Shown piece after piece: positions 1 to 34,849 of a DNA stretch of 34,849 nucleotides. The DNA is taken from positions 1 to 34,849 of the forward strand of contig JANXEK010000016.1 of assembly GCA_025058595.1 (NCBI GenBank), given 5' to 3'. The notes below the pieces were generated by a model, which saw only the letters and a list, made by a program, of their open reading frames with translations, did no database searches and was not told the origin of the DNA. Origin of the DNA: Candidatus Bathyarchaeota archaeon (GTDB lineage Archaea > Thermoproteota > CALKCG01 > B24 > DRYS01). The position numbers and the translations under genes are program-made. The stretch's first letter is position 1; each line of letters starts with the position of its first letter.

Positions 1-1026
1 AATCTAAGATTCAAATATTCTGAAAGAAAAATAGATTTATGAAGTATCAGATATACATTGTCTTCATATTTTAACCTTTATAATGATTTCTATAGCTTTT
101 GAATCCTCGATCAAAGGTACAGATTTGATTTTGTACTCAGGTATTTTGTAGTAATATTAGTCTATGTCATATCGAATCCTATGCATATCTAATTCTTCCG
201 ATATCCGCTTAAGCTAGGGTAGAGTAATATGTGAAGGTCGTAGATGAAGAAAATTACAAGAATAATTTAAACTGAAAAATTACTTCAGAATAGTATAGTG
301 GATAGTATTTGGTGAAGATAGAGCCTACTATATTACCTTGTGAAGCTGAGATCCAGGAGGATATAAAAGGAGGTGTTGGAACCCAAAATATTGTTTATAT
401 ATTAAGAACAGTAAAACTTGGCTTTTATTTATAGGTTGGATGGATGCTAAGGGAAGAGGTAGAGAGGTTTTGTCGTTGAAGTATGTAAGATTTTCGCATC
501 CAATATAGACTACATTAAAGAAGATACTGAAATGCGATTTTCCCCATTATTACGCTATACACTCATAATACTGTGAAGGGATTCTATAATTACCGCTGTG
601 GAAGAATTTATTATAACATCATTAGATATCTCAAAACTTACTATACACATTTGGCAGTGAATGGAAATTAAAGATGTAAGGAGACTTTGGATATCGGTGT
701 TTAAGGGATTTTGTATTCCCAATAAAGCCCTGAGGGGACTAGATTTCATGATGCAACCACGCATCGCCTCCATAACATTAGTTATGGCTAAAGATAGATT
801 GAAGCAAACAGTATATGCAGAACCCAATTTTCAAGAAGGTAATGTTTTAGTTGGGCATCTATCAGAAAGTAGATTTTAAATTATGTAAAAGTTGTATAGC
901 TATATTTTGACAAAGTATCATGTTTTAGATTAGGAACATTTATTCTCTCCTTAAGAGTGTTCTTCAAGTTCTCGACAAGTGTACAGGCTGAGAGGATTGT
1001 TAGCAGGTTTGAAGTATCGTCAGACA
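1..1026. other. AT-rich stretch without a supportable gene
   Basis: This first kilobase is visibly richer in A and T than the rest of the window and is full of stops in all frames. Two short overlapping open frames on opposite strands (about 555-827 minus and 661-879 plus) exist, but neither shows a recognisable motif, a promoter or the codon habits of the neighbouring genes. I see no repeat, RNA fold or insertion-sequence end. It may be decayed coding sequence. Confidence 0.5.
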
Positions 1027-1377
1027 TTAGACTAGTAGCATCCGCATTGGTTGTAGTGTGCGTTTAAAGGGGTTAAAGACTAGGCCTAGGATTTCTAATG
1101 TTACGACTCCTAGAAGGGCATAATCATCTGCTTCCCCTAATACAGCCGGCGTATGTCCTTCACCCTGTGGTAGGGAGATATAGCATTCTGAAACCTTCCG
1201 TTTAATTACCGTGCCATCGGCTAGGATGAATTCATGCTCTCTCATAGGGTTAAGCCCTATACTCCTCCAAACATCCTCCGGTAGGACGGTGTACGTTGCT
1301 CCACTATCCACTAGAAAGCGGACGATCCTCTCACCTAACGGTCCTCTAACCTTACCCTCCACATAAGTTATACCCAT
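1027..1377 (-). CDS. Retropepsin-like aspartic protease family protein
   Basis: The 116-residue product has the single-lobe aspartic protease pattern: an N-terminal beta-rich stretch leading to FLVDSGATYTVLP near residues 22-34, where DSGA is the catalytic motif, then a C-terminal LLGVVTLEILGL segment matching the second hydrophobic motif of clan AA proteases. One lobe of about 110 residues means the active form should be a dimer, as in retropepsins. Stand-alone proteins of this kind occur in many prokaryotes, mostly without known substrates. It is a single gene between an AT-rich spacer and a tRNA, with an ATG start. The fold assignment is good; the biological role is unknown. Confidence 0.75.
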   Translation of the reverse strand: MGITYVEGKVRGPLGERIVRFLVDSGATYTVLPEDVWRSIGLNPMREHEFILADGTVIKRKVSECYISLPQGEGHTPAVLGEADDYALLGVVTLEILGLVFNPFKRTLQPMRMLLV

Positions 1378-1666
1378 AGATCGTCACGCCGCTTAATATA
1401 CATCAACTTATATCGACTAAAGGCTATTTAAAGATAGATGCAAACCATAACGCTACAAGAACGAGTAACGGAAGTATATCTGAAGAAGATTATAAACTTT
1501 GCACATAGTCTAGCCTAGCGAATCTACTAATATACCAGTCTATGTAACCTATCCGATATCCTAGCCGATACTATGCAGGTTAAACTCTGTAGGAGCGAGC
1601 TAATTTTCCACGTTTTAGATGGATTTATTGGTAGCCCGGGGGAGATTCGAACTCCCGTCGGCGGGG

Positions 1667-1687
1667 TTCTCCTCCCCTTGTAGGGAT
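1667..1687 (-). other. tRNA-Gln intron 2 (21 nt, position 37/38)
   Basis: Exon CUCU pairs with intron GGAG (one G-U) as the central helix. The bulges are GG|A and AA|C. The intron closes on itself with UCCCU/GGGGA around an ACAA loop, and the outer helix is the mature anticodon stem, which forms fully only after intron 1 is gone. This is the canonical intron site, next to the anticodon. A register shifted by one base would give loop CUCUGGA but leaves a G-G mismatch. Confidence 0.8.
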
Positions 1688-1695
1688 CCAGAGCC

Positions 1696-1727
1696 TTATG
1701 GGAGGGGGCTGGCCCTCACCCGCCTCT
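1696..1727 (-). other. tRNA-Gln intron 1 (32 nt, position 29/30)
   Basis: On the transcript, exon AUGG pairs with intron CCAU as the 4-bp central helix. A 3-nt bulge CG|A lies on the 5' side and AA|G on the 3' side. An intron helix GAGG/CCUC is inside and a short exon helix (C-G, G-C, A-U) outside. Cutting after the second bulge base on each side removes exactly 32 nt at the known non-canonical position 29/30. This is a BHB motif of the archaeal tRNA splicing endonuclease. Confidence 0.85.
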
Positions 1728-1786
1728 CGCCATGCTTGGCCGCTGCACCACCGGGCTGCCCTTCGATGTATTATCTATTCTAAGAG

Positions 1787-1796
1787 GGCTTTAAGG
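1787..1796 (-). promoter_or_regulatory. Putative TATA box for tRNA-Gln
   Basis: An A/T core reading CTTAAAGC on the minus strand lies about 35 nt upstream of the tRNA 5' end, a reasonable archaeal TATA distance with a short 5' leader. The call rests on sequence resemblance and position only. Confidence 0.35.
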
Positions 1797-1809
1797 GTTT
1801 TGGTTGGTT

Positions 1810-2076
1810 CTATAGGATTTCAGCCGTTGATCCTAGTATAGTCCCAGGTACTCCTCTATTCATTCTAGCTATCACTACACCGTTTCGTCCGTGTACAGCT
1901 ACTATCTTTCCATGGAACTTCCTCATCTTCCCGCCTAGCTTTACCTCTATTATTAGCTTCCTACCTATCAATCTCGAAGCTTCCGAATATGATTCTACTC
2001 CCTCCGGTTTAACTAGCAGTTTATTCGAGTATTGCTTCTTAGGTCCGATCCCATACTGTAGGATTCTAGCTTTCAT
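1810..2076 (-). CDS. rpl35ae: 50S ribosomal protein eL33 (L35Ae)
   Basis: The 88-residue protein matches archaeal/eukaryotic L35Ae. It has a basic N-terminus (KARILQYGIGPKKQYSNK), GRKLIIEVKLGGKMRKFHGKI in the middle, and the signature VHGRNGVVIARMNRGVPGTILG near the C-terminus. It binds rRNA of the large subunit. It uses ATG, is transcribed toward the tRNA, and is divergent from the CofE-like gene across about 75 nt. It sits alone, away from the main ribosomal cluster, as this gene usually does. Confidence 0.9.
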   Translation of the reverse strand: MKARILQYGIGPKKQYSNKLLVKPEGVESYSEASRLIGRKLIIEVKLGGKMRKFHGKIVAVHGRNGVVIARMNRGVPGTILGSTAEIL

Positions 2077-2151
2077 CGAAGCTCACCTCTAGAATTTCGA
2101 TCCTTAAAGCCTCAGATTCATTAACTTTACCCGATACCTGTATAGGTTTAG

Positions 2152-2991
2152 ATGAAGTTTAAGGTTAAAGTATTCGAGAGCCGTTATTGGATACCTAGGT
2201 ACGATTTCGAAGGCGAGATCGTCTCTAGGGTTAGCCGTTATGCTAGGAGCGGGGATTATCTTGTAATCTCTGAGAAAGCTATAGCTACAGCTCTAGGCTA
2301 CCTAGTAGACGAATCTAGGCTTAAACCAGGATTCTCTGCTAAGATCCTAGCTAGGATATGGATACCGGTATTCTGGGGATACATACTCGGGGTTCTATGC
2401 GGCTTAAAACCTACTACGCTTACTAAGCTTAGGATGTATCCGTATAGTGATGGAGCTCGCCATAAAGAGGCTGCGATACGCTATGTTGGACCTATAGCTG
2501 CTTTGAAGCATTTCTCCGAGGGTGGGTTGGATGTGAATAACCTACCGTATAGCTATGCATCCATACCCTTACCTAGACGTAAAGCCTACGAGATAGCTTC
2601 GAAGATTAGAGAGGATCTAGCCGATGAATATGGGTTGGATTTAACGGTGATTATCGTGGATAGCGATCATACTTTCAGCTGGCGATCTATACATCTATCT
2701 TCAAGACCTTCGTTAAGTGGGATCCTAAATCTATCTACGCTAGGATTCATCGTAGGTGCATCGTTAAGGTGGAAAGCTAGACCTACCCCTATAGCTATAG
2801 CTGGATCGTACAGTAGTTTGGAGGAGGTCTTAGAGGTTTGTAGGATCGCTGATAAAGCTATGGGTTACGGTTTAGGTAGGGATATATGGGATGCATCATC
2901 TAGGTTCGATATCCAACCCACCGGTTTAACATGGGATATCCTTATGATGCATCCACATAAACCGTATGCTCTTATACGTAGAGTTGAATAA
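2152..2991 (+). CDS. Coenzyme F420-0:gamma-glutamyl ligase-like protein (CofE family)
   Basis: The 279-residue protein has the general layout of CofE-type ligases: an N-terminal SGDYLVISEKAIATALGYLVD segment (about residues 35-57) resembling the GD..v.seKvva.a.G..v pattern, and a C-terminal region with DLTVIIVDSDHTF. CofE adds L-glutamate to F420-0 with GTP. The central Gly-rich signature is not strict, so this may be one of the archaeal CofE-like paralogs of unproved function. Methanofuran genes elsewhere in the window make a coenzyme role sensible. It converges on the membrane protein gene, with a single base between the two stop codons. Confidence 0.6.
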   Translation: MKFKVKVFESRYWIPRYDFEGEIVSRVSRYARSGDYLVISEKAIATALGYLVDESRLKPGFSAKILARIWIPVFWGYILGVLCGLKPTTLTKLRMYPYSDGARHKEAAIRYVGPIAALKHFSEGGLDVNNLPYSYASIPLPRRKAYEIASKIREDLADEYGLDLTVIIVDSDHTFSWRSIHLSSRPSLSGILNLSTLGFIVGASLRWKARPTPIAIAGSYSSLEEVLEVCRIADKAMGYGLGRDIWDASSRFDIQPTGLTWDILMMHPHKPYALIRRVE

Positions 2992-2992
2992 G

Positions 2993-3799
2993 CTATTCGA
3001 TCCTAGATAATTCTTCGAGAAGCCTATCCTCCATGATCCTATGCTCTTTGAAATGCTCGTTCGGATCCTTTGCAAGAGTATAAACCCAGTAGATTACGAA
3101 TAGACCTAACGTAGCTATCGTAGCCACTATGTATACGGCGGTGCTCCTATCAGGGAAAACATAATCTGGGTTAAACCCTATAGGTCTGAATCTAGGGTTA
3201 ACCTCCATAGCTACTGATGAAAAACTACTCAACGTATACCTCTCCATCCTACTATGAGCTAGGAAGTCCCTGTTGAGGAAATGGTATACGTAGATGAGGA
3301 TCAGCAAGCCTATCACGGGTATAAACTGTAAGATAGCCCATACGAACGCATCTCTCTCAACCCACTCATAACTCGCATCTCTAATATCCCTCTCTAGAAG
3401 TTGAAGTCTATCCCTCACATATACGTCTTTCTCAACGCTTACGGCTACGATATAATCTTTCATCGATTCGAATAGCCTCAGAACCCTTCTGAAATGTCTA
3501 TTCCTCCTATCCACCAATCTATAGACTATATACGCGTTGAATAGATGAGCGGCTATCAGCATGATAGATGCCGCTGTATACCATAGGATCGGGGGTAGGA
3601 TTATACCAGGTCGATGGCGTAATGGTATGAAGATAAGTACACCTAGCATCGACATGCATACAAAGATTAGGATCATTATGAACGGTATTAAAGGAAGCCA
3701 TACAGGTATTATACGGTCAGACTCGCTTCTAGCTTCGATGCATCTACGTATGTACTCTATATGCGAAGGTTTCGAAGACAAGCTAGATTTGCATGACAT
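2993..3799 (-). CDS. Hypothetical archaeal membrane protein (about 4 TM segments)
   Basis: This 268-residue protein has an early hydrophobic pair (about residues 33-60 and 70-98), a charged helical middle region, a third strongly hydrophobic segment after WVERDAFVWAILQFIPVIG, and a fourth near the end (YIVATIATLGLFVIYWVYT). The tail YWVYTLAKDPNEHF resembles small membrane proteins of the DUF4234 type. No catalytic motif is visible. Function unknown. Confidence 0.65.
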   Translation of the reverse strand: MSCKSSLSSKPSHIEYIRRCIEARSESDRIIPVWLPLIPFIMILIFVCMSMLGVLIFIPLRHRPGIILPPILWYTAASIMLIAAHLFNAYIVYRLVDRRNRHFRRVLRLFESMKDYIVAVSVEKDVYVRDRLQLLERDIRDASYEWVERDAFVWAILQFIPVIGLLILIYVYHFLNRDFLAHSRMERYTLSSFSSVAMEVNPRFRPIGFNPDYVFPDRSTAVYIVATIATLGLFVIYWVYTLAKDPNEHFKEHRIMEDRLLEELSRIE

Positions 3800-3879
3800 C
3801 TACCACGTATTAACCCTTACTATCCGTATAGATGCAGAACTCTTATTTAGGCCTCATATATCGTTATACTATTCTAGTT

Positions 3880-5100
3880 ATGCCGACGGTGAAGATCGGT
3901 ATAGTAGGTAAGACGAATACTGGTAAAACCACGTTCTTTAACGCTGCAACCCTACTTAGAGCTGAAATCGGTACCTATCCGTTTACGACTAAGAAGCCCA
4001 ACATAGGTATAGGGTATGCTAGAAGCTTCTGTGTATGCTCAGAGTTCGGCGTAAAGGATAACCCTAGGAACTCGATATGTATAAGAGGCTTCAGATTCAT
4101 ACCTGTGGAGCTTATAGATCTACCAGGGCTTATCAAAGGTGCATGGATGGGTAAAGGTTTAGGTAATCAGTTCCTAACGGTAGCATCTCAAGCCGACGTA
4201 CTACTACACGTAGTAGATGCATCAGGTAGTATAAATCAGGCTGGCGAGCTTGTAGCTCCAGGTATAGGGGATCCTGTGCAGGATGTAATCGATATAGAGG
4301 AGGAGCTTACGATGTGGCTATACAAGATACTTGAAGGTAGTAGAGCCAGGATAGTTAAGATGCTCGAAAGCCGTACCATAAGGTTGATCCCAGCGTTAAC
4401 GCAGCTACTTTCAGGTCTAAAGATAAATAAGGCTCACGTAGAGGAAGCGCTTAAGCTATCAAACCTTCAGGATGAACCCTTCGAAAGATGGAGCGATGAA
4501 GATCTGAAGCGGTTCGCTACGAATCTTAGGAGGGTTTCCAAACCTACGGTGATAGTCGCTAATAAGATGGATGTAGATGGAGCTGAAGATAATTATGAGA
4601 GGCTTATAGAAGCCTTCAAGCCTATACCTGTAGTCCCATGCTCAGCTGAAGCTGAGCTTGCCCTTAGGAGAGCTGAATCTGATGGACTGATAGAGTATCT
4701 ACCTGGGGATGAAGTGTTTAAGGTTAGATCCTACGATCAGCTATCAGAGAGGCAGAGGGCTGCTTTAAGATACATAGCGGAGAGGGTTTTCGAGAGGATA
4801 TCTAAGACCGGTGTACAGTACGCTATAGATATAGCTGTATTCAAACTTCTACGTATGAACGTAGTCTATCCGGTCGAGGATGAAAATAAGCTTACAGATC
4901 ATAGGGGGAGCATCCTTCCAGATGCGTTCCTCATGCCTCAAGGAGCTACCGTATACGACCTAGCTATGGAGATACATAGCGAACTAGCTAATACTATGCT
5001 CTACGCCGTGGATGCCAGAACTAAAGTTAGACTACCTAAAGACTATGTACTAAGAGATAGGGATGTCGTGAAGATAGTGGCAGCAGCTGGTAGAGGCTAG
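3880..5100 (+). CDS. YchF/OLA1-like translation-associated GTPase with TGS domain
   Basis: The 406-residue protein carries the P-loop GKTNTGKT (residues 10-17), switch and G3 in ELIDLPGLIKGA, G4 NKMD, and a C-terminal TGS domain (ATVYDLAMEIHSEL through DRDVVKIVAAAG). Obg-related proteins of this group bind ribosomes. I chose ATG 3880 over an upstream in-frame ATG at 3832 because MPTVKIGIVGK is the family start and an A/T-rich promoter-like stretch (3842-3862) lies in the would-be extension. The next gene begins 3 nt after the stop, so the two are probably co-transcribed. Confidence 0.88.
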   Translation: MPTVKIGIVGKTNTGKTTFFNAATLLRAEIGTYPFTTKKPNIGIGYARSFCVCSEFGVKDNPRNSICIRGFRFIPVELIDLPGLIKGAWMGKGLGNQFLTVASQADVLLHVVDASGSINQAGELVAPGIGDPVQDVIDIEEELTMWLYKILEGSRARIVKMLESRTIRLIPALTQLLSGLKINKAHVEEALKLSNLQDEPFERWSDEDLKRFATNLRRVSKPTVIVANKMDVDGAEDNYERLIEAFKPIPVVPCSAEAELALRRAESDGLIEYLPGDEVFKVRSYDQLSERQRAALRYIAERVFERISKTGVQYAIDIAVFKLLRMNVVYPVEDENKLTDHRGSILPDAFLMPQGATVYDLAMEIHSELANTMLYAVDARTKVRLPKDYVLRDRDVVKIVAAAGRG

Positions 5101-5103
5101 CGT

Positions 5104-6342
5104 ATGGTTAGGCTTAGATTCTACGGTGGGATCGAAGGATTTATAGGTGGAAACCAGGTGGTGCTAGAAGATGATAGCGCTACTCTACTCCTAGATTTCG
5201 GTTTAAACTATCGCTTATGGTCTAGCTACTTCGAATTCATATTTTCAGAGCCTGAGAGTTTAGATGAGGTTATCCGCGTAGGTTTAGCTCCAGATCTACC
5301 TATCATAGACTCTATAGATGCATGCATTATATCGCATGCGCATACCGATCATTGGCGTCTGATAACGATACTACCCGAAGGTTCACGTATCCTCCTAGGT
5401 GAATGCGCCTATAGAATCATAGACGGCTGGTCTAAACGTGTGAGGAGGAGAACCCTGCTATACCGTACATCCCATCTAAGATTCGATACGTTCAGAACCG
5501 GATCCACTATAAGAATAGGAGAGATCGAAGTTAAACCTATAAGCGTAGATCATAGCATACCTGGAGCCTATGGCTTCCAGATATATACGCCGTCAGGGTT
5601 GATAGCGTATACAGGGGATTTCAGGCTTCACGGTAGGTTTAAGCCTAAGATAGATCTATGTAATGGGTTGGAGGATCGAGTATCCCTACTGATATGCGAG
5701 GGGACGAATATAGGTAGGCTTGTAGAGCCTACGAGCGAGAGCGACGTAGCTACTAGAGCCTCTAGCATAGTGGAGAGGTGTAGAGGCTTAGTTATAGTGG
5801 ATATAGCTCCAGCAGATATCGATAGGTTGAATACGATGATCGAGGTAGCATACAGGGCTGGTAGGGAGGTTGTATGTAGCGATAGAATCATAGATACGGT
5901 TATAGACCTATCACCGGATAGATCCTTGAAAGTTCCGAGGATAGGTGAGGATATTAAACCGTTCGAAGAGGTTGAGGATAGCTGTACACGTAACCCTGAA
6001 AGGTATATGCTAGTTACATGTCTCTATAGCGAGAGAGAGGTTAGAAGGATTAAACCTCCTCCTGGAAGCGTATACCTTCTAAGCTGTTCAGAGCCTTTCG
6101 AGGAGGAGAGGGAGATAGCGTTCAACCGTCTATTGAACTGGCTGCATACATTCGGTGTATCTATATACCATGTACATTCATCTGGGCATATCTATCCTCT
6201 CGATATACGTAGGATCGTCGAGAGGATTAAACCTAAAGCTGTAGCGGCGATACATACAGAGTATCCTGATGCCTTCAGATACCTCCTCTCCGATCTAGTT
6301 AAGGTCTATACGTTTAGGAGGGGCGACGAGCATAGGATCTAG
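5104..6342 (+). CDS. Metallo-beta-lactamase / beta-CASP nuclease (RNase J-like)
   Basis: The 412-residue protein has the metal-binding SHAHTDH motif, a second His in VDHSIPGAYG, and Asp in AYTGDFRLHG. It also has the beta-CASP terminal motifs SGH (about 360-362) and HTE (384-386). This combination marks nucleic-acid-processing beta-CASP enzymes, in archaea mostly exonucleases related to RNase J. The domain order is MBL, inserted beta-CASP, MBL completion. Placement directly behind a translation GTPase suits an RNA role. The substrate is not determined. Its stop codon overlaps the convergent HAD gene. Confidence 0.8.
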   Translation: MVRLRFYGGIEGFIGGNQVVLEDDSATLLLDFGLNYRLWSSYFEFIFSEPESLDEVIRVGLAPDLPIIDSIDACIISHAHTDHWRLITILPEGSRILLGECAYRIIDGWSKRVRRRTLLYRTSHLRFDTFRTGSTIRIGEIEVKPISVDHSIPGAYGFQIYTPSGLIAYTGDFRLHGRFKPKIDLCNGLEDRVSLLICEGTNIGRLVEPTSESDVATRASSIVERCRGLVIVDIAPADIDRLNTMIEVAYRAGREVVCSDRIIDTVIDLSPDRSLKVPRIGEDIKPFEEVEDSCTRNPERYMLVTCLYSEREVRRIKPPPGSVYLLSCSEPFEEEREIAFNRLLNWLHTFGVSIYHVHSSGHIYPLDIRRIVERIKPKAVAAIHTEYPDAFRYLLSDLVKVYTFRRGDEHRI

Positions 6343-6983
6343 GGCTCGATAAGATATGGTAGTATATCTTTCAAACTATCAGATTCTACGATTACATCAG
6401 CCATCCTTCTTATAGCTTCGGTCTTAGGGTTGAAAGCTATCTTAAACCCCGCCGCTTCGAATAAGGATATATCGCTTACATCATCTCCTACAGCGGCTGT
6501 AGAGCTTCTAGGAATACCTTCAAGCTTCATGAAGGACTTTAGAATCCTACCCTTATCGTTTATACCAACCCTAACTTCGATATCACCTGTGAGGATACCG
6601 TCTACGACTATAAGCTTATTCGCTAAAGCATAATCTACGCTTAGCCTACGTGCAGCTAGATCTGCAAGCTCCTGTAGACCTGCACTTATGATAACAATCT
6701 TAGCACCAGCCCCCCTTAAAACCTCTACGACGTAGTCGGCTCCATCTACGAATTCAACCTCCGTTAGAATCTCCATGACGTTCTTTAAAGGTATACCACG
6801 CCATAGATTCGCATCGAGTTTAGCCCATTCCTCATAGCTTATCTTTCCTTGGAAGAATAGATCGGCGTTAACCCTAGCTTTATCCATAGTACCGAGCCTC
6901 CTATGTAAATACTCCCATACACTCACAGTCCTAGTTAACGTTCCATCTAGATCAAAGGCTACCAGTTTAAACTTAGCTTTCAC
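6339..6983 (-). CDS. HAD-superfamily phosphatase, phosphoserine phosphatase-like
   Basis: With the GTG start at 6983 the protein is 214 residues. Motif I is FDLDGTLT (D11 nucleophile, D13 acid/base), motif II is IISAG, and motif IV is VGDDVSDISLF, in the order of SerB-type HAD enzymes. The frame is open upstream to 7094, but those residues look non-coding and overlap the promoter and start of the divergent DHH gene, so the shorter start is preferred. Substrate could be phosphoserine or another small phosphate ester. Confidence 0.8.
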   Translation of the reverse strand: MKAKFKLVAFDLDGTLTRTVSVWEYLHRRLGTMDKARVNADLFFQGKISYEEWAKLDANLWRGIPLKNVMEILTEVEFVDGADYVVEVLRGAGAKIVIISAGLQELADLAARRLSVDYALANKLIVVDGILTGDIEVRVGINDKGRILKSFMKLEGIPRSSTAAVGDDVSDISLFEAAGFKIAFNPKTEAIRRMADVIVESDSLKDILPYLIEP

Positions 6984-7007
6984 AAACCTACAGAAATAGG
7001 TCAAAGA

Positions 7008-7018
7008 GGTTTTAAGTT
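7008..7018 (+). promoter_or_regulatory. Putative TATA box of the DHH gene
   Basis: The A/T run TTTTAAGTTTA lies about 35-40 nt upstream of the ATG at 7050, in the gap between divergent HAD and DHH genes. It supports translation from 7050 and not from the internal TTG at 7138. The reverse complement may also serve the HAD gene. Confidence 0.4.
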
Positions 7019-7049
7019 TAACCGAGGAGTATAGATTACGGTGATTTAG

Positions 7050-8055
7050 ATGTTTAGGGAACCCATAGTAGCCGTTACACACGGAGAGTCTCATCTTAAG
7101 ACCCGAAGATTGTGACGGTATCTGCTCAGCCGCTCTATTGAGAAGGAATCTGAAGATAGATATAGATCGTATACGTATATCTACGCCTACAGGACTTTAC
7201 AGAGTTTTAAGGTCTGTATCATCTATGAATCCATCGACTATAATTGTATGCGATATCGCCGTAGATACGAGCCATATGAGCGAGCTTATAGATCTAATTC
7301 GAAGCTTAACATCTAGTAAATGCTCTATATACTATATCGATCATCACCCGCCGCCTCTAGGTTTTCCTCCAATCGATCTAGATGGGTTCAAATACCTGTA
7401 TAGATTAGGTGTATCGGCTTCCCAGCTTGTATATGAAGCGTTAGGTAAACCTGATGATAGAATTTCTAGGATACTTATGACGTACGGTGCGATAGGTGAT
7501 ATGTGCGATGAATCCCAGCTAGTTAAGGATACATTGAGCTTATGGGATAAACGCCTCATATACCTTGAAGCAGGGTTCATAGTCGAAGGTTTGATATCGG
7601 GAAGAGATCGGAAGTTTATCCGTGAACTTATAGATAAACTGGCGCAGGGGAATCCCCCGAGCAGTATACCCGAGTTAGTATCGAGCTGCCTTAAAACTTT
7701 GAGCGAGGAGTACAAGGTATACAAATACATCGAGGAGAACGTTACGGTTAGAGGTAGGATAGCTATCGTATCGAAGCTGCCCGTAAGCGGTTTCGGAGGT
7801 AAAGCCGCGAACTATGCTTTAACATGTACTAAAGCCGATGTAGCTATAGCGATAACCGTAAGCGGAGGTATAGCCTATATGAGTTTAAGGAGCAGTAATC
7901 CTAGGATAGATCTAAACGATCTAACGCGTAGGTTATCCACAGCTCTGGGCGGTCATGGTGGGGGACACCTGCAATCTGCTGCAGCGCGAATACCGGTTTC
8001 AAGGATAGAGGAGTTCCTGATGTTTATGGAGATAGCTTTATCTAGTATGAGCTGA
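7050..8055 (+). CDS. DHH-family phosphoesterase, split by a 22-nt intron
   Basis: Joining 7050-7086 to 7109-8055 gives 984 nt, 327 residues plus stop. The new N-terminus reads MFREPIVAVTHG-DCDGICSAALLRR, a textbook DHH start whose DxDG binds metal. Downstream come CDIAVDTSH, YIDHHPPP (the DHH motif) and a C-terminal DHHA1 domain with GGHGGGHLQSAA. Such proteins are nanoRNA, cyclic dinucleotide or ssDNA exonuclease-type hydrolases. Without splicing the motif-bearing frame has no ATG, GTG or TTG upstream of the motif; the internal TTG at 7138 would delete motif I. A +1 frameshift or a sequence error are the alternatives. It is divergent from the HAD phosphatase. Confidence 0.8.
7087..7108 (+). 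other. Candidate 22-nt BHB intron in the DHH gene
   Basis: The 5' bulge is AG|A (7085-7087) and the 3' bulge AG|A (7107-7109). The inner helix GTCT/AGAC (7088-7091 with 7099-7102) closes a 7-nt loop. The central helix CGG/CCG (7082-7084 with 7103-7105) has an A-A mismatch at its fourth position. The outer exon helix is GTTACA/TGTGAC (7074-7079 with 7111-7116, one G-T) after a C-T mismatch. The 3-4-3 register is exact, and the predicted cuts rebuild the Asp codon G|AT. The motif is relaxed compared with the cbf5 intron. Confidence 0.65.
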
Positions 8056-8077
8056 CGGGATCCTAAACCTTCAAGCT

Positions 8078-8090
8078 AAACGTTAATATG
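8078..8090 (+). promoter_or_regulatory. Putative promoter of FBP aldolase/phosphatase
   Basis: AAACGTTAATATG lies 37-49 nt upstream of the ATG at 8127 and matches an AACGTT(T/A)A element found before several other genes in the window. It is probably a TATA box with a fixed upstream flank. Confidence 0.4.
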
Positions 8091-8126
8091 TAAGTATGCC
8101 ACGTGCATCCTGTGGCGGTGGAATAG

Positions 8127-9215
8127 ATGAAGGTAACTATATCTGTTATAAAAGCCGATGTAGGATCCCTAGCTGGACACCATATAGTCTACCAGGAGCA
8201 GATAGACCTCGCTAAAAAGATCCTACAGGAGGCTAAAGATGAAGGACTACTGATAGACTACTACGTATTCAACGCCGGGGATGATCTAGAGCTCGTTATG
8301 ACGCATACCAGAGGTGAAGCCGACCCTAAGATACACGGTCTAGCTTGGAACGTATTCAAGGAGGTAACGGAGAAGGTTTCACGCCCTAGGAAGCTATACG
8401 CAGCCGGTCAGGATCTACTGAGCGAAGCGTTTTCAGGCAACGTTAAAGGTATGGGTCCTGGAGTAGCTGAGATGGAGATAGAGGAGAGGAGGAGCGAACC
8501 TATAATAGTCTTCGCTGCGGATAAAACAGAGCCTGGAGCATGGAATTTACCTCTATATAGGATGTTCGCAGATCCATGGAATACAGCTGGGTTAGTCATA
8601 GATCCATCGTTGCATCAAGGCTTCGTTTTCAGGGTTATGGATGTAGTTGAGGGGAAGGTCATCGATCTGAAGACTCCTGAAGAGGCGTACGATCTACTCG
8701 CTCTAATAGGTACTACAGGGAGGTATATCGTAGAGAGGGTGTACCGAGCTGATGGTCTACTAGCGGCTGTAGCTAGCGTAACTAGGTTAAGTCTGATAGC
8801 TGGTAGATACGTAGGTAAGGATGATCCTGTATGTATAGTTAGATGTCAGCACGGCCTCCCAGCTGTCGGTGAAGCTTTAGCTCCATTCTTCACACCACAC
8901 TTCGTAGCAGGCTGGATGAGAGGATCACACTATGGGCCTCTAATGCCTGTAGGTTTGAAGGATAGCAGATGTTCATTCTTCGATGGACCACCTAGGGTAG
9001 TCGCGTTAGGGTTCCAGCTAGCTGAAGGTAGATTGATAGGTCCAGCGGATCTATTCGAAGATGTAGCGTTCGATCATTCACGTAGAGTAGCACTCCAGAT
9101 GGCTGAGTTGATAAGAAGAAACGGACCTATAGCGCCGGCGATACTAGGACCAGAAGAACTAGAATACACAGGTATAAAGGAGACACTACAACGTCTAGCA
9201 TCTAGATTTAGATAG
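8127..9215 (+). CDS. fbp: Fructose-1,6-bisphosphate aldolase/phosphatase
   Basis: At 362 residues this is the full length of the archaeal bifunctional enzyme, which both condenses triose phosphates and dephosphorylates FBP, making gluconeogenesis one-way. The N-terminus MKVTISVIKADVGSLAGHH carries the metal-binding Asp and His. YVFNAGDDLELVMTH, VFAADKTEPGAWN and AGWMRGSHYGPLMPV (catalytic Tyr loop) are all present. ATG start. It is monocistronic, with its own promoter and a structured RNA-like locus downstream. Together with TPI nearby it covers the lower gluconeogenic branch. Confidence 0.97.
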   Translation: MKVTISVIKADVGSLAGHHIVYQEQIDLAKKILQEAKDEGLLIDYYVFNAGDDLELVMTHTRGEADPKIHGLAWNVFKEVTEKVSRPRKLYAAGQDLLSEAFSGNVKGMGPGVAEMEIEERRSEPIIVFAADKTEPGAWNLPLYRMFADPWNTAGLVIDPSLHQGFVFRVMDVVEGKVIDLKTPEEAYDLLALIGTTGRYIVERVYRADGLLAAVASVTRLSLIAGRYVGKDDPVCIVRCQHGLPAVGEALAPFFTPHFVAGWMRGSHYGPLMPVGLKDSRCSFFDGPPRVVALGFQLAEGRLIGPADLFEDVAFDHSRRVALQMAELIRRNGPIAPAILGPEELEYTGIKETLQRLASRFR

Positions 9216-9339
9216 GAGAGGTAACTAGATATACAAATGTGTGTCAACATAACCAAATCTATAAATTTTTCTCTGGATGCATCCAACACATCTAACTACA
9301 CTTTTCTGTACCTATGACGCTAAAAATCTTTCCAACAGA

Positions 9340-9348
9340 CTTAAATTT
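9340..9348 (+). promoter_or_regulatory. Putative TATA box for the structured RNA
   Basis: CTTAAATTT is centred about 25-27 nt before position 9369, where the fold of the downstream RNA-like locus begins. That spacing is what archaeal transcription start predicts. It is the main reason for preferring the plus strand for that locus. Confidence 0.45.
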
Positions 9349-9368
9349 GATTCCTATCCGAAAATAAG

Positions 9369-9702
9369 ATTGCCGGTCGACGGGTGGCGCCTCGTTACAT
9401 CTCCACCGCGACCTCGTAGAGGTGTAGCAGCGGAAGTATAGTGGTGGACAGCCTCCTCCCCCGGAGGAGGAGAGTTAGCCGGGGGGGCTCTCCTCCTAGG
9501 AGACTGTTCACCACTATACCTCCACTGCTATGCTTCCGCGAGGTCAAAGTGGAGATGTAAACTCCAGAGATCCCTAGGTCCCCCGCCTAGGAATCCCTGG
9601 AGGAAGAGGATGCTTACAGCTAACCGTAGGTTCCGAAGCCGGAGCCGAAGGTAGCTTGTAAGCATGGAGGGAACTCCTACCACCCGATAAACGGCTTCTT
9701 TT
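9369..9702 (+). ncRNA. Unassigned large structured RNA, about 330 nt
   Basis: A GC-rich block with no ORF folds into a closed multi-branch structure. GCCG (9372-9375) pairs with CGGC (9692-9695) and CGGGTGG (9381-9387) with CCACCCG (9680-9686). Inside are a rod of about 165 nt, hairpin B (9562-9602) and hairpin C (9610-9665). The rod is built from TTACATCTCCAC/GTGGAGATGTAA (9395-9406 with 9549-9560), GACCTCG/CGAGGTC and a 22-bp helix with two mismatches (9425-9446 with 9509-9530). A T-rich end (TTCTTTT) follows. I could not find the SRP or RNase P signature motifs. The strand is likely but not certain. Confidence 0.6.
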
Positions 9703-9752
9703 CATCATCTCGAATTGGTCGAGAGATCTGAGGGTGGGCCCTTATAGATAAG

Positions 9753-10007
9753 CTACAATTCCTGCTGACCTCTACCTGTAAGTCTCCATATAGATGGCTT
9801 ACCCGGTATCCTTGTTACGATGCCATCCTGTTCCATTCTTCTAAGCTGTTTCAACGTTGCAGAGTAGGATTTACCTATCGCTTCGGCTATAGCGTTCGTA
9901 TCGGTTAATCCCTCCTTTAAAGCCTTTACTATGAGGCTACGTGTTTCAAGGCCTTTCCTTATGTTTCTAGTAGTAGCTAGGTATGATTTAGCTTCGTATC
10001 CATCCAT
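9753..10007 (-). CDS. Small winged-helix DNA-binding regulator
   Basis: The 84-residue protein fits a winged helix. The helix-turn-helix is LTDTNAIAEAIGKSYSATLK, followed by the recognition helix end LRRMEQDGIVTRI and the wing GKPSIWRLTGRG. There is no effector domain. It is divergent from the two nucleotidyltransferase genes, with about 95 nt between the start codons holding a TATA-like box. Inference: it may control itself and that pair. ATG start at 10007. Confidence 0.75.
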   Translation of the reverse strand: MDGYEAKSYLATTRNIRKGLETRSLIVKALKEGLTDTNAIAEAIGKSYSATLKQLRRMEQDGIVTRIPGKPSIWRLTGRGQQEL

Positions 10008-10052
10008 GCTAGATTCACTTTAACCGGTAGTATGATTCGTACTTCTTATATC

Positions 10053-10063
10053 TTAACGTTTAT
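10053..10063 (+). promoter_or_regulatory. Putative promoter of the nucleotidyltransferase pair
   Basis: TTAACGTTTATC lies about 40 nt before ATG 10102 and matches the AACGTTTA element seen before uS3 and the HisA-like gene. The preceding CTTATATCTTA is a second candidate TATA box. Confidence 0.35.
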
Positions 10064-10101
10064 CTCTAGCTTTAGGTATCTATCAGTTGTGGTCTCAGTT
10101 T

Positions 10102-11124
10102 ATGTCTAGAAGAATACTCGATGGTGATGTCATCTATAGTAAGGATGGGTTTATCTTCTACGTATTCGGCTACGAACATCCACCGGATAGAGCTATAGCG
10201 TTCCTCAAGTATATCCCTAAGGAGTATTCTGATAAGCTTAGGGTAGAGTATCTTAGATATGAATGGATGTTTAAGGGTAGAAAGTATGTTAGACCTGCTT
10301 CGCTTTATACGGCTGGCAACTACAAGTGTATGATAGAATTCTTTGAAAGATACTATCCGGAGTATGTATACGATTGCCCTGTGAACGGTAAGAAGCTTAT
10401 AGCTGTCCCAGAAGATCTAATCGAGGATATATACTATCCGGATGAGGGGCTACGTAAGATTATAGGTATCAGCTCTCTTCCACCTATATGTAGAGCTGCT
10501 GTAGAGCTTATCGAGCTTATATCAAGGGTATCTGACGTTAGTTTAGATAACTTCGGTTTGCATGGCTCACTCCTCCTAGGTATGGAATCTGAGAACCCCG
10601 ATATAGATATAGCTATCTACGGATGGCAGAACTATCGTATGGTTAAACAAGTCCTCGGAGAACTAGAAGCGAAAGGTTACTTGAAGATTCTATACGAAAC
10701 TCCCATCGATTATAAGAGGAGGAATAGATGCATCTTCAGAAACTATAGGGTGGTCTTCAACGCTGTACGTAAGCCGTGGGAGGTTCACGATATATATGGG
10801 TCGGTAATACGGAAATCGGTTAAACATGTAAAGTTTAGAGCTATGGTTAGGAACGCCTCTGAATCTATCTTTCGCCCGGCTATATACATGATACAAGGAT
10901 ATACGCCTCTAGATGATTCTTCGCGTATAGCTAAAGAGGATATTCCATGGTTTATAGTTTCGATGGTAGGGGTTTATAGGGATGTGATAGATGAAGGCTC
11001 CCTGATAGAGGTTTCAGGTTTACTCGAGAGAGAGTATCTACCGGATGGTAGACCATATAGGACTAGGGTTGTAGTGGGTTCAGGTCTAAGCGATGATGAA
11101 TACATAAACGTAGTGAAGGAGTAG
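10102..11124 (+). CDS. Pol-beta-type nucleotidyltransferase-fold protein, paralog 1
   Basis: The 340-residue protein holds the nucleotidyltransferase motif [20 protein letters not shown] in its central part (about residues 154-173), that is GS followed by DxD. The N-terminal region ([15 protein letters not shown]) is shared with the next gene, so both belong to an archaeal family of unknown substrate. I prefer ATG 10102 to an upstream in-frame TTG because it aligns with the start of the paralog. A third catalytic acidic residue is not obvious. The second gene begins 11 nt after the stop, so the two probably form one transcript. Confidence 0.7.
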
Positions 11125-11135
11125 GCTATGCCTCC

Positions 11136-12200
11136 ATGAAGCTTAGAGATAGAGAGTACATTATCGGAGCTGAAGGTATCATATTCAGGGTTTTAGGCTA
11201 CTTACATCCTCCAGATGGATATATATGCGAACCGGAGTATGCGCCTAAAGCCATATTCATATCAGATAATCCTAGAGCACCGAGGGGTTATCCTGAAATA
11301 TCGCACTTCAAATTCTATGGAGACGAAGGGTTAAGGTTCGTAGAGAAGAATTATCCATCATACCGCGTATACTTTAAACCTTTTAGGGCATATCTTATAG
11401 GTGTCCCAAGAAACCTTATCGCAGCTGTGAGAAGCCCGCAAGATAGGCTAGCCGAGATCGTAGAATTGGATCGCAAAGATAAGCTTCTAGAAGATACGGT
11501 GAACATCGTGGAGATAGTATGTGAAGCCACAGGCTTCAGTCCATCAGATATGGGTGTCTTCGGATCTATACTGCATAACTTCCATAACCCGTTCTTATCG
11601 GATATCGATCTAGTGGTGTACGGGTCGAAGAATATAATTAAACTTAGAGGCTGTCTATCTGAATTGTTTGATGCGAAGGATGGATGGTTAAGGAATGAAT
11701 ACGATTTCCCTCTAGAGAAGGCTAGGTGGATATTCAAAAACTATAGCTTAGAAGAATATATCTTTCACGAGAGGAGGAAGATGGTATACGCTAAGTACTG
11801 GGATGGAGAAAGATGGGTTAAAGTTGAATTTGAACCTGTTAGAGATTATAGCGAATATCGCGACGAATATATGGATATAGTTTCCATAGAGAAGATAGGA
11901 TGGGTTAAACTCGAATCTATAGTCGTAGATGATAGCGGTATATATTTCATGCCCGCTATATATGATGTTGAGGTTACGAAGCTTATATCAGGTCCTAGAG
12001 AAGCTTTAGATGTTTCTAGGATAGTATCCTATATCGATGAATTTAGGATGCAAGCTTGGAAGGGTGAAGATATCTACGTTGAGGGTATGCTTGAAAGGAT
12101 CGTTAGAAGGGATAGAGTAGAATACCAGGTTTCTATAACATATTGCGATAGATACGTAGAACAGGTTCTGAAGCTTAAAAAGATACCTGGTAGATTATGA
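11136..12200 (+). CDS. Pol-beta-type nucleotidyltransferase-fold protein, paralog 2
   Basis: This 354-residue paralog starts with IIFRVLGYLHPPDGY, matching paralog 1, and contains GSILHNFHNPFLSDIDLVVYG, the GS...DxD signature. Overall divergence is high, so the duplication is old and the two may form a heteromer or act on different substrates. No transmembrane or DNA-binding segment is visible. It ends about 40 nt before TPI, which may read from its own promoter. Function unknown. Confidence 0.7.
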   Translation: MKLRDREYIIGAEGIIFRVLGYLHPPDGYICEPEYAPKAIFISDNPRAPRGYPEISHFKFYGDEGLRFVEKNYPSYRVYFKPFRAYLIGVPRNLIAAVRSPQDRLAEIVELDRKDKLLEDTVNIVEIVCEATGFSPSDMGVFGSILHNFHNPFLSDIDLVVYGSKNIIKLRGCLSELFDAKDGWLRNEYDFPLEKARWIFKNYSLEEYIFHERRKMVYAKYWDGERWVKVEFEPVRDYSEYRDEYMDIVSIEKIGWVKLESIVVDDSGIYFMPAIYDVEVTKLISGPREALDVSRIVSYIDEFRMQAWKGEDIYVEGMLERIVRRDRVEYQVSITYCDRYVEQVLKLKKIPGRL

Positions 12201-12216
12201 GCCATACATTTTTTAG

Positions 12217-12924
<708 letters not shown>

Positions 12925-12959
12925 ATCGAACCGTCTATCTCGCTGTATCGTCACTCCTC

Positions 12960-13634
12960 TTAAGATGTTATGACGGTTCCTCCGATGTTTTTACCCTCTA
13001 ACGCGTATCTAATCATATCCGGTTTTAAACCGTTAACGATAACGCATCTAACAGGTTTAAGCCTGAATAGCTTAGGGAAGAATCTATCTACACATGTCTC
13101 TCCAAGCCTCTCCAACTCAGAAATACTTACTACAGGTATTAATTCTGCTTCACGATAGATTTTAGGGTCTACACTATAGATTCCATCAACATCCTTCACT
13201 AGTATAAGCTTCTCGATAGACCAATCTTGAGCTAGCTTTAACGCTATCGAATCCGAAGATACATCCCAGCTTTCCGGTAGATTGCGTAGCTCCTTCAACC
13301 CGTATACCTCTAGCACCGGTGTATAGCCATCTAACCATAGCGTTGATGCTTCGCTTAAACTCGAAGCCAGTCTACCATTAGGTATAAGGTATGCTAAGAG
13401 CAATCCGTAGATATCCATAGATTTTATAGCCATCCAATGGGATACACTGCTCGGTAAGCTAAGCAGCCTGTCTACAGATCTAACAGAATCCGCAAATACA
13501 CCTCCACCTGGAACTACCGTAAACGATCTAGCTCTGCAGCATGATAGAAGTCTGCATAGCTCTACAAGTTTATCAGGATAATCTAAAAGGCTACCTCCCA
13601 GCTTAACGATACACTCTATAGTTTTGGATCCCAA
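12960..13634 (-). CDS. mfnE: MfnE-like kinase (methanofuran biosynthesis, amino acid kinase fold)
   Basis: The 224-residue amino acid kinase-fold protein has the N-terminal IVKLGGSLLD phosphate loop, VVPGGGVFADSVR, and KDVDGIYSVDPK near the end, the layout of MfnE, which phosphorylates aminomethylfuran phosphate to the diphosphate. A lone MfnE could be mistaken for other kinases of the fold, but the overlap with an MfnF-like and an ATP-grasp gene settles it. Translation likely begins at TTG 13634, inside the end of the upstream gene (19-nt overlap). Confidence 0.82.
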   Translation of the reverse strand: MGSKTIECIVKLGGSLLDYPDKLVELCRLLSCCRARSFTVVPGGGVFADSVRSVDRLLSLPSSVSHWMAIKSMDIYGLLLAYLIPNGRLASSLSEASTLWLDGYTPVLEVYGLKELRNLPESWDVSSDSIALKLAQDWSIEKLILVKDVDGIYSVDPKIYREAELIPVVSISELERLGETCVDRFFPKLFRLKPVRCVIVNGLKPDMIRYALEGKNIGGTVITS

Positions 13635-14704
13635 TATACCCTCCTCCCCTCCATCCTAGAGGCGGCTAGGAAAGCTAAACCTACGGCTGGAGTCATTAAA
13701 GCTACATCTCGACGTGTAACGCTACTAAGCCTAACCACAGGTTTCAACCCTGCTTTCACAGCTGCTTCAGCTGCTAAGAAATCTTCGCCTAAACCTGTAG
13801 CGATACATGGTATACCTTCCACGTTGAAACGCTCCCGTATTCTTTCAGCCTTCCTCCTTAAGGTTGAAGCTATAGCCTCGATCTGCCTCCTATAGAAGTA
13901 TCTCGCCAAGGCTAGAACATCATCCATAGAGAGGATCCTAGTATCTGCGCATATAGTCCTCGCTATACGGTCGGCAGCCTCCTCCCTAGATAAACCCCTA
14001 CCATCTGGGGTATCGCATATATAGTCTTCAGTCGATATAAAGCCTAACAGTATATATATGTCTCCGGTTTGAGCGAAATACTCACTACTAACGTTAACCC
14101 ATCTATCCCTGAAGCGTATCTTAGAAGCGATAGCAGCTAGATTCGTCCTTAAAGCGCCCGTATATACGAGCTCATACAGTTGTAGCTTCTCTAGATCGGT
14201 AAACCCCTCGACCCTAACCTCACCCATTACCACCGGTACTATACTAGTCGTAGTGCTACCTACATCTATTAGGATACATAGATCGAAGAACTGCGATACG
14301 AACCATCCAGATGCATACCAATTCGAAGCTGCTACGCTGTAAGGATCCTTCAAAGCATCATCAACATCTACTAATCTACCATTGCGGTCTAGAACCTTAA
14401 CTTCCAGATCTTCGAAGACATCGAGAACCGCACGGCATATCGCTCTAACACCTTCATCCTTAGATCTAAATATATCGGATAGCTCCCCGGTCATAGTTAA
14501 AGCAACCATGCCGGGCTTTCCATCCATACCACGTAGAGCTTCTGCTGCAAGGATCCTTAGTGTCGATGGAAGCTCTGAAAGCCTCCTCCAAAGAGGTAGG
14601 TAACGTATACCGGTCGATAGGTTTACAGCCCTCCCGTCATAAACTTTTAAAGCTGCGATCTTAGTATTCGCTCCGCCTACATCGATACCTACGGTTATGG
14701 TCAA
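13616..14704 (-). CDS. mfnF: MfnF-like methanofuran synthase (hydantoinase/oxoprolinase-type ASKHA fold)
   Basis: The 362-residue protein begins VGIDVGGANTKIAAL, an actin-like phosphate 1 loop, and has CILIDVGSTTTSIVPV in the middle and IATGLGEDFLAAEAA near the end. It is the family once called H4MPT-linked C1 transfer pathway protein. MfnF joins the aminomethylfuran unit to the tyramine-glutamate unit. Start TTG 14704, overlapping the ATP-grasp gene by 4 nt. The three genes form a tight operon. Confidence 0.85.
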   Translation of the reverse strand: MTITVGIDVGGANTKIAALKVYDGRAVNLSTGIRYLPLWRRLSELPSTLRILAAEALRGMDGKPGMVALTMTGELSDIFRSKDEGVRAICRAVLDVFEDLEVKVLDRNGRLVDVDDALKDPYSVAASNWYASGWFVSQFFDLCILIDVGSTTTSIVPVVMGEVRVEGFTDLEKLQLYELVYTGALRTNLAAIASKIRFRDRWVNVSSEYFAQTGDIYILLGFISTEDYICDTPDGRGLSREEAADRIARTICADTRILSMDDVLALARYFYRRQIEAIASTLRRKAERIRERFNVEGIPCIATGLGEDFLAAEAAVKAGLKPVVRLSSVTRRDVALMTPAVGLAFLAASRMEGRRVYWDPKL

Positions 14705-15840
14705 TTCAGCCTACCCCTAACATCTATCAGATCCATCCAAGCATCTCTTAAACTATAACCGAAACCTGAGATTAAGCTATAGCCGCCCATCGATGCCTCA
14801 ACCCTATCATCCATATACACCTCGACGTCAGATACGGTCTTCTTAACCTTCAGGAAGACAGAAAACCCTTTGAATGCATCCATCCTTCGTGGCTTACCAT
14901 ATAAAGCCGCTTCCAGTATAGCTTCAGCAGGATTCCCTCTACAACTCCTACTCAAACCTATATACGAAACGGTTAACCTAGGGTTAACCTCGATCACATG
15001 TATTTCACCATCTGATATAACCGTATCGATGCCTACATAGCCCTTCAACCCGTATAGTAGAGCCTCTAGCTTATCGATAAGCCCATCTACACGGATATGA
15101 GGCGATATCAACGGTACGTATCCTCCAAGGTAGGATGAGCCGGTGCGTGATAGGTTTACGAATTGACGGTTAACGGATAGAAGATTTAGTGAACGTCCAT
15201 CTGATACGAGCGAAAGGCTTGAAGCTAACCCCTTAACATACTCTTGAAAAATCCAGAATCCATCACGATCTCTAAGAAGCTTCTCAGCCTCCGTACGATC
15301 TCCTACTATACGTAGACCGCTACATCCAGCCTCTAATCTAGGCTTAACTATCAGAGGGTAGCCAAGCTCATCGATATCCTCTAATGTAGCTTCACGTATA
15401 TCTATCGATCTAGGAGTCTTCACACCTACCTCCAAAAGCCTGTGGTGGAGGTTCAACTTATCGATGATATCGTCTAAAGCATCGATACCACCGTTAACCA
15501 ATATCGAGGATCCATATTCGTCCGCTATCCTACGAAGTATTAAAGGTAGGAAGCCGTTCGTCTCAGGAGCTATCACGTAAACCTTATCGAAATCCAATCT
15601 ACCTATCCAGTATAGTAGATCCTCCATACACGGATCCTCAAGGTATATCCTACGACACGGTAGGATAGAATCTGGTAGATCTAATATGATCCTCCTATCG
15701 ACGGCAACGTATGTATCGATCCAGTTAAGCTTAACTACATCCGCGGAAAACCTTCTAAGCATGGAGAAACCTTCGACTAGGATCGGATAGGGGGCTTCGA
15801 TTAAACCGGTTGTTAAAGCCTCTACTATGAGAAGCTTCAA
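14701..15840 (-). CDS. mfnD: ATP-grasp ligase, MfnD-like (tyramine-glutamate ligase)
   Basis: The 379-residue ATP-grasp protein has PLIVKPRLEAGCSGLRIV (ATP-binding lysine and Gly loop), WIFQEYVKGLASS, and the metal-binding end GEIHVIEVNPRLTVSYIG. Co-transcription with mfnF and mfnE makes MfnD, which links tyramine to glutamate, the natural assignment, though sequence alone shows only an ATP-dependent carboxylate-amine ligase. Start TTG 15840. The genes for tyramine and furan-ring formation (mfnA, mfnB, mfnC) are not in the window. Confidence 0.75.
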   Translation of the reverse strand: MKLLIVEALTTGLIEAPYPILVEGFSMLRRFSADVVKLNWIDTYVAVDRRIILDLPDSILPCRRIYLEDPCMEDLLYWIGRLDFDKVYVIAPETNGFLPLILRRIADEYGSSILVNGGIDALDDIIDKLNLHHRLLEVGVKTPRSIDIREATLEDIDELGYPLIVKPRLEAGCSGLRIVGDRTEAEKLLRDRDGFWIFQEYVKGLASSLSLVSDGRSLNLLSVNRQFVNLSRTGSSYLGGYVPLISPHIRVDGLIDKLEALLYGLKGYVGIDTVISDGEIHVIEVNPRLTVSYIGLSRSCRGNPAEAILEAALYGKPRRMDAFKGFSVFLKVKKTVSDVEVYMDDRVEASMGGYSLISGFGYSLRDAWMDLIDVRGRLN

Positions 15841-15895
15841 CCTACTTCGACCTCAGCGTACAGCTCCCCATCCATACTACTAAACCCTGCTAAAT

Positions 15896-15911
15896 TAAAC
15901 GTTAACGTTTA
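15896..15911. promoter_or_regulatory. 16-bp perfect palindrome between divergent cofactor operons
   Basis: TAAACGTTAACGTTTA reads the same on both strands and lies between the mfnD start (15840) and the HisA-like start (15944). Each half contains AACGTTTA, the element found upstream of other genes here. It can act as two back-to-back promoter cores or as a dimeric operator. Confidence 0.5.
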
Positions 15912-15943
15912 TACGATCTCTTAGAATCCGTTCTAGTTTAGGC

Positions 15944-16666
15944 TTGATAGTCGTACCTGTAATCGATGTTATGAACGGTTTAACTGTTCACGCTGTTAGA
16001 GGTGAGCGTAGAGAGTATAAGCCTCTGGAGAGCCTTATATGTAGATCTACCGATCCGGTGGAGGTTGCATCGATATTCTCTAGGATAGGGTTTAGCCATA
16101 TCTATGTAGCCGATCTAGATGCTATACTGTATAAGATGCCTTCCTGGGATCTATACTCGAAGCTGAAATCTGCAACCAGGCATCTTATACTCGATAGCGG
16201 TGTTAGATCTTATGGAGAATGTGTGAAGCTTCTAGATCTAGGTATCGATTATGTCGTGATAGGATCCGAGACGTTCGAATCTATGGAAGAACTGAAGTAT
16301 ATCCTAGAGGCGTATTCTGGTAGGGTGATCGTAAGCGTAGATCTGATGAATAGACAGATACTCTCACCTATACAATCTGTAAGGAAGCTACGTGTAGAAG
16401 AGTATCTAAGGATCTTAAGCGGATTCGGCCTAAGCTCAGCTATAGTACTAGAGCTTTCAAGGGTGGGATCCGGTCTAGGTGTCGATATCGATATGATACG
16501 AAGCTTAACATCGCTAGTCGATAGGCTATACGTAGGTGGAGGTGTTAGATCCATCGAAGATATAGATGCATTGAGAGAGCTCGGCGTTTACGGTGTCCTA
16601 GTAGCTACAGCTCTACATAGAAGATGGGTAGAGATCGATGATCTGAGAGTCAGAGGATATCTCTAA
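15944..16666 (+). CDS. HisA/HisF-like TIM-barrel protein of the C1-cofactor cluster
   Basis: The 240-residue protein is a HisA-type barrel: VVPVIDVMNGLTVHAVRG at the first strand, YVADLDAI, LDSGVRS, and the C-terminal phosphate loop YVGGGVRSIEDI. True HisA enzymes are similar in size, but no other histidine gene is nearby. Proteins of this group are commonly encoded with tetrahydromethanopterin or methanofuran genes, so a cofactor role is favoured. Start TTG 15944, divergent from mfnD. Confidence 0.72.
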   Translation: MIVVPVIDVMNGLTVHAVRGERREYKPLESLICRSTDPVEVASIFSRIGFSHIYVADLDAILYKMPSWDLYSKLKSATRHLILDSGVRSYGECVKLLDLGIDYVVIGSETFESMEELKYILEAYSGRVIVSVDLMNRQILSPIQSVRKLRVEEYLRILSGFGLSSAIVLELSRVGSGLGVDIDMIRSLTSLVDRLYVGGGVRSIEDIDALRELGVYGVLVATALHRRWVEIDDLRVRGYL

Positions 16667-16887
16667 GCTTCTATGAGGGTTTCAGTACTTCTAACACCAT
16701 CTATACGGTTTATCTCAGCTGAGATATTCGCGACTTCCTCGTTACTCTTAGCTTCGATGAAGCATACCATATCGAAACGCCCGTAAACCGGATAGCATTT
16801 AACAACCCCTTTCACGGTTTTTAAAGTATCCAATACCTTAGCCAGCCTTACAGGTACAACCTTCATCAGTATACAAGCTTTAACCAT
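16663..16887 (-). CDS. Stand-alone Lrp/AsnC effector (RAM) domain protein B
   Basis: This 74-residue protein is only the ligand-binding alpha-beta sandwich of Lrp/AsnC regulators (ACILMKVVPVRLAKVLDTL ... VYGRFDMVCFIEAKS). There is no helix-turn-helix. Such domains oligomerise and bind amino acids or modulate full-length Lrp proteins. It overlaps its paralog upstream by 8 nt, so the two are probably made together. ATG start at 16887. Confidence 0.8.
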   Translation of the reverse strand: MVKACILMKVVPVRLAKVLDTLKTVKGVVKCYPVYGRFDMVCFIEAKSNEEVANISAEINRIDGVRSTETLIEA

Positions 16888-17140
16888 GAGCCTCCACCCC
16901 CTTCATCTCTACTAAGGTCTCCGTGAATACTACCGATCCGAGTCTCCCTATCCTTCTTACGATTCGTGTAAGCTCCTCTATATCTGAAGCTTCTATATCT
17001 GCTACTACATCCCAACGTCCAAGCACTGGGAATGCGTTCTTAATCTGAGGTATCTTGTTTAGAGATTCGACTACATCCATGTATCTACCGGTTGAACTTC
17101 TTATGAGGATACATGCAGATATCAAATCTCGATACACCAT
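16880..17140 (-). CDS. Stand-alone Lrp/AsnC effector (RAM) domain protein A
   Basis: The 86-residue paralog of the next gene has the same fold pattern: SACILIRSSTGRYMDVVE, then VLGRWDVVADIEASDIEEL and VVFTETLVEM. No DNA-binding domain. Placement inside the coenzyme cluster suggests sensing of an amino acid such as glutamate, which several ligases here would consume, but that is inference. ATG start at 17140, divergent from the ATP-grasp gene. Confidence 0.8.
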   Translation of the reverse strand: MVYRDLISACILIRSSTGRYMDVVESLNKIPQIKNAFPVLGRWDVVADIEASDIEELTRIVRRIGRLGSVVFTETLVEMKGVEAHG

Positions 17141-17266
17141 TATACTTCTTTGATAGTTCTCTACACATAAATATTCTGGTTTGAGAGCCTGATCGATTAC
17201 AGATTCCTGGGAAGAAACGTTTAATAGGGTTATTTTATGGTAAATGATTCAAGGATATCGTAGGCT

Positions 17267-18385
17267 ATGAACGTAGCAGGCTTAGTATACGATAAGCTAA
17301 CGTCAGATGAAGAGGAGATAATGCTGGAAGCTGAAAGACGGGGGTTTCAGCTTAGATACCTATTCGTTAAGAACCCTGTATCAGAGTATCTCTCAGATCC
17401 TAAGCTTATAGATCTACATGCCGTATTCAATAGATGTGAGAGTAAAGGTAGGGCTTTGGAGGCTTGTAAGATAATCGAGGATAAAGGTATACCTGTAGTG
17501 AATCCATTCAAAGTTGAGTATCTATGCGCCGATAAGATAGAGACTCTAAAGCTGTGGTTCGATAACGGCGTGGATACCCCTAGATGGATGTATAGGTCTT
17601 TTACGAATAGGGAGGGGTTCCTAGAAAGCGAGACCGAGCATATAGCCGATGAGATCGAGAGGCTGGGCTATCCGTTAGTAATTAAACCTACTATGGGGAG
17701 TTGGGGTAGAGGTGTTATGAAGATAGAGGATAGAAGTAGGCTTATAGAAGCCTTACGTAACGCCCATCCATCATCCATAAACCCAGATGGATTCTTCGCT
17801 CAAGAGTATATAGAGAAGCCTGGCTTCGATCTGCGTATACTCGTAGGGCTTAAACCTAGTAGCGGTATTAAGGTTCTATGCGGGATAGCACGTATATCGC
17901 CATCACCCGAAGAGTTTAGGACTAACACACATCTCGGTGGTATACCTCTCGGGCTTAAACTAGACGGGGATACAAAGCTTGCTAAGGAAGCTGAGAGAGT
18001 TGGTAGGATACTGCTCGACGGATGTAGATGGGGTGTGGTAGCGTTAGATGCTATGCCCGATGCTAAAGGTATAGATTACAGCATAGTTTACAGATATGTA
18101 GCCGAATGTAGTAGCTTATTCCAACCTATCAGGTTAATCGTAGAGGAGAATAGACAGCGTAGGTATAGGTTATGGAAGCGATCGTTGGAGGAGGCATTCT
18201 CCAGGTATAAATCTTCTGAAGCATATAAGCGGATGGAGAGAGTTGTACATGAAATCCTAGAATCCTGTAGGATTAGATGGCATGAAGCTAACTCTAGGTT
18301 CGATTACGCTATAAATACGCGTAACGCTTCAGGCTTTAACCCAGCTGTATTCTACCTAGATATAGCTGAGGATCTAGCTCGCTAA
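17267..18385 (+). CDS. RimK/LysX-type ATP-grasp ligase, substrate uncertain
   Basis: The 372-residue protein resembles RimK/LysX ligases: AVFNRCESKGRALEACKI, KGIPVVNPFKVEYLCADKIET, GYPLVIKPTMGSWGRGV (ATP-binding Lys and Gly loop) and FFAQEYIEKPGFDLRI. The final metal motif, usually ExN, here reads VAECSSLF, so Asn appears replaced by Ser. About 90 extra C-terminal residues follow, rich in Arg and Glu. Candidates are glutamate addition to tetrahydromethanopterin (MptN-like) or another alpha-glutamyl ligation. LysX itself is less likely because no lysine genes are near. It converges on purB with a 12-nt overlap. Confidence 0.7.
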   Translation: MNVAGLVYDKLTSDEEEIMLEAERRGFQLRYLFVKNPVSEYLSDPKLIDLHAVFNRCESKGRALEACKIIEDKGIPVVNPFKVEYLCADKIETLKLWFDNGVDTPRWMYRSFTNREGFLESETEHIADEIERLGYPLVIKPTMGSWGRGVMKIEDRSRLIEALRNAHPSSINPDGFFAQEYIEKPGFDLRILVGLKPSSGIKVLCGIARISPSPEEFRTNTHLGGIPLGLKLDGDTKLAKEAERVGRILLDGCRWGVVALDAMPDAKGIDYSIVYRYVAECSSLFQPIRLIVEENRQRRYRLWKRSLEEAFSRYKSSEAYKRMERVVHEILESCRIRWHEANSRFDYAINTRNASGFNPAVFYLDIAEDLAR

Positions 18386-19735
18386 ATCTCCTACAAAGTT
18401 TAACGTAGATAGAGCTACCCTTTCGGTTAATTCCACAGCTTTACCGAGATAATTCTCAGGTTTGAACAGCTCACTCAACTCCTCATCCGATAGGTACAGC
18501 GATACCTCGGTATTCTTCAACACCTCCCTCAGATGGATTCCCTTCTTCATAGCTTCGAGGCAGCTCACCCTTAACAGTTCGTGAGCCTTCTGTCTATCAT
18601 ACCCCTTCCTAACTAACGCTATCATAACCGCTTCAGAGAATATGAGCCCCATGGTAGCTTCTATATTTCTCATCATATTTTCAGGGTAGACTTTAAGGTT
18701 TGATAATACCTGGTACATGGTTTTAAGCTGTTCATCTAGTAGTAGGAATACTTCCGGTATCATAACCCTTTCACATGAACTATTAGTTAGATCCCTTTCA
18801 TGCTCCTGAACTACGTTCTCTAAAGCGGGTGTCGCGAAACCTCTGATAATCTTAGCTAACCCGCATATCTTCTCAGATCCTATAGGATTCCTTTTATGCG
18901 GCATAGTACTCGAGCCAACTTGGGTAGCCTCCTCGAAAGCCTCTTCAGTCTCCCTTATCTCCGTCCTATGTAGGTTCCGGATCTCATTAGCCATCTTATC
19001 TAGGGTTGAAGATATAAGCGAGAGGGTTAACACCAACTCGGCTAAACCATCCCTTGGGACGATCTGAGTTGTTATCTCAGCAGGTTTTAAACCGAGGATC
19101 TTCATAGCATGATCCTGTATTTCGAACGCTTTACCACCGAAGCCGGCCATAGTCCCTACAGCCCCGGTTAGCTTACCTACGCACACCCTCTCCCTAAGAT
19201 AGTTCAGCCTCTCCAGATGTCTCTTAAGCTCTGAAGCCCATACGGCGAGCTTAAACCCGAAGGTTATAGGTATCGCGGCTACACCGTGAGTCCTACCTAA
19301 GCATATAGTATCTTTATACTTGAGAGCCATCTCAGCGGTAAGTTTAGCTAGCCTAGCTAACCCCCTTTCTACGATCTTTAAAGCTTCTCTGATCTGCAAT
19401 GCTAGAACGGTATCGGTTATATCGTTCGAGGTTGCTCCTAGATGCACGTATCCACCGTATGGCTCCCCGACAGCTTCAGCTAAAGCTTTAACGACGGCTA
19501 CCACCTCGTGCTTAGTTATAGCTTCGAGTTCATTCACCCTTTCAAGCTTCACGAATCTAGTGGAAGCTTTACTCCTTATAGCTTCGGCAGCCTCCTTAGG
19601 GATATTACCTACGGCTGCATGTGCATCGGCTAACGCTGCTTCGACCATAAGCATATACTCAAGCCACATCTCCCTCTCGAAGATCCTACGCATCTCACGG
19701 CTACCATAACGATACTCTATAGGATGAACCGGCAT
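18374..19735 (-). CDS. purB: Adenylosuccinate lyase
   Basis: The 453-residue protein is a full-length fumarase/aspartase-superfamily lyase with the signature SSTMPHKRNPIGSEK, the catalytic His region GRTHGVAAIP, and GATSNDITDT. It makes AMP from adenylosuccinate and also releases fumarate in the SAICAR step of purine synthesis. The N-terminus PIEYRYGSREMRRIF is typical. ATG start, single gene, divergent from the deacetylase gene. Confidence 0.97.
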   Translation of the reverse strand: MPVHPIEYRYGSREMRRIFEREMWLEYMLMVEAALADAHAAVGNIPKEAAEAIRSKASTRFVKLERVNELEAITKHEVVAVVKALAEAVGEPYGGYVHLGATSNDITDTVLALQIREALKIVERGLARLAKLTAEMALKYKDTICLGRTHGVAAIPITFGFKLAVWASELKRHLERLNYLRERVCVGKLTGAVGTMAGFGGKAFEIQDHAMKILGLKPAEITTQIVPRDGLAELVLTLSLISSTLDKMANEIRNLHRTEIRETEEAFEEATQVGSSTMPHKRNPIGSEKICGLAKIIRGFATPALENVVQEHERDLTNSSCERVMIPEVFLLLDEQLKTMYQVLSNLKVYPENMMRNIEATMGLIFSEAVMIALVRKGYDRQKAHELLRVSCLEAMKKGIHLREVLKNTEVSLYLSDEELSELFKPENYLGKAVELTERVALSTLNFVGDLAS

Positions 19736-19817
19736 ACGACATCGACCCGCTACTATGAGTATATGGGGGAAACAGCTAATAAACCTAGGTGTAGGTGTAT
19801 AGCTCTCTATAGACGGG

Positions 19818-20879
19818 ATGACTACGGCGATATTCTACGACCCTATATTCCTAGAACATGATACCGGTTATAGGCATCCAGAATCATCCGATAGGCTTAG
19901 ATCCATAGTCAGAGGGCTTAAGGAGCGAGGTATACTCGAAGATCAGAGGTTTAAGATCTTGAAACCGCATAGAGCATCTATCGAGGAGATAAGCCTCGTA
20001 CATGATCCACATTACGTTAGGTTTATGGAGGATTTCTGTAGGAGGGGTGGAGGTATAGTCGGAACCTGGGGCGGGGGTATTGTATGCAGCTCTAAAAGCT
20101 TCGAAGCTGCATGCTACGCTGTAGGTGCAGCTCTAGATGCTGTTAAGCTATCTCTAGATGGAGTATACCCTAAATCCTTCTGTCTAGTGAGACCTCCAGG
20201 TCATCATGCTGAGTATAACTACCCATACGGCTTCTGTATGTTCGATAATATCGCCGTAGCCGCGGCGTATCTTATAAGATGTAGAGGAGTCGATAGGGTT
20301 ATGATAGTGGATCTGGACGCTCATCATGGAAACGGTACTCAGCATGCATTCTACGATTCACCTAAAGTATTCTATATAAGTATACATCAAGACGCTATAT
20401 TCCCCGGGACTGGATCTATCGACGAGCTAGGTAGAGGTGACGGCGAGGGATACACTTTGAACATACCGGTACCCGCCTATACCGATGCAGAGGTGTATCT
20501 GGAGGCTATAAGGAGGATAATTAGACCTATAGCTGAAGAGTATAAACCTGAGATTATACTCGTTTCAGCAGGATTCGATCCCTACCATGATGATCCTTTA
20601 ACAGATTTAGGAGTGACCTTGGAGGGGTTCAGAGATATATACAGGGAGGTTATCGATCTAGCATACATATGCTCCGGGAGGATAGTATTCTGTCTGGAAG
20701 GTGGATACAATCTGGAATGCTTGAGAATAGCGGTTGCATCCATCATAGCTTTAATGGAGGGTATAGAGTACGAGCTACCTAAGGAGGAGGTATACCCGCC
20801 GACTTATCTTAAGGAGGAGGCTTTCTCTATCGTAGAAAGGGTGAGGAGGATTGCGTCGTCGTATTGGGGGATCGATTAG
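19818..20879 (+). CDS. Histone deacetylase-like (class II HDAC/acetoin utilisation) family protein
   Basis: The 353-residue protein has the complete arginase/deacetylase active site: RPPGHHA, VDLDAHHGNGTQ (metal Asp and His), FPGTG, SAGFDPYHDDPL (metal Asp) and LEGGYN. It would remove acyl groups from lysine, polyamines or similar amines using zinc. In archaea the targets are open: chromatin proteins, enzymes or acetylpolyamines. No histone gene is seen here. ATG start, just upstream of the ribosomal operon on the same strand. Confidence 0.9.
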   Translation: MTTAIFYDPIFLEHDTGYRHPESSDRLRSIVRGLKERGILEDQRFKILKPHRASIEEISLVHDPHYVRFMEDFCRRGGGIVGTWGGGIVCSSKSFEAACYAVGAALDAVKLSLDGVYPKSFCLVRPPGHHAEYNYPYGFCMFDNIAVAAAYLIRCRGVDRVMIVDLDAHHGNGTQHAFYDSPKVFYISIHQDAIFPGTGSIDELGRGDGEGYTLNIPVPAYTDAEVYLEAIRRIIRPIAEEYKPEIILVSAGFDPYHDDPLTDLGVTLEGFRDIYREVIDLAYICSGRIVFCLEGGYNLECLRIAVASIIALMEGIEYELPKEEVYPPTYLKEEAFSIVERVRRIASSYWGID

Positions 20880-20903
20880 CAGCGAAGCCGCATTGTGGAT
20901 GGG

Positions 20904-20916
20904 TAACGTTTATATG
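20904..20916 (+). promoter_or_regulatory. Putative promoter of the uS3 ribosomal operon
   Basis: TAACGTTTATATG lies 33-45 nt upstream of the uS3 ATG and contains the AACGTTTA element plus a TATA core. It implies that the ribosomal operon here starts at uS3. Confidence 0.5.
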
Positions 20917-20948
20917 AGCGTTACACCCTTTCAGGATAGAGTACCCGT

Positions 20949-21587
20949 ATGTACTATAAAGTAAGCGGTATCAAGAAGATCGTAGAGGAGCAGATAAAGA
21001 AAGCTTCTATAGAGGAGTTTCTAAAAGATTATCTGAAGGATGCCGGGTTTGGAGGCGTTAGTATCTTAACTACGCCTTTAGGTACACGGGTAACGCTATA
21101 CGTGATGCGGCCTGGCATGGTGATCGGTAGGGGTGGCCAGAATATAATGATGCTATCTAAGATGCTTGAGGAAAGATTCGGTTTGGAGAATGTACAGATA
21201 GCTGTCGCAGATGTACCTAAACCGGAGTTGGACCCATATATAATGGCATACCAAATAGCGGCGGCTATGGAGAGAGGGATAAAGTTTCGTAGAGCAGCCT
21301 ATTGGGCTCTTAATCGTATAATGAATGCTGGAGCTCTAGGTGTCGAGATAAAGATTTCCGGTAAGCTTACATCTGAGAGGGCTAGGACTGAGGCTTTCCG
21401 TGCTGGATACCTACCTAAATCTGGGGATCCAGCTATGAAGAATCTTAAATCAGCTTCTGTACAGGTTTTATTGAAGCCAGGTATCTATGGGGTGAAGGTA
21501 TCGATCCTACCTCCTGAAGTTAAATTCCCAGATAGGATAGAGTTTAGCTCCGAGGAGCAGACGGTTGCGGTGGAAGGGGAGGGTTAG
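20949..21587 (+). CDS. rps3: 30S ribosomal protein uS3
   Basis: The 212-residue protein has the KH-domain motif VIGRGGQNI and the archaeal C-terminal domain with GALGVEIKISGKLTSERART and GYLPKSGDPAMKNL. It binds the mRNA entry channel of the small subunit. uL22, uS19 and uL2, which usually precede it, are not here. The gene has its own promoter after the deacetylase. ATG start. Confidence 0.98.
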   Translation: MYYKVSGIKKIVEEQIKKASIEEFLKDYLKDAGFGGVSILTTPLGTRVTLYVMRPGMVIGRGGQNIMMLSKMLEERFGLENVQIAVADVPKPELDPYIMAYQIAAAMERGIKFRRAAYWALNRIMNAGALGVEIKISGKLTSERARTEAFRAGYLPKSGDPAMKNLKSASVQVLLKPGIYGVKVSILPPEVKFPDRIEFSSEEQTVAVEGEG

Positions 21588-21594
21588 GCTAGAT

Positions 21595-21813
21595 TTGGCT
21601 ATCCTACGCGTTAAAGATATTAGAGCTATGAGTAGCGTCGAGAGGAGGCAGAAGCTACTTGAGCTTCAAAACGAGTTGATGAGGATGAAGACTACGGTTA
21701 AATCTGGGGGAGCCGTGGAGAATCCAGGTCGTATAAGAGAGCTTAGGAGAGCTATAGCTCGCATACTTACGGTGGAGAGAGAGGAGCAGGTTAGGGGAGA
21801 GAGAGGAGGATGA
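21595..21813 (+). CDS. rpl29: 50S ribosomal protein uL29
   Basis: From TTG 21595 the product is 72 residues and begins AILRVKDIRAMSSVERRQKL, the family start. The core LLELQNELMRMKTTV is the helical hairpin at the tunnel exit. An in-frame ATG at 21565 lies inside uS3 and adds residues unlike uL29. It overlaps rnp1 by 4 nt. Confidence 0.93.
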   Translation: MAILRVKDIRAMSSVERRQKLLELQNELMRMKTTVKSGGAVENPGRIRELRRAIARILTVEREEQVRGERGG

Positions 21814-22082
21814 GCCCTATAACGCCGTACAATATAGTTAGACATGAGCTCATAGGTTTAGAGGTTAAGGTTTCAGCTTCATCTAATCCATACCTTAAAG
21901 GTATTTCGGGTATAGTTGTAGATGAGACTAAGAATATGCTCATCTTAGAGGGGGTTGATGGCAGACTCCGTAGGATACCTAAATCCTGCTGTAAATTTAG
22001 GTTTAAGCTACCTACAGGTATTATAGTAGAGGTGGATGGTAGGCTAATAGTCGGTAGACCTGAGGATAGGGTTATGAGGTAG
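21810..22082 (+). CDS. rnp1: Ribonuclease P protein component 1 (Rpp29/Pop4)
   Basis: The 90-residue Sm-like beta-barrel protein matches archaeal Rpp29: HELIGLEVKVSASSNPYLKGISGIVVDET, then LILEGVDGRLRRIPK and VEVDGRLIVGRPEDRVM. It supports the specificity domain of RNase P RNA. The position between uL29 and uS17 is the standard archaeal one. ATG start. Confidence 0.95.
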   Translation: MSPITPYNIVRHELIGLEVKVSASSNPYLKGISGIVVDETKNMLILEGVDGRLRRIPKSCCKFRFKLPTGIIVEVDGRLIVGRPEDRVMR

Positions 22083-22088
22083 GATCGT

Positions 22089-22394
22089 ATGAGTGTATCC
22101 CAACAATCTGTATGTAACGATAGGGATTGCCCCTTCCACGGCTCGCTTAGGATTAGGGGAAGTATCCTAGAAGGGGTTGTAGTAAGATCTAGAGCCGATA
22201 AGATGGTTGTGGTCGAGAGGGAGTATCTACACTACATCCCGAAGTATATGAGGTATGAGAGACGTAGAAGTAGGATACATGCCCATAACCCTCCCTGCAT
22301 CAACGCTAAGGTGGGTGATAGGGTTAAAATAGCTGAATGTAGACCTATAAGTAAGACCATATCATTCGTAGTTATAGAGAGGAGGGAGGGGTGA
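22089..22394 (+). CDS. rps17: 30S ribosomal protein uS17
   Basis: The 101-residue protein has an archaeal N-terminal extension with two Cys ([11 protein letters not shown]) and the conserved core [23 protein letters not shown]-equivalent [17 protein letters not shown], and [25 protein letters not shown]. It binds 16S rRNA early in assembly. ATG start 6 nt after rnp1. Confidence 0.97.
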
Positions 22395-22398
22395 ATGG

Positions 22399-22854
22399 AT
22401 GTCCAGTAGAAGACCTAGTGGTACGGGTAAATCCAGAGCTGTATCGGCTAAAGCCGTCGAAGTACATAAGCCGCGTATACCCAAAGCACTCCCGGTAGGC
22501 GCCTACCTAGTATGCACCGATAATAGCGGTGCTAAAGAGGTTAAACTGGTAGGTGTTATAGGTTATAAGGGTAGGCTTAGAAGGCTTCCAGCGGCATCTA
22601 TCGGAGATATGGTGGTTGTATCTGTGAAGAAGGGGGTAACAGAGCTTAGAGGGCAGGTTTTCTACGCTGCGGTGGTTAGACAGAAACAGCCGTTCCGTCG
22701 AACCGATGGCACATGGATATGCTTCGAAGATAACGCTGTAGTGCTTCTCACACCTGAAGGTGATGTTAAAGGTAGTGAGGTTAGAGGTCCGATAGCTCTA
22801 GAAGCTGCGGAGAGATGGCCGCAGATAGCTTCTATAGCATCTATGGTGGTATAG
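22399..22854 (+). CDS. rpl14: 50S ribosomal protein uL14
   Basis: The 151-residue protein includes a basic N-terminal extension of about 30 residues ahead of [22 protein letters not shown]. The core [33 protein letters not shown] and [17 protein letters not shown] are typical of archaeal uL14, which sits at the subunit interface and factor-binding region. ATG 22399, 4 nt after uS17. Confidence 0.97.
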
Positions 22855-22856
22855 CT

Positions 22857-23252
22857 GTGGGTAAGAGGATTCCCGGATCTAAACGGAAAACTCAGAGGAA
22901 GCGTTACTTCGAAGCTCCGATCCACCGGGTACGTAAGATGATGTCTGCGACCCTTTCAGATGAGCTTAGAGGTAGATATGGGGTTAGATCGTTCCCTATA
23001 CGTAAGGGGGATAGCGTGAAGATTTTACGGGGAGATTATAAAGGCGTAACGGGAAACGTTATAAGGGTTGACTATAACGGGAGAAGGATATATGTAGATG
23101 GTGCTGTCAGGCAGAAGGTTAGCGGTGAGACCGTACATGTGCCGATCCATCCATCTAAGGTTATGATCGTTAAGCTTAACTTAGATGATAAACGTAGATT
23201 GGAAGCTTTGGAGAGAGCTTCCAAGGTTAAAGCTGTAACTGGAGGAAGTTAG
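22857..23252 (+). CDS. rpl24: 50S ribosomal protein uL24
   Basis: From GTG 22857 the protein is 131 residues and begins GKRIPGSKRKTQRKRYFEAPIHRVRKM, the archaeal start. The KOW motif is KGDSVKILRGDYKGVTGNV. An open frame reaching into uL14 (to 22815) is not credible because it encodes unrelated residues. One of the first proteins to bind 23S rRNA. Confidence 0.95.
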   Translation: MGKRIPGSKRKTQRKRYFEAPIHRVRKMMSATLSDELRGRYGVRSFPIRKGDSVKILRGDYKGVTGNVIRVDYNGRRIYVDGAVRQKVSGETVHVPIHPSKVMIVKLNLDDKRRLEALERASKVKAVTGGS

Positions 23253-23254
23253 AT

Positions 23255-24031
23255 TTGGGTAGGATGGGTGGCTCCAGACATCTGAAGAGGTTTGCTGCTC
23301 CATCTGTATGGCCTATCCCGAGGAAGACTGCTATATGGACTGTTAAGCCCTCCCCAGGTCCACATCCAGCGGATTACAGCATACCGTTAGCTATAATCTT
23401 GAGAGACATGCTAGGCTACGCGAATAATATGCGTGAAGTACGTTTCATAATTAACGGTAGAATGGTGTTGGTCGATGGTGTAGCTAGACGCGATCCAGGA
23501 TTCCCTGTAGGGGTTATGGATGTTATATCTATACCTAAGACTGAAGAGCATTATCGTATCCTACCGGATAGGAGTGGGCGATTAATACTACACCGTGTAA
23601 GCGATGTAGAGGCACGGTTTAAACTTTGTAAGATCATAGGGAAGACTATGCTTAAGAGAGGTCGTCTACAGTTGAATTTACACGACGGTAGGAATGTATT
23701 GGTGAAAATAGCTGATCCTATGCACCCGGTAGAGGATGTTTATCATACTCACGATGCACTCCAGTTATCTATACCTGAAAACGTGTTGATGAGCCATATA
23801 CCTTTGAAGGAGGGGACGTTATGCCTCATAGTTAGGGGGAGGAATATAGGGCGTATCGGATATCTAGTCGAGAATATACCGGGTAGCCTCGCATCCGATC
23901 CTAAAGCCGTACTCGAAGATGATCGTGGCGAAAGGTTCGAGACGGTATTGGAGTACATATTCCCTATAGGGATAGGGAAACCGCTTATATCTCTTCCCAA
24001 AACTGTGACGGAGGTTGTTAAACGTGGCTGA
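23255..24031 (+). CDS. rps4e: 30S ribosomal protein eS4
   Basis: The 258-residue protein has the archaeal/eukaryotic eS4 pattern: GGSRHLKRFAAPSVWPIPRKTAIWT at the start, an S4-like domain (EVRFIINGRMVLVDGVARRD), and a KOW domain with GRNIGRIGYLVENI. It starts at TTG 23255, 2 nt after uL24; the in-frame ATG at 23264 is the alternative. Confidence 0.96.
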   Translation: MGRMGGSRHLKRFAAPSVWPIPRKTAIWTVKPSPGPHPADYSIPLAIILRDMLGYANNMREVRFIINGRMVLVDGVARRDPGFPVGVMDVISIPKTEEHYRILPDRSGRLILHRVSDVEARFKLCKIIGKTMLKRGRLQLNLHDGRNVLVKIADPMHPVEDVYHTHDALQLSIPENVLMSHIPLKEGTLCLIVRGRNIGRIGYLVENIPGSLASDPKAVLEDDRGERFETVLEYIFPIGIGKPLISLPKTVTEVVKRG

Positions 24032-24527
24032 CTCTACACACGGTAACCCGATGCGTACCCCTAGGATAATCAAAGTAGTGGTTCACTCATGCGTAGGCGA
24101 ATCCGGCGCTTCGCTAGAGAAAGCTATGAAGATACTGGAGGAGCTTACAGATGCCAAACCTTGCATCAGGAAAGCTAAACGTACGATAAAAGATTTCGGT
24201 ATACACCGCGGGGAACCGATATCTTGTATGGTAACGTTGAGAGGTGCGAAAGCCGTAGAATTCTTGAAGAAAGCTTTAGCCGCCGTAGGGAATAGAGTTA
24301 AAGCTTCAAGCTTCGATGAATATGGAAATTTTAGCTTCGGTATAAAGGATCATCTAGATATACCTGGTACAAGGTATAAACCTGAACTGGGTACGATAGG
24401 TATGGATATATGCGTTCATATAGGTAGACCAGGATATAACGTAGCGAATATGGGGAGGAAACATAGGGTAACGAGAGAGGAATCGATAAACTTCATTAGG
24501 GAGGTTTTCGGTGTAGAGATCGTATAG
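24024..24527 (+). CDS. rpl5: 50S ribosomal protein uL5
   Basis: The GTG start at 24024 gives 167 residues, overlapping eS4 by 8 nt; TTG 24015 or ATG 24051 are possible. PRIIKVVVHSCVGESGASLEKA, TVKDFGIHRGE-like RTIKDFGIHRGE, FSFGIKDHLDIPGTRY and RPGYNVANMGRKHRVT match archaeal uL5, which carries 5S rRNA contacts. After it the operon is broken by 1.4 kb of non-coding DNA. Confidence 0.96.
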   Translation: MADSTHGNPMRTPRIIKVVVHSCVGESGASLEKAMKILEELTDAKPCIRKAKRTIKDFGIHRGEPISCMVTLRGAKAVEFLKKALAAVGNRVKASSFDEYGNFSFGIKDHLDIPGTRYKPELGTIGMDICVHIGRPGYNVANMGRKHRVTREESINFIREVFGVEIV

Positions 24528-25949
24528 GCGTTAGTATAGATCATGCTACCGATAGAAGCTATTAACCTACGAATGAAGATTTTATCGTAAATCGCCGGAT
24601 CCCTACCTAAGATAAGCTCCCATGAATAAGTATGCATAGGGTATCTATAATGTTAACTTTCCTCTTCGAATCTTCGTATAGGATGAAGTTATGTTTTCAT
24701 ATTTCTCTTAAAGGAGATTCTTCGCTCTCAGCTATAAGGTAGCTATCGATAGGTATGGAAGCCTTAGATAATCTCTCCATGAGAAATTAAGAATCTCAAA
24801 ATGGAGATGAATACAGGCTCTCATCTATCGGTAAAAGCATTTTGGAGGAAATCGAGGGATTCGAAATAATAACGCGTATGAATATCTATCCTGAGAACGT
24901 TCGCTTAGCGTATAGTGTAGGTATCTTTACGCTATTCAGCCGCTACGCTAGAATCGATCTATTAGGCATCAGGTATAGCTACAGGATACTGGAATAAAAA
25001 TTCACGATCCATCGACTCCCACTTAGATACGGTTAGTGGAGGGTTAGAAATAGGGGGTGTTATAGGTCTTGGAATGGGGTTTTTCGTAGATATCTATGTT
25101 GTAGTAGGAGCTAAGCCGTAGCTTTATTCGACAATACTATACGTGACCTCTTCATGAACCCACTATAACATTTCCTATCGAAGAAGTTCTAGATATGTCG
25201 TCGGATCTTGGTATAGTTCTCGTACTCCATACTAGGGTGTGGTGTGACTTTAGGAATCTAGATCCATAGCATACGATCCCGATATTCGGTAGATATCCGA
25301 ATACGAGGCTTGATATGCATCGTTTAGGGGATACCCCTGCATCGGAGAATCATCTATGCTGGTATCATGATACAATCTCCCGAAAATAGTATGCTCGATT
25401 CTCGACGAGATAGTGGATATTATACCGGTAGATATGGTGGTAGCTTTTAGATGGGATATCTGTGGAGAAGATCTATGGGAATCTAGTTATGGCGTGTGAA
25501 GATATAGCCAAGGTTTTAGGGGCGCGTCGAGGATAGATATGTGGTTGAGAATGAAGTTATAGAGATCGCTGGGATGTAGCTCTACGACGATCCGAAGAAT
25601 CTAACAAACTTAAAGTTTAAGAGGACTAGGTTATGGTTAGTAACTTCGATCTAATGTAGCACGAAAAATCTAAAGATCGAAACGTTTACTAAGCGAACCT
25701 ACAACTAAAAGTTTAGTGTAACCAGTAGATTCAAGTTCTATCGCACCATTCTCCCATATCCAAAGCTCTAAACACTATTTCAGATCCTATATGCTGTAAG
25801 CTGGGGGTTAACGCAGCTACAGTGAATAACGGCTTAGAATCTGGGTATGATCGTTGAGAGATCTTTGCTGTAGTGTAACGTTCAAGGGAAATCCTTTTTA
25901 GGAAGAGAGGTTATGATGCTTTAGAGAGCTAGGATAGGGGCTTAAAGAT
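24528..25949. other. 1.4-kb spacer inside the ribosomal operon
   Basis: Archaea normally place uS14 directly after uL5. Here 1,422 nt without any long open frame separate them. Base composition and codon-like texture are closer to the neighbouring genes than to the AT-rich left end of the window. Short stretches look translated on the plus strand (see the pseudogene entry). No inverted ends, direct duplications or tRNA-like fold were seen. A TATA-like run near 25892-25900 could start the uS14 transcript. Confidence 0.7.
24800..25660 (+). pseudogene. Probable decayed protein gene, family not recognised
   Basis: Several short frames on the plus strand read like fragments of one protein broken by frameshifts and stops. 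Examples are MNIYPENVRLAYSVGIFTLF near 24877, GGVIGLGMGFFVDIYVVVG near 25053, DLGIVLVLHTRVWCDF near 25205, IVDIIPVDMVVAFRWDICG near 25411, and LYDDPKNLTNLKFKRTRLWL near 25580. Codon choice in them (ATA, AGG, CTA) resembles intact genes. The product would have been about 280 residues. I cannot assign the family. Confidence 0.4.
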
Positions 25950-26114
25950 ATGGCTAAACATAGACCTCCTAAGGAGAGGAAGTTTGGTAAGGGTAGTCGT
26001 AGGTGTAGACGTTGCGGTAGCCATGAAGCTATAATTCAAGCATATAATCTCATGTATTGTAGGAGATGCTTCAGGGAGATAGCCCCCCTCCTAGGGTTTA
26101 AGAAGTTCGATTAG
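25950..26114 (+). CDS. rps14: 30S ribosomal protein uS14 (zinc-binding)
   Basis: This 54-residue protein has two CxxC pairs: CRRC (residues 19-22) and CRRC (37-40), forming the zinc site of archaeal uS14. The start [16 protein letters not shown] and the end LLGFKKFD are typical. It was found by reading the sequence and is short enough to be missed by ORF filters. The next gene begins 11 nt later. Confidence 0.95.
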
Positions 26115-26125
26115 GTTGATAAGAT

Positions 26126-26518
26126 ATGGTGATGGTTGATCCTCTATCGAACGCTATGGCTACGATAGATAACGCTGAGAGGAGGAAGAAGAAGGAGTGT
26201 ATAATAGTGCCCGCATCGAAGCTGATAGGAGAGGTTCTACGTATAATGCAGAAGTATGGGTATATCGGTGAATTCGAATATATAGATGACGGGTATAACG
26301 GTAAGTTTAGGGTTCAGCTACTCGGACGTATAAATAAGTGTAAAGCTATCAGGCCACGGTTCTCTGTGAGGAACGATGAGATTCTCGATTACGCCCATAA
26401 ATACCTGCCTTCACGTGATCTAGGTATACTCATACTTACCACGTCTAAAGGTGTGATGACACATAGAGAAGCTTTAGCTTCAGGTATAGGAGGTAAGCTG
26501 CTAGCTTTCGTATACTAG
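26126..26518 (+). CDS. rps8: 30S ribosomal protein uS8
   Basis: The 130-residue protein matches archaeal uS8: DPLSNAMATIDNAERRKKKECIIVPASK, LRIMQKYGYIGEFEYIDDG, and the C-terminal LGILILTTSKGVMTHREA. It binds the central domain of 16S rRNA. ATG 26126; a second in-frame ATG two codons later is possible. Confidence 0.97.
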   Translation: MVMVDPLSNAMATIDNAERRKKKECIIVPASKLIGEVLRIMQKYGYIGEFEYIDDGYNGKFRVQLLGRINKCKAIRPRFSVRNDEILDYAHKYLPSRDLGILILTTSKGVMTHREALASGIGGKLLAFVY

Positions 26519-26532
26519 GAGAGGGGGTTTAT

Positions 26533-27093
26533 ATGACAGTATCTCAAGCTGTGGAGAGGAGGATCGTCGAGATACCATCGAATGTAGATGTAGAGATAGA
26601 GGGGTTTAAGGTTAGTGTGAAAGGTCCTCTAGGTAGTATAGTCAAGGATTTCTCCCATATACTTCACGGTAATATATCGATAAGGAGGGAGGGGGATGCT
26701 ATACTCATCGAAGCCTATGGTAAGATTAAACGTCCGATTAAAGCTATGTTAGGTACGCTAAGAGCGCATATAGAGAATATGATCTTAGGGGTGACTAAAG
26801 GTTTCACCTACCGGCTTAAGATAATCTACTCGCATTTCCCTATCTCGGTGAGGATTAAAGATAGAGTTGTCTACATAGAGAATTTCATAGGCGAACGTAC
26901 CCCTAGGACGGCTAGGATCGTAGGTGATGTTGAGGTGACGGTGGATAAGGAGGATTTGATAGTTAAGGGATTGGATATAGAAGCCGTAGCTCAAACCGCC
27001 GCTAATATAGAGCAGGCTACTAAGGTTAGGAGGAAGGATCCCAGAGTCTTCCTCGATGGTATCTACGTGTATTCTAGGGAGGTAGGTATGTGA
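26533..27093 (+). CDS. rpl6: 50S ribosomal protein uL6
   Basis: The 186-residue protein has two related alpha-beta domains; VEIEGFKVSVKGPLGSIVKDF opens the first and YSHFPISVRIKDRVVYIENFIGER the second. The C-terminus RRKDPRVFLDGIYVYSRE is the archaeal ending. It binds near the sarcin-ricin loop. It overlaps eL32 by 4 nt. Confidence 0.97.
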   Translation: MTVSQAVERRIVEIPSNVDVEIEGFKVSVKGPLGSIVKDFSHILHGNISIRREGDAILIEAYGKIKRPIKAMLGTLRAHIENMILGVTKGFTYRLKIIYSHFPISVRIKDRVVYIENFIGERTPRTARIVGDVEVTVDKEDLIVKGLDIEAVAQTAANIEQATKVRRKDPRVFLDGIYVYSREVGM

Positions 27094-27539
27094 TGGGTGA
27101 AGAAGCTCAGCAGGTCAAGAGGCCATCCATATCTAAGCCTAAGCTTTCAGATAGAGAGCGGCATCTACTTAGATTGAGGATGGAGCGGGATGTGGAATTT
27201 GTCAGACAGGAGAGTTGGAGGTATGTACGCGTTAAGGATAGATGGAGGAAGCCTAGAGGTGTTTCCAGTAAGATGAGACGCCGTATGAGCGGGTGGCCTA
27301 GGGTAGTATCTGTAGGATACGGTGCACCTAGAGCTGTTAGGGGGCTTCACCCTTCAGGTTTCAGAGAGGTTCTAGTATACAACGAGAAGAGTCTAGAGGG
27401 ATTGAACCCGGAGAGAGATGCTATCCGTATAGCTCATACCGTAGGTATGAGGAGGAGGAGGGTTATACTCGATAAGGCGAAGCAGCTTGGGTTGAAGGTT
27501 TTAAACCCCGGTATCATAGCGGAGGTGGAGGCTAGGTGA
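27090..27539 (+). CDS. rpl32e: 50S ribosomal protein eL32
   Basis: The 149-residue protein matches eL32: FVRQESWRYVRVKDRWRKPRG, MRRRMSGWPRVVSVGYGAPR, and GLHPSGFREVLVYN. It begins at GTG 27090 or ATG 27093, overlapping uL6, and runs into eL19 by 4 nt. Absent from bacteria. Confidence 0.97.
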   Translation: MMGEEAQQVKRPSISKPKLSDRERHLLRLRMERDVEFVRQESWRYVRVKDRWRKPRGVSSKMRRRMSGWPRVVSVGYGAPRAVRGLHPSGFREVLVYNEKSLEGLNPERDAIRIAHTVGMRRRRVILDKAKQLGLKVLNPGIIAEVEAR

Positions 27540-27970
27540 AGACGGATGTTCAACGTCGTATAGCCGCATCTCTTCTCGGAGTGGGCTATCATAGGGTATG
27601 GATAGATCCTGAGAAAACGGAGGATGTGCAATCAGCTATAACTAGAGGCGATATAAGGGCTTTAGTGAAGGATGGAGTTATAAGGGTTAAACCGGCTAGG
27701 GGTACGAGTAGATCGAGGGTTGAGAAGCGTAGAAGGGGGGTCGGGAGTGTTAAAGGTAGCCTCAAATCTAGGATGGATGAGGGGCAGATGTGGGTTGCGC
27801 GTATAAGAGCTCTTAGAAGGGAGTTGAGGATGCTTAAAGAACGGCGTATAATAACTAGGTCGACCTATAGGTATCTATATCGTTTAGCTAAGGGTGGTGT
27901 ATTTCGCTCTGTCAGGGATCTCAGAAACTATATACACAGTCATGGGTTAGCTAGGAGGCTACCTGTATGA
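27536..27970 (+). CDS. rpl19e: 50S ribosomal protein eL19
   Basis: The 144-residue protein starts at GTG with KTDVQRRIAASLLGVGYHRVWIDPEKTED and has GTSRSRVEKRRRGVGSVKGS and the helical C-terminus typical of eL19, which bridges the subunits in archaea and eukaryotes. It overlaps both neighbours by 4 nt, showing tight translational coupling. Confidence 0.97.
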   Translation: MKTDVQRRIAASLLGVGYHRVWIDPEKTEDVQSAITRGDIRALVKDGVIRVKPARGTSRSRVEKRRRGVGSVKGSLKSRMDEGQMWVARIRALRRELRMLKERRIITRSTYRYLYRLAKGGVFRSVRDLRNYIHSHGLARRLPV

Positions 27971-28560
27971 GGAGGGGTAAATACATCCTCCCGCTTAAAC
28001 GTATAAGGCTCGGCTTAACAGATTATAGGCGTAGGAGGAAGCTTATACTCTCAGGTCTACCTAGATTCACCGTGAGATTCTCGAATAGGTATATACTTAT
28101 TCAGGTGATAGAAGCTAGGCTTGGAGGAGATCACACTATCTCCTCGTTCTATTCGAGAGAGTTATCGACGAAGTATGGATGGAAAGCTTCATGTATAAAT
28201 ACACCTGCATCCTATCTATCAGGTTTAGCCGCTGGATTTAGATCGTTAAAAGCCGGGGTGGATAGAGCTATACTGGATGTTAAAAGGTTTGGTAGAGGTT
28301 TCAGATATTCGGCTATACTTAAAGGAGCGGTCGATGCCGGTATGGATATACCGCATGGCGAGGATATATTCCCGAATGAATCTAGGATTAGAGGGGAGCA
28401 TATCGCTAGCTATGCAGCTCTACTAGAGAAAACAGATCCAGAGGCATATCGTAGAAGATTCAGCCTATACCTAGCTAAAGGTTTAGATCCTAAAGATTTA
28501 CCTAAACATTTCGATGAAGTATACAGGGCGATAATAGAGTCCTTCGAGAAGGGGGTGTAG
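27967..28560 (+). CDS. rpl18: 50S ribosomal protein uL18
   Basis: The 197-residue protein binds 5S rRNA. Conserved parts are TDYRRRRKLILSGLPRFTVRFSNRYILIQ, YLSGLAAGFRSLKAGVDRAILD and GAVDAGMDIPHGEDIFPNE. Archaeal length. ATG 27967. Confidence 0.97.
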   Translation: MRRGKYILPLKRIRLGLTDYRRRRKLILSGLPRFTVRFSNRYILIQVIEARLGGDHTISSFYSRELSTKYGWKASCINTPASYLSGLAAGFRSLKAGVDRAILDVKRFGRGFRYSAILKGAVDAGMDIPHGEDIFPNESRIRGEHIASYAALLEKTDPEAYRRRFSLYLAKGLDPKDLPKHFDEVYRAIIESFEKGV

Positions 28561-28588
28561 AGCTATAGCGTTAGATACGAGCGGATGG

Positions 28589-29188
28589 ATGCCTAGGACC
28601 CAGCTCGGGGAGATGGTTAAGAAGGGGTTAGTGACGAGTTTAGATGAGATATTCGCTAGAGGGTATAGGATAATGGAGCCTGAGATAGTCGATACACTAC
28701 TACCGGATATCCAGTATGAGATAATATACACGACTATAGTTCAGAAGCAGACGGATGCAGGTGAGAAATCGCGTTTCAAAGCTATAGTAGCCATAGGTAG
28801 CGGTGACGGTTATGTAGGTGTAGGATCTGGTAAAGCAGCTCAATGGCGTATAGCCGTGGAGAAAGCTCTCAAGGAAGCTAAACTCAATATAACGCCTATA
28901 AGACGTGGATGCGGATCTTGGGAGTGTAGTTGCGATCAACCCCACTCGATACCGTTCAGAGTGGTAGGTAAATGTGGTAGTGTTAGATTTGAGGTGCTAC
29001 CAGGACCTAGAGGTTTAGGGCTTGTAGCTAACGATACATCGAAGATTCTACTTAGATTAGCCGGGATAAAGGATTGCTGGACGAGGAGTAGAGGATCTAC
29101 GAGGACTACTCAATCCCTAATCTATGCTACCTTCGATGCATTAGCGAGTACCTACCGCATAGTTACTCCGAGCGATTGGGTGAGGTGA
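28589..29188 (+). CDS. rps5: 30S ribosomal protein uS5 (N-terminus uncertain)
   Basis: The 199-residue product from ATG 28589 begins MPRTQLGEMVKKGL and has VVQKQTDAGEKSRFKAIVAIG, GYVGVGSGKAAQW and IRRGCGSWECSCDQPHSIPF, all typical of archaeal uS5. The family has the pattern W-x-P-R-T preceded by 10 or more residues; in this frame a Trp codon sits directly before the ATG, yet no ATG, GTG or TTG lies between it and the next upstream stop. The true start may be non-standard or upstream of a hidden intron. Confidence 0.92.
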   Translation: MPRTQLGEMVKKGLVTSLDEIFARGYRIMEPEIVDTLLPDIQYEIIYTTIVQKQTDAGEKSRFKAIVAIGSGDGYVGVGSGKAAQWRIAVEKALKEAKLNITPIRRGCGSWECSCDQPHSIPFRVVGKCGSVRFEVLPGPRGLGLVANDTSKILLRLAGIKDCWTRSRGSTRTTQSLIYATFDALASTYRIVTPSDWVR

Positions 29189-29200
29189 TCTATCGAAGCT

Positions 29201-29659
29201 ATGATAGCAGTGGTAAGGGTGAGAGGTACGGTTAACGTTAGGAGGGATGTAGAGGAGACTCTTAGAAGGCTTAGACTTACCAAGCCTAACCACTGTATAG
29301 TCCTACCGGAGACGGATGCATACCTAGGGATGGTAAATAAAGTTAAGGATTGGGTTGCATACGGTGAGATAGATCTAGAGACACTTAAACTCCTACTCAA
29401 AGAGAGAGGGAAGGTTATCGGAGGTAAACCTCTAACAGATGAAATCTGTAGAAAGATAGGTTTCGACGATATAGACGATCTCGCCGAAGCCCTATACTCT
29501 GGACAGGTAGGCTTCAGCGATCTAGGAATAGTTAAACCTGTGTTCAGATTGCATCCACCATCGAAAGGATACCATAGAAATGTTAAGAAGCATTATCCTG
29601 AGGGCTCCCTAGGATATTGGGGGAGAGATATACGGAAGCTTATCGAACGTATGGTTTAA
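29201..29659 (+). CDS. rpl30: 50S ribosomal protein uL30
   Basis: The 152-residue archaeal-length uL30 has IAVVRVRGTVNVRRDVEETLRRLRL, YLGMVNKVKDWVAYGEID and the C-terminal extension FRLHPPSKGYHRNVKKHYPEGSLGYWG. ATG 29201, 12 nt after uS5. It ends the uS3-led run; a 189-nt gap follows. Confidence 0.97.
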   Translation: MIAVVRVRGTVNVRRDVEETLRRLRLTKPNHCIVLPETDAYLGMVNKVKDWVAYGEIDLETLKLLLKERGKVIGGKPLTDEICRKIGFDDIDDLAEALYSGQVGFSDLGIVKPVFRLHPPSKGYHRNVKKHYPEGSLGYWGRDIRKLIERMV

Positions 29660-29817
29660 ACATACCATGACGGAGTATGGGCTCCTAACATCTCTCGAAC
29701 TAAACTATGCGAAGGGGCTATCGGGATAAAACAACTTCACCCTGATACTCTTTACGTCGACTCCCTACGTAGGGATCCATATACCTTCTATCTCCGAAAG
29801 AAACTTTTTTAGACGCT

Positions 29818-29826
29818 CTTTTAAAG
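29818..29826 (+). promoter_or_regulatory. Putative promoter of the uL15-secY-emc3 transcript
   Basis: CTTTTAAAG is centred about 27 nt upstream of the uL15 ATG (29849), which would give a leaderless mRNA. A run of six T residues just upstream (29805-29810) could end the preceding transcript. Confidence 0.5.
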
Positions 29827-29848
29827 GTCTAAGGGTAGTAGATTAGAT

Positions 29849-30277
29849 ATGGCTAGAAGGTATAGGAAATCTAGGTGGATGAGAGGGTCTAGGACTCATG
29901 GATGGGGTGTTAGCGGTCAGCATAGGGGTAAAGGTTCGCGTGGAGGTTACGGTATGGCTGGGGGCCATAAACATAAGTGGACATGGATAGTTAAGTATGC
30001 ACCGGATCATTTCGGTAAGAGGGGGTTCAAACCACCGTCTACCGTCGAAGATGTATGTATAAATGTAGGAGAGATTGAGGACTTAGCTACGAAGCTTAGG
30101 ATAGACGAGAATGGTACGATAAACCTTGAATCTATGGGTTACACTAAACTTTTAGGTAGAGGCTCGATTAGCAAACCGTTTAACATCATAGTTAGGAAAG
30201 CTTCTAGGAATGCCGTAGAGAAGGTTAAATCTATAGGAGGGAATGTAACTATCTTAAGTAAGGAGAGTAACCTATAG
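29849..30277 (+). CDS. rpl15: 50S ribosomal protein uL15
   Basis: The 142-residue protein begins with the Gly/Arg-rich tail SRTHGWGVSGQHRGKGSRGG and GMAGGHKHKWTWIVKYAPDHFGKRGF, and has the conserved end in ISKPFNIIVRKASRNAVEKV. ATG, promoter very close. It precedes secY by 13 nt, the standard archaeal pairing. Confidence 0.97.
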   Translation: MARRYRKSRWMRGSRTHGWGVSGQHRGKGSRGGYGMAGGHKHKWTWIVKYAPDHFGKRGFKPPSTVEDVCINVGEIEDLATKLRIDENGTINLESMGYTKLLGRGSISKPFNIIVRKASRNAVEKVKSIGGNVTILSKESNL

Positions 30278-30290
30278 GTGTCAGCAGGGT

Positions 30291-31709
30291 TTGGCCGGCC
30301 GATTCCTATCGCTATTCGAACCTATGAAATCTATCCTACCAGAGGTTCAAGCCCCAGTGCGTAAACCATCCTTCAGCGAGCGGATACTATGGACTGCGTT
30401 CGCTCTGATAGTATATCTAGTTATGAGTGAGATCCCGCTGTACCATGTAACTAGGGGGGCTGATATATACTTTGCATATCGTGTTATCTTCGCTTCACGT
30501 AGAGGAACCCTTATGGAGCTAGGTATAGGCCCGATAGTCACGGCTGGGCTAATTCTGCAGATACTTATAGGCGGCGGGTTGATAGAGGCTGATCTAAGCG
30601 ATCCTAAAGATAGAGCGTTATTCACTGTAGCTAGTAAGTTTCTATCGATCCTACTATCGGTATTCCAGATATCGTTATTTCTATTCACCGGAGTGTGGGG
30701 GTATCTAACGATGGTAGAGAGCACCGTGGTATTCCTACAACTGTTAGCAGCATCGTTAATCATAATACTCCTAGACGAGATGGTACAGAAAGGATGGGGG
30801 TTCGGTAGCGGTATAAGCATCTTCATCGCCGGAGGCGTTATCCAAGAGATACTGTGGCAGAGTTTCGCTCCTGTACCAGCACCAGATGGCGCGCTATATG
30901 GAGCTATACCGGCTTTCATACAAGGTATAGCTTCCGGGGATCCGTTATCAAGATTCTTAAGGGGGCATGGGTATCCAGATATGGTTGGATTCACCTCCAC
31001 TATACTCCTTCTACTAGCGTTGATCTATCTCCAAGGTGTACGGGTTAATATACCGATATCTTTCGCTAGATATAGAGGCTATAGAGGCAGCTACCCTATA
31101 CAGCTACTATACCTTTCGAGTATACCCGTCATATTCGCTTCAGCTCTATTCAGTAACATATACGTAGGTGCTCAGATCCTATGGTCTAACATGAATAGGG
31201 GTAACGATAATCCTTGGCTTAACTGGATCGGGATGTTCACTACGGAGGAGGGTGGGATTATACCTGTAGGTCCATCTTTAGCCTACTATCTGACACCTCC
31301 TAGAAGTATTACAGGGGTTATCGAAGATCCAGTCAGAGCTATAGTATACATAGCTTTGATAGCATCCTTCTGCGTAATCTTCAGCTGGACTTGGCTTACG
31401 ATAGGAGGTATAGGTCCTTCAGATGTAGCCCGTCAGCTTGTGGATGCAGGTGTTCAGATACCCGGGTATAGGATGACGGAGAAGACTATATACTCCATCC
31501 TTAACAGGTATATACCTGTAGTAGGGTTATTCGGAGGCTTCCTAATAGGGTTGATAGCAGGCTTAGCCGATCTGATAAACGTATTCGGTTCAGGTATAGG
31601 TATACTCCTAACTATAGGTATAATCTACAATTACTACCAGATACTGCTACGCGAACGTATACTCGAGATCTATCCAGGGTTGGAGCGTATAATAGGGGGT
31701 AAAGGATAG
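30291..31709 (+). CDS. secY: Protein translocase subunit SecY
   Basis: The 472-residue membrane protein has ten hydrophobic segments. FLSLFEPMKSILPEVQAPVRKPSFSERILWT is the cytoplasmic N-terminal helix and first TM entry, GIGPIVTAGLILQILIGGG holds the plug-adjacent TM2, and GGVIQEILWQ and GLIAGLADLINVFGSGIGILL are conserved. It forms the Sec channel with SecE and Sbh. TTG 30291 is preferred since the ATG at 30324 would delete part of the N-terminal helix. Confidence 0.97.
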   Translation: MAGRFLSLFEPMKSILPEVQAPVRKPSFSERILWTAFALIVYLVMSEIPLYHVTRGADIYFAYRVIFASRRGTLMELGIGPIVTAGLILQILIGGGLIEADLSDPKDRALFTVASKFLSILLSVFQISLFLFTGVWGYLTMVESTVVFLQLLAASLIIILLDEMVQKGWGFGSGISIFIAGGVIQEILWQSFAPVPAPDGALYGAIPAFIQGIASGDPLSRFLRGHGYPDMVGFTSTILLLLALIYLQGVRVNIPISFARYRGYRGSYPIQLLYLSSIPVIFASALFSNIYVGAQILWSNMNRGNDNPWLNWIGMFTTEEGGIIPVGPSLAYYLTPPRSITGVIEDPVRAIVYIALIASFCVIFSWTWLTIGGIGPSDVARQLVDAGVQIPGYRMTEKTIYSILNRYIPVVGLFGGFLIGLIAGLADLINVFGSGIGILLTIGIIYNYYQILLRERILEIYPGLERIIGGKG

Positions 31710-31710
31710 T

Positions 31711-32235
31711 ATGGATATACTAAGCTATATATGGAATGCTATAGTAGGATTCTTCGGCCAGTTTACATATGATATGAGGGTTGCATGTATATTCACAGCC
31801 GTATCGGCTTTCCTAATAGTATCTGTATCTGTAGGATTATCTAGGATATTCGTAGACGTCAAGCTTCAGAGGGAATACATGACTCTGCTCTCAGAGTATA
31901 GATCGCTTCTAAACGAAGCTAAACGTACAGGTGATCCGAAGATACTATCGAAGGTGAAGAAGAGGAAGGCTATGGTGGAGCGTATGGGGTCTAAGGTATC
32001 TATACAGAATATGAAGATGATGGCGATATCGATGACAGTGTTCTTCCTAATGTTCAATATACTTATGTCCGCATTCCAGGGTAGACCTGCAGCGGTAGTC
32101 ATACTATATTCGCACGGTGAAGCTGCCATGCTACCATTCTATATATGGTATACGATCTGCAGCTTTACAGCCGGTAGAATCCTATTCAAACTACTCGGAT
32201 TAGAAGCTTCAGGGCAGCCTCGCAGCTCCACCTGA
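31711..32235 (+). CDS. EMC3/TMCO1/YidC-like membrane insertase (DUF106)
   Basis: The 174-residue protein has three TM segments: about residues 20-47, 103-125 and 140-163. A charged coiled-coil loop (LQREYMTLLSEYRSLLNEAKRTGDP ... MVERMG) sits between the first two. This is the archaeal Oxa1-superfamily layout that helps insert membrane proteins. It starts 1 nt after the secY stop. The adenylate kinase gene often found between secY and this gene is absent. Confidence 0.9.
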   Translation: MDILSYIWNAIVGFFGQFTYDMRVACIFTAVSAFLIVSVSVGLSRIFVDVKLQREYMTLLSEYRSLLNEAKRTGDPKILSKVKKRKAMVERMGSKVSIQNMKMMAISMTVFFLMFNILMSAFQGRPAAVVILYSHGEAAMLPFYIWYTICSFTAGRILFKLLGLEASGQPRSST

Positions 32236-32284
32236 AACCTTTAAGTCTATCCTCTTAGATTCTCCATGGATTTAGGTGTAGGGT

Positions 32285-32464
32285 ATGGGTAAACCTAGAT
32301 GCGCCGTCTGCAGTGGAATCATGCATGGAGTAGATCATAGGATGGATACTAGATCTTCACGTAGACCTGAGAGACCCTACGGAGGATGTATATGTCATAG
32401 ATGTCTTGACAAGGGGGTTAGAGAAGCTGTTAGGAGGTGGGCATTGAAGGTTTGGTCGTCATAA
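32285..32464 (+). CDS. rpl34e: 50S ribosomal protein eL34, N-terminally short
   Basis: This 59-residue protein, too short for a standard ORF list, has the eL34 zinc-ribbon core: CAVCSGIMHGV, then RRPERPYGGCICHRCLDKGVREAVR. Archaeal eL34 is usually about 85-90 residues with a basic N-terminal part (RSRSLRR...TPGGR). Here that part is missing and there is no room for it: a promoter-like CTTTAAGT (32249-32256) and stops precede the ATG. It overlaps cmk by 28 nt. Confidence 0.85.
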   Translation: MGKPRCAVCSGIMHGVDHRMDTRSSRRPERPYGGCICHRCLDKGVREAVRRWALKVWSS

Positions 32465-33006
32465 CTGTAAGCGGGCTTCATGGATCGGGTAGATCTACCC
32501 AAGCCAGACTACTAGCTGAAACGTTCAATCTTAGATATGTTTCTGCAGGTCAATTATTCAGGAGTATAGCTAGAGAGAGGGGGGTAGCCGTGCATACGTT
32601 AAGCTCGCAGCTAATGTCCGATCCGACGATAGATTATATGATAGATGAGAGGACTAAGCGTGAAGCGGTGAAGGGTGATGTAGTGATAGAAGGTGATCTA
32701 TCCGGTTTTATGGCTGGTAGTTTAGCCGATGTTAGGATATTCTTGAAGGCATCTGACGAAGCTAGGTTTAAACGTATAGCGAAGCGTGAAGGATGTAGCA
32801 TCGAGGAGGCAGCGAGGATCACATCTGAGAGGGAGGATAGGGATCGGAAGAGGTTTAAGATCTTCTACGGTGTAGATCCTTTCGACCCATCGCTATACCA
32901 TATAGTTCTAGATACGAGTATGTTAACGGTGGAATCCACGTTTAGGATTCTCAGAGTATGCGTAGAGGAGTATATCCGATGTAAGGGTAGCCGGGGAAAT
33001 ACTTAA
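32437..33006 (+). CDS. cmk: Cytidylate kinase (archaeal type)
   Basis: The 189-residue P-loop kinase has VSGLHGSGRSTQARLLAE, YVSAGQLFRSIARERGV, VIEGDLSGFMA and SEREDRDRKRFKIFYGVD, the AAA-like NMP-kinase lid region. It phosphorylates CMP/dCMP. GTG 32437 lies inside eL34 directly behind AGGAGG; TTG 32452 is an alternative start giving VVITVSG near the N-terminus, closer to homologs. Confidence 0.92.
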   Translation: MGIEGLVVITVSGLHGSGRSTQARLLAETFNLRYVSAGQLFRSIARERGVAVHTLSSQLMSDPTIDYMIDERTKREAVKGDVVIEGDLSGFMAGSLADVRIFLKASDEARFKRIAKREGCSIEEAARITSEREDRDRKRFKIFYGVDPFDPSLYHIVLDTSMLTVESTFRILRVCVEEYIRCKGSRGNT

Positions 33007-33047
33007 AAATAGGCGAGTTGAATCCCTAGCCTTTGAGGGTATACTCG

Positions 33048-33332
33048 ATGATAGAAGTAGGTAGAGTCTGCGTTAAAACTAGAGGTAGGGAAGCCGGACT
33101 TAAATGCGTGATCGTAGATGTGATAGACGATAACTTCGTACTGATCACAGGACCTAAGAGCGTTACAGGTGTAAGGAGACGTAGGGTTAACGTGAAGCAT
33201 CTAGAACCTACACTTTACAAGCTTGAGATAGAGAAGGGTGGTAGCGACGAGAGCGTCGCTGAAGCATGGAAGAAATCTGGTTTACCAGAAGAATTCTATA
33301 AACCGGTTAAGCCTGTATTGAAGCCTATCTAG
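33048..33332 (+). CDS. rpl14e: 50S ribosomal protein eL14
   Basis: The 94-residue protein from ATG 33048 begins IEVGRVCVKTRGREAGLKCVIVDVIDDN and has VTGVRRRRVNVKHLEPT, the eL14 SH3-like core, with a short charged tail. A TTG at 33033 in the same frame adds five unlikely residues. Its stop is 3 nt before the GTG proposed as the cbf5 start. Confidence 0.95.
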   Translation: MIEVGRVCVKTRGREAGLKCVIVDVIDDNFVLITGPKSVTGVRRRRVNVKHLEPTLYKLEIEKGGSDESVAEAWKKSGLPEEFYKPVKPVLKPI

Positions 33333-33335
33333 GGG

Positions 33336-34362
33336 GTGTTAAGTCTTAGTCTTTACACCACCCTGGAGTCTGAAGAGAGAGTTTATCTATAGGGAAACCC
33401 CGCATACCGACGAAAAGTATGGTTGTAGACCTGATAGGAGGCCTATAGATAAGCTGCTAGAGTATGGGTTGATAATACTCGATAAGCCATCAGGTCCTAC
33501 AAGCCACGATGTAACAGCTCTTATCAAGAGGATAGTGGAAGCTAGGAAAGCTGGGCATGGAGGGACCCTAGAAGCTTAGATCCAGTAGGATCTAAGCTGG
33601 GGATATCCCGTTGTCACAGGGGTTCTACCTATAACGTTGAACAACGCCGTTAAGATAGTTAGGGTTCTGCTCAACGGTGGTAAAGAATATGTAGGCATTA
33701 TGAGGCTGCATGGAGATGTATCTATGGATGTGATAGAGTCATGCTTCAAACTTTTTCAAGGTGAGATCTATCAGAAGCCACCTGTCAGATCCTCCGTTAA
33801 GAGGAGGCTTAGAACTAGGCGTATATACTATTTGGATCTTCTAGAGGTTGATGGACGCGATGTATTGTTCCGTGTAGGCTGTGAAGCTGGGACATACATA
33901 AGGAAGCTGTGCTACGATATAGGTGAGGTCCTCGGCTGCGGGGCTCATATGAAGGAGCTTAGACGTACACGTGTATCTACGTTCACAGAGGATGAATGTG
34001 TACGCATAGACGATGTATTCGATGCTTATAGGAGCTGGAAGGAGTATGGGGATGGATCTATGCTTAGAAAGATCGTTAGACCTATGGAGGAGGCTCTCTC
34101 GATATTACCGCAGATAATCGTTAAGGATACTGCTGTGGAAGCTATATGTAGCGGAGCGGATCTAACGATACCTGGTATAGTCGCTTTCACAGGCGATATA
34201 CGCGAAGGCAACCTTGTAGCTATACTCACGGTTAAAGGTGAAGCTGTAGCTTTAGGTTTATCTCAGCTATCCGCCGAGATGTTTTTAGAAAGGGATAAGG
34301 GGATAGCTGTTAAGATCGAACGTGTACTTATGCAGCCCGGAACATATCCGAGAGCTTGGTAG
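33336..34362 (+). CDS. cbf5: H/ACA RNP pseudouridine synthase Cbf5 (dyskerin), interrupted by one or two introns
   Basis: Exons 33360-33571 and 33605-34362 encode a near-complete Cbf5: LKREF, YGCRPDRRPIDKLLEYG, LIILDKPSGPTSHDVTA, AGHGGTL|DPVVTGVLPI with the catalytic Asp rebuilt by splicing, PPVRSSVKRRLRTRRIYY, VGCEAGTYIRKLC, and a C-terminal PUA domain (IVKDTAVEAICSGADLTIPGI, KGIAVKIERVLM). With a second, tentative 5' intron the start is GTG TT|A CCC, giving MLPWSLKREF and 324 residues. It makes pseudouridine in rRNA with H/ACA guides and also in tRNA. Unspliced, in-frame TAG codons stop it before DP. Confidence 0.9.
33341..33359 (+). other. Tentative 19-nt intron at the cbf5 start
   Basis: In the cbf5 frame no start codon exists between stop 33340-33342 and Trp 33364. 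Removing 33341-33359 joins GTG TT to A CCC TGG, giving MLPW, a good match to the LP..KRE start of other archaeal Cbf5 proteins. AGGG (33331-33334) pairs with CCCT (33361-33364), followed by a 3-nt bulge CC|A and TT|A opposite. The central helix has only a G-C, an A-T and a G-T, and the inner helix is weak. A +1 frameshift is the competing idea. Confidence 0.4.
33572..33604 (+). other. 33-nt BHB intron in cbf5
   Basis: Complete bulge-helix-bulge. The outer helix is GGGA/TCCC (33562-33565 with 33606-33609), the 3' bulge AT|A (33603-33605), the central helix CCCT/GGGG (33566-33569 with 33599-33602), and the 5' bulge AG|A (33570-33572). The inner 11-bp helix AGCTTAGATCC/GGATCTAAGCT (33573-33583 with 33588-33598) closes an AGTA loop. 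Cutting after the second bulge base joins CTAG to ATCCCG, which reads L-D-P. cbf5 introns are known in Thermoproteota; this example is among the short ones. Confidence 0.95.
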
Positions 34363-34364
34363 GT

Positions 34365-34849
34365 TTACTCGTAGCGTAAAGCTTCTACCGGTTGGAGCTT
34401 AGAAGCTCTTAAAGCTGGTAGTAGACCTCCGATAACTCCTACGAGTAGAGATAGGATTACAGCCGATAATACCAGATCCACCGATACTATGGGTGTAGCC
34501 GTGAACGCTATACCCTCCATAATCATTAGAGATCTATTGGTTAACATGTAGGATCCGATTATACCTGCAACTACGCCTGCGATACCTCCTATAAAACCGA
34601 TGATGATGCTCTCCGAGAGTATGAGAAGCATAACCTGTCTATTCGTGAATCCTAAAGCCTTCATAACGCCTATCTCTTTAGTTCTCTCCATAACGGATGT
34701 GAACATAGTCGCCATAACGCCTGTGACGGCTACCGCGAAGCTTATCGATGAAGTCGAGAATAACAGTACGTCGAGTATCTTCATGATATTATCCACCGTT
34801 TTAGCTATCTGTTTAATCGATATAACGTCTAGATAGTCTCCGTATAGAT
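34365..34849 (-). CDS. FtsX/MacB-type ABC transporter permease, C-terminal part (runs off the window)
   Basis: The frame is open from the right edge (YGDYLDVISIKQIAKTVDNI) through an internal GTG at 34796 to its stop. It has the FtsX-domain signature: TM segment FAVAVTGVMATMF, cytoplasmic SVMERTKEIGVMKALGFTNRQV, TM LLILSESIIIGFIGGIAGVVAG, and the last TM ending in LPALRASKLQPVEALRYE. Such permeases pair with an ATPase to drive lipoprotein release, efflux or periplasmic mechanics. It converges on cbf5, 2 nt apart. The N-terminal part is outside. Confidence 0.9.
   Translation of the reverse strand, partial: LYGDYLDVISIKQIAKTVDNIMKILDVLLFSTSSISFAVAVTGVMATMFTSVMERTKEIGVMKALGFTNRQVMLLILSESIIIGFIGGIAGVVAGIIGSYMLTNRSLMIMEGIAFTATPIVSVDLVLSAVILSLLVGVIGGLLPALRASKLQPVEALRYE

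Follow-up and report, generated by a model that had tools for sequence, protein, structure and literature searches.

In the window, the 34,849 nucleotides of contig JANXEK010000016.1 from a Candidatus Bathyarchaeota archaeon, a gene for a DHH/DHHA1 phosphoesterase is divided between two reading frames, which raises the question of how a complete protein could be made from it. The product read from ATG 7050 is MFREPIVAVTHG, after which the 22 nt of 7087-7108 stand before DCDGICS; read on without a break, this frame gives MFREPIVAVTHGESHLKTRRL and ends with a TGA at 7113. The downstream frame was open from 7072, with no ATG, GTG or TTG before TTG 7138, which itself lies past motif I. A sequence-only reading of this DNA had described the same frames (VAVTHG upstream, DCDGICSAALL downstream without a start codon), and its letters and coordinates were found exact when the sequence was re-read.

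When 7087-7108 was removed, a protein of 327 aa starting with MFREPIVAVTHGDCDGICSAALL... was obtained, in which the joined stretch reads THGDCDGICSAALL. The predicted spliced junction 7086/7109 is GGAG/ATTGTGAC, and EPIVAVTHGDCDGICSAALLR would be the peptide across it; the peptide of the spliced product without extra residues is THGDCDGICSAALLR, and the N-terminal peptide from ATG 7050 is MFREPIVAVTHGD.... Motif I (HGDxDG), the DHH motif and the DHHA1 domain with GGGH were all present after splicing in silico, and the Pfam DHH score was 30.5 bits for the spliced product versus 27.0 bits for the unspliced frame, which is below the cut-off of 28.1. The split falls in the codon of the invariant metal-binding Asp13 of DHH motif I (THGDCDG). 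It is established by sequence that the gene is split, that the split site has a structure which is conserved, that homologues are intact and that the genes of the enzymes are present, and the 22 nt are very probably an archaeal bulge-helix-bulge (BHB) pre-mRNA intron (Table 1). A divergent HAD-hydrolase gene (6339-7094, minus strand) faces the DHH start at 7050; its longest frame runs across exon 1 and some of the intron, which makes a true start further downstream probable.

Table 1. Positions of the predicted DHH intron, its structural elements and the cbf5 comparator in the window (a slash marks a predicted cut)
Feature	Positions	Strand	Basis
Likely ribosome-binding site GGTGAT, 4 nt before ATG 7050	7040..7045	+	Sequence
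Predicted DHH exon 1, MFREPIVAVTHG plus first base (G) of the Asp13 codon	7050..7086	+	Frame, sister comparison
Outer (exon-exon) helix, 5' arm GCCGUUACA	7071..7079	+	Fold
Central helix, 5' arm CGG	7082..7084	+	Fold, register scan
5' bulge AGA, AG/A; G001 and the cbf5 intron have an identical one	7085..7087	+	Sequence, register scan
Probable 22-nt BHB intron AGTCTCATCTTAAGACCCGAAG, phase 1, inside GAT of invariant Asp13	7087..7108	+	Sequence, sister, fold
Intron hairpin GUCU-CAUCUUA-AGAC (G001: GUCUCU-CUG-AGAGAC)	7088..7102	+	Fold
Central helix, 3' arm CCG	7103..7105	+	Fold, register scan
3' bulge AGA, AG/A (AU/A in G001)	7107..7109	+	Sequence, sister, register scan
Predicted DHH exon 2, remaining DHH/DHHA1 phosphoesterase, stop 8053-8055	7109..8055	+	Frame, Pfam DHH
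Outer helix, 3' arm UGUGACGGU	7111..7119	+	Fold
cbf5 intron, 33 nt, known archaeal mRNA intron; excision restores GTLDPVVTGVLP	33572..33604	+	Comparator
cbf5 exon downstream of the intron	33605..34362	+	Sequence

The minimum-energy fold of 7071-7119 (49 nt) comprised an exon-exon helix of 9 bp, the CGG/CCG pairing and a hairpin with the stem GUCU/AGAC. All helices named in the sequence-only reading (GTTACA/TGTGAC, CGG/CCG and GTCT/AGAC) recurred in this fold, with the outer helix longer than had been said, and two of its nine pairs were G-U. The exact 3-4-3 register that had also been proposed stood for the bulges and the cuts but not for a 4-bp centre, which has three of four pairs and would be exact only if A-A 7081/7106 were counted as a pair. 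Since this mismatch lies in the central helix and the outer one begins with a C-U mismatch (7080/7110), the motif is a relaxed BHB, and relaxed motifs are cleaved by (alpha-beta)2 endonucleases (PMC6379350). In a register scan at intron length 22 (central at least 3/4, outer at least 8/9, inner 4/4), the site was unique among 69,606 window positions on both strands. Both bulges are identical in the window genome, so the product does not differ between four neighbouring cut placements, and this genome by itself does not fix the cut.

The sole other genome of the genus examined, Candidatus Bathyarchaeota archaeon JZ_bin_32 (G001, contig JAGTQC010000001.1), made it possible to run the comparison with sister genomes which the first reading had called for. 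The DHH proteins of the two genomes were 80% identical, and the gene of G001 reads GGAG/AGTCTCTCTGAGAGACCCGAAT/ACTGTGACGG, with an insert also of 22 nt, split at the identical base. The first 12 residues of exon 1 were identical with only synonymous nucleotide changes, and a ribosome-binding site (GGAGGT) was similarly placed before the start. Within the insert none of the 6 bases of the hairpin loop was identical, while 15 of the remaining 16 (stems and bulges) were, which would have a probability of about 1e-4 under neutrality by a binomial estimate; identity at 4-fold degenerate exon sites was 51/112. The 3' bulge of G001 is AUA, where a cut is needed after the second (or third) base. A cut after the second base gives G/AC, thus Asp, and the unspliced downstream frame reads PEYCDG with Tyr (TAC). 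The comparison thus came out in favour of an intron: G001 has an equal split with a diverged loop and kept stems, in which Asp is encoded only by splicing, not by frameshifting.

The intron was seen in these two genomes, both of which are draft assemblies, that of G001 from a metagenome and that of the window (G000) with 66 contigs and 91.6% completeness. This draft state could be in favour of a sequencing or assembly error, or of a decaying pseudogene, but an equal split with a different loop occurred in the second genome, and two independent inserts leave error as no adequate account. Over 323 codons the DHH gene had dN 0.11, dS 1.16 and dN/dS of about 0.10 with no other lesion, which is purifying selection and indicates a functional gene instead of a decaying one, so that error or decay is highly improbable. 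In JZ_bin_32, nuoEFG was also fragmented (G001:C13:57000-60500), while the nuoF part lies in a longer open frame, of 660 aa, in G000:C13. Intron-split genes were considered for this region and rejected, since the fragments look like the pseudogenes which their authors describe as Chloroflexota-like (PMC8407382).

The same comparison bears on the ways in which a ribosome could cross the insert. A programmed +1 frameshift between the frames, which would insert about seven additional residues into motif I, would agree with frames that differ by +1 in both species and with CTC TGA in the upstream frame of G001, loosely like the bacterial prfB site. However, the window genome is without this TGA context, the conserved bases of the insert are those of the BHB, the seven residues would enter a motif that has none in homologues, and the shifted product of G001 reads Tyr at the position of the invariant metal-ligand Asp; this explanation is very unlikely. 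A ribosome that hopped across the 22 nt (bypass, as in phage T4 gene 60) would meet a hairpin and a short untranslated gap here, but the take-off and landing codons are unmatched (GGA versus GAA), and in-frame landing puts GAA before TAC in G001, by which Asp is lost. The Asp codon is built from both sides (G/AC), which a hop at codon boundaries cannot do, and the chance of bypass is accordingly minute. As Tyr stands in the unspliced frame of G001 and Asp is invariant, the metal ligand would be lost in G001 by frameshifting and bypass alike.

Homologues were searched in 398 genomes of the phylum and in 229 of one class, and matches came from 286 and 182 of these, respectively. Among the matches listed, essentially all of about 200 good-scoring homologues have motif I in one frame, and the exceptions were the window genus, contig ends or assembly breaks, and one distant genome (G221). 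The motif was uninterrupted in five order-mates, and intronless homologues carry the exact predicted junction THGDCDGVCS (THGDCDGVCSAA). Asp13, as well as H11, D15 and G16, was invariant in 16 aligned homologues. All four would be lost if translation started at TTG 7138, a start which is mechanically possible and would give a protein without motif I; the coding conservation of exon 1 and the ribosome-binding sites of both genomes also speak against it, and such a start is extremely improbable. G371, G451 and G400 were tried as intron carriers and turned out to be assembly breaks or deletions.

Two splicing-endonuclease subunit genes (PF01974) and one RtcB gene were identified in the window genome, and the same numbers in G001. 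Judged from these genes and the fold, a BHB intron would be cleaved out, the exons ligated and the spliced mRNA translated. In the transcript, the AVT codons of exon 1 would pair with the CDG codons of exon 2 into the outer helix, and CGG would pair with CCG of the intron 3' end into a short central helix, flanked by the two 3-nt bulges (AGA, AGA) and capped by the intron hairpin. A two-subunit (alpha-beta)2 tRNA-splicing endonuclease, a putative assembly, would cut each bulge between bases two and three, RtcB would join the exons, and the GAT codon of the invariant metal-binding Asp in motif I would be restored, giving the 327-aa protein.

The nearest comparator lies in the window itself. The register of the window cbf5 intron is GGGA-CCCU-AG/A ... 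GGGG-AU/A-UCCC, and its removal restores GTLDPVVTG. The DHH intron resembles it in phase, in the kind of codon interrupted, and in the types of its bulges and where they are cut, but its central helix is 3/4 instead of 4/4, and it is narrow in distribution (one genus seen). cbf5 was split in 7/7 genomes examined of the class, with introns of 33, 34, 17, 16 and 16 nt where the register was checked, and looks split in six genomes of the order of G221 too. The supposition that the DHH intron is among the smallest of its kind could be kept in so far as 22 nt is small, but it is no record, because published cbf5 introns have 16-44 nt (PMC2738675) and those of order-mates 16-17 nt. At 33333-33375, no in-frame ATG, GTG or TTG precedes the conserved N-terminus of cbf5 (TPPWSLKREFIYRE) in the window genome and G001, and a strong hairpin with a GGGGGUG ribosome-binding site at the cbf5 start is conserved in both; this start region may hold an odd start codon, a leader hairpin or a second intron.

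In the cbf5 intron of Crenarchaeota (Watanabe 2002; Yoshinari 2006; Yokobori 2009) the host encodes an RNA pseudouridine synthase, in contrast to a phosphoesterase here. According to a 2020 study (PMC7714728), no BHB intron of archaeal mRNAs other than that of cbf5 had been reported, and the study added one in a 5' UTR, that of HVO_1309 in Haloferax volcanii, which is likewise an mRNA substrate of the splicing endonuclease, but belongs to another archaeal lineage and enzyme type, whereas the DHH intron breaks a coding frame. The BHB introns of archaeal tRNA and rRNA share the motif and presumably the enzymes, while the DHH host is a protein-coding mRNA. At 1632-1760 on the minus strand, a sequence that looks by eye like a tRNA-Gln(CUG) gene (AGCCCGG...CTCTGGA...GTTCGAATC...CCGGGCTACCA) contains about 50 nt that probably make up two introns, and this candidate was missed by both ARAGORN and Rfam. 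Putative 12-bp introns of archaeal virus genes (Peng et al., cited in PMC2738675) are very short coding inserts too, but as far as that citing account goes they are in frame and need not be spliced, whereas the DHH insert breaks the frame and the catalytic Asp. No earlier report of a BHB intron in a DHH gene was found in the literature searched, of which the survey coverage was incomplete. The DHH gene is very probably a new host for a known mechanism, and cbf5 is the one other archaeal protein gene for which such an intron was found in that literature.

A second candidate was located in the distant Thermoproteota genome G221 (G221:C1, about 26,008-26,070), where a DHH homologue has an in-frame insert of 18 nt in motif I that contains an in-frame TGA (CACGGCGAT/AGGCCTTGAGCCCGCCAG/TCTGACGG). 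Its removal gives AHGDSDG (AHGDSDGVCS), with cuts AU/A and AG/U around a perfect 4-bp GGCG/CGCC central helix; at length 18, a central 4/4 with an inner 3/3 occurred at 25 of 26,606 positions near the site. The insert makes a good case for a candidate BHB intron, weaker than the 22-nt one; it comes from one genome, 72% complete, whose order-mates mostly have no DHH gene. This candidate is of phase 0 and lies two bases beyond the phase-1 site of the window genus in motif I, and the differences in phase, length and sequence suggest separate gains. Three other copies of the intron hairpin pattern were detected in G000; they sit within ordinary sequence, coding or non-coding, and no tRNA lies near them, which gives no sign of a mobile family. 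When the window and 38 kb of G001 were scanned without guidance for ORF-fusing BHB motifs, the DHH site and the window cbf5 intron came up together with many chance hits, so new introns cannot be found by such a scan alone.

The evidence leans slightly towards codons of catalytic Asp as places where tiny BHB introns are repeatedly gained or retained in archaeal mRNAs, with DHH motif I hit at least twice independently (window genus and G221) and cbf5, where a catalytic Asp codon is split, as a parallel; their persistence would follow from the fact that the enzyme works only if they are removed exactly. Now that there is a second host gene, and probably an independent case in DHH motif I, archaeal mRNA splicing would seem to extend beyond a single frozen accident, and BHB introns of mRNAs may be hidden by gene callers as fragmented ORFs. 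The DHH intron would make intron gain testable, being young (one genus, with intronless order-mates), polarised, and placed beside the old cbf5 intron.
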